64,000 nt of DNA from Actinomycetota bacterium (GTDB taxonomy: Bacteria > Actinomycetota > Acidimicrobiia > IMCC26256 > VFJJ01), in the NCBI GenBank assembly GCA_009886115.1, contig VFJJ01000051.1, positions 105,715 to 169,714 on the forward strand, written 5' to 3'. The position numbers and the translations under genes are program-made. Below the pieces are notes generated by a model. It was not told the DNA's origin. It did no database searches and worked only from the letters and a program-made list of their open reading frames with translations. Shown here one piece after another: positions 1 to 64,000 of this stretch. How positions within the stretch are numbered: the stretch's first letter is position 1; each line of letters opens with the position of its first letter.

Positions 1-1498
1 GCAGCTCGCCGCGCTGCTCGGTCGCACCCGTCCCGGCGAAGCCGCGGTCGCCGTGGCGTGGCTGTCGGGCGAGCTGCGCCAACGTCAGATCGGGGTGGGC
101 TGGGCCGCGCTGCGCGACGTGTCCGAGCCCGCGGCGCCGGTGCCGGGCCTGACGGTGCTCGGCGTCGACGAGCGCTTGGCGGCGATCGGGCGGTGCGGGG
201 GCCCGGGCAGCCAGGCCGAGCGACGCTCGTTGCTGAGCGACCTGTTCGGCCGCGCCACCGAGCTCGAGCAGCGATTCCTGGCGCGGCTGCTCGGCGGTGA
301 GCTCCGCCAGGGCGCTCAAGAGGGTGTGATGGTCGAGGCCGTCGCCCGGGCGGCACAGCGGCCAGCTGGCGAGGTGCGCAGGGCGAACATGGTCCACGGC
401 GACGCGGGTGCCGTGGCCGAAGCCGCACTGTTCGGAGGGCCCGACGCGCTGGCGGCGTTCCGGCTCCGGGTCGGGCGGGCCGTCGTGCCCATGCTGGCTC
501 AGAGCGCCGCCGATGTCGACGATGCCCAGGCCCGTCTCGGCCTCGGCACCGCCGCGGCCTTCGAATGGAAGCTCGACGGTGCCCGGATCCAGGTGCATCG
601 TGACGGCTCCGATGTCGCCGTGTTCACCCGCAGCCTCGACGACGTGACCACACGCGTCCCCGAGATCGTCGAGCAGGTGCTCGCCCTGGCCGTGCCGCGC
701 CTCATCCTCGACGGAGAGGTGATGGCCTACCGGCCCGACGGACGCCCGCAGCCGTTCCAGGTGACCATGAGCCGTTTTGGCACTCGGGCCGGACGGGCGT
801 CGGTACCGACCGGGACCGGGCCGATCGGGGCGCGTGACCGGACGGCCGTCGAGCTGCACCCGCACTTCTTCGACGTGCTCCACAGCGACGGACTCGACCT
901 CATCGACGAACCGTTGGAACGCCGCGTCGCCATGCTCGACTCGATCGTGCCCGCTGCGGCCCTCGTCCCCCGGCTGATCACCGCCGATTCGGCCGCGGCG
1001 CACGCCTTCCTCGCCGAGGCCGTGTCGCGGGGTCACGAAGGCGTCATGGCCAAGGCCCTCGACACGCCGTACGAGGCGGGCCGGCGAGGCGCCGGCTGGC
1101 TCAAGGTGAAGCCCGTCCACACCCTCGATCTCGTGGTCCTCGCCGTCGAGTGGGGCAGCGGGCGCCGGCAGGGCTGGCTGTCGAACCTGCACCTCGGCGC
1201 GGCCGACCCGGCCAACGGGGGTTTCGTCATGCTGGGCAAGACCTTCAAGGGCCTCACCGACGCCATGCTGGCCTGGCAGACCGAGCACCTGCGCGGCCTC
1301 GAGATCGCCCGCGACGAGCGGACGGTCCACGTTCGGCCCGAGCTCGTGGTCGAGATCGCCTTCGACGGGCTCCAGGCCAGCTCCCGCTACCCCGGCGGTC
1401 TGGCCCTGCGCTTCGCCCGGGTCAAGGCGCATCGACCGGAGCTCGACGTGAGCCGGGTCGCCACCATCGATCAGGTAAGAGCGCTGGCCATTCCCTGA
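1..1498 (+). CDS. ligB: ATP-dependent DNA ligase LigB, 5' end truncated by the window edge
   Basis: Reading frame is open from base 2 ([27 protein letters not shown]). Ligase nucleotidyl motif [12 protein letters not shown], plus [28 protein letters not shown], typical of actinobacterial LigB. Confidence 0.95.
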
Positions 1499-1697
1499 CC
1501 GAGCTGACATCCCCGAGCCCATCCCCCAACCATCAGGCCCTGATCCCCCCGGGCCCTCCCGGCCGGTCCTCCCACAGGGCCCCACGCGATCGTGGTCTCG
1601 GCGAGAACGGTGGGTGGCGGCCTGCGCTGCGCCGGGTCGCGCGCCCGACCGTGCCCGACGGGATGGACGTGGCGCAACGTCTCGGGTATGTACTGCC

Positions 1698-1750
1698 CGA
1701 GGACGGCGCGCCGCCGACCCCGCTCGATGCGCGAGATCGTGGCGTGAACG
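1698..1750 (-). pseudogene. possible XRE-type HTH fragment (GVHATISRIERGRR)
   Basis: Reverse-strand translation gives an HTH-like GVHATISRIERGRR with no intact ORF around it. Confidence 0.3.
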
Positions 1751-1818
1751 CCGACACGGTGTCACGGGAGCGGCGTAGATCTCGTGTGGGTGGAGCCACT
1801 TGATCTGACGAGTGCTCA

Positions 1819-1905
1819 CGCGGCAAGGCCGAGCCTGGCCGTGATGGCGGCGATACCGAAGTCGGCGAGCTTGGCCTGGCCGAACCGGTCGATGAGGCTG
1901 TTCTC
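1819..1905 (-). pseudogene. Ser/Thr protein kinase remnant (subdomains VIb-VII)
   Basis: Reverse-strand peptide GGRDPENSLIDRFGQAKLADFGIAAI resembles kinase catalytic loop plus DFG segment; nothing else of the kinase is present. Confidence 0.55.
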
Positions 1906-2062
1906 AGGGTCCCGCCCACCGACGTGATCCCGACGATGTCGGTCGAGACGCCGTAGGCCGCCTCCCGTTCGTCCCGCCGTTCGGCAGCCCACCCGATGAC
2001 CATGCTGCCACACCCGGACGTCGGGCCGGGCCGCTCGGCCCGCGCGCCAACGGCGGGCGTGC

Positions 2063-3355
2063 TCAGGCGGCGGTGTGATGGGTGCGTGGCCGTGTGGATG
2101 GTGACCCGGTGAGTCCGGTGAGCCAGTTCCGGGTGTGCTCGGAGAGCATGTCGGGTTCTGATCGTGGAATGTGGATGTGCCCGTCTGGTCGTGTGAGCGT
2201 GACCGTGTCGGTGTCGACATGGTAGGTGAGCTGCCATCGCCCTTCGTGGACCAGATGATGATGATGCCAGCAGAGACTCACCAGATTCTCCGGCTCGGTG
2301 AACCCGTCATATGCCCAATGGGTCACATGGTGATGCTCCAACCAGACCGTCCGGTCACACCGGGGCCAACGGCACCGGAACCGGTCACGACGGTTCACGA
2401 TCCGGGCCATCCACGGCGGGACCCGCCTGGATTCCCGGCCGATCCCGACAGTGCGACCGGACGGATCGTCGGCGATCATCTGCCAACGGCAGTCACACGC
2501 CAGGCGCCGGGCCGTCTCATCGGCGATCGCCCAACCATTCCCGATCGTCGCCGGCTCGACCGGGACCCGGGAGGGCTCGCTCCGGCTCGGACCGGTCGGC
2601 TGGCCACCCTCACCATCAACCGGCACATCAGCTTCAGAATCGCTGGCGAGCCGTTCGACCGGGACATGCACAACCACCAAAGGCCGGGCCGGCTGTTGAG
2701 CGAGGAGCTGCGGTTCGCCGGCACACAGGTTCACGAGCGCATCAGCCAGCCGGGCCCCACGCCTGACCGGTTCAGCATCAGGGAGCCTGCCTTCCTCGGG
2801 GAGCAGTTCGGCGAGCCGGTTGAGCGCCCCGTGGACGATCTCGGCCTGCTCACCTGAGAGCCGACCCCGGATCCGCAACGTAGCGCCAGGCTCGCGGATC
2901 AACTGCAGGTACCGTTGCCGGTGCTGTTCGACCTCGTCTTTCGCCGTGACCGGTTTGAGGGCCCTGGCGTTGACCATCGTCGCGTGATACGTCCAACCGG
3001 GCGCCTGGGCAGCCAGCTCGGCATCGGTGTCGGATGTGGCAACGGCGGCGAGGACGACCAGTTGATCCCACGAGATCCGCCCCTCGGCGAACGCCTCCAT
3101 CAGCGCCGGGATCTGCGGGGCCTTGACGGCGACCTCGACGACGCGTCGTGCCGTCGTCAACGACAGGTTGACCTGGGCGGCGAGCCAGGATGCCGGGTCG
3201 CGCATGCCGTCGACAAGATGGCCTTGCCGTTCGATGAACGCGGCCATGACGTCGAGCAGCTCGGCGTACACGGCGTTCGTGAGTGCGTAGAGCTGACCGA
3301 TCGTGCCGGCCAGGTCGTCGAGCTCACAGTCACGATACCGATCCGCTTCCATCAC
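2063..3355 (-). CDS. DUF222 / HNH endonuclease domain protein (13E12 repeat family), copy 1
   Basis: N-terminal DUF222-like CELDDLAGTIGQL...ASWLAAQVNLSLTTARR; C-terminal HNH RDRFRCRWPRCDRTVWLEHHHVTHWAYDGFTEPENLVSLCWHHHHLVHEG. Confidence 0.9.
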   Translation of the reverse strand: MMEADRYRDCELDDLAGTIGQLYALTNAVYAELLDVMAAFIERQGHLVDGMRDPASWLAAQVNLSLTTARRVVEVAVKAPQIPALMEAFAEGRISWDQLVVLAAVATSDTDAELAAQAPGWTYHATMVNARALKPVTAKDEVEQHRQRYLQLIREPGATLRIRGRLSGEQAEIVHGALNRLAELLPEEGRLPDAEPVRRGARLADALVNLCAGEPQLLAQQPARPLVVVHVPVERLASDSEADVPVDGEGGQPTGPSRSEPSRVPVEPATIGNGWAIADETARRLACDCRWQMIADDPSGRTVGIGRESRRVPPWMARIVNRRDRFRCRWPRCDRTVWLEHHHVTHWAYDGFTEPENLVSLCWHHHHLVHEGRWQLTYHVDTDTVTLTRPDGHIHIPRSEPDMLSEHTRNWLTGLTGSPSTRPRTHHTAA

Positions 3356-3844
3356 GGTTCATGGTACCAGATGGGTATGACAGCAACCCCAGAATACCGC
3401 CAGATTACGGGAAAGAATTCTTGGCAGATCATTGATACTAGAGACCGAGATGGCGACCCGCCGGTCGTGACGACGCCCCACAGTTGGAGCGAGTGGAGGG
3501 TGGAGTTACGGCATCCGATACATCCGATTACCGATCTCCGCCCAGTCGCGCCACCAGCGGCAGGGATCCCCCGGAAGGACGCTCAGGAGCCGGCTCCACC
3601 GAGCGCCCCCGGTTCTCGATCGCTCAAGTGCCCGGCTCGACCGGCGAAAGGGCACCCGCGCGCCGCCGGTCGAGCCGAGCTCGGGTTCCAAGCGCACCAG
3701 CACCTCATGGCTGCCGTTGCGGACCCTGCCCACCAGTTCGTTCATGGAGCGGGTGCGGACAGCCACTCGCTCAGACCCTCCCCCAACCCCCAATCCCCCT
3801 GCTCGTACCGGGACCAGTTCGGGTCCCAGTTCGATGAGCGACGA

Positions 3845-4828
3845 TCAGGCGAGCACGAACGCGGGAGGCGCGACCATCCGGGTCACGGTTCGGCCCGCAG
3901 CCCGTTCCAACACCCCGAGATCGAGATCGTCGACCCGGGGTGTCGCCGCCAGCCCGAGCCGGGCCAGCTCGGCAGCCAACGTCACCTGGTGGTCGTCGAC
4001 GTTCTCGCCGTGCGCGGCCTCGCGGGGCACGAGCACCCCGAAATGACCGGCGTTCATGGCCGTCAGGGTCGTGCCCACGCCACAGTGGCCGATCACGACG
4101 TCGGCGACCGCCATGGCGTCGATCAGCTCGGCGGTGGGGACCATCGCTCGCCCGTCGACCACACGGCCGCCGAGGTGCAGCCCGTCGACCGGCGTGCACC
4201 CGGTCTGCCACAGCACTTCGGCCTCGGGCGGCAAGATGGCGCACAGCCGCTCGAGCAGGCGCCGGAAGCGGTAGTCCTCCATGGTCCCGAGGGTCACCAC
4301 AACCCGCCGCACCGGGCGGGTCGGGTGAGCGGCGTCCACTCGGGGAGCCGCCTGGTAGCCGTCGAAGACCGACCCTCGGTGCAGCCAGCGTTTCGACGCC
4401 AGATGCGGGAACTGGGTGTACATGCGAACCCCCGGGACGGGACCGAGCAGTTTGGCGGTCATCCCCGGGCCATCGGGACGCGTCGCCGATTCCACAAAGT
4501 GGCACGGGATTCGCCGCATCGCGCACACCGGGAGCACCCCGAGCGCGATCCCCGACCCGGACGTCATCACCGCAGTGACAGGGCTGGCGCCGTCACGAGC
4601 GCGTTCGCGCAGCACCTTGCGGGTGGCCCGAGCCGCCCCGAGCACGCCGCGAACGTCGCGGGGTTGCACCGGCTCGACCCACACCACGTCCTCGCCCGCC
4701 AGCAGCGACTCGGTCTGAGGGTTGCGCCACGTCATCCACAGACGAGGACCGTCGAAGCCCACCCGAGCCGAGAGCGCCATGAGCTCGGTGATGTGGCCAC
4801 CCACGGTCGTCGGCAGCAGCAGCGTCAT
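3845..4828 (-). CDS. glycosyltransferase (Alg14/PssD-like N-terminus plus Alg13/MurG-like C-terminus)
   Basis: MTLLLPTTVGGHITELMAL start, VVVTLGTMEDYRFRRLLERL, and ADVVIGHCGVGTTLTAMNAGHFGVLVPREAAHGENVDDHQ (GT28 C-terminal type). Confidence 0.8.
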   Translation of the reverse strand: MTLLLPTTVGGHITELMALSARVGFDGPRLWMTWRNPQTESLLAGEDVVWVEPVQPRDVRGVLGAARATRKVLRERARDGASPVTAVMTSGSGIALGVLPVCAMRRIPCHFVESATRPDGPGMTAKLLGPVPGVRMYTQFPHLASKRWLHRGSVFDGYQAAPRVDAAHPTRPVRRVVVTLGTMEDYRFRRLLERLCAILPPEAEVLWQTGCTPVDGLHLGGRVVDGRAMVPTAELIDAMAVADVVIGHCGVGTTLTAMNAGHFGVLVPREAAHGENVDDHQVTLAAELARLGLAATPRVDDLDLGVLERAAGRTVTRMVAPPAFVLA

Positions 4829-4880
4829 AGGCCGAGCAGTGTGCCAGACCCCAGGCCTCAGGCACCGACCCCAACCACCC

Positions 4881-4931
4881 CGAGCACCTGTCGCTCAGCC
4901 GCCACAATCACCCTTGAGCGACAGGTGCTCG
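4881..4931. repeat. intergenic inverted repeat, copy A (17-bp perfect arms, 17-nt loop)
   Basis: CGAGCACCTGTCGCTCA (4881-4897) and TGAGCGACAGGTGCTCG (4915-4931); a near-identical hairpin occurs at 21587-21635. Confidence 0.85.
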
Positions 4932-4944
4932 ATGGGTCACAAGC

Positions 4945-6189
4945 TCAGAAGGCACCGAGCATCACCGGTGCCGGGAAGGTGGCGAACATCCGGTCGGCCC
5001 GGACCAGGGCTCCCGGGCTCAGCTCGTGGACGAACCCGGCTGCGGCCAGCGAGCTGAACGACGTTCCGCCCAGATAGACCGCGCCGAGCGCATGCTCCTC
5101 CAAGACGAGGTCGGGGGCCGCGCTGGTTTCGGTGCACGACACGCCGTCGGCCTCGTCATCGGTGTCGACCTCGAGCATCCAGCTCCGGGCTCCTCCGTCT
5201 CGACTCGCCGGAGCTGCGGCGACCGCGAGCACGAGACGCCCCGATGCGCCGTAGGTGCGTGCCGACAGGGCCCGACCGGGATCGAGCAGTCGTGTCCAGA
5301 GCCCGTCCTTGTGCTGGCTGACGAGCAGGCGCCGTCCGTCGGCGAGGAGATGGCGCACCGGATCGTCGACGGCCACGGCATGCCCGGAAATCGTGGCCAC
5401 GAGATCGACATCGAGCACGAGTCGCCACAGGGCGGCGCCGGCCCGATCGGTGGTCGCGAGCAGCTCGCGCACAAGCAGGCGCTTGGCCGGTAGGCCCCGC
5501 TCGAATGCGCCGGTGATCTCGTAACAGACGATTCCTTCAACCTGTCCGGCGAGGCTCTCGTAGACGGCCCAGAACCGGGCTCCGTCGGTCATGCGGTGTC
5601 CGAAATAGACCTCGGGCCACCAGAAATCGGGCCGGGAGACCATCCCCGGTTGGAGCACCCGAAATCGTTCGTAGAAGGCGGGGACGGCCGATGTCGCGGT
5701 CGTCTCGTCGATGAGTCGGGTCGCGCCGCCGGCGTCGGGGCGCCAGCCGTCGTGGAACGCGCCGTAGGCCCGATCGATCTCGAACGACTGGCTCCACGTG
5801 GCCGGGCCATATCCGAAACGCCGGTAGATGCCGGCCTCCGACGCGGTCAGCACGCTCACCGGCTCCCCCCGCTCCCGGGAGTCGGCAGCGATCAGGGTCA
5901 TGAGCTCGGTCACGATGCCTTGGCGGCGATGCGTGGGCTGAACCGAGACCCACGACACCGCCCCGACCGGCAGCAGCACCCCGCCGGGGACCGTCAGCTC
6001 GAAGCTGTAGTTGCGGGCCGCTCCGACGATCTCGGCGCCCGCGAAGGCCCCGAAGACCCGGTCTGGTTCACCCCGGGCCCAGGTGTCGGCGCTCCCCGGA
6101 GCCGGCGGCGCGAGCGTGAACGCCCGCCGGTCGGCTTCGATGAAGGCGTCGATCTCGTGTGCCTCGATGGACCTGATCTCGATCGGCAT
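4945..6189 (-). CDS. GNAT family N-acetyltransferase, Eis-like
   Basis: EIRSIEAHEIDAFIEADRRAF, GAVSWVSVQPTHRRQGIVTELM acetyl-CoA motif, three-domain Eis-like length (414 aa). Confidence 0.85.
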   Translation of the reverse strand: MPIEIRSIEAHEIDAFIEADRRAFTLAPPAPGSADTWARGEPDRVFGAFAGAEIVGAARNYSFELTVPGGVLLPVGAVSWVSVQPTHRRQGIVTELMTLIAADSRERGEPVSVLTASEAGIYRRFGYGPATWSQSFEIDRAYGAFHDGWRPDAGGATRLIDETTATSAVPAFYERFRVLQPGMVSRPDFWWPEVYFGHRMTDGARFWAVYESLAGQVEGIVCYEITGAFERGLPAKRLLVRELLATTDRAGAALWRLVLDVDLVATISGHAVAVDDPVRHLLADGRRLLVSQHKDGLWTRLLDPGRALSARTYGASGRLVLAVAAAPASRDGGARSWMLEVDTDDEADGVSCTETSAAPDLVLEEHALGAVYLGGTSFSSLAAAGFVHELSPGALVRADRMFATFPAPVMLGAF

Positions 6190-6216
6190 GGCCCCGAGTG
6201 TCGCGTGAACGGGCGC

Positions 6217-7197
6217 TCAGATGTTCGGCAGTACCTTCTCGACGTACAGGTGCAGGCTCTCCCAGGCCGTGTCGATCGGCATGCCGCCACACAGGGGGTG
6301 CAGGTTGAAAGCCGCCAGGGCGCCTTGTTCCTTGGCCCGGGCGATCACCTGCTCGGGGGTGAGGATCTGGTAGATGCCCTCGGCCCGCAGCTCGTCGACG
6401 TTGGTGGCGTGCGAGTGCACGGCCGAGCGGATGTCGGAGGTCTGCCAGGTGTGGTAGGTCCAGCTCTCGTGGAACAGATGATCGCCGATCTCGGCCCAGG
6501 CCTTGTCGGGATCCTCGGCAACGAACAGCATCACCGTGTCGACGCCGGGCATCATCAAGAAGCCCTGGGTCCCGTACTCCTTGCACTGCTCGTAGTAGTA
6601 CGCCTCGAGCTCGGGCATGTTGGCGGCCGGGAACATGGGCAGCCCGAACCGCGCCGCTCGCCGAGCCGCCGGCTTCGACGTGCCGCCGAGCAGCACCACG
6701 GGATGCGGCTGGGTGAGCGGCCGCGGCGTGACCCGAACGGTCGTGCCGCGGTACTCGAACGGCTCGCCCGTCCACGCCTTGAGGAGCGTGTCGACGCACT
6801 CGTCCATGAGCGCTCCCCGATCGGCCCAGCTCTTGCCGTGGGCTGCGTACTCCGATGGCCGGTACCCCATGCCCAGGATGGTCGTGAGACGCCCCCCGCT
6901 CGCCAGGTCGAGCACCGCGATGTCCTCGGCGACCCGCAGCGGATCGTGCAGCGGCAGCAGCAGAGCCGAGATGTTCAAGCCCACGTTCTTCGTGCGGGCC
7001 AAGGCCATACCGGCGAACAGCAGCGGCGTCGACATCCAGTTGTTCTCGGCGCCGTGATGCTCCTCGGTGGTGATCATGGCGAAGCCGTTGTCGTCGCAGT
7101 ACGACACCATCTCCAGCGCGGCCTTGAACATGTCGGAATGCTTCTGCGGATCGTTCTCCGGCAGGATCAGGTTGAACCGGGCGATCGACATGGCCAT
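6217..7197 (-). CDS. LLM class flavin-dependent oxidoreductase
   Basis: Luciferase-like features: NGFAMITTEEHHG, HDPLRVAEDIAVLDLASGGR, PHPVVLLGG. Confidence 0.9.
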   Translation of the reverse strand: MAMSIARFNLILPENDPQKHSDMFKAALEMVSYCDDNGFAMITTEEHHGAENNWMSTPLLFAGMALARTKNVGLNISALLLPLHDPLRVAEDIAVLDLASGGRLTTILGMGYRPSEYAAHGKSWADRGALMDECVDTLLKAWTGEPFEYRGTTVRVTPRPLTQPHPVVLLGGTSKPAARRAARFGLPMFPAANMPELEAYYYEQCKEYGTQGFLMMPGVDTVMLFVAEDPDKAWAEIGDHLFHESWTYHTWQTSDIRSAVHSHATNVDELRAEGIYQILTPEQVIARAKEQGALAAFNLHPLCGGMPIDTAWESLHLYVEKVLPNI

Positions 7198-7347
7198 GGC
7201 GCGTGGCTCCTCGGGTTTCTCGGGATCGGGGACTGCTCGGACTGCTCGGACGCTCGGGGTGCTCGGAGTTCAGCCAGCGAACCGCGAAACCCAGACCTCA
7301 GGCTGACCCACGGTGACAGCAGCCGTCCAACCTACGGGCCCATCAGC

Positions 7348-7871
7348 TCACGTTCCGGCCACCGTCTGTGGGAGGTCGGAGCTGCGGATGTCGTGGGCCC
7401 AGGGATAGCGGAGCGTGTCGATGAGCGAGAACGGGGCGTCGAGCACGATGTCACGGACGCTCTTTTTCTCCGGAGCGAACATGCGCCCCGGAGGGTCGAG
7501 CTTGTCACGCAAGGTGACCATGCCGTCGAAGACCTTCTCGGGATCGTCGCACAGCGTGTAGACGGTGATGAACGTGCCCTGGCTGCGGGCGAAGCCCGAC
7601 TCGGCGTCGACGATGCGCACCGCGTGCAGCGCCGGCGGAGCAACGTAGCGACGTAGCGACGGCCGGTCATGATCCCGGGCAGCGCGATGTTGGGTGGCAG
7701 GTGCTCGAGGTCGTACCAACGGTTCCAGGCCTCGATGCAATCGGCATCACAGTCGAGCCCAGCGAAGATGATGCCGGTGGCGTCCACGGTTCCCCCAGGG
7801 ATGATTCGGCTGCCGCTGCCCGCCAACGGCCTGCGCTTCCGGCCGAGCTTCGCGCGAACGGAGTCGACCAT
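7348..7871 (-). pseudogene. EthD-like/dimeric alpha-beta barrel hypothetical protein, frameshifted
   Basis: N-terminal half (GIIFAGLDCDADCIEAWNRWYDLEHLPPNIALPGIMTGRRYVA) and C-terminal half (PPALHAVRIVDAESGFARSQGTFITVYTLC...) are in different frames; an 8-bp tandem duplication at 7643-7658 explains the shift. Confidence 0.75.
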
Positions 7872-7939
7872 GTCGCAGACGGAACTAGTCTGACTGCACC
7901 TGCCGGGCAGGCGCGCAGACTGACGAGCGAGGTTCTGGA

Positions 7940-9190
7940 ATGACCACGACACGGACGAGGCGATCGATCGGAGCCGTCGCTGGGGTGCTCGTAGCCCTGG
8001 GTCTGAGCGCCTGCGAGATTCGCACCGAGGAGAAGATCGTCGTCAACGAGGACGGCTCGGGCACCATCGAGGTGGTGTTCCTGGCCGACGAGGAGTTCCG
8101 CACCCAGATCGTCGAGCTCAGCAACGGGTTCCAGTTCGAGGTCGAGGGTGAGACGACCACCACGCTCAACGCCGACACGCTCTTCGACGTCAACTCGCCC
8201 GATTTCACACTGCCACCGGGCTTCGAGGCCGAGAACATCGACGAGGGCGACTTCAAGGGCTTCCGGGTCCGGGGGTCGTTCGACAGCCCCGAACAACTTG
8301 CCGAGCGTCTCGATGAAGCGGGCACGGCTGGATCCGACGACACCTCCGGTTCGATGGACGGAACCCTCACCGGGATCACCCTCGTGCGCGAGGGCGACGG
8401 GTTCCGCTTCAGCGCCGACCTCTCCGGCGACACCGTCACCGGCCTGGGAGAGGGCTTCGGAGAGACGGGCGGCGGCGGCGAGGACGCCGAGAACCTCGAC
8501 GAAGCGTTCGGCGACCTGTCCGAGGCCTTCAAGTTCCGGCTCGAGATCACCATGCCCGGCCACATCGCCGAGAGCAACGCCGACTTCCTCCCGGCTGACG
8601 ACACCGCCGTGTGGACCATCGACTTCGCCAACCCCAACAGAACGCTCGAGGCCCGCTCGGAGCCCGGCGACGGCGAGGGGCAGTCGTCGAACCCCGCCGC
8701 GCTCGAGAGCGAGGGCAATCCGGCTGCCGAGCCGATCGTCGAATCCGACGGCGCTGATGACGGCGGCTCGGACGGCGCGGCCCAGAGCGACGACGGCGAT
8801 ACCGGTGACGGCGGTGACGGCGACGACGGCTCGAGCGTCGGGCTCATCATCGGGATCGTCGTTGCGCTCCTGGTGGTCGGCGGCATCGTGTTCCTCGTGG
8901 TGCGCAACAAGAAGAAGGCCCCGGGAAGCCACGGGGAACCAGGCCCGGGCACACCCGGCGGATTTCCCGCAGCCGGCCCCTCGCCGTACGCACCCAGACC
9001 CGACGCGCCGTATCAGCAAGGTGGTGGCGCCGTGCTGACGGCACCGCCCGGCACAGCGCCGCCTTCCCAGACGAGCCCACCCGCGTGGCACCCCGATCCC
9101 ACGCACCGCCATCAGCTCCGCTACCACGACGGCACCCGCTGGACGGCCCACGTGTCCGACGGCGGGGTCGGCGGGTCCGACCCGATCTGA
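7940..9190 (+). CDS. LppM-like lipoprotein with C-terminal TM and DUF2510 domain
   Basis: Lipobox LGLSAC; KIVVNEDGSGTIEVVF; TM VGLIIGIVVALLVVGGIVFLVV; DUF2510 WHPDPTHRHQLRYHDGTRWTAHV. Confidence 0.8.
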   Translation: MTTTRTRRSIGAVAGVLVALGLSACEIRTEEKIVVNEDGSGTIEVVFLADEEFRTQIVELSNGFQFEVEGETTTTLNADTLFDVNSPDFTLPPGFEAENIDEGDFKGFRVRGSFDSPEQLAERLDEAGTAGSDDTSGSMDGTLTGITLVREGDGFRFSADLSGDTVTGLGEGFGETGGGGEDAENLDEAFGDLSEAFKFRLEITMPGHIAESNADFLPADDTAVWTIDFANPNRTLEARSEPGDGEGQSSNPAALESEGNPAAEPIVESDGADDGGSDGAAQSDDGDTGDGGDGDDGSSVGLIIGIVVALLVVGGIVFLVVRNKKKAPGSHGEPGPGTPGGFPAAGPSPYAPRPDAPYQQGGGAVLTAPPGTAPPSQTSPPAWHPDPTHRHQLRYHDGTRWTAHVSDGGVGGSDPI

Positions 9191-9231
9191 GTACTCGGCC
9201 CGTTGGTACAGCCTGAGGAGACAACCACACG

Positions 9232-9774
9232 ATGACCTCGACCTCATCGAACCCGCTGGCACCGCCCCCGAGCGTTGGGCCGGATGCATCGTCGAGGTGG
9301 CGCAGGCGTGCTCGGTGGATGGTGCCGGTGGCCGTCGTGCTCGTGGGCCTGTTCGTGTTCGTGATGGTGTACTTCCAGCCCCACAAGGCCTTCATCGACG
9401 ATACGGTCAACGAGGCCGCACCGGTGGGCGTCGCTCCGGAGCGTGCCGTCATGTCGGGCGAGTTCATCAGCCGGGCCCACGGCACGACCGGCCACGCCAT
9501 GATCGCCGACGGCACCGACGGGACGCGCTTCTTGCGCATCGAGGATCTCGACACCGACAACGGCCCCGACCTCAAGGTGTACCTCACGACCGTGGCCCCC
9601 GACGGCGAGGAAGGCACGTTCGACGATGACTTCGTCGACCTCGGGCGCTTGAAGGGCAACATCGGCGATCAGAACTACGAGATCCCCGCCGATGTCGACA
9701 TCACGCGCTACCCGAGCGTCGTCATCTGGTGCGACCGCTTCGACGTCGCCTTCGGCGCCGCCCCGCTGAGCTGA
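9232..9774 (+). CDS. DM13 domain-containing membrane-anchored protein
   Basis: N-terminal TM then DM13-like LRIEDLDTDNGPDLKVYLTT...DLGRLKGNIGDQNYEIPADVDITRYPSVVIWCDRFDVAFGAAPL. Confidence 0.85.
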   Translation: MTSTSSNPLAPPPSVGPDASSRWRRRARWMVPVAVVLVGLFVFVMVYFQPHKAFIDDTVNEAAPVGVAPERAVMSGEFISRAHGTTGHAMIADGTDGTRFLRIEDLDTDNGPDLKVYLTTVAPDGEEGTFDDDFVDLGRLKGNIGDQNYEIPADVDITRYPSVVIWCDRFDVAFGAAPLS

Positions 9775-9865
9775 GGTGGGCTGAACCCAGCCGAGCTGAA
9801 CTGCCGGCTGATCGCCCCGATCGCTCCCGGGGGCGCTGGTCGCGGGGCAATCGAGCACTTGTAGG

Positions 9866-10396
9866 ATGAGCAGCGTGAAAACCGTTGTGCTCGGCGACCT
9901 CCCCCCGCCGCTCAGTGAGTTCCTGGCTCGTCGCCGCGCGCTGGGGCAGGATCTCTTCGACGAGGTGTGGGAGGGCGAGTATCACGTGGCACCCGCGGCA
10001 CACCCCTGGCACGGCTACATCGACCGCTGCCTCGCCGTGCTCCTCGAGCCCGCGGGCCGCCGGGCTGGCCTCATCGGAACCGGGCCTTTCAACCTCGGCG
10101 AGCCCGAGGACTTTCGGGTTCCCGATGGTGGCTACCACCGGGGCATGCCGTCTTCGGTGTTCGTCGCCACCGCGGCGATCGTGGTCGAGGTGATCTCACC
10201 CCACGACGAGACGTGGGAGAAGTTCGGCTTCTACGCCGCACACGGCGTCGAGGAAGTCGTGACCGCCGAGCCGGCTGAGGCGCGGCTCCAATGGTTCGTG
10301 CTCTCCGACACCACGGAGTACGTCGCAACCGATCGCAGCCCACTGCTCGGTGTCTCCGTGGCCGAGATCGCCTCGGCCATCGAGTGGCCCCGGTAG
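9866..10396 (+). CDS. Uma2 family (DUF820, PD-(D/E)XK-like) protein
   Basis: DEVWEGEYHVAPAAHPWHG, FRVPDGGY, AAIVVEVISPHDETWEKFGFYAAHGVEEV. Confidence 0.8.
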   Translation: MSSVKTVVLGDLPPPLSEFLARRRALGQDLFDEVWEGEYHVAPAAHPWHGYIDRCLAVLLEPAGRRAGLIGTGPFNLGEPEDFRVPDGGYHRGMPSSVFVATAAIVVEVISPHDETWEKFGFYAAHGVEEVVTAEPAEARLQWFVLSDTTEYVATDRSPLLGVSVAEIASAIEWPR

Positions 10397-10507
10397 GTGC
10401 ACCGCTCTGAGACGCGACTGACGCCGCTGCGCTAGAACATCGGCATCCAAGGTGGGCGTTCGATCGCTGCGCCCGCTCGCACGAGCATTCGCCGAAGGAG
10501 CACCGTC

Positions 10508-11611
10508 ATGCGCGGGATCGTCTACACCGGAGAAGCAGCCGAGATCCGCACCGATGTGGAGGTGCGCGGGCCCGGTCCATCGGAGGTGCTCGTGCGCATC
10601 GCTGCGGCGGGCGTGTGCCACAGCGACATCAGTTGCCTCGATGGCACCATCCCCTGGCCCACCCCGTTTCTGATGGGTCACGAGGGCGCCGGCGTGGTCG
10701 AAGAGGTCGGCTCCGAGGTCACCCAGGTCAAGAAGGGCGACCACGTCGTCGTGGCCACCATCTCGTCGTGCGGCAAGTGCCGCTGGTGCGGCATCGGCAA
10801 GACCTCGTGGTGCCGCTCCACGCTGGCCAACCGGCACGAGCCCTTCACCGTCGGCGGTGTGAAGGCCGGCAACTTCGCGGCGACGTCGTCGTTCGCCGAG
10901 GTGACGCTGATCAAGGAGATCCAGGCCGTCAAGATCCCCAAGGACGTGCCGCTCACCTCGGCGTGTCTCATCGCCTGCGGTGTCGTCACCGGCCTGGGCT
11001 CGGTGTTCAACCGGGCCAACATCCAACCGGGCCAGACCGCCGCGGTGTTCGGCGCGGGCGGCGTGGGCCTGTCGGTCATCCAGGCGCTGCGCATCAAGGC
11101 CGCGTCGCGCATCGTGGCCGTCGACGCCGTGGCCGGCAAAGCCGAGCTGGCCTTGAAGATGGGCGCCACCGACTTCGTCAACGCCTCCGAGGTCGACAGT
11201 GCCGAGGCCATCCGCGAGCTGTTCCCCCACAGCGCCGAGATGGTGCGTGGCCCCTTCGGTGCCGGCGGCGTCGACTGGTCGTTCGAGTGCGTCGGCCATC
11301 CGAAGGTGCTGGAGGCCGCGATCGAGGTGCTCGACTGGGGCGGCATCTGCGTCTCGGTCGGCCAACCCGCCCCCGGCGTCACCGTGCCCGTCCCCATCAC
11401 CCACCTCAACCAGGTCGACCGGGGTCTCATCGGCTCCCGTGCCGGCGGCGTCCGCCCCCAGCACGACATCCCGATGATCGTGCAGCTCTACCGCCAGGGC
11501 CTGTTCGACCTCGACTCCATGGTGTCGAAGACCTACCCCATGGAGGACTTCCACACCGTCGTCGACGACATGCACCACGGCAAGCTCGCACGCGGCGTCC
11601 TGACGTTCTGA
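10508..11611 (+). CDS. zinc-dependent alcohol dehydrogenase
   Basis: GVCHSDIS, GHEGAGVVEEVG, structural zinc CGKCRWCGIGKTSWC, GAGGVGLSVIQ. Confidence 0.92.
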   Translation: MRGIVYTGEAAEIRTDVEVRGPGPSEVLVRIAAAGVCHSDISCLDGTIPWPTPFLMGHEGAGVVEEVGSEVTQVKKGDHVVVATISSCGKCRWCGIGKTSWCRSTLANRHEPFTVGGVKAGNFAATSSFAEVTLIKEIQAVKIPKDVPLTSACLIACGVVTGLGSVFNRANIQPGQTAAVFGAGGVGLSVIQALRIKAASRIVAVDAVAGKAELALKMGATDFVNASEVDSAEAIRELFPHSAEMVRGPFGAGGVDWSFECVGHPKVLEAAIEVLDWGGICVSVGQPAPGVTVPVPITHLNQVDRGLIGSRAGGVRPQHDIPMIVQLYRQGLFDLDSMVSKTYPMEDFHTVVDDMHHGKLARGVLTF

Positions 11612-11689
11612 CGTCCTGACGTGATGTGACGGTCGGCCTCCGAGCGGGCGACGGTCAGTCCCGGACGACGCGACGACGAGGGTTTGTCG

Positions 11690-11790
11690 CGAGGATCCTG
11701 GCGAATGCTGGCACGCACGGAGTCGCCGACGACGAAATCCGCCACGCGATCGCCAACGCGGTCGTCGTCGCGGCCCGCTCGGCCGGGCCC
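11690..11790 (+). pseudogene. possible fragment of a small toxin-like protein (ILANAGTHGVADDEIRHAIANAVVV)
   Basis: Forward-strand peptide resembles the helix of small BrnT/DUF4258-like proteins; the rest is not recognisable. Confidence 0.25.
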
Positions 11791-11957
11791 CTCGAGAAGG
11801 CCCGATCGCCCACGATCGTGACGTGCGGGCGGTTGCCGGGCTTGGGCTCGCGGGCGGAGCGGGTGCCGCCCTTGGGCGTATGGGCGCAGGCGTGTGGGCG
11901 CGGCGCGGTGTCCGGATGTGGCACGAACGGGTCACTCCATGACCGGACGGGAGGGGT

Positions 11958-12300
11958 GTGGCCGACGAGGCACCGTACATGCGTGTCGAGGTGCCCGGGT
12001 TCGTGCTCCACGAGGAGCTGGGCCGGGGCGGCTACGCCGTGGTGTTCCGGGCCGCCCAGACGACGGTCGACGGTGGGGCGCACCTGCCGCTACCACGGCA
12101 GCCGGTAGCGACGAGACCATCAACGAGCGCACCACGTCGCTGGCCGTAACGACAACAGCGCCAGAGACGACGACGAGTGAGGCGACGGCACCCGAACGGC
12201 AACGATTCGCGGTCACCGACACCATCCCTGTCGGTGGCAGTCCTCAACCGTTCGTGTTGGCAGACAACGCCCTCTGGATAGCGTCGTCGACCTCGGCCCC
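11958..12300 (+). pseudogene. Ser/Thr kinase remnant: P-loop fragment joined out of frame to a sensor-domain fragment
   Basis: VPGFVLHEELGRGGYAVVFRAAQTTVDG (kinase glycine loop) in one frame, then TTSLAVTTTAPETTTSEATAPERQRFAVTDTIPVGGSPQPFVLADNALWIASSTS (linker plus YVTN/NHL-like) in another; the kinase core is missing. Confidence 0.6.
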
Positions 12301-12518
12301 GATGTGCTCGCGTTCCTCTGGCGAACGTCCCGTCGAGGACGGTCTCCTCCAGGTAGCCGAGGAGCTCATCGCGCCGCAGGGACAAGACCCGTCGACGTTC
12401 AGCGGACCCACGTTCGAGCTCATTGCGGAGGCGCCGGGGAATGCCTGGGTGTTGCACCGGCGACTCCAGCGCTCGCTGGTTCGGTTCGGCGGTGTTGCTG
12501 GTTGGCGACGGCCTGGGT

Positions 12519-13910
12519 TCAGGCGGCGGTGGTGCGGCCGGGTGGTGCGTCAGCGAGTTCGGCTAGCCATTGTCGGGTTTTCTCGGTGAGCCCGGGCGGG
12601 TGTTCGGGTGGTAGATATTCGCGTCCGTCTGGTCGAATCACCGTGACTTTGTCGGCGTGAGCATTGAACATGATCTGCCATCGTCCTTCATGAGCGAGAT
12701 GGTGATGATGCCAACAGAGATTCAGAAGATTCTCTGGCTCGGTCAGGCCGAGATTGGCCCAATGGGCGACATGGTGATGTTCGAGCCAGACGGTCCGGTC
12801 ACATCCGGGCCATCGGCAACGATGCTGATCGCGATGATCGACGATCCGGGCCATCCACGGTGGGATCCGGCGTGACTCACGGCCGATCCCGACGGTCAGG
12901 CCGGTCTGGTCGTCAGCGACGACCTGCCAACGACAATCACATGCGATTCGGCGCGCGGTTTCACCCGCGATCGCCCAACCAGCCCCCATCGTCGGCCCAA
13001 CCAACGGTGCACCAGCCCGACCCCCACCGCGACCGCCGGCACCCGTAGCGCTTGCAGCCAGAACGCCAGCACCCGTGTCACCGGCTTCCGTGTCGCAGCC
13101 GTGCTCGTCGTGCTCGTCGTGGTCGTCGCGCTGGTCGTGCCCGCGGTGCTCGTTGCTGTGCTGGTTGGTGTGGGTGACGGGTGGTTCGTCGGCGAGTTGC
13201 TCGGCGGTGACGTGAACGATCACGAGGGGCCGGGCCGGGTTCTGCGCGGTGATCTGGGGATCACCGGCGCACAGGTTCACGAGCACGTCAGCCATCCGCG
13301 CGGCTCGCGGTTCGGGTCCGCCTTCGGGCGTGTCCTCGGGGAGCACGGTCGGTCGGGGGAGGCTGTCGACGAGCCTGTTCAGGACGGTCTCGACGATCTC
13401 GGCCTGCTCACCAGCAAGTCGACCCCGGATCTGCAACGTCGAGTCCTTGCGACGCAGGAGTTGCACGAACCGGTCACGATGCTGATCGAACGCTTCCTTC
13501 TCCGAGACCGGCCGCAACGCGCGGGCATGCATCACCGTTTGATTGCACGACCAGCCCGGCGCCGCTTCGGCCAGATCAGCCTCAGTCTCGGGAGTTGCGA
13601 CCGCAGCCAGAAGCACGAGCTGGTCCCAAGAGATCCGACCTTCACGCCACGCATCCATCAACGCCGGGATCTCCTCAGCGCCCAGTGCGACGTCGACCTC
13701 TCGCCGCGCGGTGGCCAACGACAGGTTCAACCGGGCTGCGAGCCAGGACGCCACGGTCGGCATCCCGTCGTACAGGTGGCCTTTCCGTTCGTTGAACACC
13801 GCGATCACCTCGAGGTACTCGGAATGGATCGCGGTCATCAACGCCCGGAGCTGACCCAGCGTCTCCGCCAGATCATCCAACTCGCAATCCCCGAACCGAG
13901 CCGTATCCAT
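12519..13910 (-). CDS. DUF222 / HNH endonuclease domain protein (13E12 repeat family), copy 2
   Basis: Paralogue of copy 1: DTARFGDCELDDLAETLGQLRAL...; HNH RDQHRCRWPGCDRTVWLEHHHVAHWANLGLTEPENLLNLCWHHHHLAHEG. Start chosen by alignment to copy 1; the 602-aa ORF extends into non-conserved sequence. Confidence 0.88.
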   Translation of the reverse strand: MDTARFGDCELDDLAETLGQLRALMTAIHSEYLEVIAVFNERKGHLYDGMPTVASWLAARLNLSLATARREVDVALGAEEIPALMDAWREGRISWDQLVLLAAVATPETEADLAEAAPGWSCNQTVMHARALRPVSEKEAFDQHRDRFVQLLRRKDSTLQIRGRLAGEQAEIVETVLNRLVDSLPRPTVLPEDTPEGGPEPRAARMADVLVNLCAGDPQITAQNPARPLVIVHVTAEQLADEPPVTHTNQHSNEHRGHDQRDDHDEHDEHGCDTEAGDTGAGVLAASATGAGGRGGGRAGAPLVGPTMGAGWAIAGETARRIACDCRWQVVADDQTGLTVGIGRESRRIPPWMARIVDHRDQHRCRWPGCDRTVWLEHHHVAHWANLGLTEPENLLNLCWHHHHLAHEGRWQIMFNAHADKVTVIRPDGREYLPPEHPPGLTEKTRQWLAELADAPPGRTTAA

Positions 13911-14130
13911 CACCGACATGATACCAGCTGGGTGTGACAGTAACTCCTCGATATGAGCACCGGCTGAGATGTTCTTCACTCGATCATATGGAAGACAGGG
14001 GACGGCAGTTTCGATCGAGCCTGACACACCTCTCCTGGCGTCCTGGTGAGCCTCACCCGACGGATCTGTACAGTCACACAACGCACCGGAGTCGGGGCGG
14101 CGTCGACGGCAACGGAGCATGGCTGCGGTG

Positions 14131-14160
14131 CCTGAGCTCCACTGAGCTCCACTGAGCTCC
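14131..14160. repeat. 10-bp tandem repeat x3 (cctgagctcc/actgagctcc) upstream of an SDR gene
   Basis: cctgagctcc actgagctcc actgagctcc read directly. Confidence 0.9.
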
Positions 14161-14176
14161 ACAAGGGAGCGCGAAC

Positions 14177-14950
14177 ATGTTGCAGGGTAAGACGATCGTG
14201 GTGTCGGGGGTTGGGGCGGGGTTGGGGACGGAGATCGCGACGACGATCTTGCGTGACGGTGGCAACGTCGTGATCGGCGCCCGAACCGAGTCGACGTTGG
14301 CCGAGATCGCCAAGCAGCTCGACCCATCCGGCGCCCGGGTGGCGCACCGGGCGACTGACATCACCGTCGACGGTGACCCCGAAGCGCTGGTGGCCCTTGG
14401 GGTCGAGCGCTTCGGCGGGATCGACGGGCTGGTGAACGTGGCCGCGCTCGACCGGGTCATGGGCGGGATCGACGACACGTCGTGGGCCGACTGGGAGGCC
14501 ACGACGAAGACCAACGTGCTGGGCTCGATGCGCATGACCATCGCCGCGGCGGCGGCCCTCAGGGCCCGCGGGGGCTCGATCGTGTTCATCGGCTCGCAGG
14601 CGTCGCTCTACCCGCGGATCATGCAGACGGCGTACGCCGCCACCAAGGGGGCCATGCTCGCAGCCGTGCCCAGCCTGGCCCTCGAGCTCGGCCAGTACAA
14701 GATCCGCGTCAACACGGTCGTGGCCACGTGGATGTGGGGCCCGGCCGTGGAGGGCTACGTGACGATGTCGGCCGAGCAGCGGGGCGTGCCCGTCGAGGTG
14801 GTCAAGGGCGAGATCGAGAGCTTCTTCCCCATGCGGGAGATCCCCCGCGACGACGACGTCGCCGATTGCGTGAGCTTCTTCCTGTCGGACCGGGCCCGGA
14901 TGATCAGCGGTCAGATGCTGCTGGTGAACGGAGCCGAGTTCCCCCGCTGA
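14177..14950 (+). CDS. SDR family oxidoreductase
   Basis: GKTIVVSGVGAGLG, YAATKGA active-site region, C-terminal SGQMLLVNGAEF. Confidence 0.9.
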   Translation: MLQGKTIVVSGVGAGLGTEIATTILRDGGNVVIGARTESTLAEIAKQLDPSGARVAHRATDITVDGDPEALVALGVERFGGIDGLVNVAALDRVMGGIDDTSWADWEATTKTNVLGSMRMTIAAAAALRARGGSIVFIGSQASLYPRIMQTAYAATKGAMLAAVPSLALELGQYKIRVNTVVATWMWGPAVEGYVTMSAEQRGVPVEVVKGEIESFFPMREIPRDDDVADCVSFFLSDRARMISGQMLLVNGAEFPR

Positions 14951-15022
14951 GCTCGCCGAGCGCACCGACGGCGGCACCCAGTACCCGCCACACCGGCGCC
15001 AGCCGCGCCACGCGCACCAGAG

Positions 15023-16428
15023 TCATCCCGGCTCAAGCCCCGGCGAACGGGTCGCTACGAGGCCGCGCTGGCCGAGGCGGCGCGGCCCCGTCGCCAGGGG
15101 GATCGCCGCCGCGGTGGCGATCAAGCCGGCGATCGCCACGGCGACCATGGCCGAGTGGAACTCCGACACGGAGCCGCCCGGGGCCACGTCTCCGATGAGC
15201 GCCACGCCCAGCGCGGCGCCGGCCGTCCCGCCGATGCGGATGACGGTCTGGATCACGCCCGCGGTGAGGCCCAGCTTCTCGATCGGCGCCGTTCGAGCCG
15301 CTGCGCTGTTCACCCCGGGGAACAAGATGGCGTTGGCCGCCCCCACCAGCAGGGCCACGCCGAACCAGAGCCCGAGGTCGCGATCGTCGCCGGCGGCGGC
15401 CCGCAACCACAAGAGCGCCACCGAGAACGCCAGCCCGGCCGGAACCATGAGCGCCCGATGGCCGTAGCGGTCCATCAGCCGACCGGCCGGGATGCCGACG
15501 ACCGTCGACGCCAGGGTCATGGGAGTGAGGAGCAGCCCGGCCCGGCCGATCGAATAGCCCCAGCCCTTGGTGAGGAACTGCACGAACACGTAGAACGCCC
15601 CCCAGTAGGCAACCCCGACCGCCGCCGCGGCCACGGCATCGGCCCGGAACAACGGCGCCCTGAACACCGAGAGGTCGATGACGGGCGTGGGATGGCGGGT
15701 GCAACGCCAGACCAGCACCGCCAGCAAGACGGCCGACGCAACGAACGCCCCCATGGTGCGGGTGCCCGTCCAGCCCCAGTCGTTCGACTGGACGATGCCC
15801 AGGGCCAGCGTGGCCACGCCGACCATGATGAGCAGCGCCCCCAAGGGATCGGGGATGCGGGCGTCGGTCCCGACGGGCGACGGCTCGAGGAGGCGACGGG
15901 CGAGCACGAAGCACACCAACCCGACCGGGGTGATCAGGGCGAAGGCCCAACGCCACGAACCGGCGGAGATCACCAGCGCCCCGAGCGTCGGCGCTGCCGA
16001 AGCCACCGCGCTCGTGACCACCGCCCACACGCCCACGGCCGTCGCCCGACGTTCCGGGGGGAGGTTGCCCATGATGATCGCCAGCGCCGACGGGGTGAGC
16101 ATGGCCCCGCCGCAGGCCTGCACGATCCGAGCCGCGATCAACAGGGGAACGCTGGGTGCGACGGCAACGAGGAGCGAACCCGTGCTGAACAAGGTGATCG
16201 AGACCAGGAAGACCTTCCGGCGACCGATGCGGTCGGCCAGTCGGCCCGCGGGGATCAACAGCGAAGCGGCGACGATCGTGAACGACGTGAGCACCCACGA
16301 GAGCTGGGCGTTGGGCACGTCGGGGAAGCTGGCCCTGATCTCGGGATAGGCGACGAACATCAACGTGAGGTCGAAGGCGCTCATCCCCGAGGCCGCCGAG
16401 ACGACAACCAGGATCTTGGTCTCGCGCT

Positions 16429-16432
<4 letters not shown>
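15023..16432 (-). CDS. MFS transporter, DHA2-like
   Basis: Multiple TM segments; PAGRLADRIGRRKVFLVSITLFSTGSLLVA; about 14 predicted hydrophobic helices. Confidence 0.88.
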
Positions 16433-19232
<2,800 letters not shown>

Positions 19233-19255
19233 CCCGATTCCAGCACCTGGCGATC

Positions 19256-19280
19256 GGGCCCTACCCTGGCGATAGGGCCC
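19256..19280. terminator. bidirectional hairpin between convergent genes
   Basis: GGGCCCTA (19256-19263) / TAGGGCCC (19273-19280), inside a 19-bp tandem direct repeat (19246-19264, 19265-19283). Confidence 0.55.
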
Positions 19281-20647
19281 TATTCGAGCGGTGACCAACG
19301 CCGGTCGGGGTAGAGGGCGCAGGCCGGGGCGTGGAGCCATTCGAGCCGGTACGCCCGGCGGGCGAGGTACGGGAGCAGCGTCTCGTCGGGCAACGTCCGG
19401 GCCGTGATGGCGGCGTCGAGCGCGGCGAACCCGTCGGTCACGGTGGCCGGGGTCGCGCCGAGCACCCCGCCCATCTCGTCGCGCTCGATGGCCTCGATCG
19501 CTGCGCCGTAGCGGCGGCGACGGTCGATGCAGGCCACGAGGATCCCCACGTCGCCGGCACGGGCCCGGGCGAAGGCGTCGCCGATCGCCGGCGCCACGTC
19601 GTGGTCGAGCGCATAGCGAGCGGCCTCGGACAGGATGTCGCGCTCACCCGAGTCGGCCGACGGCATCTCGGGCCGCTCGACGGCGATGCCCATCGACTCG
19701 GCCATCGACTCAGCAGACGCCCGGTCGCCCACGTAGCGGTAGGCGAGATACCAGGCGATCGACTCGCGGGGATGGGCGTTCTGGGTCACGTAGTGGATGG
19801 GGATCATGCCCCGCACGTTCTGCTGCACCCGGTAGTAGCGGGCGGCCTCGAACGACACCGGTATCCCCGAAGCCTTCTCGTACAAGGGGAACAGCCCCCG
19901 AAGTCCTCCGGACGGGTTCCAGAACTCGCGAACGCAGATGTTGCCCAGGTCTTCCATCGGATCGCCGAGATGGCCCCACTCCCAGTCGATGACCGACGTG
20001 ACCCGATCGCCCGCGAACATGAAATTCACGGGCCCGGTGTCGCCCTGCACCAACGAGACGCGGGCGATCTGTTGAGGCTGGAACCGCCCGAGCCAGTCGA
20101 GGCAGTACCCGAGCAGCGGCTCCTGGGAACGGTACCCGGCCACGAACGGGCCCCACTGGGCGAGGAGCAGGTCGAGCTCGCCGAACGCGCACTCGGCGGC
20201 GGTGGTCGGCCGGGGCATGGGCGGCAGCGGGATCGAGTCGAGGTCGAGCGTGTGCATCTCGGCCACGACCTCCATGAAGTGCTCCATCACCCGCCGCTGC
20301 TGAACGGCGTCGTCGATCTTGTCGAGGTCGGAGCGTCCGGGCACCCGCTCGAAGAGCGTGCAGGCCAGCTCGTCGTTCTCGCCGTACACGTCGGGCACCG
20401 GCACCGCGGTCTCGCGCAACGCCCTGATGATCTGGGTCTCCTTGGCCAGCGACCACGGATTGCCGGGCACCCGCTCGCGTTCGAGGCGGAGGAACCCTTC
20501 GCAGACCGACCCGTCGGGCCGGGTCACGTCGACCACCCAGGCCTCACGCCGAGCGACATGACGGTAGAGCTGGGTGATCTCGCCGCCGCCGGTGCGAGCG
20601 ACCCACTCGAACATGCCGTCGGGGAGGTCGTGGGTGAAGGTGGCCAT
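19280..20647 (-). CDS. phosphotransferase family protein (APH-like kinase)
   Basis: LVQGDTGPVNFMFAGDRVTSVIDWEWGHLGDPMEDLGNICVREFW (Brenner-type HxD variant and DWE metal site). Confidence 0.85.
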   Translation of the reverse strand: MATFTHDLPDGMFEWVARTGGGEITQLYRHVARREAWVVDVTRPDGSVCEGFLRLERERVPGNPWSLAKETQIIRALRETAVPVPDVYGENDELACTLFERVPGRSDLDKIDDAVQQRRVMEHFMEVVAEMHTLDLDSIPLPPMPRPTTAAECAFGELDLLLAQWGPFVAGYRSQEPLLGYCLDWLGRFQPQQIARVSLVQGDTGPVNFMFAGDRVTSVIDWEWGHLGDPMEDLGNICVREFWNPSGGLRGLFPLYEKASGIPVSFEAARYYRVQQNVRGMIPIHYVTQNAHPRESIAWYLAYRYVGDRASAESMAESMGIAVERPEMPSADSGERDILSEAARYALDHDVAPAIGDAFARARAGDVGILVACIDRRRRYGAAIEAIERDEMGGVLGATPATVTDGFAALDAAITARTLPDETLLPYLARRAYRLEWLHAPACALYPDRRWSPLE

Positions 20648-20717
20648 CGTGAGGGCTCTCCCGGTCGCAGCGCGCCCCGTCAAGAACGCCGGGGCTCGGT
20701 CGGCGCACGCTAGAGCG

Positions 20718-21572
20718 TCACCCGCCGCCGAACCAGCGCTGCCGCAGCGGGAACAGGTAGCGGTCGGTCACCACGTTGAGAACCCGCCGAGCGTCTGCGA
20801 AATGCTCGGCCACGTGCGCGACCGCGGCGACCGTCCCCGCGTGGGGTCTCGGCACCGTCTGTGCCGCGAGCTGGTACCAGCGCGCGCCGAGCCGCTCGAG
20901 GAGCACCACGGCATCGGGTTGATCGTCGGGCGCGGCATCGGGCATCCGCGACACCCGGGAGAGTCGCCCCACGCTGATGGGGTCGAGGCCGTGCAGGGCC
21001 GTGCGATCGGGGAACACGCCGGTGAGGAACAGCGCCAGATCGCCCAGGCGCCTGAAGACGCCACCCCGCTCGGCCGGTGGGACGGCTTCCAGCAAGCCGG
21101 CCAAGGCGACGGGGTCGAGCTCATTGAAGCGGTGCTTGCGCCAGCCCCGTTCGGTGTGCACCCAGGTGACGCCCGACGCGACGTGCGTGTACGACGCGAG
21201 CAGCTCGACGAGCAGGAAGCGCCGCAGCGGATCGGCCACGAGGTCGCGCAACGACGACACCCCGAACACGGGCAGACGCTGGCGGGGTCCGGTCCATTCG
21301 AGGACGCTCGTCGACTCGTCGAGCACCGCCGCCGTCCGGTGCACCGCAACGGCGAACGCCAGGAACGGCGAGAGGAACGCGATCGTCTCCTGCCCCCACG
21401 CCTCCCCGAAGACGGCCGCCTCGGCCTCGGGCGACGCCAGCCGCGCCAACACGGGGCCGGGGCCGAGCAGCGCGAGGTCGGCTTCGGTGAGATGTTGGCG
21501 GTACCAGGCTTCCGACGGGTGGTTGGCGTCGGGCGGGTGGTGGGCTTCCGACATGTGCCGGGATTGTGGCAT
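20718..21572 (-). CDS. hypothetical protein
   Basis: 284-aa ORF with coherent composition; no recognised domain. Confidence 0.65.
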   Translation of the reverse strand: MPQSRHMSEAHHPPDANHPSEAWYRQHLTEADLALLGPGPVLARLASPEAEAAVFGEAWGQETIAFLSPFLAFAVAVHRTAAVLDESTSVLEWTGPRQRLPVFGVSSLRDLVADPLRRFLLVELLASYTHVASGVTWVHTERGWRKHRFNELDPVALAGLLEAVPPAERGGVFRRLGDLALFLTGVFPDRTALHGLDPISVGRLSRVSRMPDAAPDDQPDAVVLLERLGARWYQLAAQTVPRPHAGTVAAVAHVAEHFADARRVLNVVTDRYLFPLRQRWFGGG

Positions 21573-21586
21573 GAGCCCACCCCATC

Positions 21587-21635
21587 CAGCACCTGTCGCT
21601 CAACCGCACCCATCCCCCTCGAGCGACAGATGCTG
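21587..21635. repeat. intergenic inverted repeat, copy B (same stem as 4881-4931)
   Basis: CAGCACCTGTCGCTC (21587-21601) and GAGCGACAGATGCTG (21621-21635), 14/15 paired. Confidence 0.8.
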
Positions 21636-21698
21636 CACCGAGGGGAGCCGCCGACAGCAGCCGACAGCAGCCGCCGACTCTCCGCCTCCCGCTCTCCG

Positions 21699-22250
21699 CT
21701 ACCGGAGCGACGAGCGGAGCGAGGCCGGGAGCTCGTCGGGGCTGAGCTTGCGCATGTCGGCGAAGCCGTCGGCCGAGACGTAGCTGTCCTCGCCGATCAG
21801 CCTCCCGTCGGCGTCGTAGGGCCAGAAGACGACCATGCGGTCCTGGTACAGGTAGAAGCCCGACGGGTCGTCGACCGTGCGTCCCATGGCGTTCAGGGTC
21901 GCGCCCGGGTAGATGATGCGCATCACGCCCTCGAGCACGACACAGTCGTCGTCGACGACGAGACGTTCGACATCGAGCTCGAGGTTCGTGGCCCCGCTGT
22001 TGGCGAACGCGGTGTAGAAGTCTCTGACCGCCTGACGCCCCTTGGGTCCGGTGTCGCCAGCCGGGCCCCAGAAGTGGTACTCGGGATGCTCGCCCAGCGT
22101 CTCCATCAGCCCGTCGAGATCGGGGACGGCCTCAGCCTTCATGTGGGCCAAGACGTTGGCGAGGATCTGGCGCTTGCGGGGCGAGGTCTCGCGCCCGAGG
22201 CGCTCCTCGACCAGCCGCCAGGTCTTGGTGGCGTCGATCACCGGTGTCAT
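21699..22250 (-). CDS. nuclear transport factor 2 / SnoaL-like protein
   Basis: ALGEHPEYHFWGPAGDTGPKGRQAVRDFYTAFANSGA with a SnoaL-like pattern. Confidence 0.7.
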   Translation of the reverse strand: MTPVIDATKTWRLVEERLGRETSPRKRQILANVLAHMKAEAVPDLDGLMETLGEHPEYHFWGPAGDTGPKGRQAVRDFYTAFANSGATNLELDVERLVVDDDCVVLEGVMRIIYPGATLNAMGRTVDDPSGFYLYQDRMVVFWPYDADGRLIGEDSYVSADGFADMRKLSPDELPASLRSSLR

Positions 22251-22293
22251 GAAGGCGAGAGTAGACCCGACGCCATGCGCATCGCCCGCCGTC

Positions 22294-23103
22294 TCAGCTC
22301 GGTTCGAGCAGCAGCGACTTGACGCCTCGGCCCACGCGACCCGTACGGTCCCAGATCGGGCCGTCGGTCTGACCGATGCCCGACCCGTCGAACCTGACCG
22401 ACGCCCCCAGCGCCAGCCACTCCCCCACCGGATACCGGATGAGGTGGATGGTCAGGTCGGGGTTGGCCGAGGTGTAGCTGCGGCCCAGGCCCTCGGAAGC
22501 GCTGCGCAACAGATCGGTGGTCGCAGCCAGACGCTGGACGGGGCTGGTGACCTCGCCGGCGACGAGCGGAACGTGCAGGCGCAGCCACGTCGTTCCCCCC
22601 AGCGGGTGGCGGTCGGCTCCGGAGCGGAGCTCGAAGTTGCGGACGAAGAAGAACGGCCCGTCGGGCAGGGTCACCACCGCCGACTCGGGAGCAAACGGCG
22701 GCGGCTCGTCGTCGGGCCAGTCCGTGGGGACGAACTCGGCGGCAACGGTTCCCGCGGCCTCCCTGATGCGCAACGCCATCATGCGAGCCAGCTCGGGACC
22801 GTCGGGACGGTCGGCCGCGAACATGGCAGCCTCGACGAGCTGGATGCGGCGACCGTCGCGCAGCGGACGCACGCGAAGCACCATCGGCACGCACGGGGCG
22901 GTACGGAACAGCTCGACGGTCATCCGCACGATCCGCATCGGCTGGAACGTGGGTACCGACTCGACGGCCCCGGCCAACAGCGCGGCCGTCGCCCCGCCGT
23001 GCAACGAGTCGGCGACCCAGGGGCCGCGGGCATTGTCGCTGGGCACGAACACATCGCCGTCGCGCTCGAAGATCCCCGATACGGCTGCGCTCACCGGCGG
23101 CAC
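22294..23103 (-). CDS. thioesterase family protein (TesB-like double hotdog)
   Basis: GGATAALLAGAVESVPTFQPMRIVRMTVELFRTAPCVPMVLRVRPLRDGRRIQLVEAAMF and C-terminal second hotdog-like half. Confidence 0.75.
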   Translation of the reverse strand: MPPVSAAVSGIFERDGDVFVPSDNARGPWVADSLHGGATAALLAGAVESVPTFQPMRIVRMTVELFRTAPCVPMVLRVRPLRDGRRIQLVEAAMFAADRPDGPELARMMALRIREAAGTVAAEFVPTDWPDDEPPPFAPESAVVTLPDGPFFFVRNFELRSGADRHPLGGTTWLRLHVPLVAGEVTSPVQRLAATTDLLRSASEGLGRSYTSANPDLTIHLIRYPVGEWLALGASVRFDGSGIGQTDGPIWDRTGRVGRGVKSLLLEPS

Positions 23104-23132
23104 GCTACCGACGGACGGTCACCGCCCCGGCA

Positions 23133-24659
23133 TCAGCCATCACCCGCCGGGCTCGATGACCCGTGCGGTGACGGGCCCGGCGACCACTGCGGCGACGACT
23201 GCGGCGCCCCTTCCGGGGGTGGTTCCGAGTAGCGGTCGAGGAACTGGTACACGTCGGTGAGATCGACCCCCGGGAACGCGCCCACCGGTATCGCCGCCAA
23301 GACGTGCGAGTGCTGGCGAGGTGACGGCCAGGCGAAGCCCGTCCAGCGCTCGGCCAGCGCGCCCGACGGGCGACAGCACGGACCGTCAGGGCAGTACGAG
23401 CGGTGGCGCTGGGTCGTCGAGGCTCCTCGGAAGAACTTGGCGTCGCGTTCGTGGACCCCGATCGTCACCGCGGAGTACGGGGGACGGTCGGCCTCGACGT
23501 GCGTCGCGGCCCAAAACGTGCCCATGTCGGTCTCGGTGTACTGGTAGTGGATGTCGAAGACGTCCTCGGCGTGGAAGGCGACCCTGGTCCCCCACTCCCG
23601 ACACACCCGCTGGCCTTCGATGGCCCCGTCGGCGTCTGTGGGCATGGGGACCCCGTTGTTCTCGTAAGCCTTCCAGATCACGCCCTCCTCGTCGGCCCGG
23701 AGGAAGTGCACTGCGAGGCCGAGGTGGCGCGTCGCCAGGTTCGTGAAGCGGTGCGCCGCCATCTCGTAGGAGATGTAGAAGATCTCCTTGACGTCCTCGA
23801 TCGAGATCTCCCGGCGGGCCTTGGCCTCACGCAGGAGCTCGACCGCCGCAGCTTCCGGGGCCAGCACGGCGCCGACGAAGTAGTTCGCCTCCACCCGCTG
23901 GCGGAGGTACTGACGGAAGTCGGCGGGGTCCTCGTGTCCCAGGGCGAAGTGCCCGAGCGTCTGCAGGATCACCGAACGGGCCGCTCGAGTCGGCACGGCG
24001 TTGCGTTGGGGGATGTAGATCGTCCGGCCGCGAAGGTCGGTCACCGAGCGGGTCTGCTTGGGGAGGTCGCGCACCCGCTTGATCGAAAAGCCGTAGTAGC
24101 GGGCCAGCTCGAGCAGGACCCGCTCCGGAACCGCCGACGTGCCGTCCCAGCCCACGGCCTGCAACGCATCGCCCGCTACGGCCTCGATCTCGGGGAAGTA
24201 GTTGTCGCGCGCTCGCATCTCGACGCGCAGCTCGGCGTTGGCCTTGCGGGCCCCTTCCGGCGAGGCCGCGTGCACCTCCGAGCGGCGGGCGAGCTGGCGG
24301 TACAGGGTCACGACGTGCTCGAGCATGTCGTCGGGCACCTTGGCCGACGGCTTCACGTACGGCAGGCGCAGCGTCTGGTACAGCGGCTCGTCCTGCGCCC
24401 GTTCGATGGCGATCTCGAGCTGGCTCCGGCGCGACGGGGCCTCGGCCGTGAGGAGCTCGGCGGTGGTCACGCCGAGCGCCTCGGCCAGATCCTCGATCAC
24501 CGACAGGCGGGGCTCGCGCTTGCCGGTCTCGAGCTGCGAGAGAAAGGGAGCGGGACGGCCGACTCGCTCACCCAGAGCGTCGAGGGTGTAGCCCCGGGCC
24601 TTGCGCAGATGACGCAGCCGCTGCCCGAACACGAGGGTGTCGACTCGCTGTGTCGCCAT
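23133..24659 (-). CDS. ramB: XRE-family regulator with ImmA/IrrE-like domain, RamB/ScfR type
   Basis: N-terminal HTH FGQRLRHLRKARGYTLDALGERVGRPAPFLSQLETGKREPRLSV; C-terminal short-chain fatty-acyl regulator region; divergent from aceA as for actinobacterial ramB. Confidence 0.82.
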   Translation of the reverse strand: MATQRVDTLVFGQRLRHLRKARGYTLDALGERVGRPAPFLSQLETGKREPRLSVIEDLAEALGVTTAELLTAEAPSRRSQLEIAIERAQDEPLYQTLRLPYVKPSAKVPDDMLEHVVTLYRQLARRSEVHAASPEGARKANAELRVEMRARDNYFPEIEAVAGDALQAVGWDGTSAVPERVLLELARYYGFSIKRVRDLPKQTRSVTDLRGRTIYIPQRNAVPTRAARSVILQTLGHFALGHEDPADFRQYLRQRVEANYFVGAVLAPEAAAVELLREAKARREISIEDVKEIFYISYEMAAHRFTNLATRHLGLAVHFLRADEEGVIWKAYENNGVPMPTDADGAIEGQRVCREWGTRVAFHAEDVFDIHYQYTETDMGTFWAATHVEADRPPYSAVTIGVHERDAKFFRGASTTQRHRSYCPDGPCCRPSGALAERWTGFAWPSPRQHSHVLAAIPVGAFPGVDLTDVYQFLDRYSEPPPEGAPQSSPQWSPGPSPHGSSSPAGDG

Positions 24660-24854
24660 GAAGACTGCTCCGATCGTGCGGAAATCGAAAGAATACGCGA
24701 TCTTATCGGTCTGTGGAGGGTTGCAACGCGAACATCGACGGGAACAATGGAACTGTCACCTCACGCCCACGCTCCGTGGACCCGCGTCCATCGCGACACC
24801 AACCGCGCGTGACCCATAGACGGGTGATCCCCATCCAGCACCGGAGGAGCAACG

Positions 24855-26164
<1,310 letters not shown>

Positions 26165-26165
<1 letters not shown>

Positions 26166-27775
26166 TGCCCGGGCCCGTCGCCCTCCCGCCGGGCGTGGCG
26201 CTGAGAGCCCCGGCGGTCGATGGCGTCGACGAGATCCTGTCGGCCGACGCCGTCGAGTTCCTGGCGTCGCTGCACCGCAGCTTCGACGGTCGCCGCAAGG
26301 CCCTGTTGACGATGCGCTTCGATCGCCAGCGTCGCATCTCCCTCGGCGAGCGCCCCGACTTCCTTGCCGAGACCGCGGCCATCCGCAACGACGACTCCTG
26401 GCAGATCTCGCCGGTGCCCGCCGACCTCGCCGACCGGCGCGTCGAGATCACCGGACCGGTCGAACGCAAGATGATCATCAACGCCCTCAACTCGGGCGCC
26501 AAGGTGTTCATGGCCGACTTCGAGGACTCGAACACGCCGCTGTGGGACAACCTCGTGCAGGGCCAACGCAACCTCCGCGACGCCGTACGAGGCACGATCG
26601 AGCTCACGACGGCGCCCGGAGTTGACGGTACCGTCAAGCACTACCGGCTGCACGAGCGGCCGGCCACGTTGATGGTGCGACCCCGGGGCTGGCACCTGGT
26701 CGAGAAGCACGTCATCGTCGACGGTCAGCCCCTGTCGGGCGCCCTGTTCGACTTCGGGCTCTTCATGTTCCACAACGCCAACCACCTCGTCGCCCGGGGC
26801 TCTGGGCCGTACTTCTACCTGCCCAAGCTCGAGAGCCATATCGAGGCGCGGCTGTGGAACGACGTCTTCGTGTTCGCCCAGGAGCGCCTCGGGCTGGCCC
26901 GGGGCACGATCAAGGCCACCGTGCTCGTCGAGACGATCCTCGCCGCGTTCGAGATGGACGAGATCCTCTTCGAGCTCCGCGAGCACTCGGCCGGCCTCAA
27001 CTGCGGGCGCTGGGACTACATCTTCTCGGCCATCAAGAAGTTCCGTGACGATCCCGCCATGGTGCTCGCCGACCGGGCCCTCGTCGGCATGACGGCCAGC
27101 TTCATGCGGGCCTACTCGCTGCTCGCCATCAAGACCTGTCACCGGCGTGGCGCCCACGCCATGGGCGGCATGGCGGCGCAGATCCCCGTCAAGGGCGACG
27201 CCGCAGCCAACGACGCCGCGCTGGCCAAGGTGCGCGCCGACAAGGAGCGCGAGGCAGCAGACGGCCATGACGGCACCTGGGTGGCGCATCCCGGGTTGGT
27301 TTCGATCGCCATGGAGGCGTTCGACGCGGCGATGCCCGGTCCCGACCAGATCGCCAGGAAGCGCGACGACGTGAAGGTGGGTGCCGCCGAGCTCCTCGAC
27401 TTCGGGCCTCGGGGTCCGATCACCGAGGCCGGGCTGCGACTCAACCTCGACATCGCCTTGCAGTACCTGGGCTCATGGCTCGCCGGCAACGGGTGCGTGC
27501 CGATCCACGACCTCATGGAGGACGCCGCCACGGCGGAGATCTCACGCTCGCAGCTCTGGCAGTGGGTGCGTTCGCCCTACGGGGTGCTCGACGATGGACG
27601 GAACATCGACACCGACCTGGTGCTCGACACCCTGGCCGAGGAGCTCAAGCGGATCCAGGAAACCCATGGCAGCGCTGGCCGCTACGACCTCGCCGCCAAG
27701 CTCGTCGAGGATCTCGTGACCGACGACGAGTTCGTGGAGTTCCTCACCCTGCCGGCCTACGACCTCATCGACTGA
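26165..27775 (+). CDS. aceB: malate synthase A
   Basis: GAKVFMADFEDSNTPLWDNLVQGQ, TIKATVLVETILAAFEMDEILFELREHSAGLNCGRWDYIFS, AHAMGGMAAQIP; starts with a 1-nt overlap on the aceA stop. Confidence 0.95.
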
Positions 27776-27805
27776 CCGTCACGCCCAGCGCGTCAGGGCA
27801 CGGCG

Positions 27806-29782
27806 TCAGGCCGAGGCGTCAGACCACCGGTCGATGATGCTGATGTCGGCGAGGAACCGGACCGACCCGTCGGGAGCCCAACGCTTCACGGCTTCCTGGA
27901 GGGAGTCGTCGAGGAGCCGGGCCGCCGCCGCGCCGTGCTCGACATGGGCGTGGACCAACAACTCGTCGTGCAGGCACAGCACGACCGTGGCCCCGAGCGC
28001 CGCGACCCGGGCCCGCACGGTCACGGCCCATACCTTGAAGAGCTCGGCCGCCGCACCCTGCACCATGGCGTTGCGGGCGTAGCGACCTCGGGCGGCGGCC
28101 CGGCTCCGGTCATCGGCGCCGCTCGACCGTCCCTCTTCGGCCACCGTCCCCACCGCGGCTGGCCCGCCCACCGCGGCCGGCCCGGCCACCCCGGCCGGTG
28201 CGGTCACGATGCGGCGGCCCCCGTGGGTACGGAGCTCACGGCCGGCCTGGCCCGCCCGGTCGGCCTCGTGCAGGTAGGCCATCGCCACCGGGTACGACGA
28301 CTCCAGCCGGCGCAGGGCCTGGGCGCCGTGACCCGTGGTCTGGCCGTACATGGCGCCCAGGACCGCCACCTTGGCCGTGGCCCGGTCGACCCCGAGTTGT
28401 CGGGCAACCGGCGCGTACAGATCGTCGGCCGCCGTGGCCCGGGCCAGCGCCCGATCGCCCGAGACTGCAGCGAGCACCCGCGGCTCGATCTGGCCGAGAT
28501 CGGCGCGCACGAAGACCTGCCCGGCCTCGGCCGCCACCGCGCTGCGAAGATCGGTCGGCAGGTTGTGGAGGCCGGCCGAGGCGGTCATGCGGCCAGCCGC
28601 GCCGTCACAGCCCGACCACGACCCGCGGAAGCGGCCGTCGACGCCGAGGTGCTCGTCGAGCCAGGCGTAGCCATACGTGGTCGCCACCCGCTCGGCCTTG
28701 CGCCAACTGAGCAGCGCGTCGATCAGCGGATGCGTCGCTCGGAGCGCTTCGAGGCGCCAGGCCCGGGTGTCGGGCAGGTCGACCCCGATGCGCCGCAACA
28801 TCGCCTTCACCTGCACCGTGCTGCGGAGATCGATCGTCGGTCCGGGCGGGGCATGCCCGAGCACGACCTCGTCGCGTCGGCGGCGCTGCTCGACCTCGTC
28901 GGCCTCCGAACGCGGCCTCGGACCCAGGTATCCGGCGAGCAGCTCCTCCATGGTCGTGCGATCCATCGGCAGGCCGTCGACCGTCATCTCGGCGCACAGG
29001 AGCTCGATCGCCGACTCCGAACGAGCCGTGGCCGGGGCCCGGGGCCGCTCCCCGAGCGTCGCCAGCGTCGCCAGGCGTGCCTGCTGGAGCTCCGCTACCT
29101 CGGCGGCGAGCCCGGCCCAACGCCCCAGCCGCTCGGGGGTGAGCGACCACCCGCCGAGCACCCACGTGGGGCTCAGGTGGCCGTCGCTGCGGACGGCACC
29201 GTCGACGTCGTCGTCGTGAGCGGGCCCTGTGCTGAACAGGTTCGGTGGACGGTCGACCGGGATGGAGTCGAGGGCGAGCCCGTGGAGCTGCGCCCAGACC
29301 AGCGCGGGATCGGCTCGCCAACCGCCGAAGACGAGACGGTGGACGGCTGCGATGTCCCAGCAGCGAGCGGGGCGCAGACCGGCGCCGACGAGGACGACCG
29401 CGGTCTCGACCGACCAGAGAACCCATCGAGGCCGCAGGGCCAGCTCGACCTCGCCTACGACAGCAACCGGGTCACGATCTTCACAGGGGATCGACACCAC
29501 CCCGGCCGAGGTCGCCAGCCCCACGCCCACGCCCGGGGCCAGGGCCACGGAGACCGCGTCGCCGGGACCGACGCCCAGACGCATCAGGCGACCGACGGCA
29601 TCGGCTGTGGACCCCGTCACCGCCGTCGACGCAGCATCAAGGGCCGCGCTCGGCTCGGTGGGCTCGGGGGGCGCGGGGGGCGCGGCCGGGCCAAAGGTCG
29701 GCGCGCTCAGCGGTTGCAGGTGCCGAGGTCGACGGGGATCTGGGCGCCGGTCGTACGACGACCGTCGTCGCTGGCCAACCAC
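27806..29782 (-). CDS. family A DNA polymerase (actinobacterial PolA-like, 'bifunctional 3'-5' exonuclease/DNA polymerase' type)
   Basis: Motif A VRADLGQIEPRVLA, motif B RATAKVAVLGAMYGQ, motif C VLCLHDELLV. Start uncertain: this ORF overlaps the end of the SDR gene by about 75 bp. Confidence 0.87.
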   Translation of the reverse strand: MVGQRRRSSYDRRPDPRRPRHLQPLSAPTFGPAAPPAPPEPTEPSAALDAASTAVTGSTADAVGRLMRLGVGPGDAVSVALAPGVGVGLATSAGVVSIPCEDRDPVAVVGEVELALRPRWVLWSVETAVVLVGAGLRPARCWDIAAVHRLVFGGWRADPALVWAQLHGLALDSIPVDRPPNLFSTGPAHDDDVDGAVRSDGHLSPTWVLGGWSLTPERLGRWAGLAAEVAELQQARLATLATLGERPRAPATARSESAIELLCAEMTVDGLPMDRTTMEELLAGYLGPRPRSEADEVEQRRRRDEVVLGHAPPGPTIDLRSTVQVKAMLRRIGVDLPDTRAWRLEALRATHPLIDALLSWRKAERVATTYGYAWLDEHLGVDGRFRGSWSGCDGAAGRMTASAGLHNLPTDLRSAVAAEAGQVFVRADLGQIEPRVLAAVSGDRALARATAADDLYAPVARQLGVDRATAKVAVLGAMYGQTTGHGAQALRRLESSYPVAMAYLHEADRAGQAGRELRTHGGRRIVTAPAGVAGPAAVGGPAAVGTVAEEGRSSGADDRSRAAARGRYARNAMVQGAAAELFKVWAVTVRARVAALGATVVLCLHDELLVHAHVEHGAAAARLLDDSLQEAVKRWAPDGSVRFLADISIIDRWSDASA

Positions 29783-30516
29783 AGCACGGCCGACGACACG
29801 TCGTCGGGCTCCATGAACGTGTGCGGCAACGTGTTCATGAACACCGGCCCCAGGGTCTCAGCCTCGGCCGCGATGAGCGCCATGAGCCCGGGGACGTCGC
29901 CCATCGCCGTATTGACACCGGCGGGATGGATGCTGTTGACCCGGATGTCGTAGCGCCCGAGCTCGTTGGCGAGGCCCCGGCAGATGCCGACCACACCGTG
30001 CTTGGCCGCCGTGTAGTGGAGCGTGAAGGGCTGGCCCTTGATGCCGGCGCTGGAGCTGATGAGGATGATCGAGCCGCCCTGGCCCTGGCGGATCAGGTGC
30101 GGCACCGTCGCCTTGACCGTGTGGAAGACGCCGGTGAGGTTCACGTCGAGCACCGACTGCCATTCCTCGGTGGTGATCTCCCAGGCGTGGCCCCAGGCCA
30201 GGATTCCGGCGTTGGCGACGACGATGTCGATGCGGCCCAGCTGTGCCATGGCGTCGGCAGCCAGCGCCTCGAGGGCGGCCAGGTCGCGCACGTCGACCTG
30301 ACGGGCGATGACCCGGCGATCGTGCTCCTCGACCCGACGGGCCGTCTCGGCCAGGTCGTCGAGGGTGCTCGGCCCGACCATGTTGTGCTCGACCGGTCCG
30401 CAGACGTCGCTCACCACGATGTCGGCGCCCTCGGAGGCGAGTCTCACGGCATGGGCCCGGCCCTGTCCCCGTGCCCCGCCCGTGATGAACGCGACCTTGC
30501 CCGTCAAACGACCCAT
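29707..30516 (-). CDS. SDR family oxidoreductase, mycofactocin-coupled type
   Basis: GKVAFITGGARGQGRAHAVRLASEGADIVVSDV, VANAGIL, YTAAKHGVVG. Confidence 0.88.
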   Translation of the reverse strand: MGRLTGKVAFITGGARGQGRAHAVRLASEGADIVVSDVCGPVEHNMVGPSTLDDLAETARRVEEHDRRVIARQVDVRDLAALEALAADAMAQLGRIDIVVANAGILAWGHAWEITTEEWQSVLDVNLTGVFHTVKATVPHLIRQGQGGSIILISSSAGIKGQPFTLHYTAAKHGVVGICRGLANELGRYDIRVNSIHPAGVNTAMGDVPGLMALIAAEAETLGPVFMNTLPHTFMEPDDVSSAVLWLASDDGRRTTGAQIPVDLGTCNR

Positions 30517-30611
30517 CGCCCGTCCCCTCGTCCGCCTTGCCGTGAGCGAACTCTAGAGTCCGAGGCCGGTGCTCCCGGCCTCGGACGGCGCCGGCCACCT
30601 AGAGTTCAGCC

Positions 30612-31829
30612 GTGCGTCGACGGCTCTCGCTCACCTGTGCAGCCTGGGTAGCCCTGGCTGCGGTCGTCCGTGTCGGGGCGGTTCCTGCCGAGCGGTGCCC
30701 GACGGTCGACGTGGCCGGGTTGCGTTCGAGCGCCGAGGCCGCCGCGGCGTGGATCGAGGCCGCCCAGGCCGACGACGGCACCTACGTGTACGAGTACGAC
30801 CGGGGCACCGGCGAGGTGATCGCCGGCTACAACGTCGTGCGCCACGCCGGCGTCACCATGTCGCTGTACCAGTACGCCGCTGCCGGCAACGACGCCATCC
30901 TGCCCGCGGCCGACCGCGGCCTCGACTGGATGCTCGAGCGCCTCGTGCGCCAGCGCGATTTCGCGGCGTTCGCCCCGCCCGGCGAGGACGCCAAGCTCGG
31001 GGCCTCGGCGTTGCTGCTCGCCGGTCTCGCCTACCGCCGCGACGCGACGGGCGACACGCTCTACGACGACCTGATGCGCGAGGTCGGTCGCTTCTTCCTG
31101 GCCCTGCAACGCGACGACGGCGGTTTCCTCGCCTACTGGGACCCCGACGTGGCCGCTCCCGTCCCCGAGCTCACATCGCTGTACTCGACGGGCGAGGCGT
31201 TCTTCGGCTTGGCCATGCTGCACAACCGCTTCCCGGGCGAAGGCTGGGACGTCGCCACCCGGCGGGCCGCGCACTACGTGGCCACCGATCGCGACGAGGA
31301 CGAGGGCCAACGCCTGGGGCCGTGGGCAGACCAGTGGTCGGCCTACGCCCTCGACGAGATGAAGACCTGGCCGCTCACCGACACCGATGTGGCTTACGCC
31401 CGCAGGCTCGCCGCCCGGTTCGGGTTCTACACACGCGGCGAGGCACAAAAGCGCGAGAGCTGGCCGCAGCGGCACATCCGGCTGGAGCCCGCCCGTGGCG
31501 CCGGGTTCGGGACCGTCGTCGAGGGCGTCACCTCGCTGTGGCGCCTGGCTGCAGTCGAGCCGCGTCTGGCCGATCTCGAGGCGCCGCTCGCCGAGCGGGC
31601 CCGGTGCTCGGCCGGCATCACGGCCTCCCGACAGCTCGACGCCACCGATGCCGTCCGATGGCCCGCCGCCGACCCGGCGCTCATCGACGGCGCCTGGTAC
31701 GACGGAGATCGAACCCGCATGGATGACCAGCAGCACGCCCTCTCGGGGCTCATTCGCACCGAGGCCGTCCTCACCGCTGTCGACGCGTTCGCCGCCGGCG
31801 CCTCCTCCCCCGTCATGGAGCATTCGTGA
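30612..31829 (+). CDS. secreted alpha/alpha-toroid (six-hairpin glycosidase/terpenoid cyclase-like) hypothetical protein
   Basis: N-terminal signal-like segment; repeated helical pattern (AAAWIEAAQADDGTYVYEYD, ALQRDDGGFLAYWD). Confidence 0.55.
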   Translation: MRRRLSLTCAAWVALAAVVRVGAVPAERCPTVDVAGLRSSAEAAAAWIEAAQADDGTYVYEYDRGTGEVIAGYNVVRHAGVTMSLYQYAAAGNDAILPAADRGLDWMLERLVRQRDFAAFAPPGEDAKLGASALLLAGLAYRRDATGDTLYDDLMREVGRFFLALQRDDGGFLAYWDPDVAAPVPELTSLYSTGEAFFGLAMLHNRFPGEGWDVATRRAAHYVATDRDEDEGQRLGPWADQWSAYALDEMKTWPLTDTDVAYARRLAARFGFYTRGEAQKRESWPQRHIRLEPARGAGFGTVVEGVTSLWRLAAVEPRLADLEAPLAERARCSAGITASRQLDATDAVRWPAADPALIDGAWYDGDRTRMDDQQHALSGLIRTEAVLTAVDAFAAGASSPVMEHS

Positions 31830-32443
31830 ACACGTTGCGGCTCATCGTCTTCCTGCTCGCGGTGGCGAATCCGTTCCACTCGGCGGCCCTGCTCGCACCC
31901 GGGCTGCTCGGCTCCGAACGGGGTACGCGCCTCCGGGTGGTGGGGATCGGCGCCGCCGTGGCCGCCGCGGTGGCGATCGTGCTGGCGCTCGTCGCCGACG
32001 ACGTGCTCGACGCGCTCGACGTCACGTCGCCCACGTTCCGCTTGGGGGCCGGGGTGGTGATCGCCGCCACCGGGGTGCGATCGGCGCTGATCGCACCGAA
32101 GCCGTGGGCCGAGGGGTTGCGCGGCGGGCGCCTGAGCATGCTCGTGCCCGTGGCCTTCCCGGTGCTGTTCACGCCCGAGCTCGCCGTCGCCTCGGTGAGC
32201 TACAGCGCCGACCGCGGGACCGGCGCCACCGTCGTGGCCATCGCCGTGGCACTCGCGGTCTTCGCCGGGCTGGCCGTCACCGGCGCCGGATGGAGCGCGA
32301 GCGCGGTGGCCACACCGGACGGCTCGGCCTCCCCCGGCGCTCGTCGGGCCGACCCGTGGCTCGGCGCCGCCGGTCGGGTGATGGGCGCTCTCGCCGTGGT
32401 GCTCGGCATCGCGCTCGTGGTTGACGGCATCTTCGACGTGTGA
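31826..32443 (+). CDS. MarC-like integral membrane protein
   Basis: Six hydrophobic segments; LLAVANPFHSAALLAPGLL and VPVAFPVLFTPELAVASV resemble MarC halves; 4-nt overlap with the upstream gene. Confidence 0.6.
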   Translation: MNTLRLIVFLLAVANPFHSAALLAPGLLGSERGTRLRVVGIGAAVAAAVAIVLALVADDVLDALDVTSPTFRLGAGVVIAATGVRSALIAPKPWAEGLRGGRLSMLVPVAFPVLFTPELAVASVSYSADRGTGATVVAIAVALAVFAGLAVTGAGWSASAVATPDGSASPGARRADPWLGAAGRVMGALAVVLGIALVVDGIFDV

Positions 32444-32470
32444 CAGCGCAACGCTCGTGGTGGCGTGGGC

Positions 32471-32806
32471 CTATCGCGGCTCGTCGGCGTGGGCCTGCAG
32501 CTCCTCAACCACGGCGGCACCATCGGCCCGATCGGCGAACCACACCACCCAGGTCCCGTCGGCGACCTCGATCTCGGCCTGGGCCCTGATCCGCCCGCGG
32601 CGGCGTACCGAGACGACCTCGCCCCAGGCGGAGCCCAGCGCCAACCCGTCGCTCGTGAAGTACCAGCCCCGCTCGCACAGCACCAGCTCGCCGTCGCGGA
32701 CGTGCCCGGTGAGCGCACCCCGCGCCGACGTCCAGGTTCGCGAGCTGCCGAGCTCGCGCCGCATGCGCTGGTCGACGGCGGCGTCGGGAGGCGGGGCGTC
32801 ATGCAC
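32471..32806 (-). CDS. hypothetical protein
   Basis: 111-aa ORF with plausible coding composition. Confidence 0.55.
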   Translation of the reverse strand: MHDAPPPDAAVDQRMRRELGSSRTWTSARGALTGHVRDGELVLCERGWYFTSDGLALGSAWGEVVSVRRRGRIRAQAEIEVADGTWVVWFADRADGAAVVEELQAHADEPR

Positions 32807-32890
32807 GGCGCCCAGCGCTCCCTGCGCGCTCGGGGTTCTCCGTGCTCTCAGCGCTCTGGGGTCTCGCCGGGCTCATTGGTTTCGGCGGTC

Positions 32891-34000
32891 TCAGCGGGCC
32901 AGGAACGGGGGCGTGACGACGGTGGCCCGGCTGGGGCGGCCCCGGATGTCGACCGCCACCTCGGCGCCGGGCTCGATCGCGGGGTCGAGCAGGGCCAAGG
33001 CGATGGCCCGTTCGAGCGTGGGAGAGAAGCTGCCCGAGGTCACCCGTCCGACCTCGCGGCCGTCGAGGTTCACGAGATAGCCGTCACGCGCCGCCTGGCG
33101 TCCTTCCAGCACGAGCCCGCGCAGCCGCCGCTTCACCCCGCGTTCCTTCTCGGCGGCCAAGGCCTCACGGCCCCGAAACGGACCCTTGTCCCATCGGACG
33201 ACCCACCCCAGGCCGGCCTGCAGTGGCGTGATCCCCGGTCCCAGCTCGTGGCCGTGCAACGGATAGCCCATCTCGAGCCGAAGCGTGTCGCGTGCACCGA
33301 GCCCGGCGGGCGCGAGCCCGGCTGCGATCAACGCGTCCCACAGCCCCTCGGCGAGAGCCGTGGGCACCGCCACCTCGACGCCGTCCTCGCCCGTGTAACC
33401 CGTTCCCCCCACCAGCAGCTCGGCGCCGTTCCACACCACGGTGGCCACCCGGTTGCGCCCGACCTCGGCGGCGGCCGGTGACACCGACGCCAGGCGTCGC
33501 CGGGCTTCGGGCCCCTGCACGGCGATGACGGCACGCGTCGGCGTCACGTCGGTCACCTCGGTCGCCTCCGACGGCCCGATCGCCTCGCGGAAGGCGGCGA
33601 GGGCCGGACCGGTGTTCGAGGCGTTCGGCATGACCCAGAAATCACCGTCGGGACGCCACCAGACGATGATGTCGTCGACGACGTGCGCGTCTTCGGGGTC
33701 GAGGAGGTGTGTGTACTGGGCCTGACCGGGGCCGATCCGGTGCAGGTCGTTGGTGAGCAGGCGCTGGAGCGCATCGAGCGCTCCCGGCCCGGCGACGTGG
33801 AGCGTGCCCAGGTGCGACACGTCGAACACGACCCCGTCCGAGCGGCATGCCCGGTGCTCGTCGAGCACACCGGTGTAGTGGATGGGCATCTCCCATCCGC
33901 CGAAGGCCGCCATCTTGGCCCCGAGCGCCCGATGTCGACCGTCGAGCGGCGATCGTCGGAGACCGGTCTCGACGCCGATGCTCGCTCGATCGGGACTCAC
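32891..34000 (-). CDS. gcvT: glycine cleavage system T protein (aminomethyltransferase)
   Basis: MAAFGGWEMPIHYTGVLDEHRACRSDGVVFDVSHLGTLHVAGPGALDALQRLLTNDL; RDTLRLEMGYPLHGHEL. GTG start near 34000 inferred. Confidence 0.93.
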   Translation of the reverse strand: MSPDRASIGVETGLRRSPLDGRHRALGAKMAAFGGWEMPIHYTGVLDEHRACRSDGVVFDVSHLGTLHVAGPGALDALQRLLTNDLHRIGPGQAQYTHLLDPEDAHVVDDIIVWWRPDGDFWVMPNASNTGPALAAFREAIGPSEATEVTDVTPTRAVIAVQGPEARRRLASVSPAAAEVGRNRVATVVWNGAELLVGGTGYTGEDGVEVAVPTALAEGLWDALIAAGLAPAGLGARDTLRLEMGYPLHGHELGPGITPLQAGLGWVVRWDKGPFRGREALAAEKERGVKRRLRGLVLEGRQAARDGYLVNLDGREVGRVTSGSFSPTLERAIALALLDPAIEPGAEVAVDIRGRPSRATVVTPPFLAR

Positions 34001-34010
34001 GCCTGCGTGC

Positions 34011-34490
34011 TCAGCGCTCGATCGGCCCGGCCGGAGCCAGCGCTGCCACCCGATGCAACGGCCGGTCGGGCACGGGGGCGCCGTCGAGACCGTAGGTGGC
34101 AAGAAGATGCAGGTAGTCGCGTTGATACAGGAGCTTCACGTCGATGCCGTAGAGCTCGCGGACCCTGCGGACCTTGCGGTTCTTCTTGGTGACCAGGTTC
34201 TGGTTCAAGGTCGTGATCTCGACGTACAGATCGTGCAACGGCAGGTAGAAGTCGGGCGTGAACGCCTGGGTGGCGTGACCGAAGCAGTCGAGCTCGAGGT
34301 CGAAGGTTCTCGGCTCGTACTCCCAGGCCACGCCGTAGAAATCGAGCAGGGCCGCGAACTGTCGCTCGGAGGCGTGAGCGAACCGGACGCCACGGTACGA
34401 GGTGAGCTCGGCATCACCGGCGCCCTCGCTGGCGACCACCGCAAGAAGCGGAGGCTGCGGAGACCGCACAGGCTGCGGATCGCAGCTCAC
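34011..34490 (-). CDS. hypothetical protein with PD-(D/E)XK-like domain
   Basis: HASERQFAALLDFYGVAWEYEPRTFDLELDCFGHATQAFTPDFYLPLHDLYVEITTLNQNLVTKKNRKVRRVRELYGIDVKLLYQRDY. Confidence 0.7.
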   Translation of the reverse strand: MSCDPQPVRSPQPPLLAVVASEGAGDAELTSYRGVRFAHASERQFAALLDFYGVAWEYEPRTFDLELDCFGHATQAFTPDFYLPLHDLYVEITTLNQNLVTKKNRKVRRVRELYGIDVKLLYQRDYLHLLATYGLDGAPVPDRPLHRVAALAPAGPIER

Positions 34491-34500
34491 CGGCGCCCGC

Positions 34501-35022
34501 TCACGAACCCGCCGCCCGGGGTGCGCGACCCGAGGTGCGCTGGCCCCGGGGGACCACGTAGTCGGAGACGACCGGGGCCTCGGCCGCGACCGGTGCGAAC
34601 TCGACGATCGAGGCGTCGAGCTCCTGCTTGACGCTGCCGAGCGGCACGATGTTGAGCACGCCCTGGCCCTGGCGGACGAGATCGATGAGCTCCTCGCCCG
34701 TGCGGGCCAGCACCGATCTCGTTCCGTTGATCACGAGGTTGGCGCTGGCGACGTCGGAACCCAGGTTGTCGCGCAGGTAGTCGATGACCTTGCGGACGCT
34801 CTGCAGCGACAGGCCACCGTCGAGGAGGCTCTTGATGACCTTGAGCTCGACCAGGTCGGTGTAGGAGTACAGCCGCTGGGTTCCGCTGCCGTGGGCCTGG
34901 GCCAGCGACGGGCACACCAGCTCGGTGCGTGTCCAGTGGTCGAGCTGGCGGTAGGTGATCCCCACGATCTTGCACACCTGGGGACCGCGAAAGCCCTCGG
35001 TGACGTCGGGGCCGATGGTCAT
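34501..35022 (-). CDS. MerR family transcriptional regulator
   Basis: FRGPQVCKIVGITYRQLDHWTRTELVCPSLAQAHGSGTQRLYSYTDLVELKVIKSLLDGGLSLQSVRKV. Confidence 0.9.
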   Translation of the reverse strand: MTIGPDVTEGFRGPQVCKIVGITYRQLDHWTRTELVCPSLAQAHGSGTQRLYSYTDLVELKVIKSLLDGGLSLQSVRKVIDYLRDNLGSDVASANLVINGTRSVLARTGEELIDLVRQGQGVLNIVPLGSVKQELDASIVEFAPVAAEAPVVSDYVVPRGQRTSGRAPRAAGS

Positions 35023-35284
35023 GGTTGGCGCTCCCTGAGACGCCGGGGAGCCCGCGCCCCCCTCGGGACGGCACTCGCTGCCGGCAGCGGCTCACACCGC
35101 CGTAGTTACGTTCGTGTGAGGAACATACGCTGGCAACCGGCGCCGGTCAACGTTTGTTTCTGGCACATCCCTGCCCTCCGGGACAAGGCGCTGCTCTTGT
35201 GCCGCCTCCAAGTGCCTTTGGCACGTCGGCGACGAATTCGGGACCTCGCTGCGCTCGGCGAAGGGCACGGTCAAAAGCTCAAGC

Positions 35285-35773
35285 TCAGGTGGCGAAGTCC
35301 TCGGGGCGAACCTGGTCGAGGAACTCGCGGAACTCCGCGACCTGCTCCTCTTCGTCGTCCTTGTCGAAGATCACCCCGGCCTCTTCGAGCACGGCATCCT
35401 CGGCGAAGATCGGCACCTGCTCGTCGAAGCGCACAGCCAAGGCGATGGCGTCGGAGGGTCGCGACGACACCCGGTGCACGGTGCCGCTGGCATCGAGCAT
35501 CTCGAGCTCGGCGTAGAACGTGCCCTCGCGCAGCTCAGTGATGACGACCTTCTGCATCGAGATCCCCAACCCATCGAGCACGTTCTTGAACAGATCGTGC
35601 GTCATCGGCCGCGGGGTGTCCATCTCGTTCAGCGCGAAGACGATCGCCGTCGCCTCGGGATTGCCGATGAAGATCGGGAGGTGACGGCCACCATCGCCGT
35701 CCTCTCGGAGGAGGACCATCGGCTGGTTCGTGGGGACCTCGACTCGTACTCCGACGAGCGTCAACCTGATCAC
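35285..35773 (-). CDS. bifunctional nuclease family protein (DUF151)
   Basis: VGVRVEVPTNQPMVLLRE...LPIFIGNPEATAIVFALNEMDTPRPMTHDLFKNVLDGLG; SSRPSDAIALAVRFDEQVPIFAEDAVLEEAGV. Confidence 0.93.
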   Translation of the reverse strand: MIRLTLVGVRVEVPTNQPMVLLREDGDGGRHLPIFIGNPEATAIVFALNEMDTPRPMTHDLFKNVLDGLGISMQKVVITELREGTFYAELEMLDASGTVHRVSSRPSDAIALAVRFDEQVPIFAEDAVLEEAGVIFDKDDEEEQVAEFREFLDQVRPEDFAT

Positions 35774-36453
35774 GGCGCAACCCCCGGCTTCGACACTCCC
35801 ACCCTAGCACCGAGCTCCTCGGGGCGGGCCGCGAGATCGGAAGCGGGATCGGCGACATGGTCACGGCCACGAAGCCCGAGGGGCGCTTGGGGGAGCAGCG
35901 TCGCGACGTGCGCTCGTGGATCACTGCGAAGGGAGCGGATGTCGCAGGCGAGGACGTGATCGAGGGTCTGGTACAGACCCTGGTAGCCGAGCCCGTAGCC
36001 GAGGAGGAACTCGTCGCCGATCTCGTGGCCCACATATCGCAGCTCGATCGGTAGGAGTCGTCGCCGCCGTCGGTCGAAGAGCAGGCACAGCTCGATCTGG
36101 TGCGGGTCCCGGAGCCGGAGCTGGCGGACGAGGAAGTCGGCGGTGAGCCCGGTGTCGGCGATCACGTCGACCAGCACCACCGTCCGTCCCTCGATCACGA
36201 GGTCGAGATCCTTGAGCAGCCGGACCCGGCCCGAGTCGGGAGCGAAACGTGAGATTGCCAGGAAGTCGACCTCGACCGGAACCGTCATCGCCCGGAGCAG
36301 GTCGGCCATGAGCATCAGCGCTCCGTCGAGCACGCCGACGAGCACGACACCGTCGGGATGGTCACGACCGATCTCTGCGGCGAGCCGGGCCACGGTGCTC
36401 TGGAGCTCAGCGGCGCTGAGCAACGACGGGGCCGGGACGGCGCTCACGGTCAC
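35770..36453 (-). CDS. hpt: hypoxanthine phosphoribosyltransferase family protein
   Basis: VVLVGVLDGALMLMADLLRAMTVPVEVDFLAISRF; PRPP loop VVLVDVIADTGLTADFL. Confidence 0.85.
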   Translation of the reverse strand: MTVSAVPAPSLLSAAELQSTVARLAAEIGRDHPDGVVLVGVLDGALMLMADLLRAMTVPVEVDFLAISRFAPDSGRVRLLKDLDLVIEGRTVVLVDVIADTGLTADFLVRQLRLRDPHQIELCLLFDRRRRRLLPIELRYVGHEIGDEFLLGYGLGYQGLYQTLDHVLACDIRSLRSDPRAHVATLLPQAPLGLRGRDHVADPASDLAARPEELGARVGVSKPGVAP

Positions 36454-37415
36454 TCGTCGAACGCGCCCTGCAGCGCGGCTCGAAGCATCGCCGTGCGCAA
36501 GGCCCGGCCGAGGCGAGCAAGCTCGGCCACGGTCTCCTGGGCCTGCCGGCGAGCCCTGGGGTTGCGCTGCTTGAGGAGCGGCATGACCACCGTTTCGTAG
36601 AGCGCGGCCTCCCGCTCTGCGAAGTGCTTGTACATCTTGAGGTGCCGCGCTTCGATGCCGTGCCGGGCGAAGGACCGGGCCAGGTGGGCCACCGTGAGGG
36701 CGTCCTCGTCGAACAGGCCCGCCGCGTCGTCGTCGAGCGCGCGGGGAAGCAGCCCGTGCGATTCGAGGTCGAGGATGTCGGCCTCCTTCAGGCCGCTGCG
36801 CCGGGCCAGCTCGCTTCGCGTGAAGTGCGCCGCCCGATCGTCGCCGGGGATGGCCTCGCGGTCTTCGGGCTCGACCGTCAACCCGTCGACGTCGGGGGTC
36901 GTGGGCTGCGTGCCCGCGCGCCCGACCTCGGGCGCCGTCAGCACACCAGCGACACCGGCACGACTCGCGGCGCTGGTGGGAGCATCCCGCTCGATCGAAT
37001 CACCGACCGGTTGCCCGAGGGGCTGCACGACCGCCTCGACCTGCGAAGCGGGGATGCGTGCGCCGTCGGCACGCGCAGGGAGCATCGGGAGGCTCTGGAG
37101 CACCGCTCCGAGCGGCTCGCTCCATGACGGCTCACCCTCGTGATCGTCGTCGAGCTTCTCGCGGATCACCTTGAGGGGGAGGTAGTGGTCCTTCTGTTGC
37201 TGGAGGATCCACCGGAGACGTTCGACATCGGCGTCGTAGAACTTCCGGTAACCGCTCGGCGTGCGCTCGGGGGCCACGAGCCCCTGGCTCTCGAGGAACC
37301 GGATCTTCGAGATGGTGACCTCGGGAAACTCCTCACGCAGGAGGGCAAGGACCTCGCCGATCGACAGGTGCGGCTGCTCCGACACGGCTGCTCCCCCCGG
37401 GCCCTGCTCGCTCAC
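36450..37415 (-). CDS. ftsR: MerR family regulator, FtsR-like
   Basis: LSIGEVLALLREEFPEVTISKIRFLESQGLVAPERTPSGYRKFYDADVERLRWILQQQKDHYLPLKVIREKL; location directly after the FHA/garA gene. Confidence 0.85.
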   Translation of the reverse strand: MSEQGPGGAAVSEQPHLSIGEVLALLREEFPEVTISKIRFLESQGLVAPERTPSGYRKFYDADVERLRWILQQQKDHYLPLKVIREKLDDDHEGEPSWSEPLGAVLQSLPMLPARADGARIPASQVEAVVQPLGQPVGDSIERDAPTSAASRAGVAGVLTAPEVGRAGTQPTTPDVDGLTVEPEDREAIPGDDRAAHFTRSELARRSGLKEADILDLESHGLLPRALDDDAAGLFDEDALTVAHLARSFARHGIEARHLKMYKHFAEREAALYETVVMPLLKQRNPRARRQAQETVAELARLGRALRTAMLRAALQGAFDE

Positions 37416-37891
37416 GGCGCATCCTCAGGGTTGATCGACAAGAACACGAGGCGGAAGCGACCGATCTGGATCTCGTCGCCGCTGTGGATCACGGCCTCGT
37501 CGACGCGCTCGCGGTTGACGTAGGTGCCGTTCAGCGAACCGACGTCGTGGACGACGTACACGTCGCCCGGCGTGTGCGTGATCTCGACATGGCGGCGCGA
37601 CACCGTGATGTCGTCGAGGAAGATCTCCGACTTGGGATGACGCCCCGCCTTGGTGACGAGCTGGTCGAGGACGTACGTGCTGCCGGCGTTCGGGCCGTGC
37701 CGCACGACGAGCATCCCCAGACCGTGCTGGAGCTCGTCGATGTTGATGCTGAGGTCTTCGCCGATCTCACCCTCGCCGGGATGGAACGTGATGGTCGAGT
37801 CCTCGCGCAGCTGGTGCTCGAGCGCGCTCCCGCATGCCGAGCAGAAGTGCGCATCGCCAGGATTCCGATGACCGCACTGGTGACAGAACAC
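37412..37891 (-). CDS. garA: GarA/OdhI-like FHA domain protein with N-terminal zinc ribbon
   Basis: FCHQCGHRNPGDAHFCSACGSAL zinc ribbon; EDSTITF; FHA LVTKAGRHPKSEIFLDDITVSRRHVEITHTPGDVYVVHDVGSLNGTYVN. GTG start at 37891 inferred. Confidence 0.88.
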   Translation of the reverse strand: MFCHQCGHRNPGDAHFCSACGSALEHQLREDSTITFHPGEGEIGEDLSINIDELQHGLGMLVVRHGPNAGSTYVLDQLVTKAGRHPKSEIFLDDITVSRRHVEITHTPGDVYVVHDVGSLNGTYVNRERVDEAVIHSGDEIQIGRFRLVFLSINPEDAP

Positions 37892-37986
37892 GACGATGAG
37901 GGTACTACCGGGCCCGGACCGTTTCGGATGACCCTGCCGCTCTGACGTCGCAGCGTCGCTCCGGTGTGTCTCGGACAGATCGACCG

Positions 37987-38364
37987 TCACTCCAGGAGAG
38001 CCTGATACGCCGATGCGTCGAGGAGTGCCGTCGTCTCGGCGGTGTCGGCGATGGCGAGCTCGAAGATCCATCCGGCGCCGTACGGATCGGTGTTCACCAG
38101 CTCGGGCGTGTCGGCCAGCGCGTGGTTGGCGGCGCAGACGACACCGGCCAGCGGGGCGTAGATGGCCGACACCGACTTGGTCGACTCGATCTCGGCGACG
38201 ACGTCTCCCGAGGCGAACGTCACGCCGATCTCAGGGAGCTGCACGAAGACCACGTCTCCCAACGCGTCCTGGGCGTGATCGGTGATCCCGACCCGGGCCG
38301 AGGCGCCGGCGACCCGCACCCATTCGTGCTCGGCGGTGTAGGCGAGGTCGTCGGGGAAGCGCAT
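37987..38364 (-). CDS. gcvH: glycine cleavage system H protein
   Basis: YTAEHEWVRV, lipoyl motif VVAEIESTKSVSAIYAPLAG, PYGAGWIFEL. Confidence 0.95.
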   Translation of the reverse strand: MRFPDDLAYTAEHEWVRVAGASARVGITDHAQDALGDVVFVQLPEIGVTFASGDVVAEIESTKSVSAIYAPLAGVVCAANHALADTPELVNTDPYGAGWIFELAIADTAETTALLDASAYQALLE

Positions 38365-38409
38365 CGGATCCTCCGTGTCGGCTGGTGAACCATGCTGCCA
38401 CGGCCACGC

Positions 38410-39123
38410 TCACGCCGACGAGCGCGCCGCCCGCTCTGCCCGAGCCGCCCGTCCGTCACGCAGCGCCGTGCGGGCCAGCGGCACGTACACCCACAGCGCG
38501 TACCAGCTGAAGGCCAGCCCGGGCCCGACGCAGGCCCAGCCGAGCAGGCGCAGGAGGTCGTGCAGCCAGCCGGGATCGACACCGGCACCCACCACGAAGA
38601 ACGGGAAGGCGAACATGTTCAAGAACGTGCCGGTCTTGCCCACCCACTGCACGTCGATGCGAGCCGCGCCCAGGGCCGCCAGGGTCAGCACCACCAGCGA
38701 GATGAGCACCTCTCGCACGAGCACGAGCCAGGCGACCCATCCCGGAACCGAGCCGTCGATGAGCACGGCGATCATGGCCACGCCGAGCATGATGCGGTCG
38801 GTGGTGGGGTCGAGCACCTTGCCGAGGGTGCTCGTCTGGCCGAACCGGCGGGCGATGTACCCGTCGACCCAATCGGTTGCGCCGAGCACGGCGAGCAGCA
38901 GCCCGGCGCCGACCCGGTCGTCGCGCTCGAACAGCAGCCAGAGGAACCACGGCACACAGCCCAGCCGAACCAGTGTCACCAGATTCGGCACCGTGAACAC
39001 GCCGGCCCATCCCTCGCGCACGACCTCGACCGGGATCGGCGGGTCGGACGGCGCGGAGAGGTCTCTTCGGTCGGCGGGGGTCGGGTCTTCCATGTGGTTG
39101 ACTCCACGGTATCGACGCCCCAA
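38410..39123 (-). CDS. CDP-alcohol phosphatidyltransferase (PgsA family)
   Basis: Signature DWVDGYIARRFGQTSTLGKVLDPTTDRIM (DG-x2-AR-x8-G-x3-D-x3-D). Confidence 0.92.
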   Translation of the reverse strand: MGRRYRGVNHMEDPTPADRRDLSAPSDPPIPVEVVREGWAGVFTVPNLVTLVRLGCVPWFLWLLFERDDRVGAGLLLAVLGATDWVDGYIARRFGQTSTLGKVLDPTTDRIMLGVAMIAVLIDGSVPGWVAWLVLVREVLISLVVLTLAALGAARIDVQWVGKTGTFLNMFAFPFFVVGAGVDPGWLHDLLRLLGWACVGPGLAFSWYALWVYVPLARTALRDGRAARAERAARSSA

Positions 39124-39242
39124 GCGCGGAGCACGGAGCGTGTGACCGCGTCCGGTTGCGGTGGGTGCGTCTCAGCGAGCAAGCTCACCCCTCGTCAGGT
39201 GCCGGTCGGCTCGTATCCGACCCGGGGGGACACAGGGGTGAC

Positions 39243-42080
39243 GTGGACGAGTTCTTGAATCTGGCCATCTCGGGAGCGATGACCGGCACCATCTACTCGC
39301 TGTTTGCCAGCGGTCTCACGCTCTCGTACTCGGCCACCGGGATCTTCAACTTCGCCTACGGGGCCGTGGCATATGTTGCAGCGCTGTTGTACTTCGAGCT
39401 CAACACCGGTCGAGGCTGGCCGATCCTGCCCGCTGCGCTGATCTGTCTCGTCGTGTTGCCCATCGTCCTCGGGCTCGGGCTGAACCTGGCGATCTTCCGG
39501 CCCCTCGCCAAAGCCACGCCCGAGGCCAAGACCATGGCGACCATCGGCCTCCTGGTCGCGCTGCCTGCACTGGCCAAGTGGATCGTCGACCTCCTCCGGA
39601 ACTCCCTCGACGTCCGACTCGCCGACTATCGGCAGGTCTTCAACCCGGTCGGGATCGGTCCCCAGCCGAAGAACAACTGGAACAAGTTCGACATCGTCTT
39701 CGACTCCGACAAGCTGATCGTGCTGATCTGCTCCGTGGTCGTGGCCAGCGCGCTCTGGTTTCTCATGCGCAAGACCACCCTCGGCCTCCAGATGCGCGCC
39801 GTCGTCGATCGGTCGGAGCTCGCTGAGCTGCGCGGCGTCGACGAGGGCCGTACGTCCTACACGGCGTGGATCGTCGGGATGTTCCTCGCGTGCCTCGCCG
39901 GAGTGATCGGCGCACCCCTGCTCCCCAACCTCGATTCCGACCTGTTCACGCTGTTCATCTTCATCGCGGCCGCCGCCACGGTGCTCGGCGGCTTGCGCTC
40001 GATCCCCTTGGCTTTCGCCGGCGGCATGATGTTGGGCATTCTCCAGAACCTGGTGCGGGGAAACATCGGCGGGCTCTTCGATTTCGCCGAGGACATCAAC
40101 GGTTTCGGGAACTCGGTGCCGTTCGTAGTCCTCCTCGCCGGTCTCATCGTCCTCGGCCGTGACCGGAGCCGCCGCGGTGGCACGGCGGCTGACGCTGTGC
40201 CACCGGCCAGCTTCACCGCAGACCTCACTCAGGCACGACGCATGGCGCCGTGGGTGCTGTGGATCACGTTCTTCCTGGTCTATCTCGTGTTCCTGGCTGA
40301 CAACTTCTACCTCGGCCTCATGGCACGCGGCCTCGCGCTGGGCCTCGTCTTCCTCTCATTCACGATCGTCACGGGCATGGGCGGGATGGTCAGCCTGGCC
40401 CAGACGGCATTCGTGACGGCCTCGGGCCTCACCGTTGGCCTGCTGACGCAGCAGTACGGCTGGCCCATGCTCCCGGCCCTCGTCGTAGCCGTCGCGGTGT
40501 GCGTCACATTGGGGCTCGTCGTCGCTGTCCCGGCCTTGCGTCTCGGAGGTCTCCCGCTGGCGCTCGCCACCTTGGCGCTGGCCTTCGCCTGCGACAGCGT
40601 CCTGTTCCAGTGGGACTGGTTCCGGAACGCGGCGCGTGGCTGGACGGTCGAACGGCCCGACCTCGGCTTCGTCGACCTCGATTCGAACAAGAACCTCGCG
40701 CTCGCGCTGTTGATCGTCGTCGGCCTGACCACATTGATGATCAGGAACCTCCAACGATCGGCGTCGGGCCGCCAGGTCGTGGCCGTGCGGACCTCGGAGC
40801 CGGCATCGTCGACATCAGGGATCTCCGTTGTGCGCTCGAAGCTCAAGCTCTTCGCGCTCTCAGCCGCCGTCGCCGCGCTGGGCGGATTCTTCCTCGCCGT
40901 GTTCAACGAGAGCATCAACAACACGTCGAACCCGACCCCGGTCGGGCTGTTCTGGCTGGCCAGCGTGGTCCTCTTCGGTGTGCGTCGTCCCGGAGGTGCG
41001 GTCATCGCCGGCATCGTCGCCGTGCTCAGCCCCCATCTGTTCTTGAACGGCTTCCACATCGGAAGCTCGGGATGGGACGGGACGGAGTCGATCCACATCC
41101 CCAACATCCTGTTCGGCATCGGGGCCATCCAACTGGCCCGCAATCCCGACGGGATCCTGGCCCTCACTGCCAAGCAGAACCAGGTCAAGCGCATGAAGCG
41201 CCGAGCGAAGAAGGCGGCGGCTGGCGCTGGGACGGTCTCGCCGGAACCCCGGGCAACTTCTCATCTCGACGAGATCGTCGCCCTCGAGGAGGCCGCTGAC
41301 GCGGCCACCGCCGCCTTGCATGCTCGAGCAATGGTGGAACGAGGCGTCGTTGCCTCGGGACACTCCATCACCTCGCTCGACTCCCCCGACGCCGCGCTCG
41401 TCCTCCGTGACGTGCACTCGGGGTACGGGCCCGTGCGCGTCCTGCACGGCATCAACTTGGCCCTCGAACGGGGAACGATCACCGCGATCGTGGGGGCCAA
41501 TGGGGCTGGCAAGTCGACGTTGTGTCTCACGGCCGCCGGGCAGGTGCCGGTCACGTCGGGTTCGATCACGCTCAAGGGCGTCGACATCACCGCCGACCGG
41601 GGATTCCGTCGGGCCCGAGCCGGGCTCGTGTTGGGACCCGAATCCCGGGGAATCTTCCCAGGTCTTTCTGTGCAGGAGAATCTGCAGCTTTGGTTGTCCA
41701 CTGCTGCCGAACGCGACCGGGCCTACGACCGCTTCCCCGTCCTGGGTGAGCGCCGCAACCTCCAGGCCGGATCGCTCTCTGGCGGCGAGCAACAGATGCT
41801 CACGCTCGCGCCGCTGTTGGTTCGGCCCCCCGAGGTCCTCATCGTCGACGAGCCGTCGCTCGGCCTGGCCCCGCTGATCATTGCCCAGATCCTCGAGCTG
41901 TTCCGTGAGTTGCGCAGCAACGGGGTCGCCATCCTCCTCGTCGAAGAGAAGGCGCGGGACATCCTGTCAGTCGCCGACACCGTGGCCTTCCTCGAGCTGG
42001 GCCACATTACGTGGATCGGGCCACGGAGCGATGTCGACGAAGACCGGCTGGCCGAGGCCTACCTCGGCGCCGGGGTCTGA
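39243..42080 (+). CDS. fused branched-chain amino acid ABC transporter: LivH permease + LivM permease + LivF ATPase
   Basis: LivH-like GTIYSLFASGLTLSYSATGIFNFAYGAVAY; LivM-like GMGGMVSLAQTAFVTASGLTVGLL; LivF ATPase VGANGAGKST, LSGGEQQMLTLAPLLVRPPEVLIVDEPSLGLAP. GTG start at 39243 inferred. Confidence 0.9.
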   Translation: MDEFLNLAISGAMTGTIYSLFASGLTLSYSATGIFNFAYGAVAYVAALLYFELNTGRGWPILPAALICLVVLPIVLGLGLNLAIFRPLAKATPEAKTMATIGLLVALPALAKWIVDLLRNSLDVRLADYRQVFNPVGIGPQPKNNWNKFDIVFDSDKLIVLICSVVVASALWFLMRKTTLGLQMRAVVDRSELAELRGVDEGRTSYTAWIVGMFLACLAGVIGAPLLPNLDSDLFTLFIFIAAAATVLGGLRSIPLAFAGGMMLGILQNLVRGNIGGLFDFAEDINGFGNSVPFVVLLAGLIVLGRDRSRRGGTAADAVPPASFTADLTQARRMAPWVLWITFFLVYLVFLADNFYLGLMARGLALGLVFLSFTIVTGMGGMVSLAQTAFVTASGLTVGLLTQQYGWPMLPALVVAVAVCVTLGLVVAVPALRLGGLPLALATLALAFACDSVLFQWDWFRNAARGWTVERPDLGFVDLDSNKNLALALLIVVGLTTLMIRNLQRSASGRQVVAVRTSEPASSTSGISVVRSKLKLFALSAAVAALGGFFLAVFNESINNTSNPTPVGLFWLASVVLFGVRRPGGAVIAGIVAVLSPHLFLNGFHIGSSGWDGTESIHIPNILFGIGAIQLARNPDGILALTAKQNQVKRMKRRAKKAAAGAGTVSPEPRATSHLDEIVALEEAADAATAALHARAMVERGVVASGHSITSLDSPDAALVLRDVHSGYGPVRVLHGINLALERGTITAIVGANGAGKSTLCLTAAGQVPVTSGSITLKGVDITADRGFRRARAGLVLGPESRGIFPGLSVQENLQLWLSTAAERDRAYDRFPVLGERRNLQAGSLSGGEQQMLTLAPLLVRPPEVLIVDEPSLGLAPLIIAQILELFRELRSNGVAILLVEEKARDILSVADTVAFLELGHITWIGPRSDVDEDRLAEAYLGAGV

Positions 42081-42211
42081 AAGCGAGGCACCAGGGGCCG
42101 AGCACGGTGGGGCATGACCACGCTCACCGACATGAATCTGTAACAATGACACCTCCGCCAGCTCGGCGGCAGGTACGAACACCGGGAGACCCGGTGAAAC
42201 AAGGGGGAACA

Positions 42212-43660
42212 GTGAAGCGATTCTGGCTGGTCAAGGTGCTCAGCCTCGTCGCGACGTTGGCACTCGTCGCCGCAGCCTGCGGTGACGACGACGACGGCGG
42301 CGAAGCCACACCCGAGACGACGGCAGAGGCATCCGGCACAACAGCCGCAGGTGGGACCGACGGTGCCACCACGACGGTGCCACCCGAGGGGACCGACACC
42401 ACCGAGGGGACCGATACCACCGAGGGGACCGACACCACCGAGGCGCCCGCGACCGACAGTGATCCGACGGCGACGCCGGTGCCGATGCCTGAGTTCGAGG
42501 GTGATCCCTCGACCCGAGGGATCACCGACGACTCAATCAAGGTCGGCGGGGTCGCGCAACTCGACTTCTTCCCAGGGATGGAAGAAGGCGCCCGGGCCCG
42601 ATTCGAGCGAGCCAATCGTGAGGGCGGCATCCACGGACGCGAGATCGAGTTCATCGGGATCGAGAACGACGGATCCGACACGGCCAAGAACCTCGACATC
42701 ATTCGGGGCCAGGTCGAGAACGAGGAAGTCTTCGCGATGATCGCGACGAGCCCGAGCCTCCTGCCTGGTTCGACCGACTACATGGCCGAGAACCACGTGC
42801 CGTTCTTCGGCTGGGGCTTCATGCCCGGGTTCTGCCACCCCAACTACTGGGGCTTCGGCTTCAACGGCTGCCTGTCGCCTGGGCCCTTCGGTGTCCCGGA
42901 CGCTCCGGGCAACGAGTCGTTGATCGCTCCCATCTCCGAGCTCGTGGGCAAGCCTGTCGAGGAGCTGAGAATCGTCGTGCTCAACAGCGACGACGACGCT
43001 GGCCGTGGTGGCCAGGCTGGATACCAGGCCCTGTTCGGTGACCAGATCGTGGCCGATGACTACGTTCCCACCGTCACCGCAGGTGGTGTCACCGACGCGA
43101 CGCCGTGGGTGAACCTCGTCAACGAAAACGACCCCGACGCGGTCATCCTGTCGGTCGACTTCGGTGCTGCCGTCGTGCTCAAGGCTGCGATCCTCGCCAG
43201 CGGCTACGAGGGTCCTCTCGTCGACTACACCACCTACCAGCCCGGATTGCTCGAGGCTCAGCCCAACGTGGCCCAGGGCCTCGAGGGCGGCTACACCAAC
43301 TCGCAGATCCCGCCGATCGAGGACGGCACCCCCGGTCCTCAGCAGATCATCACCGACCTCGAGGCCATCGGCGAGCCGCCGTTCGCGGCGTCGGGTGCTT
43401 CGATCGGCTACTGGTCGGCCGACCTGCTGGTGCAGCAGCTGCTCGCCGTCGGGGAGGATCTCAACACGAAGACCTTCTACGACACCGTCAACCTGACGGG
43501 CTTCACTTACACGCCGCCCGAAGGCGGCCTCGGTCCGATCGCCTACCCGATCGGTCACTTCCAGATGCAGCCTTGCGCAGCCCTTGTCCAGGTGATCGAC
43601 GGTAAGTACACGTCGGCCGTCCCGTTCTCGTGCTACAAGCTCGTCGACTTGGCTGCATAG
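42212..43660 (+). CDS. ABC transporter substrate-binding lipoprotein (LivJ/K-like)
   Basis: Lipobox VAAAC; KVGGVAQLDFFPGMEEGARARFERANREGGIHGREIEFIGIENDGSD. RBS-like aagggggaac before GTG at 42212. Confidence 0.9.
   Translation: MKRFWLVKVLSLVATLALVAAACGDDDDGGEATPETTAEASGTTAAGGTDGATTTVPPEGTDTTEGTDTTEGTDTTEAPATDSDPTATPVPMPEFEGDPSTRGITDDSIKVGGVAQLDFFPGMEEGARARFERANREGGIHGREIEFIGIENDGSDTAKNLDIIRGQVENEEVFAMIATSPSLLPGSTDYMAENHVPFFGWGFMPGFCHPNYWGFGFNGCLSPGPFGVPDAPGNESLIAPISELVGKPVEELRIVVLNSDDDAGRGGQAGYQALFGDQIVADDYVPTVTAGGVTDATPWVNLVNENDPDAVILSVDFGAAVVLKAAILASGYEGPLVDYTTYQPGLLEAQPNVAQGLEGGYTNSQIPPIEDGTPGPQQIITDLEAIGEPPFAASGASIGYWSADLLVQQLLAVGEDLNTKTFYDTVNLTGFTYTPPEGGLGPIAYPIGHFQMQPCAALVQVIDGKYTSAVPFSCYKLVDLAA
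42386..42439. repeat. 18-bp tandem repeat x3 encoding (EGTDTT)3 linker
   Basis: GAGGGGACCGA(C/T)ACCACC three times, read directly. Confidence 0.95.
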
Positions 43661-43681
43661 CACCACCATCAGCTGATCACC

Positions 43682-43713
43682 GATGCCCGTCCACCTCCGG
43701 GTGGGCGGGCATC
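43682..43713. terminator. hairpin between convergent genes
   Basis: GATGCCCGTCCACC / GGTGGGCGGGCATC, 14-bp arms with one G-T type mismatch, 4-nt loop; no T tract. Confidence 0.65.
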
Positions 43714-44674
43714 ACCGCGCCGGCGCGCCGGTGTGCGTCGGGTTGGCGCGTTGGAGCGCCTCGGTTGCCGCGAGGGTGGGCAGCGACGGGGTGGCCCCGG
43801 CGACCGTGGTGGCCAGGGCCCCGGCGGCGCTGGCCCGTTCGAGCGCGGCTGGCAGCGCCGAACCGGTGGCCAGGGCCGCGGCCAGTGCACCGCAGAACGC
43901 GTCGCCGGCGGCTGTGGAGTCGAGCGGCGTGACCCGAAACGCCGTCACCAGAAGCCCGGCGGCCGTCGGCCCGTCGACGAGCACCGCGCCACGTTCGCCC
44001 ATCGTCACCACGACGGCCCCGACCCCGCGGCGGAGCAGCACGCGGGCCGCGGCGATCGCCCCGTCGACGGTGGACGTGTCGAGGCCGGTGAGCAGCGCGG
44101 CCTCGTGCTCGTTCGGGACGAGGATGTCGCACAGGGCGAGGATGGCGTCGGGCAGGCCGTCCGCCGGTGCCGGAGCCGGGTTGAGGATCGTCACGGCCCC
44201 CGCCCCCCGTGCGACCGCCAGGGACGCAGCGACGACCACGAGCGGGCATTCGAGCTGGGCCAGCACGACACACGACCCTGCGATCGTCGACGCATGCCGT
44301 GCAATCGCCGCGTCGTCGACACGGCCGTTGGCTTCGGGCACCACCACGATGAGGTTCTCGCCGGCGTCGCTCACCGCGATGAGGGCCACGCCGGTCGGTG
44401 AGCCGACGAGACGTTGCACACCAACGGCGTCGATCGCCTCGGCCTCCAGCAGCGCCAGCAACGACTCGCCCATGGCGTCGCCTCCGACGGCGCCGATCAT
44501 GGCCGTGCGCGCGCCTTGACGGGCCGCGGCGACGGCCTGGTTGAGCCCCTTGCCGCCGGGCACCGTGACGAACGCGGTCCCCAGCACGGTTTCGCCGGGG
44601 GCGGGCAGCCGGGGGGTCCGGGCCACGAGATCCATGTTGAGGCTGCCCACCACCGTCACGTCGAAGATGCTCAT
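43712..44674 (-). CDS. rbsK: ribokinase / PfkB family sugar kinase
   Basis: VVGSLNMDLVARTPRLPAPGETVLGTAFVTVPGGKGLNQAVAAARQG; C-terminal PLDSTAAGDAFCGALAAAL. Confidence 0.88.
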   Translation of the reverse strand: MSIFDVTVVGSLNMDLVARTPRLPAPGETVLGTAFVTVPGGKGLNQAVAAARQGARTAMIGAVGGDAMGESLLALLEAEAIDAVGVQRLVGSPTGVALIAVSDAGENLIVVVPEANGRVDDAAIARHASTIAGSCVVLAQLECPLVVVAASLAVARGAGAVTILNPAPAPADGLPDAILALCDILVPNEHEAALLTGLDTSTVDGAIAAARVLLRRGVGAVVVTMGERGAVLVDGPTAAGLLVTAFRVTPLDSTAAGDAFCGALAAALATGSALPAALERASAAGALATTVAGATPSLPTLAATEALQRANPTHTGAPAR

Positions 44675-44775
44675 GGCCCGCCATCCTCCCATGCCGGTCC
44701 CGAACTTCTCGTCCAGAACCGCGCCGAGAGCGGTCGGGGACGCTAAGAACGGCTGTGCATGCGTAGCCTGGGGCC

Positions 44776-46770
44776 ATGAGCGACGTGCATCCCCTGGCCC
44801 TGCTGAGCGCCGACGAGATCAACGATGCGGTGGCGATCCTCAGGGCCGATCACCGCATCGCCGGCGCCGCCGACACAGCCGAGACTGTTCGATTCCCCGC
44901 CGTGCGGGTGGCCGAACCCACCAAGGCGGAGCTGGCCGAGATGGAAGCGGGAACACGGCCGATCGACCGGCGGGTGCGGGTGATGGTCGTGCCCGGGCCC
45001 GGGCCGGGTGTCGTCGACGCGGTGGTGTCGCTCACCACCGGGCAGGTGGTGGAATGGGTCGAGACGGCCGACGCCCATCCGACGCTGCTGTTCATGGAGG
45101 CCATGAGCGCGATCAACGCCACCCGGGCGCACCCCGAGTGGCAGGCGGCCATCCGTCTGCGCGGCATCGAGGACTTCGAGCAGGTCCAGATCGACCCGTG
45201 GCCACCCGGGCGCTTCGGGTTGGCGTACGAGTCGGAGCGGCGCATCGTGCGGTGCATCTCGTTCTGGCGCGAAACCGGTGGCGCCAACGGGTATGCCCGT
45301 CCGATCGAGGGCTTGCTGACGATCGTCGACGCGGCCCGGGGTGAGGTGCTCGAGTTCATCGACACCGGCATCGTGCCGCTGGCTCCCGAGCTCGGCAGCT
45401 ACTTCCCCGCCGACCAGCCGAGCCTGCGCAGCGACCTCAAGCCGATCGAGATCACCCAGCCCGAAGGGCCCAGCTTCACCGTCGACGGGAATCTCGTTGG
45501 GTGGCAGGGCTGGCAGCTCCGCATCGGCTGGGATCCCTTCGAGGGCCTGGTGCTGCACCAGGTGGGCTATCGCGATCGCAGCGGGGCGAGCGCGGTCGAC
45601 GAGCTGCGGCCCATCCTGCATCGAGCCGCCGTCTCGGAGATGGTCGTACCGTACGGCGACACCGACCCCATGCACTTCTGGAAGAACGCCTTCGACGCCG
45701 GCGAGTGGGGCCTCGGTCGCATGACCACGTCGCTCAAGCTGGGCTGCGACTGCGTGGGGCACATCCACTATTTCGACGTGCACAACACCCTCGACCGGGG
45801 CGAGCCCTACGTGGTGGCCAACGCCATCTGCATGCACGAGGAGGACTACGGGATCCTCTGGAAGCACGTCGACATGCACCACGGCACCAGCGAGGTGCGG
45901 CGCTCCCGCCGCCTCGTCGTGAGCTTCGTGGCCACCGTGGGCAACTACGAGTACGGGTTCTTCTGGTACTTCTACCTCGACGGCACGATCCAGCTCGAGG
46001 TCAAGCTCACCGGGATCATGTCGACCAAGGCCATGGCGATCGACGCCCCGGCGTCGGCGGCACTCCCCTACACGCGCCAGATCGCCCCGGGCCTGGCCGC
46101 CCCTCTGCACCAGCACCTGTTCAACGTGCGTCTCGACGTCACGGTCGACGGCTTCGACAACACAGTCGAGGAGGTGAACGTGCGACCGATCCCGCCGGGG
46201 CCCGACAACCCGTGGGCCAACGCCTTCGTGGCCGAGGCCACCGTGCTCGAGACCGAGCTCGCGGCGATCCGAGACATCGACCCGGCGAAGGCTCGCGCCT
46301 GGCGCATCGTCAATCCCACCAAGCTCAACGGGCTCGGCGAGCCTGTGGCCTACAAGCTCATCCCCGGCTCGACACCTACCTTGCACGCCGACCCGTCGTC
46401 GAACGTGGGTCGACGCGCCGGCTTCGCCCGTCACAACCTCTGGGTCACACCGTGGCGGGCCGACGAGCGCCGCGCGGCTGGCGAATACCCCAACCAGAGC
46501 GTCGGCGGCGACGGCCTGCCGCGCTGGACGGCCGCCGATCGGCCCATCGTCGACACCGACATCGTGGTCTGGCACACCTTCGGCGTGACGCATGTACCCC
46601 GGCCCGAGGACTGGCCCGTCATGCCCGTCGAGTACGCGGGCTTCTCGCTCGTACCCTTCGGCTTCTTCGACCGCAACCCGGCCCTCGACCTCCCGCCCGC
46701 GGCGGCCGACGGCGAGCACTGCCACGCCGAGACCGCCGAGCCGGCCGAGACCGGCACACCGTCGCCGTGA
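44776..46770 (+). CDS. primary-amine oxidase (copper/topaquinone)
   Basis: TPQ motif VGNYEYGFFWYFYLDGTIQLEVKLTGIM; HQHLFNVRLDVTVDG copper-ligand region; RYTGIMH-like C-terminus. Confidence 0.94.
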   Translation: MSDVHPLALLSADEINDAVAILRADHRIAGAADTAETVRFPAVRVAEPTKAELAEMEAGTRPIDRRVRVMVVPGPGPGVVDAVVSLTTGQVVEWVETADAHPTLLFMEAMSAINATRAHPEWQAAIRLRGIEDFEQVQIDPWPPGRFGLAYESERRIVRCISFWRETGGANGYARPIEGLLTIVDAARGEVLEFIDTGIVPLAPELGSYFPADQPSLRSDLKPIEITQPEGPSFTVDGNLVGWQGWQLRIGWDPFEGLVLHQVGYRDRSGASAVDELRPILHRAAVSEMVVPYGDTDPMHFWKNAFDAGEWGLGRMTTSLKLGCDCVGHIHYFDVHNTLDRGEPYVVANAICMHEEDYGILWKHVDMHHGTSEVRRSRRLVVSFVATVGNYEYGFFWYFYLDGTIQLEVKLTGIMSTKAMAIDAPASAALPYTRQIAPGLAAPLHQHLFNVRLDVTVDGFDNTVEEVNVRPIPPGPDNPWANAFVAEATVLETELAAIRDIDPAKARAWRIVNPTKLNGLGEPVAYKLIPGSTPTLHADPSSNVGRRAGFARHNLWVTPWRADERRAAGEYPNQSVGGDGLPRWTAADRPIVDTDIVVWHTFGVTHVPRPEDWPVMPVEYAGFSLVPFGFFDRNPALDLPPAAADGEHCHAETAEPAETGTPSP

Positions 46771-47918
46771 GCGTGGCGAGCCTCGTCTCCGGGAGTCCGC
46801 CGATCGAGGTGTTCGACTGCGACGGCCACGTGGCCGAGCCGCGTTCGCTGTTCGACGACTATGCCGATCCCGGGTTCCGGGCCGCGGCCAACGCGGCGCT
46901 GCACGTGCAGAACTTCGAGGGCGGTGGGTCGGGGCTCATGCTCGATGGCCGGTGCATCGTGCGGGGCATCGAGGCCGTCACCTTTGCCGGACAGAGCCCC
47001 GCCATGTTCCTGGGCAAGCACTGGGACGACGGGTATCCCGGCGCGTTCGATCCCGCGCACCGCTTGGGAGACATGGACGCCGAGGGCATCGACCGGGCCA
47101 TGGTCTTCCCGTCGCTGCTGGGCGCGATCGGCGGGGTGAGCGACACCGCACTCGCCGCGGCGATGTGCCGGGCGTACAACCGGTGGATGCTCGACTACTG
47201 CTCGACCGACCCGAACCGGCTGTTCGGTGTGGCGGTCGTCCCGCTGCAGGACCCGGCCGCAGCCGCAACCGAGGCCGAGTGGGCGGCGGCGCAGGGATAT
47301 CGCTGTGTGATGGTGCGGCCCTGTCCTTACACCGGTCGCACCATCGAGCATCCCGATTTCGATCGGTTCTACTCGGTGTGCGAGGACGCCGGAATGGTGA
47401 TCGGATTGCACCCGTTCCCGTTTCCCGACGTGGCCTGGAGTCAGACACTTATCGGCGATCTCGCCGGCGCTCCCGGCAGCGCGATCCAGATGGCCGACAT
47501 GGTGTGCCTGCCGATCGACAACATGCTGACCATGGCCTGGGCCATGTTCGGTGGCCTCACCGATCGCCACCCGCGCTTGAGCTTCTCGTTCCTCGAATCC
47601 AATGGCACCTGGGTCGCCATGTGGATCGACCGCCTCGAGTCGCGCTTTCACCGGGGCGGCCATCGCGCCATCACCACACCGCCGCGCGAGATCCTGGCGC
47701 GCCAGTGCTACATCTCGGTCGAGGGCGACGAACGGTCGCTTCCCCTCGTGGCTGAGCTCATCGGCGTCGACCGTCTGGTGTGGGCATCCGATTTCCCGCA
47801 CTTCGACGGGCACTTCCCGGGAGCGGTCACCGAGGCCCTCGACGGGCTGTCGACGCTCCCCGATCCGGTGGTGCGTCAGGTGCTCGGCGCCAACGCCTCT
47901 CGCATGTACGGGATCTGA
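46767..47918 (+). CDS. amidohydrolase family protein (metal-dependent, TIM barrel)
   Basis: EVFDCDGHVAEP, VIGLHPFPF, LVWASDFPHFDGHFPGAV; GTG start overlaps the amine oxidase stop. Confidence 0.85.
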   Translation: MSVASLVSGSPPIEVFDCDGHVAEPRSLFDDYADPGFRAAANAALHVQNFEGGGSGLMLDGRCIVRGIEAVTFAGQSPAMFLGKHWDDGYPGAFDPAHRLGDMDAEGIDRAMVFPSLLGAIGGVSDTALAAAMCRAYNRWMLDYCSTDPNRLFGVAVVPLQDPAAAATEAEWAAAQGYRCVMVRPCPYTGRTIEHPDFDRFYSVCEDAGMVIGLHPFPFPDVAWSQTLIGDLAGAPGSAIQMADMVCLPIDNMLTMAWAMFGGLTDRHPRLSFSFLESNGTWVAMWIDRLESRFHRGGHRAITTPPREILARQCYISVEGDERSLPLVAELIGVDRLVWASDFPHFDGHFPGAVTEALDGLSTLPDPVVRQVLGANASRMYGI

Positions 47919-47925
47919 GGCGCTC

Positions 47926-48543
47926 ATGGTTCCGCTCGGTGTGGTCTCGGTGGTCTACGGCGCGCTCCCGATCGACGAGATCGCCCGGACCGCTCGGGCC
48001 GACGGCTTCGACGAGCTGATCGGCTCGGCCGACACGCCCGACGGTTTGGCCCTGCCGATCAGCTCGCGTTACACGCGCCCGCCCGAGCCCGGCCCGGGCA
48101 CCTACTGCAGCCCGCACGTGCACTGGAGCTGGGAACAGACCGTGGCCGCCTTCCGGAGCGCTCCGGGCTGCCTGCTGGAGCCGCATCCCTGGTGCTGTGT
48201 CGACACCACCGAGGCCGTGCTGGCCATGCTCGACGAGGTGCCGGGGCTCCGGCTCGTGGTCGACGTCGGGCACGTCACGTACTGGGGCGGCGATCCGCTG
48301 GAGCTGCTCCCGTTCGCCGGTGCCGTCCAGCTCCGCCAGGCCCGGCCCGGCGTGGCCCAGTGCCGCGTCGACGAGGGGACGATCGATCTCGCGGCGGTGG
48401 TGGCTGCTGCGCTCGCGGCCGACGATCGGCCGGCGCTGTGCGTGGAGTACTTCGACCTCGACATCCGTCCCGAGTACCGACTCGACGACCCGCGGGGCCA
48501 CGCCGTCGAGCTGGCCGAGCATCTGCGCCCGCTCCTGCGCTGA
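47926..48543 (+). CDS. xylose isomerase-like TIM-barrel hypothetical protein
   Basis: ARTARADGFDELIGSADT, LVVDVGHVTYWGGDPLELLPFAGAVQLRQA, LCVEYFD pattern. Confidence 0.6.
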   Translation: MVPLGVVSVVYGALPIDEIARTARADGFDELIGSADTPDGLALPISSRYTRPPEPGPGTYCSPHVHWSWEQTVAAFRSAPGCLLEPHPWCCVDTTEAVLAMLDEVPGLRLVVDVGHVTYWGGDPLELLPFAGAVQLRQARPGVAQCRVDEGTIDLAAVVAAALAADDRPALCVEYFDLDIRPEYRLDDPRGHAVELAEHLRPLLR

Positions 48544-48595
48544 AGCGGCCCGCCCCTCGCTGTGCGCACCGCGCGAGCGCCGCCGGCGGCGTCGC

Positions 48596-50437
48596 TCAGC
48601 CGCCGAGCACGGTGAGCTCGGCAATGCCGCCGCAGTCGGGGCTCTCGTGGCCGGTGAGCGTGAGGGCCACGCTTCGGCCGCTCACCCCGGGGAACACCGC
48701 GACGTCGGGGTCGGGCGTCCCCGCCAGCTCGTGGGTCTCCTCGAACACCGTGGTGCCGTCACCGTCGATGACCCTGATCGTGACGGCGTCGAAGCCGAAG
48801 TTCTGCCGGAACTCCGGGTTGGCCTGGAGGGCGTTGCCGGTGATGCGCACCTCGCTGATGGGGGTGTCGGCATCGAGCAACCACACGTACACCGACGACG
48901 GGCCGTCGACGTCGCCGGCCGAGAACCATGACGTGGTCGGATCGTCGTCGATGGCCAGGGCCGCCGGGAACTCCCCTCCGGGGTACTCCGACGACGCCGT
49001 CACCGTGCCCCGTCGGGTGATGTCGGAACGTGGCCGCGTCGTGGCCGGGACGGTCGCGGTCGCGGTCGCGGTCGTGGCCGTGGTTCCGACCGTCTCCGGC
49101 GTCGGCACCGTCGTCGTCGTCGTCGGTCCGGTCGTGGTTGAGGGCACCTCGGGGACCACCGCCCCGAGGTCGAAGTCGGCGTCACCGGTTGAACCAACCG
49201 GTCGTTCGAATTGCTCGCCGGTGTCGACGTCGGTGAGGACGAGCGTGGCCAGCGGATCCGCCGAGGGCGACACCACCGCCACCGAGACCGGGTCGAATCC
49301 CTCCCACGACGGTCCGGTGTAGAAGGCGGCCGCAGCGACAGGCTCAGGCTCGAGGAGCGGGTTCCCGCAACGGCACCGCACCCGGGGCACACCCCGATCG
49401 TCGACGAGCACCGCCGTGCCCGCCTGGAGCACCGACTGCCGAGGCGTCGCCCGTCCGTTTGAGTAGCCGTGGTTGGTGACCCGGGTGTCGGCGCCGAGCA
49501 CGACCGGCGTGAGCCGGTCCACGTATTCGGCGATCTCCGATGGGTCGATGCCGAGCACCTCGGCCCAGGCCCGGGCCTTGTCGGGACTCTCGCCGAGGAA
49601 CTCGACCAACTGCACCGGATCGCACGCGCCGTCGTCGCGGGTGCCGCCGTACAGGCCCGGTGTACCCCCCGGCGAGGTGGAGATGAGGATGGTCCCCTCG
49701 GCGGTGGTGGGCGCACTGGCCTCGGTGACGCTCAGCGGTGTCACTCCTTGTCCACCGCTCTTGGGCGGCCGGGCCCGATCGACCGACTTGGTGAACACGG
49801 CGGGCCCCGGCGACGACGCCCGTTCGAGGAAGATCTCGCCCGGAGCGCCAACCGGGGCCCCGTCCGAAGCTGTGGTGTCGTCTCCCCCGCCCATCACCAC
49901 CACGGCGATGGCGACGATGGCGATCACCAGCGCCACCGCGGCACCTGCGAGCCAACGGTTCGACGATGTCGCCCGGGCGGGCCCCGGGACGAACGGGACG
50001 GGTACCACGGGGGGAACGGCCGCCCCGGGCGGGGTCGGTGGCGGCGGCACCCACCCGGCTGCGGGCAGGGCGCCGGACGGGTCGCCCGGCAGGGGCGGTA
50101 GTGCCGGCAGGGGCGGCAGCGGCGGGACGGCTGAGCTTGCTCCCGACGGGACCGGCGGCCCCGGGAGTTGCGGCAGTTGCGATGCCATCCAGGCTTCGAG
50201 CTCGGCGATGCGGACGTTGGCGGCGTCGGTCGCGAGCATCCGGGCGACATTGGCGGCCAGGACCGGCAGCACCACGCCGAGCGCCACAGCGACGCCCACG
50301 ACGTTGCGAGTCGGGAACAGCACGGCGAACTGCTGGAGCAGCACCAGCACCCCGAGCGCCCCAACCAGACCCGAGAGCACACCGATGACGGGGAACGCGA
50401 ACCGGTGGCGGGCCCGGGGCAGACCGACGCCGTTCAT
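48596..50437 (-). CDS. membrane-anchored protein with DUF6777-like domain and C-terminal discoidin (F5/8 type C)-like domain
   Basis: TPGLYGGTRDDGACDPVQLVEFLGESPDKARAWAEVLGI (DUF6777-like); C-terminal VTASSEYPGGEFPAALAIDDDPTTSWFSAGDVDGPSSVYVWLLD. Confidence 0.75.
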   Translation of the reverse strand: MNGVGLPRARHRFAFPVIGVLSGLVGALGVLVLLQQFAVLFPTRNVVGVAVALGVVLPVLAANVARMLATDAANVRIAELEAWMASQLPQLPGPPVPSGASSAVPPLPPLPALPPLPGDPSGALPAAGWVPPPPTPPGAAVPPVVPVPFVPGPARATSSNRWLAGAAVALVIAIVAIAVVVMGGGDDTTASDGAPVGAPGEIFLERASSPGPAVFTKSVDRARPPKSGGQGVTPLSVTEASAPTTAEGTILISTSPGGTPGLYGGTRDDGACDPVQLVEFLGESPDKARAWAEVLGIDPSEIAEYVDRLTPVVLGADTRVTNHGYSNGRATPRQSVLQAGTAVLVDDRGVPRVRCRCGNPLLEPEPVAAAAFYTGPSWEGFDPVSVAVVSPSADPLATLVLTDVDTGEQFERPVGSTGDADFDLGAVVPEVPSTTTGPTTTTTVPTPETVGTTATTATATATVPATTRPRSDITRRGTVTASSEYPGGEFPAALAIDDDPTTSWFSAGDVDGPSSVYVWLLDADTPISEVRITGNALQANPEFRQNFGFDAVTIRVIDGDGTTVFEETHELAGTPDPDVAVFPGVSGRSVALTLTGHESPDCGGIAELTVLGG

Positions 50438-51156
50438 CGGATCGACGCCGGTCCGCCGGGGGCCCCGCCGAGCTGTTCGGCGAGCGCTCGGATCCCGTCG
50501 GGGCCCGAGCTCAGGTAGCTCTCGATCAGCGCGACCTGGTCGGCGGGTGTGGCGACGAGGGACTGGTTCTGCACGAGCGGAGCTCGCGGGTCGAAGCTCG
50601 GCGACCGGCCGCGGCTCCGGCCCCTGACCGCACGCCGTGTTCCGGCTGCGACACCGGCGAGCCCGAGCCCGGCGAGCACGACGCCGGCCCAGCCGGCGAC
50701 GGTCGCCAGCGGGTTGCCGCCCACCTTCACGAGCACGGAACCTTCACAGGCCCCGGGTCCGGTGCTGGTGGCGTGCACCTTGTAGAGCCCCACTCCGAAG
50801 CGGGAGTAGTCGCCGACCTCGATGCGGTCGCTCCAGATGATGGAGCCCGGCTCGCCTTCGGCCACCTGCCACCGGAAGCCCGCGAACTCGAGCTCGATCG
50901 TGTACGTCTCGATGATCGCATCGGACTCGACGACGATCTCGACGGTCGCGTCCTGGTCGACCTCGACGGCCTGGCCGGGGTCGTCGGCCGAGCGGCCGGC
51001 CACGTCGATCCCGTCGATGCTGGCGCTGCATCGCTCCGAGATCTCGGCACCGGCCGGCCGAGCGCTCGATACCGCCACCAAGCCCGAGACGGCGACGGCC
51101 ATCACCGAGCCCGCCAGGACCCGTCTCAGTGCACGGCCTGTGCGCGCCGAGGTCAC
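50434..51156 (-). CDS. exported/membrane hypothetical protein
   Basis: Signal-like AGSVMAVAVSGLVAVSSARPAGA and C-terminal TM VAGWAGVVLAGLGLAGVAAG; 4-nt overlap with the downstream gene. Confidence 0.65.
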   Translation of the reverse strand: MTSARTGRALRRVLAGSVMAVAVSGLVAVSSARPAGAEISERCSASIDGIDVAGRSADDPGQAVEVDQDATVEIVVESDAIIETYTIELEFAGFRWQVAEGEPGSIIWSDRIEVGDYSRFGVGLYKVHATSTGPGACEGSVLVKVGGNPLATVAGWAGVVLAGLGLAGVAAGTRRAVRGRSRGRSPSFDPRAPLVQNQSLVATPADQVALIESYLSSGPDGIRALAEQLGGAPGGPASIR

Positions 51157-51225
51157 GACACGAACCGTAGTCCCGGCGGCCCCACACGACGCTCGCCATG
51201 ACCGTCCACAGCCGAACGTGGCCGT

Positions 51226-51241
51226 CCATGGCCGGCCATGG
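51226..51241. repeat. 16-bp perfect palindrome CCATGGCCGGCCATGG within GGCCGTCCA repeats
   Basis: Read directly; flanking GTGGCCGT / GGCCGTCCACG. Confidence 0.9.
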
Positions 51242-51268
51242 CCGTCCACGACACGTGCCGGAAACGGG

Positions 51269-52501
51269 CTACACCACCGCGCCGGCGAGGCCTTTCTTCA
51301 ACGCCGAGTTGGCTCCGTCGGGAAGACCGTCGAGCGGCGTGGCGAGCTCGTCGACCGTGGGGCCGTACCGAGCCGCGATGGGGGCCAGCGAGTCGAGCGA
51401 GAACTCGTACATCTCGGCGGCGTTGGTGGCCAGGATCTGGTGCAGCTCGGCCGGCGTTCGCTCGTGAAAGAGCTGACGCAGGTGCTCGCGAGTGAACGGG
51501 TGTGTGCCCTCGTCGTGGGGATAGTCGCTCCCCCACATGAACCGCTCGATGCCGAGCTCGTCGAGCACGGCGGCGTCGGCCCACGAGGGCTGCGACACCG
51601 CAACATGGCAGTTCTGCTTGAAGTAGTCGGTGGCCGACTGCGGGAGGATGTGCTCCTTGGTGTACTTGATCTCGCCGGTCTCGCCGGTGTCGCGGATCGA
51701 GGCCAGCGTGGCGTCGAGCCGACGCAGCAGCGGTGGCAGCCAGGCGCAGCCCATCTCGGCCATCACGAACTTCATGTTCGGATGCCGCTCGAACACACCG
51801 CCCATGAGCATGTGCATGAATGGGCGCTGCGAGTGGAAGTGGGCCTCGGTGATGTAGAGGAGCTGCGCCACCGGCTCCTTGCCGTAGTCGGGAACACCAG
51901 TCCCCCCATGGGCATTGACGGGAACACCCATTTCCTCGGCCGCGACCCAGAACGGGTCGTAGTACCGGTCGAAGAGCGGCTTGACCCAGGTGCAGTCGGG
52001 CGGAACATTCGGGATGAGCACCCCGCCGCGCAGGCCGTTGTCCTTGATGAAACGCAGATCCTCGAGCGCGTCGTCGATGTCGTTGAAGAACACCTGACCC
52101 ACACCCGCCCGTTGCGCAGGGAACTCATTGCACCACTCGACCAGCCACCGGTTGTGGGCCCGGATCCCCGCCAGCCGATGTGCGTAGTCCTCGGGCCGCG
52201 GTGGCGCCGCGAAGAGCACGAAGCTCGGGAAGAACGGCGGCACCGTGTTGGGGTAGATGACCTCGCCCACCACCCCGTCGGCGAGTTGCTGGCTGTTGCG
52301 CATCTCGTTGTCCCAGTTGCGCAACCGCCGGTTGTCGCCCAGATCCTTGAACGGGTTCTTGTACTTCCCCCGCCACGCGTCGAAGTCGTCCAGGAACGCC
52401 GGGTCGAGGTGCTCGCGGTATGCCGCGTGGCTCCCACCCCCGTGACTGTCGGCCGTGATGATCGTGTAGCGATCCGTCGCCTTGCTCGGTGCTGTCGCCA
52501 T
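51269..52501 (-). CDS. amidohydrolase family protein (metal-dependent TIM barrel)
   Basis: YTIITADSHGGGSHAAYREHLDPAFLDDF, VNAHGGTG, FMWGSDYPHDEGTHPFTREHL. Confidence 0.88.
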   Translation of the reverse strand: MATAPSKATDRYTIITADSHGGGSHAAYREHLDPAFLDDFDAWRGKYKNPFKDLGDNRRLRNWDNEMRNSQQLADGVVGEVIYPNTVPPFFPSFVLFAAPPRPEDYAHRLAGIRAHNRWLVEWCNEFPAQRAGVGQVFFNDIDDALEDLRFIKDNGLRGGVLIPNVPPDCTWVKPLFDRYYDPFWVAAEEMGVPVNAHGGTGVPDYGKEPVAQLLYITEAHFHSQRPFMHMLMGGVFERHPNMKFVMAEMGCAWLPPLLRRLDATLASIRDTGETGEIKYTKEHILPQSATDYFKQNCHVAVSQPSWADAAVLDELGIERFMWGSDYPHDEGTHPFTREHLRQLFHERTPAELHQILATNAAEMYEFSLDSLAPIAARYGPTVDELATPLDGLPDGANSALKKGLAGAVV

Positions 52502-52736
52502 CGTGGGAGAGTCCTCCTCGGTCTGGTGGTCGGGGCCGCCCTGATCGGCCCCCGCCTGCTCCCCAACCCTACGCCGCTCACTGTCCGACAAGCCCGTGCG
52601 GGCGGACACCACCCCGCATCGGTGATCGGACACAACCCCGGCCGAGCGGTGGGCACGACGACGTCACAGGGCACGTCCAACTGCCCACTGCTCGGAGTCG
52701 CTTCAGGCGGGACCGACCGCGCCCGGGTGGCGGAGC

Positions 52737-53249
52737 TCAGCTCGAAGCCCCGGCCCGCTTTCGGTGGGCCTTCAGGGCCATCTCGAGGCCGGCCTTGACG
52801 AGCTTGTCGTTGTCCTTGGAGATGAAGCGGTGCACCCGACGTTCGAGCAGCACTCGCATGATCGGGTTGAAGACGTGGTAGGTCTCGCGGAAGTGCACCC
52901 GGGTGCTGCCGTCGCCGAGGTCCTCGTAACGCTGCCGGCCCTCGGCCTGTGACCACAAGGGTTTGCCGATGGCGTCGTACTTCGACGACACGCCGGGCAC
53001 GATCTCGCTGACCATCTCCCACGACTGGGCCCGTCCACCCGAGAGCAGATACCGGGGCACCCGGAACCAGCAGTGGCGCACCAGGCCGTCACCGTGCTCG
53101 TCACCCTCGTGGAGGATCTCGATGCGGACGGGGCCGTGCTCGATCACCCGCTTCTCGCCCGGCCCCAGCTTGGGATGGACCGGATGCGTCGCGGCCCACA
53201 ACTCCGACGGCGCTGCATCGATGATGAACGAGTACTCGTGCACCTGCAT
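52737..53249 (-). CDS. SRPBCC-like hypothetical protein
   Basis: MQVHEYSFIIDAAPSELWAATHP and GKPLWSQAEGRQRYEDLGDGSTRVHFRETYHVFNP pattern. Confidence 0.65.
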   Translation of the reverse strand: MQVHEYSFIIDAAPSELWAATHPVHPKLGPGEKRVIEHGPVRIEILHEGDEHGDGLVRHCWFRVPRYLLSGGRAQSWEMVSEIVPGVSSKYDAIGKPLWSQAEGRQRYEDLGDGSTRVHFRETYHVFNPIMRVLLERRVHRFISKDNDKLVKAGLEMALKAHRKRAGASS

Positions 53250-53272
53250 TGGATGGCCTCCTTGGACGGCCG

Positions 53273-53488
53273 TCAGAGCGAGAAGTCGATGACGGTACGG
53301 GCGACGGTGACGGCCCGCATGGCGTCGTAGCCCTCATTGATCTCGGCGAGGGGACGGCGCGCCGACACCATCTCGTCGAGCAGCAGCCGGCCGTCGAGAT
53401 ACATCTCGATGTAGGCCGGCATGTCGGAGCGGAACTGGTTCGAGCCCATCAGCGAGCCCTGGATCCGCTTCTCGGTGGCGAACAGTCC
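53273..53488 (-). pseudogene. zinc-type alcohol dehydrogenase, C-terminal fragment only
   Basis: ATEKRIQGSLMGSNQFRSDMPAYIEMYLDGRLLLDEMVSARRPLAEINEGYDAMRAVTVARTVIDF is a typical ADH C-terminus; no ADH sequence is found upstream of it. Confidence 0.75.
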
Positions 53489-53649
53489 AGCCGACCGGGG
53501 ACGGTGTTCAGGACGGCTGCACGCATCGCTGCTCCCCCGTTGGTCGATGGCCGAGGTGGCCGCCTGCAGGCTACGAGCTGCGCGAGATTCTTCGCCAGAT
53601 CGTCGGAATTCCCTTGTGTTCATTGGGGTATCGGTGTAGCATCGAATGT

Positions 53650-54936
53650 ATGTTCGGGTGGGGTGAAGGATCCGGCGACGAGCTCGGCGAGCAGTTCGGT
53701 GGGCAGTTCGCGGCCTGGTTCGAACGGCTCGACGTCACCGCCGACCCCGACCTGATCGCGGCCGGGTTCTCGGTTCGTGACCATCTGTCGTGTGTGCTCA
53801 CCGGGGCTGTGTCACGACTCGACGCCGAGCGAGGCTGCGTGGCCGATGGGGCGTTGAGCACCCGGGCCTGGCTCCAGAACCAGGCCCGCCTCGACGAAGC
53901 CGAAGCCGCTCGCACGCTCAGGACGGCACGCCGGTTGCGACGCTGGCCGGTCACAACCTCCGCGTGGGAGTCCGGGCGACTTTCGGCCGGTCAGGTCACG
54001 GCGATCGTCAACCTCGTCGGTTCGAACGAACGGTTGGTCGCGTTGTTCGCTGAGCACGAGACCGAGATCATCGCCGGGCTCGCCGATCTCACCGCGTACG
54101 ACACGATGATCGCGATGCGCCGCTGGCGGCACCTCGCCAACCAGCAGATCGACACCGAACCGAACCCGACACCCGAACCCGACCCGGGGCCGGATGCTCA
54201 TCCCGATGATCGGCCCGAACCCGAGCCGGAACCGGTCGTGCAGTCGTTGCACCTCTCGGCCCATTTCGATGGGCACTGGCGCCTCGACGCCAACCTCGGC
54301 CCCGAAGGCGGCACGATCATCGACAAGGCCATCGACCTCGCGACACTCCCCGACATCGACCGCGACATCGACGGGCCCGGTGGCCGCTGGGGATCCGAAC
54401 GACGAGCCGACGCGCTCGTCGAGATCTGCCGGTCCTTCCTCGCACACCACGACCACGGCACCGCCAAGCCGCGCAACCGGCCCCACATCAACATCGTCGT
54501 CGACCTCCCCTGGCTCCACGGCCAGGCCGGCCGGGCTGAAACGATCGAAGGGCTCCCCCTCGACCGGCCCACCATCGAACGCCTGCTCTGCGACGCCGAC
54601 ATCCACCGGGTCATCACCAACGGACCCAGCGTGATCCTCGACTACGGACGAGCCACCCGCACCACCACCCCCGAACAATGGAACGCGTTACTGCTCCGCG
54701 ACCGGCACTGCACCTGGCCCGCCGGATGCACCATCGCCGCGAAACGCTGCCATGCCCATCACGAACCCGAGTGGATCCATAGCGGCACCACCAACATCAA
54801 CACCATGCGACTCCTCTGCACCGGCCACCACTGGCTCCGCCACCAACCCGGATGGCACGCCAAGATCCTCCCCGACACCACCTACCAAGTCACCAGTCCC
54901 AAGGGCAAGACCTTCACCAGCCGCCCCCGATGTTGA
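53650..54936 (+). CDS. DUF222 / HNH endonuclease domain protein, copy 3 (different subfamily from copies 1 and 2)
   Basis: DHLSCVLTGAVSRLDAERGCVADGALSTRAWLQNQARLDEAEAARTLRTARRL; HNH RDRHCTWPAGCTIAAKRCHAHHEPEWIHSGTTNINTMRLLCTGHHWLRHQPGW. Confidence 0.9.
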   Translation: MFGWGEGSGDELGEQFGGQFAAWFERLDVTADPDLIAAGFSVRDHLSCVLTGAVSRLDAERGCVADGALSTRAWLQNQARLDEAEAARTLRTARRLRRWPVTTSAWESGRLSAGQVTAIVNLVGSNERLVALFAEHETEIIAGLADLTAYDTMIAMRRWRHLANQQIDTEPNPTPEPDPGPDAHPDDRPEPEPEPVVQSLHLSAHFDGHWRLDANLGPEGGTIIDKAIDLATLPDIDRDIDGPGGRWGSERRADALVEICRSFLAHHDHGTAKPRNRPHINIVVDLPWLHGQAGRAETIEGLPLDRPTIERLLCDADIHRVITNGPSVILDYGRATRTTTPEQWNALLLRDRHCTWPAGCTIAAKRCHAHHEPEWIHSGTTNINTMRLLCTGHHWLRHQPGWHAKILPDTTYQVTSPKGKTFTSRPRC

Positions 54937-54994
54937 GATCCCATTCGTGCGTAGGCTCCAATGGGCGAGCGGCCAGGCGGCGAGAGGAGCGGCC

Positions 54995-56050
54995 ATGAGG
55001 GCAGTCGTGATGCGCAGCGGGCAGCTCGTCGTCGACGACATCGCCGAGCCCACGCCGGGTCCGGGCCAGGCCCTCGTGGAGGTGCTGGCCTGTGGGATCT
55101 GCGGCTCCGACCTCCACGCGCTGGCCCACACCGACGACTTCGCCGAGACCGCAGCCATCTCCGGCGATGCGCTGTTCCGGTTCCGGCCCGAGCGCGACCT
55201 CGTGATGGGACATGAGATGTGCACCCGGGTGCTCGACGTGCACCCGTCGGTCACCTCGGTGCGGACGGGCGACGTGCTCGTCGGGATGCCGATCGTGATC
55301 GAGCCCGACGGGGTCCACTGCGTCGGTTACACCAACGACCACAACGGTGGTTTCGCCGAGCGCATGGTGATCACCGCCGACGTGGCGATCCCCGTCCCTG
55401 CCGATGTCGACCCCCGGCACGCCGCGCTCGCCGATCCCATCGCCGTCGGCATCAACGGGGTCTGGCGCTCGCGCGCCGAAGCGGGAAGGGCCGCGTACGT
55501 CGCCGGCTGTGGTCCCATCGGGCTGGGAACCATCCTGGCTCTGCGTCGGGCAGGGCTGGGGCCGATCATCGCTGCCGACCATTCGCCGCTGCGCCGACGT
55601 CTCGCCGAGCACTGTGGCGCCGATGAGGTGCTCGACCCGGGAACGACAGACCTGGCGAGTGCCATGGGACGGTTACCGACCGACAGCGGGCATCCGCCGG
55701 TGCTGTTCGACTGCGTCGGTGTCGCCGGCCTCATCGACCAGTTCATCGTGGCCGCTCCCCGTCGAAGCACCGTGGTCGTGCTCGGCGCGTGCATGCCCCC
55801 CGACCGCTTCCGGCCGATGCTGGCGCAATGGCGCGATCTCACGTTCGAGTTCGTGCTCTCGGGCCCGCCCGACAGCTACAACCAGGCGTTGGCCATCGTT
55901 GCCGCTGCGCCTGTCGACCTCGAGCCCCTCATCACCGCCAGCGTGGGACTCGATGGCGTGGCGCAGGCCTTTCGGGATCTGGCCGATCCGGCCGAGCACT
56001 GCAAGATCATGGTCTGCCCCTCGGCGCCGAAGGACGCCGAAGAGCGCTGA
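54995..56050 (+). CDS. zinc-binding alcohol dehydrogenase family protein
   Basis: CGICGSDLHAL, GHEMCTRVLDVHP, AYVAGCGPIGLGTILALRRAG. Confidence 0.9.
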   Translation: MRAVVMRSGQLVVDDIAEPTPGPGQALVEVLACGICGSDLHALAHTDDFAETAAISGDALFRFRPERDLVMGHEMCTRVLDVHPSVTSVRTGDVLVGMPIVIEPDGVHCVGYTNDHNGGFAERMVITADVAIPVPADVDPRHAALADPIAVGINGVWRSRAEAGRAAYVAGCGPIGLGTILALRRAGLGPIIAADHSPLRRRLAEHCGADEVLDPGTTDLASAMGRLPTDSGHPPVLFDCVGVAGLIDQFIVAAPRRSTVVVLGACMPPDRFRPMLAQWRDLTFEFVLSGPPDSYNQALAIVAAAPVDLEPLITASVGLDGVAQAFRDLADPAEHCKIMVCPSAPKDAEER

Positions 56051-56092
56051 CGAGCGCTGACGGCGCTTCTGAGGGGCCGGCGAGGGGCCGGC
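56042..56092. repeat. two adjacent tandem duplications (10 bp x2, 11 bp x2)
   Basis: gagcgctgac x2 at 56042-56061; gaggggccggc x2 at 56071-56092. Confidence 0.9.
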
Positions 56093-56101
56093 GAGCACGC
56101 G

Positions 56102-56902
56102 TCAGCTCGGGTGGACCGGATCGATGTTCCAGCGGATGGTCAGCCGGAGCGACAACGTCTCGCCCGGATCGAGGATCCGAGGGCTGGCGTTGAAGGCATC
56201 CGGGGCATCGGTCTGCGGCTCGATGCACACCATGTCGTCTCGACGATCGAAGACCACCCAGGTCGAGGAGCTCGACTCGAGTCTCAGCGACAGCGCACCC
56301 GGCCACCGGAGCGCAGGAGCCTCGGTCACGCCCTCGAAGCAGTCGTCCCAGGGCCCGGGGCCCGGCGCCACCCGCTCGCCGGTCGGGATCCCCTCGCCGT
56401 CGAGCGCCAGCATCCAGGCGGGCGTGAAGCTCACAACCGCCGATGTGCCTTGGTCCAGACGCCTGCGCAGGCACGGATGCCAGCCCAGCACGGCGGGCAT
56501 CGGCTCCTTCCCTGCGGTGACGCTCAGATCGAGGTCGATCGCATCGGCCCGCAGCGTGAACCGCTGCTCGGCTCGTCCGCCGAAGGCCCAACGGCCGTCG
56601 AGATCGAGCCCGAGCTGGCCGTCACGAAAGACCTCCCACTCGGCACGGTGACCGAGCCCGTGAATCGCGTGCGGCGGATGGTCGACCTCGACTGCGTGGT
56701 GCACGCCGCGGAACACGAACTCCCCGTGCCGGAGTCGCCCGGCCCACGGCGCCATGGCGTAGCAACCCCACGACAGGTCGTCGCTGCCGAGACGCGGAGC
56801 CAGCAACTCCTCGCCGGCGACCACCAGCGAGGCGAGCCGCCCACCGCGCACGGGGTCGATGCGCGCCACGACAGTTCCTGCGGTGAGTTCCATGAGAGCC
56901 AT
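56102..56902 (-). CDS. aldose 1-epimerase family protein
   Basis: GGRLASLVVAGEELL, MAPWAGRLRHGEFVFRGV, HPPHAIHGLGHRAEWEV, LGWHPCLRR. Confidence 0.85.
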   Translation of the reverse strand: MALMELTAGTVVARIDPVRGGRLASLVVAGEELLAPRLGSDDLSWGCYAMAPWAGRLRHGEFVFRGVHHAVEVDHPPHAIHGLGHRAEWEVFRDGQLGLDLDGRWAFGGRAEQRFTLRADAIDLDLSVTAGKEPMPAVLGWHPCLRRRLDQGTSAVVSFTPAWMLALDGEGIPTGERVAPGPGPWDDCFEGVTEAPALRWPGALSLRLESSSSTWVVFDRRDDMVCIEPQTDAPDAFNASPRILDPGETLSLRLTIRWNIDPVHPS

Positions 56903-57275
56903 GAGGGCACAGCCTGGGCCCGATCGAGCGTGGGGCGCCAACGAGCCGATGTCATCCCCACCATCGCCCAGACCGAGACCGGACCGCCGTGGCGGGCTGA
57001 CGGGCTCAGCGCCGAAAGACCCGGGCGAGCCAGCCTGACGGGCGCTCGTCCGACGACCCGGAATCACGGCCAGCGCCGCGTCGTGCCTTGGCCGCCGCCC
57101 GAACCAGCCGCCTCGAGGAAGTCGCCCCCGTCGAAGAGGTTGGCGAACTACGACGATCCCCCGGGCACGCGCATGTCCATGGTCTCGCCTTCCGCTACCT
57201 GGCAACCGTCGCTCGCGACATCAAGCGTAGATCGGTGGCAGCCGACCATTGAACCGAGCACGACGACGGGCTCCG

Positions 57276-57677
57276 CTAGGCCTCGGCCGCCGGGACGAGG
57301 AAGTCGCAGCGGGGACCGGGGGCGCCGGCGAGACGACGGTCGAGCGTCAGCAGGGTCGCGCCGAGAGCCTCGGCCAACGCCACGTACAGGGCGTCGTAGC
57401 CCCGGAGGTTGGCCCGCAGCTCCCATGCCCGGGCGAGCAGCGGTCGGTGCGACCACCGTTCTCCCGGCCACGCTCGCAGGTCGTCGACGGCTTGGGCCGC
57501 TGCGGTGTCATCGAGCGCACTGCGGCGATGGTGCGTCTGGATGACAGCCAGCACCTCGGCATCGATGAGATGGGGAGCGGCCTGGTCGGTGTCTCGGGCG
57601 AGATGGGCCCGGATCGTCTCTGACGACGGCGTGTCAGCCACAACCTCGAACAGCGCGCTGGCGTCAACCACCAGCAT
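57276..57677 (-). CDS. PIN-domain toxin, VapC-like
   Basis: MLVVDASALFEVV, PHLIDAEVLAVI, LRANLRGYDALYVALAEALGATLLTLDRRLA. Confidence 0.88.
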   Translation of the reverse strand: MLVVDASALFEVVADTPSSETIRAHLARDTDQAAPHLIDAEVLAVIQTHHRRSALDDTAAAQAVDDLRAWPGERWSHRPLLARAWELRANLRGYDALYVALAEALGATLLTLDRRLAGAPGPRCDFLVPAAEA

Positions 57678-57921
57678 GGGAACCTGCGTGTGGCCACTCG
57701 CCGCGGATCTCGTCGAGCGCCTCGATCACCTCGGCACGACTGACGGCCGAGGGCCGACGGCGGGTCCGTTCGAGCCATTCCTCGACCGACGGCCGACTCG
57801 CCAGACGGGTCGCCTCCCGTCGCAGCAGCTCGGGGACGCTCAGCCCGGCTTCAGCGGCCCGCTGGGCCAACGCGAGATACACCTCGTCATCGATGTCGCG
57901 GATCTGCACCGTCTTCGGCAT
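57664..57921 (-). CDS. FitA/VapB-like ribbon-helix-helix antitoxin
   Basis: MPKTVQIRDIDDEVYLALAQRAAEAGLSVPELLRREATRLASRPSVEEWLERTR; overlaps the PIN gene start. Confidence 0.85.
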   Translation of the reverse strand: MPKTVQIRDIDDEVYLALAQRAAEAGLSVPELLRREATRLASRPSVEEWLERTRRRPSAVSRAEVIEALDEIRGEWPHAGSHAGG

Positions 57922-57973
57922 AACCGCATGTTATCATGCAGATATGCATGTTGAAGGCGGAAACGCTCGTGTG

Positions 57974-58228
57974 ATGGTTCAGGTCGACCACGATGTGTGC
58001 AGCGGAACCGCGCACTGTCAGCAGTCGATGCCTCAGGTGTTCGTCGTGACCAACCGCAAGGCGCACGTCCGCAGCGATGTCGACTGGGCAACCGTCGACC
58101 GCGATGCCCTCGACCGCACGGCCGAGGCCTGCCCGTGGTTCGCCATCACCGTCTCGTCACCACCACCGTCACCACCACCGTCACCGTCACCGTCACCACA
58201 ACCGTCACCGTCACCCGGAGGAAGCTGA
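57974..58228 (+). CDS. 3Fe-4S-type ferredoxin with Ser/Pro-repeat C-terminal tail
   Basis: VDHDVCSGTAHCQQSMPQVFVV...DRTAEACPWFAITV, then SSPPPSPPPSPSPSPQPSPSPGGS. Confidence 0.88.
   Translation: MVQVDHDVCSGTAHCQQSMPQVFVVTNRKAHVRSDVDWATVDRDALDRTAEACPWFAITVSSPPPSPPPSPSPSPQPSPSPGGS
58154..58216. repeat. GTCACC/GTCACCACCACC simple repeat inside the ferredoxin C-terminus
   Basis: gtcaccaccaccgtcaccaccaccgtcaccgtcaccgtcaccacaaccgtcaccgtcacc. Confidence 0.95.
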
Positions 58229-58229
58229 C

Positions 58230-59450
58230 ATGCCTGAGTACAACCCGGTCGCCGAGAACCTCGATCCGCCGTGGGCTGCAATGGCCGCCGACCGCAGCAC
58301 GTGCCCCGTGGCGCACGTCCGGCTCCCCGAGCAGGAGTTCTTCCAGATCACCCGGTACGACCTCATCACCGAGGTGCTGCGGAACCACAAGGTGTTCTCC
58401 AACGTGCACGGCACGACGGTCACGGTCGAGTCGTACAGCGAGGAGGAGCAGGTGCTGTCGTTCGCCGATCCGCCGCGCCACACCAAGCAGCGCCGACTCC
58501 TCGTCTCGGCGTTCTCGCCCGCCCGAGTCGAGGCGATCGGTCCGCACATCCAGCGCGTCGCCGACGACCTCATCGATCGGCTCCCCGTCGACGGCGGCAC
58601 GTTCGAGTTGACGAGCGCCATCGGCGCTGCGCTCCCCGTGCAGATCATCTGCGAGATGCTCGGTGTGCCGATGGCCGATCGTGACGACTTCCGCCGGTGG
58701 AGCGAGGTCTCCGAGCGAGCGGCATCGCTGTCGGACCGCTCATCGGTGCAAGCCGATCTCAACGCGTTCAGCGCCTACCTCGCCCGCACGGTGGCCGATC
58801 GGCAGGCGGCGCTCGACGCCGGCGACCACCCCGACGACCTCATCACCGCGATCATGACCGCCGAGGTCGACGGTGTTCGGTTCACCCCCACCGAGTGCGT
58901 GGCGATCATCCGCCTCCTGCTCTCGGCCGGCAACACCACCACGACCACACTGATCGGGAACCTGGTGAAGGCCATCGAGGAGCACCCGGCCGAGAAGGCG
59001 AAGTTACTGTCCGATCTCGACGGCCTGTCGATGTCGGCGGTCGACGAGGGCATGCGCTTCGATGGGCCGATCCACGGCCTCTTCCGCACCGCGCTCGCCG
59101 ACACCGAGCTCGACGGAGTGGCCATCGCACAAGGCTGCAGGGTCTTCAACGTCTACGGCGCCGGCAGCCACGACCCCGCGGCGTTCGACCGGCCCGACGA
59201 GTTCGTGATCGACCGCGACTTCGAGAACCTGCCGAGCCACCTGGGCTTCGGCATGGGGATCCACCACTGCCTCGGCTCCAACCTCGCCCGCACGGAGGCA
59301 CAGGTCACGATCGAGACGCTGTACCGGCGGCTGCCGAACCTCCGCATCGCCGACGGCTTCGTGCCCCAGCAGTTCCCCGGCGCGATCTTCCGAACCTACG
59401 GCGTGTTGCAGTTGGAGTACGACGGCCCCGTCGCTCCCCGGTCGTCATGA
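58230..59450 (+). CDS. cytochrome P450
   Basis: LLLSAGNTTTTTLIGN I-helix, heme loop LGFGMGIHHCLGSNLARTEAQ. Confidence 0.95.
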   Translation: MPEYNPVAENLDPPWAAMAADRSTCPVAHVRLPEQEFFQITRYDLITEVLRNHKVFSNVHGTTVTVESYSEEEQVLSFADPPRHTKQRRLLVSAFSPARVEAIGPHIQRVADDLIDRLPVDGGTFELTSAIGAALPVQIICEMLGVPMADRDDFRRWSEVSERAASLSDRSSVQADLNAFSAYLARTVADRQAALDAGDHPDDLITAIMTAEVDGVRFTPTECVAIIRLLLSAGNTTTTTLIGNLVKAIEEHPAEKAKLLSDLDGLSMSAVDEGMRFDGPIHGLFRTALADTELDGVAIAQGCRVFNVYGAGSHDPAAFDRPDEFVIDRDFENLPSHLGFGMGIHHCLGSNLARTEAQVTIETLYRRLPNLRIADGFVPQQFPGAIFRTYGVLQLEYDGPVAPRSS

Positions 59451-59554
59451 ACACGGTCGGCGCGATGAGAACCGCCGACGGCGACACCGCGTCCGCCTGA
59501 CCGATGGCCGGGGCGGCCACCCGAGAGCCGGCAATCGACCGACCGACCAAGTAA

Positions 59555-61798
59555 TCAGACAGATATCGGAGCCCGGCGGGCAAACAGCGCGTCGATCTCG
59601 GCGACCGGCAGCGGACGGGCGAAGAGATATCCCTGCGCTCGATCACACCCCAGCGCGGCGAGTGCCGCAAGCTGCTCGGCCGTCTCAACGCCTTCGGCCG
59701 TCGAGCGGTAACCGAGAGCTCGGGCCAGCGCGATCACCGCTGCTGCGATGGTGGCGTCTGAGCCGAGCCGTGAGAGCTCGGTCACGAACACGGGGGCGAT
59801 CTTGACCTCGTCGAGGGGATAGCGGCGCAGGTATTCGAGCGATGAGTACCCGGTTCCGAAATCGTCGATCGAGAGCGCTACGCCCGTCGAGCGCAGCGAT
59901 TCCAGGCGGGCCAACACACTCGACGGATCGTGGATGAGCGCCGACTCGGTGATCTCCAGGATCAGGCAGGTCGGGTCGACACCCGACCGGGCGAGGATGC
60001 CGGCGACCAGCGCGGCGAATCCCGGCCGATCGAGCTGGCGACCCGAGACGTTCACCGACATCGTGATCGGCCGCTGGTCGAGACGGGCGTCGTTCCAGCG
60101 GGCGAGCTGACGGCAGGCCCGCTCGAGCACCCAGGCGCCGACCTCGGAGATCAGGCCCACTTCATCGGCGATCGAGATGAACTGGTCGGGGGTCAGGGTT
60201 CCGTGGCCAGGCCGCTCCCAGCGCACGAGCGCTTCGCACCCCACGACCTCACCGGATCGGATGTCGACCTGGGGCTGGTACAGGAGCCTCAGCTCGTCCC
60301 GCTCGACGGCTCGGCGGAGCGCGGTCTCGGTCTGAATCCGATGATCGAGCCTGACCCGCATGTCGCTGTCGAAGAGCTCCCAACGCCCTCGCCCGGCGCG
60401 CTTGGCGCGGTACATCGCAGCGTCCGCATCGCGTAGCAGGCTCTCAGGCGTATCGGTCGGGCCGGTGTGGAGCGCGATCCCCACCGAGGCCGAGACGTGC
60501 GCATGCTCGTCGAGGACCGGGATGGGCGAGCCGAGCGCCTCGATGACGCGGTCGGCGATGCGGGTGGCCTCGTCGACACCCGCGACATCCTCGCAGAGCA
60601 GCACGAACTCGTCACCCCCGAGGCGGGCCACCGTGTCGCCGGCCCGTCCGCAACGCTCGAGCCGGCGGGCAACCTCGACGAGCAACCGGTCGCCAGCCGC
60701 ATGACCCATGGTGTCGTTGACGATCTTGAAGCGGTCGACGTCGAGGTAGAGGACGCAGGTCTGGCCTGGTCGCCGCTGGGCGTAGGCCAGCGCATGGCTG
60801 AGCCGGTCGATCAGCAACGGCCGGTTGGGAAGCCCGGTCAGCGCATCGTGGGTCGCCTGGTGGGCCAGTGTGGCCTCGGCGCGCTGCGTGTGGCGCACGA
60901 GGGAGCGCATCCGTCCGAGCACGAGGCCGGTCAGCGTGGCCGACACCACGAGGAACACTCCGTTGCTGAACCCCCCGCCTCGCCCATTGTCGATGATGGC
61001 GACGATCGGGGCCACGAAGAGCGCGACCCCGAGGAAGGCGATCCGGGCCGGGTGCAAGGTGCCGGCTGCCCGTGGCTGTGGATCGGGTCGGGCCAGGCTC
61101 GCGACCGACGGGTGGATCAACGCGCCGGCCGCGAAGGCATACCCGATGCCGTACAGCGGGTTGACCACGTACGCACCAAGGCTTCCGGCGTCACCGATCA
61201 ATGCGAACAGCACGTCGGCCACCAGCATGGAGGCGAAGTGCGCGACGAGGAGCCAGAGGGCCGGCGACCGGCGCCCTGGAGCGAGCAGCAACCACGCCAG
61301 CCCGGCCACGAGCACGGTGTCAGCGATCGGATAGGCCGCCAACACCACACGTTCGAGGACGGGCAGGCCCGAGATCAGCCGGGTGTCGACGACGAGGAAC
61401 TGCCACGAGAGCAACGCTGCGGCGACGGCGATCGCGACCCCGTCGCCCCAAACTCCGCTGTCGCGCTGTCCCGTCCGAGAGCGAACGAGGAGCACCATCC
61501 CCGCGAGCATCAGCGCGTAGTACGCCAGATAGATGGCGTCGACCAACGACACGGTCGGGCTCACCCCGATGCCGAGGACGATCGAGTACGCGATGTCGGC
61601 GACGGCGCTCGCCACCAAGCCCAGAGCGATGAGGCGGCCGGCGAGCCAACCGGGCGTCCGCCACGCGGCGACGACAGCGACCACCGCGGGGAGCACGCCC
61701 GCAGCGTTCGAGGCCACGGTGCCGAGCACGGTCCACGGGAGCAACGGTTGTGCGTACACCAGTGCAGCGCACGCCACGACCAAACGCCAAGGCGTCAT
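59555..61798 (-). CDS. membrane-bound GGDEF-EAL diguanylate cyclase/phosphodiesterase
   Basis: Multiple N-terminal TM helices; VARLGGDEFVLLCED; VVGCEALVRWERPGHGTLTPDQF; intact IDDFGTGYSSLEYLRRYPLDEVKI. Confidence 0.93.
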   Translation of the reverse strand: MTPWRLVVACAALVYAQPLLPWTVLGTVASNAAGVLPAVVAVVAAWRTPGWLAGRLIALGLVASAVADIAYSIVLGIGVSPTVSLVDAIYLAYYALMLAGMVLLVRSRTGQRDSGVWGDGVAIAVAAALLSWQFLVVDTRLISGLPVLERVVLAAYPIADTVLVAGLAWLLLAPGRRSPALWLLVAHFASMLVADVLFALIGDAGSLGAYVVNPLYGIGYAFAAGALIHPSVASLARPDPQPRAAGTLHPARIAFLGVALFVAPIVAIIDNGRGGGFSNGVFLVVSATLTGLVLGRMRSLVRHTQRAEATLAHQATHDALTGLPNRPLLIDRLSHALAYAQRRPGQTCVLYLDVDRFKIVNDTMGHAAGDRLLVEVARRLERCGRAGDTVARLGGDEFVLLCEDVAGVDEATRIADRVIEALGSPIPVLDEHAHVSASVGIALHTGPTDTPESLLRDADAAMYRAKRAGRGRWELFDSDMRVRLDHRIQTETALRRAVERDELRLLYQPQVDIRSGEVVGCEALVRWERPGHGTLTPDQFISIADEVGLISEVGAWVLERACRQLARWNDARLDQRPITMSVNVSGRQLDRPGFAALVAGILARSGVDPTCLILEITESALIHDPSSVLARLESLRSTGVALSIDDFGTGYSSLEYLRRYPLDEVKIAPVFVTELSRLGSDATIAAAVIALARALGYRSTAEGVETAEQLAALAALGCDRAQGYLFARPLPVAEIDALFARRAPISV

Positions 61799-61933
61799 CC
61801 TGTTCACCCGAGTGGGATCGACGCGCACTTCTCGTACCTACATCGACGTGCGCCAAGATGCCCGAGATGTCGCCGCAAGATATTGCCCCGAGGTGCTGCC
61901 CAGCCAGCATAGCACTTGTGCTACACTTGCGGG

Positions 61934-62197
61934 ATGATCACCGTGGGCCTCCGTGAACTTCGTCAGGACGCGTCTGAGCTCGTGCGACGGGTCGAGGATG
62001 GAGAGGAGATCCAGATCACGGTCGCGGGTCGTCTCGCCGCCCGTATGGTTCCCGCCGCTCCCCGTCGATGGCAGAGATGGGACGACATCGCGGACCTGTT
62101 CGCCGGTCGATCCGACCCGGACTGGGACCGTGACCGTGACCTGATCGATCAGTCCGTGGCGAACCCGTGGGAGCGCAGCGGTGAAGGCACTCCTTGA
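61934..62197 (+). CDS. Phd/YefM-type antitoxin (prevent-host-death family)
   Basis: MITVGLRELRQDASELVRRVEDGEEIQITVAGRLAARMVP. Confidence 0.88.
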   Translation: MITVGLRELRQDASELVRRVEDGEEIQITVAGRLAARMVPAAPRRWQRWDDIADLFAGRSDPDWDRDRDLIDQSVANPWERSGEGTP

Positions 62198-62561
62198 CAC
62201 CAGCGTGCTGATCGCGACTGACGTGCCCGAGCTGGAAGGGGAACTTGCGATCAGCGTCGCCTCGCTCGCTGAACTGCACTTCGGTGTGCTCGTCACCGCT
62301 GACGCGGCCATCCGGGCGGAGCGACTGCGAAGGCTCTCGGATCTCCAGCGGAAGTTCGACGCTCTCCCGGTCGACGACGATGTGGCGACCAGCTATGGGC
62401 AACTCGCTGCCGCGGTTGCCATCACCGGCCGTCAACCGCGATCCCGGGTGATGGACCTGATGATCGCTGCAACAGCGCATGCCCACGGTGCCCGGCTCTA
62501 CACCCGCAACGCAGGAGATCTTGTGGGGATCGAGCACCTGATCGAGATCGTTGCCGTCTGA
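62181..62561 (+). CDS. PIN-domain toxin, VapC-like
   Basis: VKALLDTSVLIAT, SVASLAELHFGVL, RSRVMDLMIAATAHAHGARLYTRNAGDL; overlaps the antitoxin stop. Confidence 0.88.
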   Translation: MKALLDTSVLIATDVPELEGELAISVASLAELHFGVLVTADAAIRAERLRRLSDLQRKFDALPVDDDVATSYGQLAAAVAITGRQPRSRVMDLMIAATAHAHGARLYTRNAGDLVGIEHLIEIVAV

Positions 62562-62629
62562 TCGTCAACCCGTCGGCGACCGGTGGAGCGTTGCCCGATC
62601 AGGCGCCAGCGACGAATGAATCTCGTCGC

Positions 62630-62770
62630 CTGGCGTTCCTCGGAGCGAGCAGCGGCCACCTCGCCGGTCGACAGGCCGATGCCGATCCCGAACGGCGCCC
62701 GTCCCGCGGCGATCCAGGTCTCGTTGACCCCGGCCTGCACCGCGTGCATGGCGATGGCTACTGCCGCGCC
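62630..62770 (-). pseudogene. class III adenylate/guanylate cyclase fragment
   Basis: HAVQAGVNETWIAAGRAPFGIGIGLSTGEVAAARSEERQ resembles a cyclase catalytic core; downstream homology is lost. Confidence 0.55.
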
Positions 62771-63125
62771 GTCTCGGCGCGAGCGACCAGCAATCTGCCC
62801 TAGCCGGTCGACGCCCGCCGGCGCGAGGATCGGGAGGGAGTACGCGCCGATGTTGCGCCACTGCCGCCCCGCGAGCCCTCGTACCGGTACACGCCTCCGA
62901 GCGTCGAAGGCGGTACGTCCCCGACCGCAGCACAACCCGCAGCCTACGAGCACCCAACTCCCGTGCGCCCGACGAAGCGCCTCTTCGGGAAGCGACACGA
63001 TCAATCCGGCCTCGCCGGGCTGGTCGACCATCGGCACCGCGTCAGCGTAGAGCCATCGTCCCTACAGCAGACCGGGAGCGGGTCGACTCGCGTTCGTCGT
63101 CCGACAGGGCACAGGTCGCCACGCT

Positions 63126-63503
63126 CTACAGCAACACAGACCGAACGATCATCACGATCTGCTCAGCATCGTCGATCACGAGGTGCGCCTCGCCCATGGT
63201 GACGTCAGGGATGTCACCGGGTATCGCGCGTCGACCGCCCACGGATCGAGCAGCGCCAGGTCGACGCTCTCCGGGAGCGAACGCACCCGGTCAGGCACGA
63301 GAGTCCACGAGAGCCACGAGATCGTGGGTACGGGGGACCGGCGTGCCCGCCCAGACGAGCGTGGCCTTGAGCGCCTTCTCGGCCGCCTGCTGTGCGTGAA
63401 AGCACGCCAACCTGGGCGGCAGATCCGGGCCACCGATGAGCCGAACCGCAGCCGCCAGATCGGCCTCGGCGAAACCCATCCACTCGCCGGGCTCAGCCGA
63501 CAT
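63126..63503 (-). pseudogene. HEPN domain protein (MNT-HEPN partner), two apparent frameshifts
   Basis: MGFAEADLAAAVRLIGGPDLPPRLACFHAQQAAEKALKATLVWAGTPVPRTHDLVALVD | VPDRVRSLPESVDLALLDPWAVDARYP | GDIPDVTMGEAHLVIDDAEQIVMIVRSVLL lie in successive frames. Confidence 0.75.
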
Positions 63504-63873
63504 CAGCAAGCGGTCGCCGATAGACCGACCGGCCCTCACGCAACGGCCAGTAGAGGATCGAGCCGACATGATCTCGTCGGGCGTCGATCTCGGACTCATC
63601 GGTGACGAGCACGTCGATCGGAGCGACCGTCGTGATCGAGCGCCTCACGTGCGCCATCAGCGAACGCTTCTCCGACGGATCGACATGATCGAACACCACG
63701 AGAAGATCGATGTCGGAGTCCGGGCCATCGTCACCCCGGGCAACCGAGCCGAACAAGATCACCTCGAGCGGGTCGACCGCGGCGACCACCTCGTCGACCA
63801 CGAGCGGCACGATCTCGCTCAGCGTCCGCCCATCCCAGCGCCCATGGCCGTCGAAGGTGTGCTGAACCGACAT
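63493..63873 (-). CDS. MNT-type nucleotidyltransferase domain protein
   Basis: EVILFGSVARGDDGPDSDIDLLVVFDHVDPSEK; overlaps the HEPN gene start. Confidence 0.88.
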   Translation of the reverse strand: MSVQHTFDGHGRWDGRTLSEIVPLVVDEVVAAVDPLEVILFGSVARGDDGPDSDIDLLVVFDHVDPSEKRSLMAHVRRSITTVAPIDVLVTDESEIDARRDHVGSILYWPLREGRSVYRRPLADVG

Positions 63874-64000
63874 GTGGCGACTCTACCGCCACCCGATCCG
63901 GTCACCGCCGCTGACAGCGCACGCACTCAAGCGCCGCTGGGCGTCCTCACCAACCACCTTCCTATCATGACCGACTCACCCGGGCTCGACTACATCAGCC

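Follow-up and report, generated by a model that had tools for sequence, protein, structure and literature searches.

DUF222-HNH genes of the 13E12 kind beside gene remnants in an uncultured actinobacterial lineage

In mycobacteria, the 13E12 genes are under the control of LexA (PMC4181829, PMC5005354), and REP13E12 has been described as a hot spot of gene conversion (PMC13061034). Deletions in M. avium are flanked by REP13E12 (PMC2323391, PMC3337245), and HNH endonucleases are found among the RecA-dependent genes induced by mitomycin C (PMC8151990). DUF222-HNH genes are abundant in actinobacteria, with at least one match to PF02720 in 48 of 58 genomes of the order studied here, and REP13E12 regions are still listed as being without a defined biological function in a 2026 preprint (PMC13061034). 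The window, the whole stretch of 64 kb of DNA that was analysed, contains three such genes (Table 1). Copy 3, the subject of this study, belongs to a set of about 15 DUF222-HNH nuclease genes of the 13E12/REP13E12 kind that are scattered over its host genome, and the preliminary description of an under-described element therefore gives way to membership in this family.

Table 1. Features of the window, with positions, strands and supporting evidence
Feature	Position	Strand	Evidence
Protein-kinase catalytic-loop remnant, 3' side of copy 1	1843..1953	-	Own-genome search
DUF222-HNH copy 1 (group B); PafBC-like promoter at 3361-3382	2063..3355	-	Domain and promoter search
Kinase N-terminal (11964-12140) and sensor-domain (12146-12310) remnants, 3' side of copy 2	11964..12310	+	Own-genome search
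DUF222-HNH copy 2 (group B); PafBC-like promoter at 13918-13939	12519..13910	-	Domain and promoter search
Amidohydrolase (PF04909), same strand as the ADH remnant	51269..52633	-	Domain search
SRPBCC/polyketide-cyclase-like gene, ~24 bp past the ADH stop	52737..53249	-	Domain search
Zn ADH remnant, NDMA-type, last ~67 of 370 residues	53273..53482	-	TIGR03989 profile; alignment to full-length homologues
Stretch of ~125 nt between ADH break and HNH unit, with no recognisable origin	53483..53606	.	No ADH homology; no Rfam family
Copy 3 promoter: TTGTGT (53614-53619), 17-nt spacer, TAGCAT (53637-53642)	53607..53642	+	Kept among group A copies
LexA (SOS)-type box across the copy 3 start codon	53642..53657	+	Kept in group A
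DUF222-HNH gene, copy 3, 428 aa	53650..54936	+	PF02720; alignment A1
DUF222 domain, copy 3 (C39:159496-160416)	53782..54702	+	Domain search
HNH nuclease motif (C..GC ... HxHH ... N ... C..HH...H), intact	54709..54843	+	Conserved columns, alignment A1
Second, intact Zn-dehydrogenase, 58 bp past the HNH stop	54995..56050	+	PF08240 1-103/104, PF00107 1-127/129

The DUF222 domain of copy 3 was identified with an E-value of 5.3e-18 and 65.8 bits against a cut-off of 24.4. The Pfam HNH model gave no match to copy 3; the cysteine, histidine and asparagine residues of the HNH motif were conserved in alignment A1, and copy 3 is a putative nuclease as judged from its sequence. The nearest paralogue was about 53% identical at the protein level. 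The start codon is probably the ATG at 53650, located inside the LexA-type box. Copy 3 had no match in the PDB by sequence or among the PADLOC models of anti-phage defence, and nothing was found by Rfam, introns included, in the region 53000-55500. The structure model of copy 3 (m9a632542e3c5, 53650-54936) was of low confidence (pTM 0.43). Its helical N-terminal DUF222 part weakly resembled the ParB/Noc central DNA-binding domain (E 0.14-1), and its C-terminus gave a McrA/Gme HNH match in the PDB; both are leads only.

The minus strand beside copy 3 (53273-53482) contained only the last 67 of the 370 positions of an NDMA-type alcohol dehydrogenase (ADH). Positions 304-370 of the 370-position NCBIfam profile TIGR03989 (NDMA-dependent alcohol dehydrogenase) matched residues 7-73 when the minus strand was read from 53500 (E 4e-14), and the break was located at ~53482-53488, which confirmed the first estimate of an ADH reduced to its last ~65 codons and cut at about 53488. 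ADH relatives from 26 other genomes of the order, mostly of ~370-400 aa, aligned mainly through their last ~66-75 residues, and only residues 295-359 of a full-length relative of 359 residues in genome G020 matched this place, with 60% identity. The truncation is real and unambiguous. The break is ~115-125 nt from the promoter at the 5' end of the copy 3 unit and ~165 bp from the ATG, close to the ~160 bp first given for the HNH start, although the TTG start at 53614 lies upstream of the likely true start.

The ADH remnant, the SRPBCC gene and the amidohydrolase are closely spaced on one strand and resemble an operon. Among the relatives compared within the order, the three genes were not found side by side, and the amidohydrolase adjoined an ADH in one locus only (L092). 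The dehydrogenase on the other side of copy 3 was considered as the missing part of the ADH and rejected, because that gene is complete, encodes another Zn-dehydrogenase and is read from the opposite strand. A simple insertion splitting the ADH was also rejected, since the other half was not located across the unit and no matching N-terminal piece at 60% identity was found elsewhere in the host genome, which is 95.6% complete, so that its absence is not proof. The intact, different dehydrogenase after the HNH gene indicates that the front of the ADH was lost and not simply interrupted. The genomes compared within the order, in which the family of the window is not represented, included no pair with and without the ADH event, and the locus order was not conserved.

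The promoter region of copy 3 is the conserved left end of the unit and is common to the copy on contig C123. The LexA-type box, TCGAATGTATGTTCGG (53642-53657), was the sole exact match of the LexA-box form in the 64-kb window and is a near-perfect fit to the actinobacterial LexA motif TCGAAC(N)4GTTCGA (PMC4181829). Two promoter groups can be distinguished among the 15 host copies. In the six copies of group A, copy 3 among them, a -35/-10 promoter precedes the LexA box, which spans the start codon. Copies 1 and 2 belong to group B, whose members show TGTCRTACC-(8 nt)-TANCAT and lack a LexA box; this sequence fits the RecA-independent (PafBC) promoter tTGTCRgtg-8nt-TannnT (PMC5656591) except for the 'gtg', and within the window this PafBC-like promoter was found at copies 1 and 2 only.

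When loci of the order were searched for the LexA box in 280 nt around the domain start, with two mismatches or fewer allowed, the box was present at 20 of 29 loci compared with 2.8% of control windows. The PafBC-like promoter and the LexA box occurred together in all 24 units examined in G015, a complete, single-contig genome of the same order; as TGTC-N12-TANNNT plus the box, the combination was found in 24 of 24 units of G015 and at 17 of 18 loci of G032 and G036. One LexA and one tandem WYL (PafBC-like) pair is encoded in the host genome and in G015, and the lexA loci of G015 and G032 bear the same box type as the HNH units. From these motifs, the units look wired to the DNA-damage response, by the LexA box in group A and the PafBC-like promoter in group B, and LexA and PafBC would be expected to bind at the host units.

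The information content of the aligned G015 units rose abruptly to ~1.9 bits exactly at TGTC, 22 nt before CGAAC, and dropped to zero past the stop codon, and copies with 82-88% identity had almost nothing in common outside these limits. Because conservation ends at the promoter and the stop codon, the duplicated unit consists of promoter and gene. The DUF222-HNH gene was alone in the unit, with no transposase, and no terminal inverted repeats were found at the unit ends. The DUF222-HNH protein was nearly absent from phage and plasmid records. Target-site duplication was not consistent, with a 28-bp direct repeat at L209 and none in L282. Gene-conversion mosaics among the G015 copies were modest, with patchy identity and one of 190 pairs qualifying under a strict criterion.

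In order to compare orthologous sites, 21 were aligned within the genus g16 (REARRANGEMENTS; 59 kb of aligned flank), a small sample in which a locus may enter several comparisons, and intergenic DNA in general tolerates change more readily. Fourteen of the 21 sites were free of any change between aligned blocks that reached 200 nt. Three sites had a large indel close to the 5' end of a unit retained by both species: its edge was 4 nt away at the first, where G036 has lost 2.4 kb, 16 nt away at the second (0.7 kb) and 54 nt away at the third (an RCC1-like gene, 1.3 kb). A 2.1-kb segment containing a unit and a nucleotidyltransferase-like ORF was present in G032 and absent from G015 (L209 740-2854 compared with L242 ~2560-2587); its edge was 88 nt from the 5' end, and it was bounded by the 28-bp direct repeat, of which the empty G015 site has one copy. 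A 3-kb segment containing a unit and an RCC1-like gene (L282 340-3294) was found in G036 only, and the unit itself was decayed in G015 in one comparison (L281/L277). Farther away, one 0.3-kb indel was located ~1 kb and a 2.85-kb difference ~2.5 kb from a unit. Large indels thus cluster at the unit 5' edge or involve gain or loss of the unit together with a neighbour, and few lie elsewhere in the 59 kb.

Segments absent in sister species provided insertion-free alleles of the kind that had been called for, and they defined no consistent target duplication. G026 is without DUF222, and at the place where G015 and G032 have a unit it carries an intact GSA-like aminotransferase of class III (L238, G026:C108). 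Most unit positions were conserved between congeneric species; conserved positions across distant species had been named as evidence against a disruptive role, and the result goes partway in that direction. The pair L245/L240 was considered as a transposition of the unit and dropped, because the flanks of L245 match another, occupied G015 site. The 28-bp repeat at L209 is half of a hairpin (CGAGGTAGTAGGCGTC...GACGCTTACTACCTCG). RCC1-like repeat genes recur 5' of g16 HNH units (L215 2546-3924, L245, L282 340-3294), in one case gained together with the unit.

All three HNH genes of the window border truncated genes, as first described, with the ADH tail at copy 3 and kinase remnants at copies 1 and 2. 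The kinase remnants matched long kinase-like open frames (~460-880 codons) elsewhere in the host genome; the small kinase N-terminal piece was recognised by this own-genome search and not by Pfam. The larger genes that otherwise adjoin copies 1 and 2 (glycosyltransferase, ligase, SDR and the ADH at 10508-11611) look intact, with the reservation that the glycosyltransferase gave a partial Pfam match and the ligase was assessed from its length. The host genome (G000, a draft of 224 contigs) has 15 DUF222-HNH copies, several at contig ends, and G015 has 20 by domain search. A gene remnant was located within ~0.9 kb of at least six of the 15 host copies, as a plain count. These were copies 1-3 and the copies on C219 (TetR fragment), C72 (Gfo/Idh fragment) and C74 (truncated beta-propeller). 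The 5' flank of the C74 copy (L045) holds a truncated transmembrane and beta-propeller remnant of the same kind as that beside copy 2. The copy at L047 (G000:C132:14050) is itself cut off after ~125 codons. The long HNH-free gap at 62562-63435 appears by eye to contain HEPN-like and cyclase-like protein pieces, a gene graveyard with no HNH link.

Taken as a claim that these genes mark or cause gene disruption, the preliminary view holds for marking, given at least six of 15 host copies and the 5'-edge indels in g16; causation would be a further step. The DUF222-HNH genes probably mark chromosome rearrangement and may promote it. In the preferred mechanism, DNA damage would lead to homologous recombination between dispersed HNH units, by a crossover or by gene conversion with an illegitimate far end. 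The damage-induced nuclease would possibly help, and nuclease-driven breakage could add to this. A deletion or replacement with its endpoint just upstream of the copy 3 unit would then have removed the front of the ADH. That the ADH was cut in this way, likely through damage and recombination between units, is held with about even confidence. Recombination at dispersed units is preferred because it explains one breakpoint near the unit with a random far end, the extra genes in gained segments and the otherwise stable unit positions. The 14 of 21 comparisons with no large change indicate that rearrangement at the units is not constant. Also against it, two of the three window remnants are on the 3' side whereas the g16 indels cluster on the 5' side, the HNH-free gap appears to hold remnants as well, and gene-conversion mosaics among the G015 copies are modest. 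The wider proposal, that the unit 5' edge is a DNA-damage-induced hot spot of recombination and deletion across Actinomycetota and that these families are SOS-triggered generators of genome rearrangement, seems unlikely.

A serious rival is that the units are passive, persisting in non-essential, decaying intergenic stretches where truncated neighbours reflect tolerance and not action. The remnant-holding gap without HNH, the decayed copy in G015 and the truncated copy on C132, and the mostly stable unit positions within the genus are all consistent with such tolerance, but it does not predict breakpoints 4-54 nt from the unit edge in flanks that are otherwise 88-97% identical; it is considered possible, if somewhat doubtful. 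An autonomous mobile element, inserted in the ADH by transposition or homing with removal of the gene front, would account for the sharp, identical boundaries and unrelated flanks of copies with 82-88% identity, and for unit-bearing segments that one species has and its sisters lack, one with the 28-bp direct repeat (L209/L242). However, neither a transposase nor terminal inverted repeats were found, and neither an intron nor a consistent target duplication; the segments that differ between species include further genes next to the unit, and an intact, different dehydrogenase lies beyond the unit in place of the missing ADH half. With almost no phage or plasmid copies and mostly conserved positions within the genus, this origin is quite improbable; of the earlier proposal of a mobile or recombination-associated element, the edge indels stand and the hallmarks of transposition do not. 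A chimeric contig that joined ADH and HNH sequence by artefact or coincidence might be suspected in a draft of 224 contigs with several HNH copies at contig ends. Copy 3 is a poor site for a mis-join given its ~53% identity to the nearest paralogue, the junction lies outside the repeated unit, and G015, assembled as a single contig, shows junctions of a similar sort, which makes such an error very improbable.

When compared with known systems, the HNH units share with insertion sequences and transposons a multicopy state, sharply defined ends and flanks that are unrelated, but they have neither a transposase nor terminal inverted repeats, and target duplication is not regular. They resemble free-standing HNH homing endonucleases in that the whole unit is an HNH nuclease gene, although no relation to an intron, intein or homing site was found here and carriage by phages is rare. 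MSMEG_1275 is likewise a chromosomal, stress-induced actinobacterial HNH nuclease, and is reported to cleave host DNA and to kill cells on over-expression (PMC9416677). Unlike copy 3, it is reported there with an HNN-type motif and ArsR control.

The closest described system is 13E12/REP13E12 of Mycobacterium, which shares with the host family the DUF222 and HNH domains, many dispersed copies per genome and an SOS box. The host belongs to a different, uncultured actinobacterial lineage, in which some copies have a PafBC-like promoter and no LexA box, and phage attachment and integration are a feature of the Mycobacterium repeat. In a search mainly of literature outside subscription, no paper was found that, outside mycobacteria, connects unit boundaries with both types of DNA-damage promoter and with breakpoints at the 5' edge. 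The preferred reading is that copy 3 belongs to a 13E12-type family of DNA-damage-regulated HNH genes that mark rearrangement scars, with recombination at dispersed units as their cause. Copies of 13E12/REP13E12 flank deletions in M. avium (PMC2323391), like the remnants at the host copies, and the combination found here of discrete units, DNA-damage promoters of two types and indels at the 5' edge turns this anecdotal mycobacterial link into a hypothesis that can now be tested in a lineage far from pathogens.
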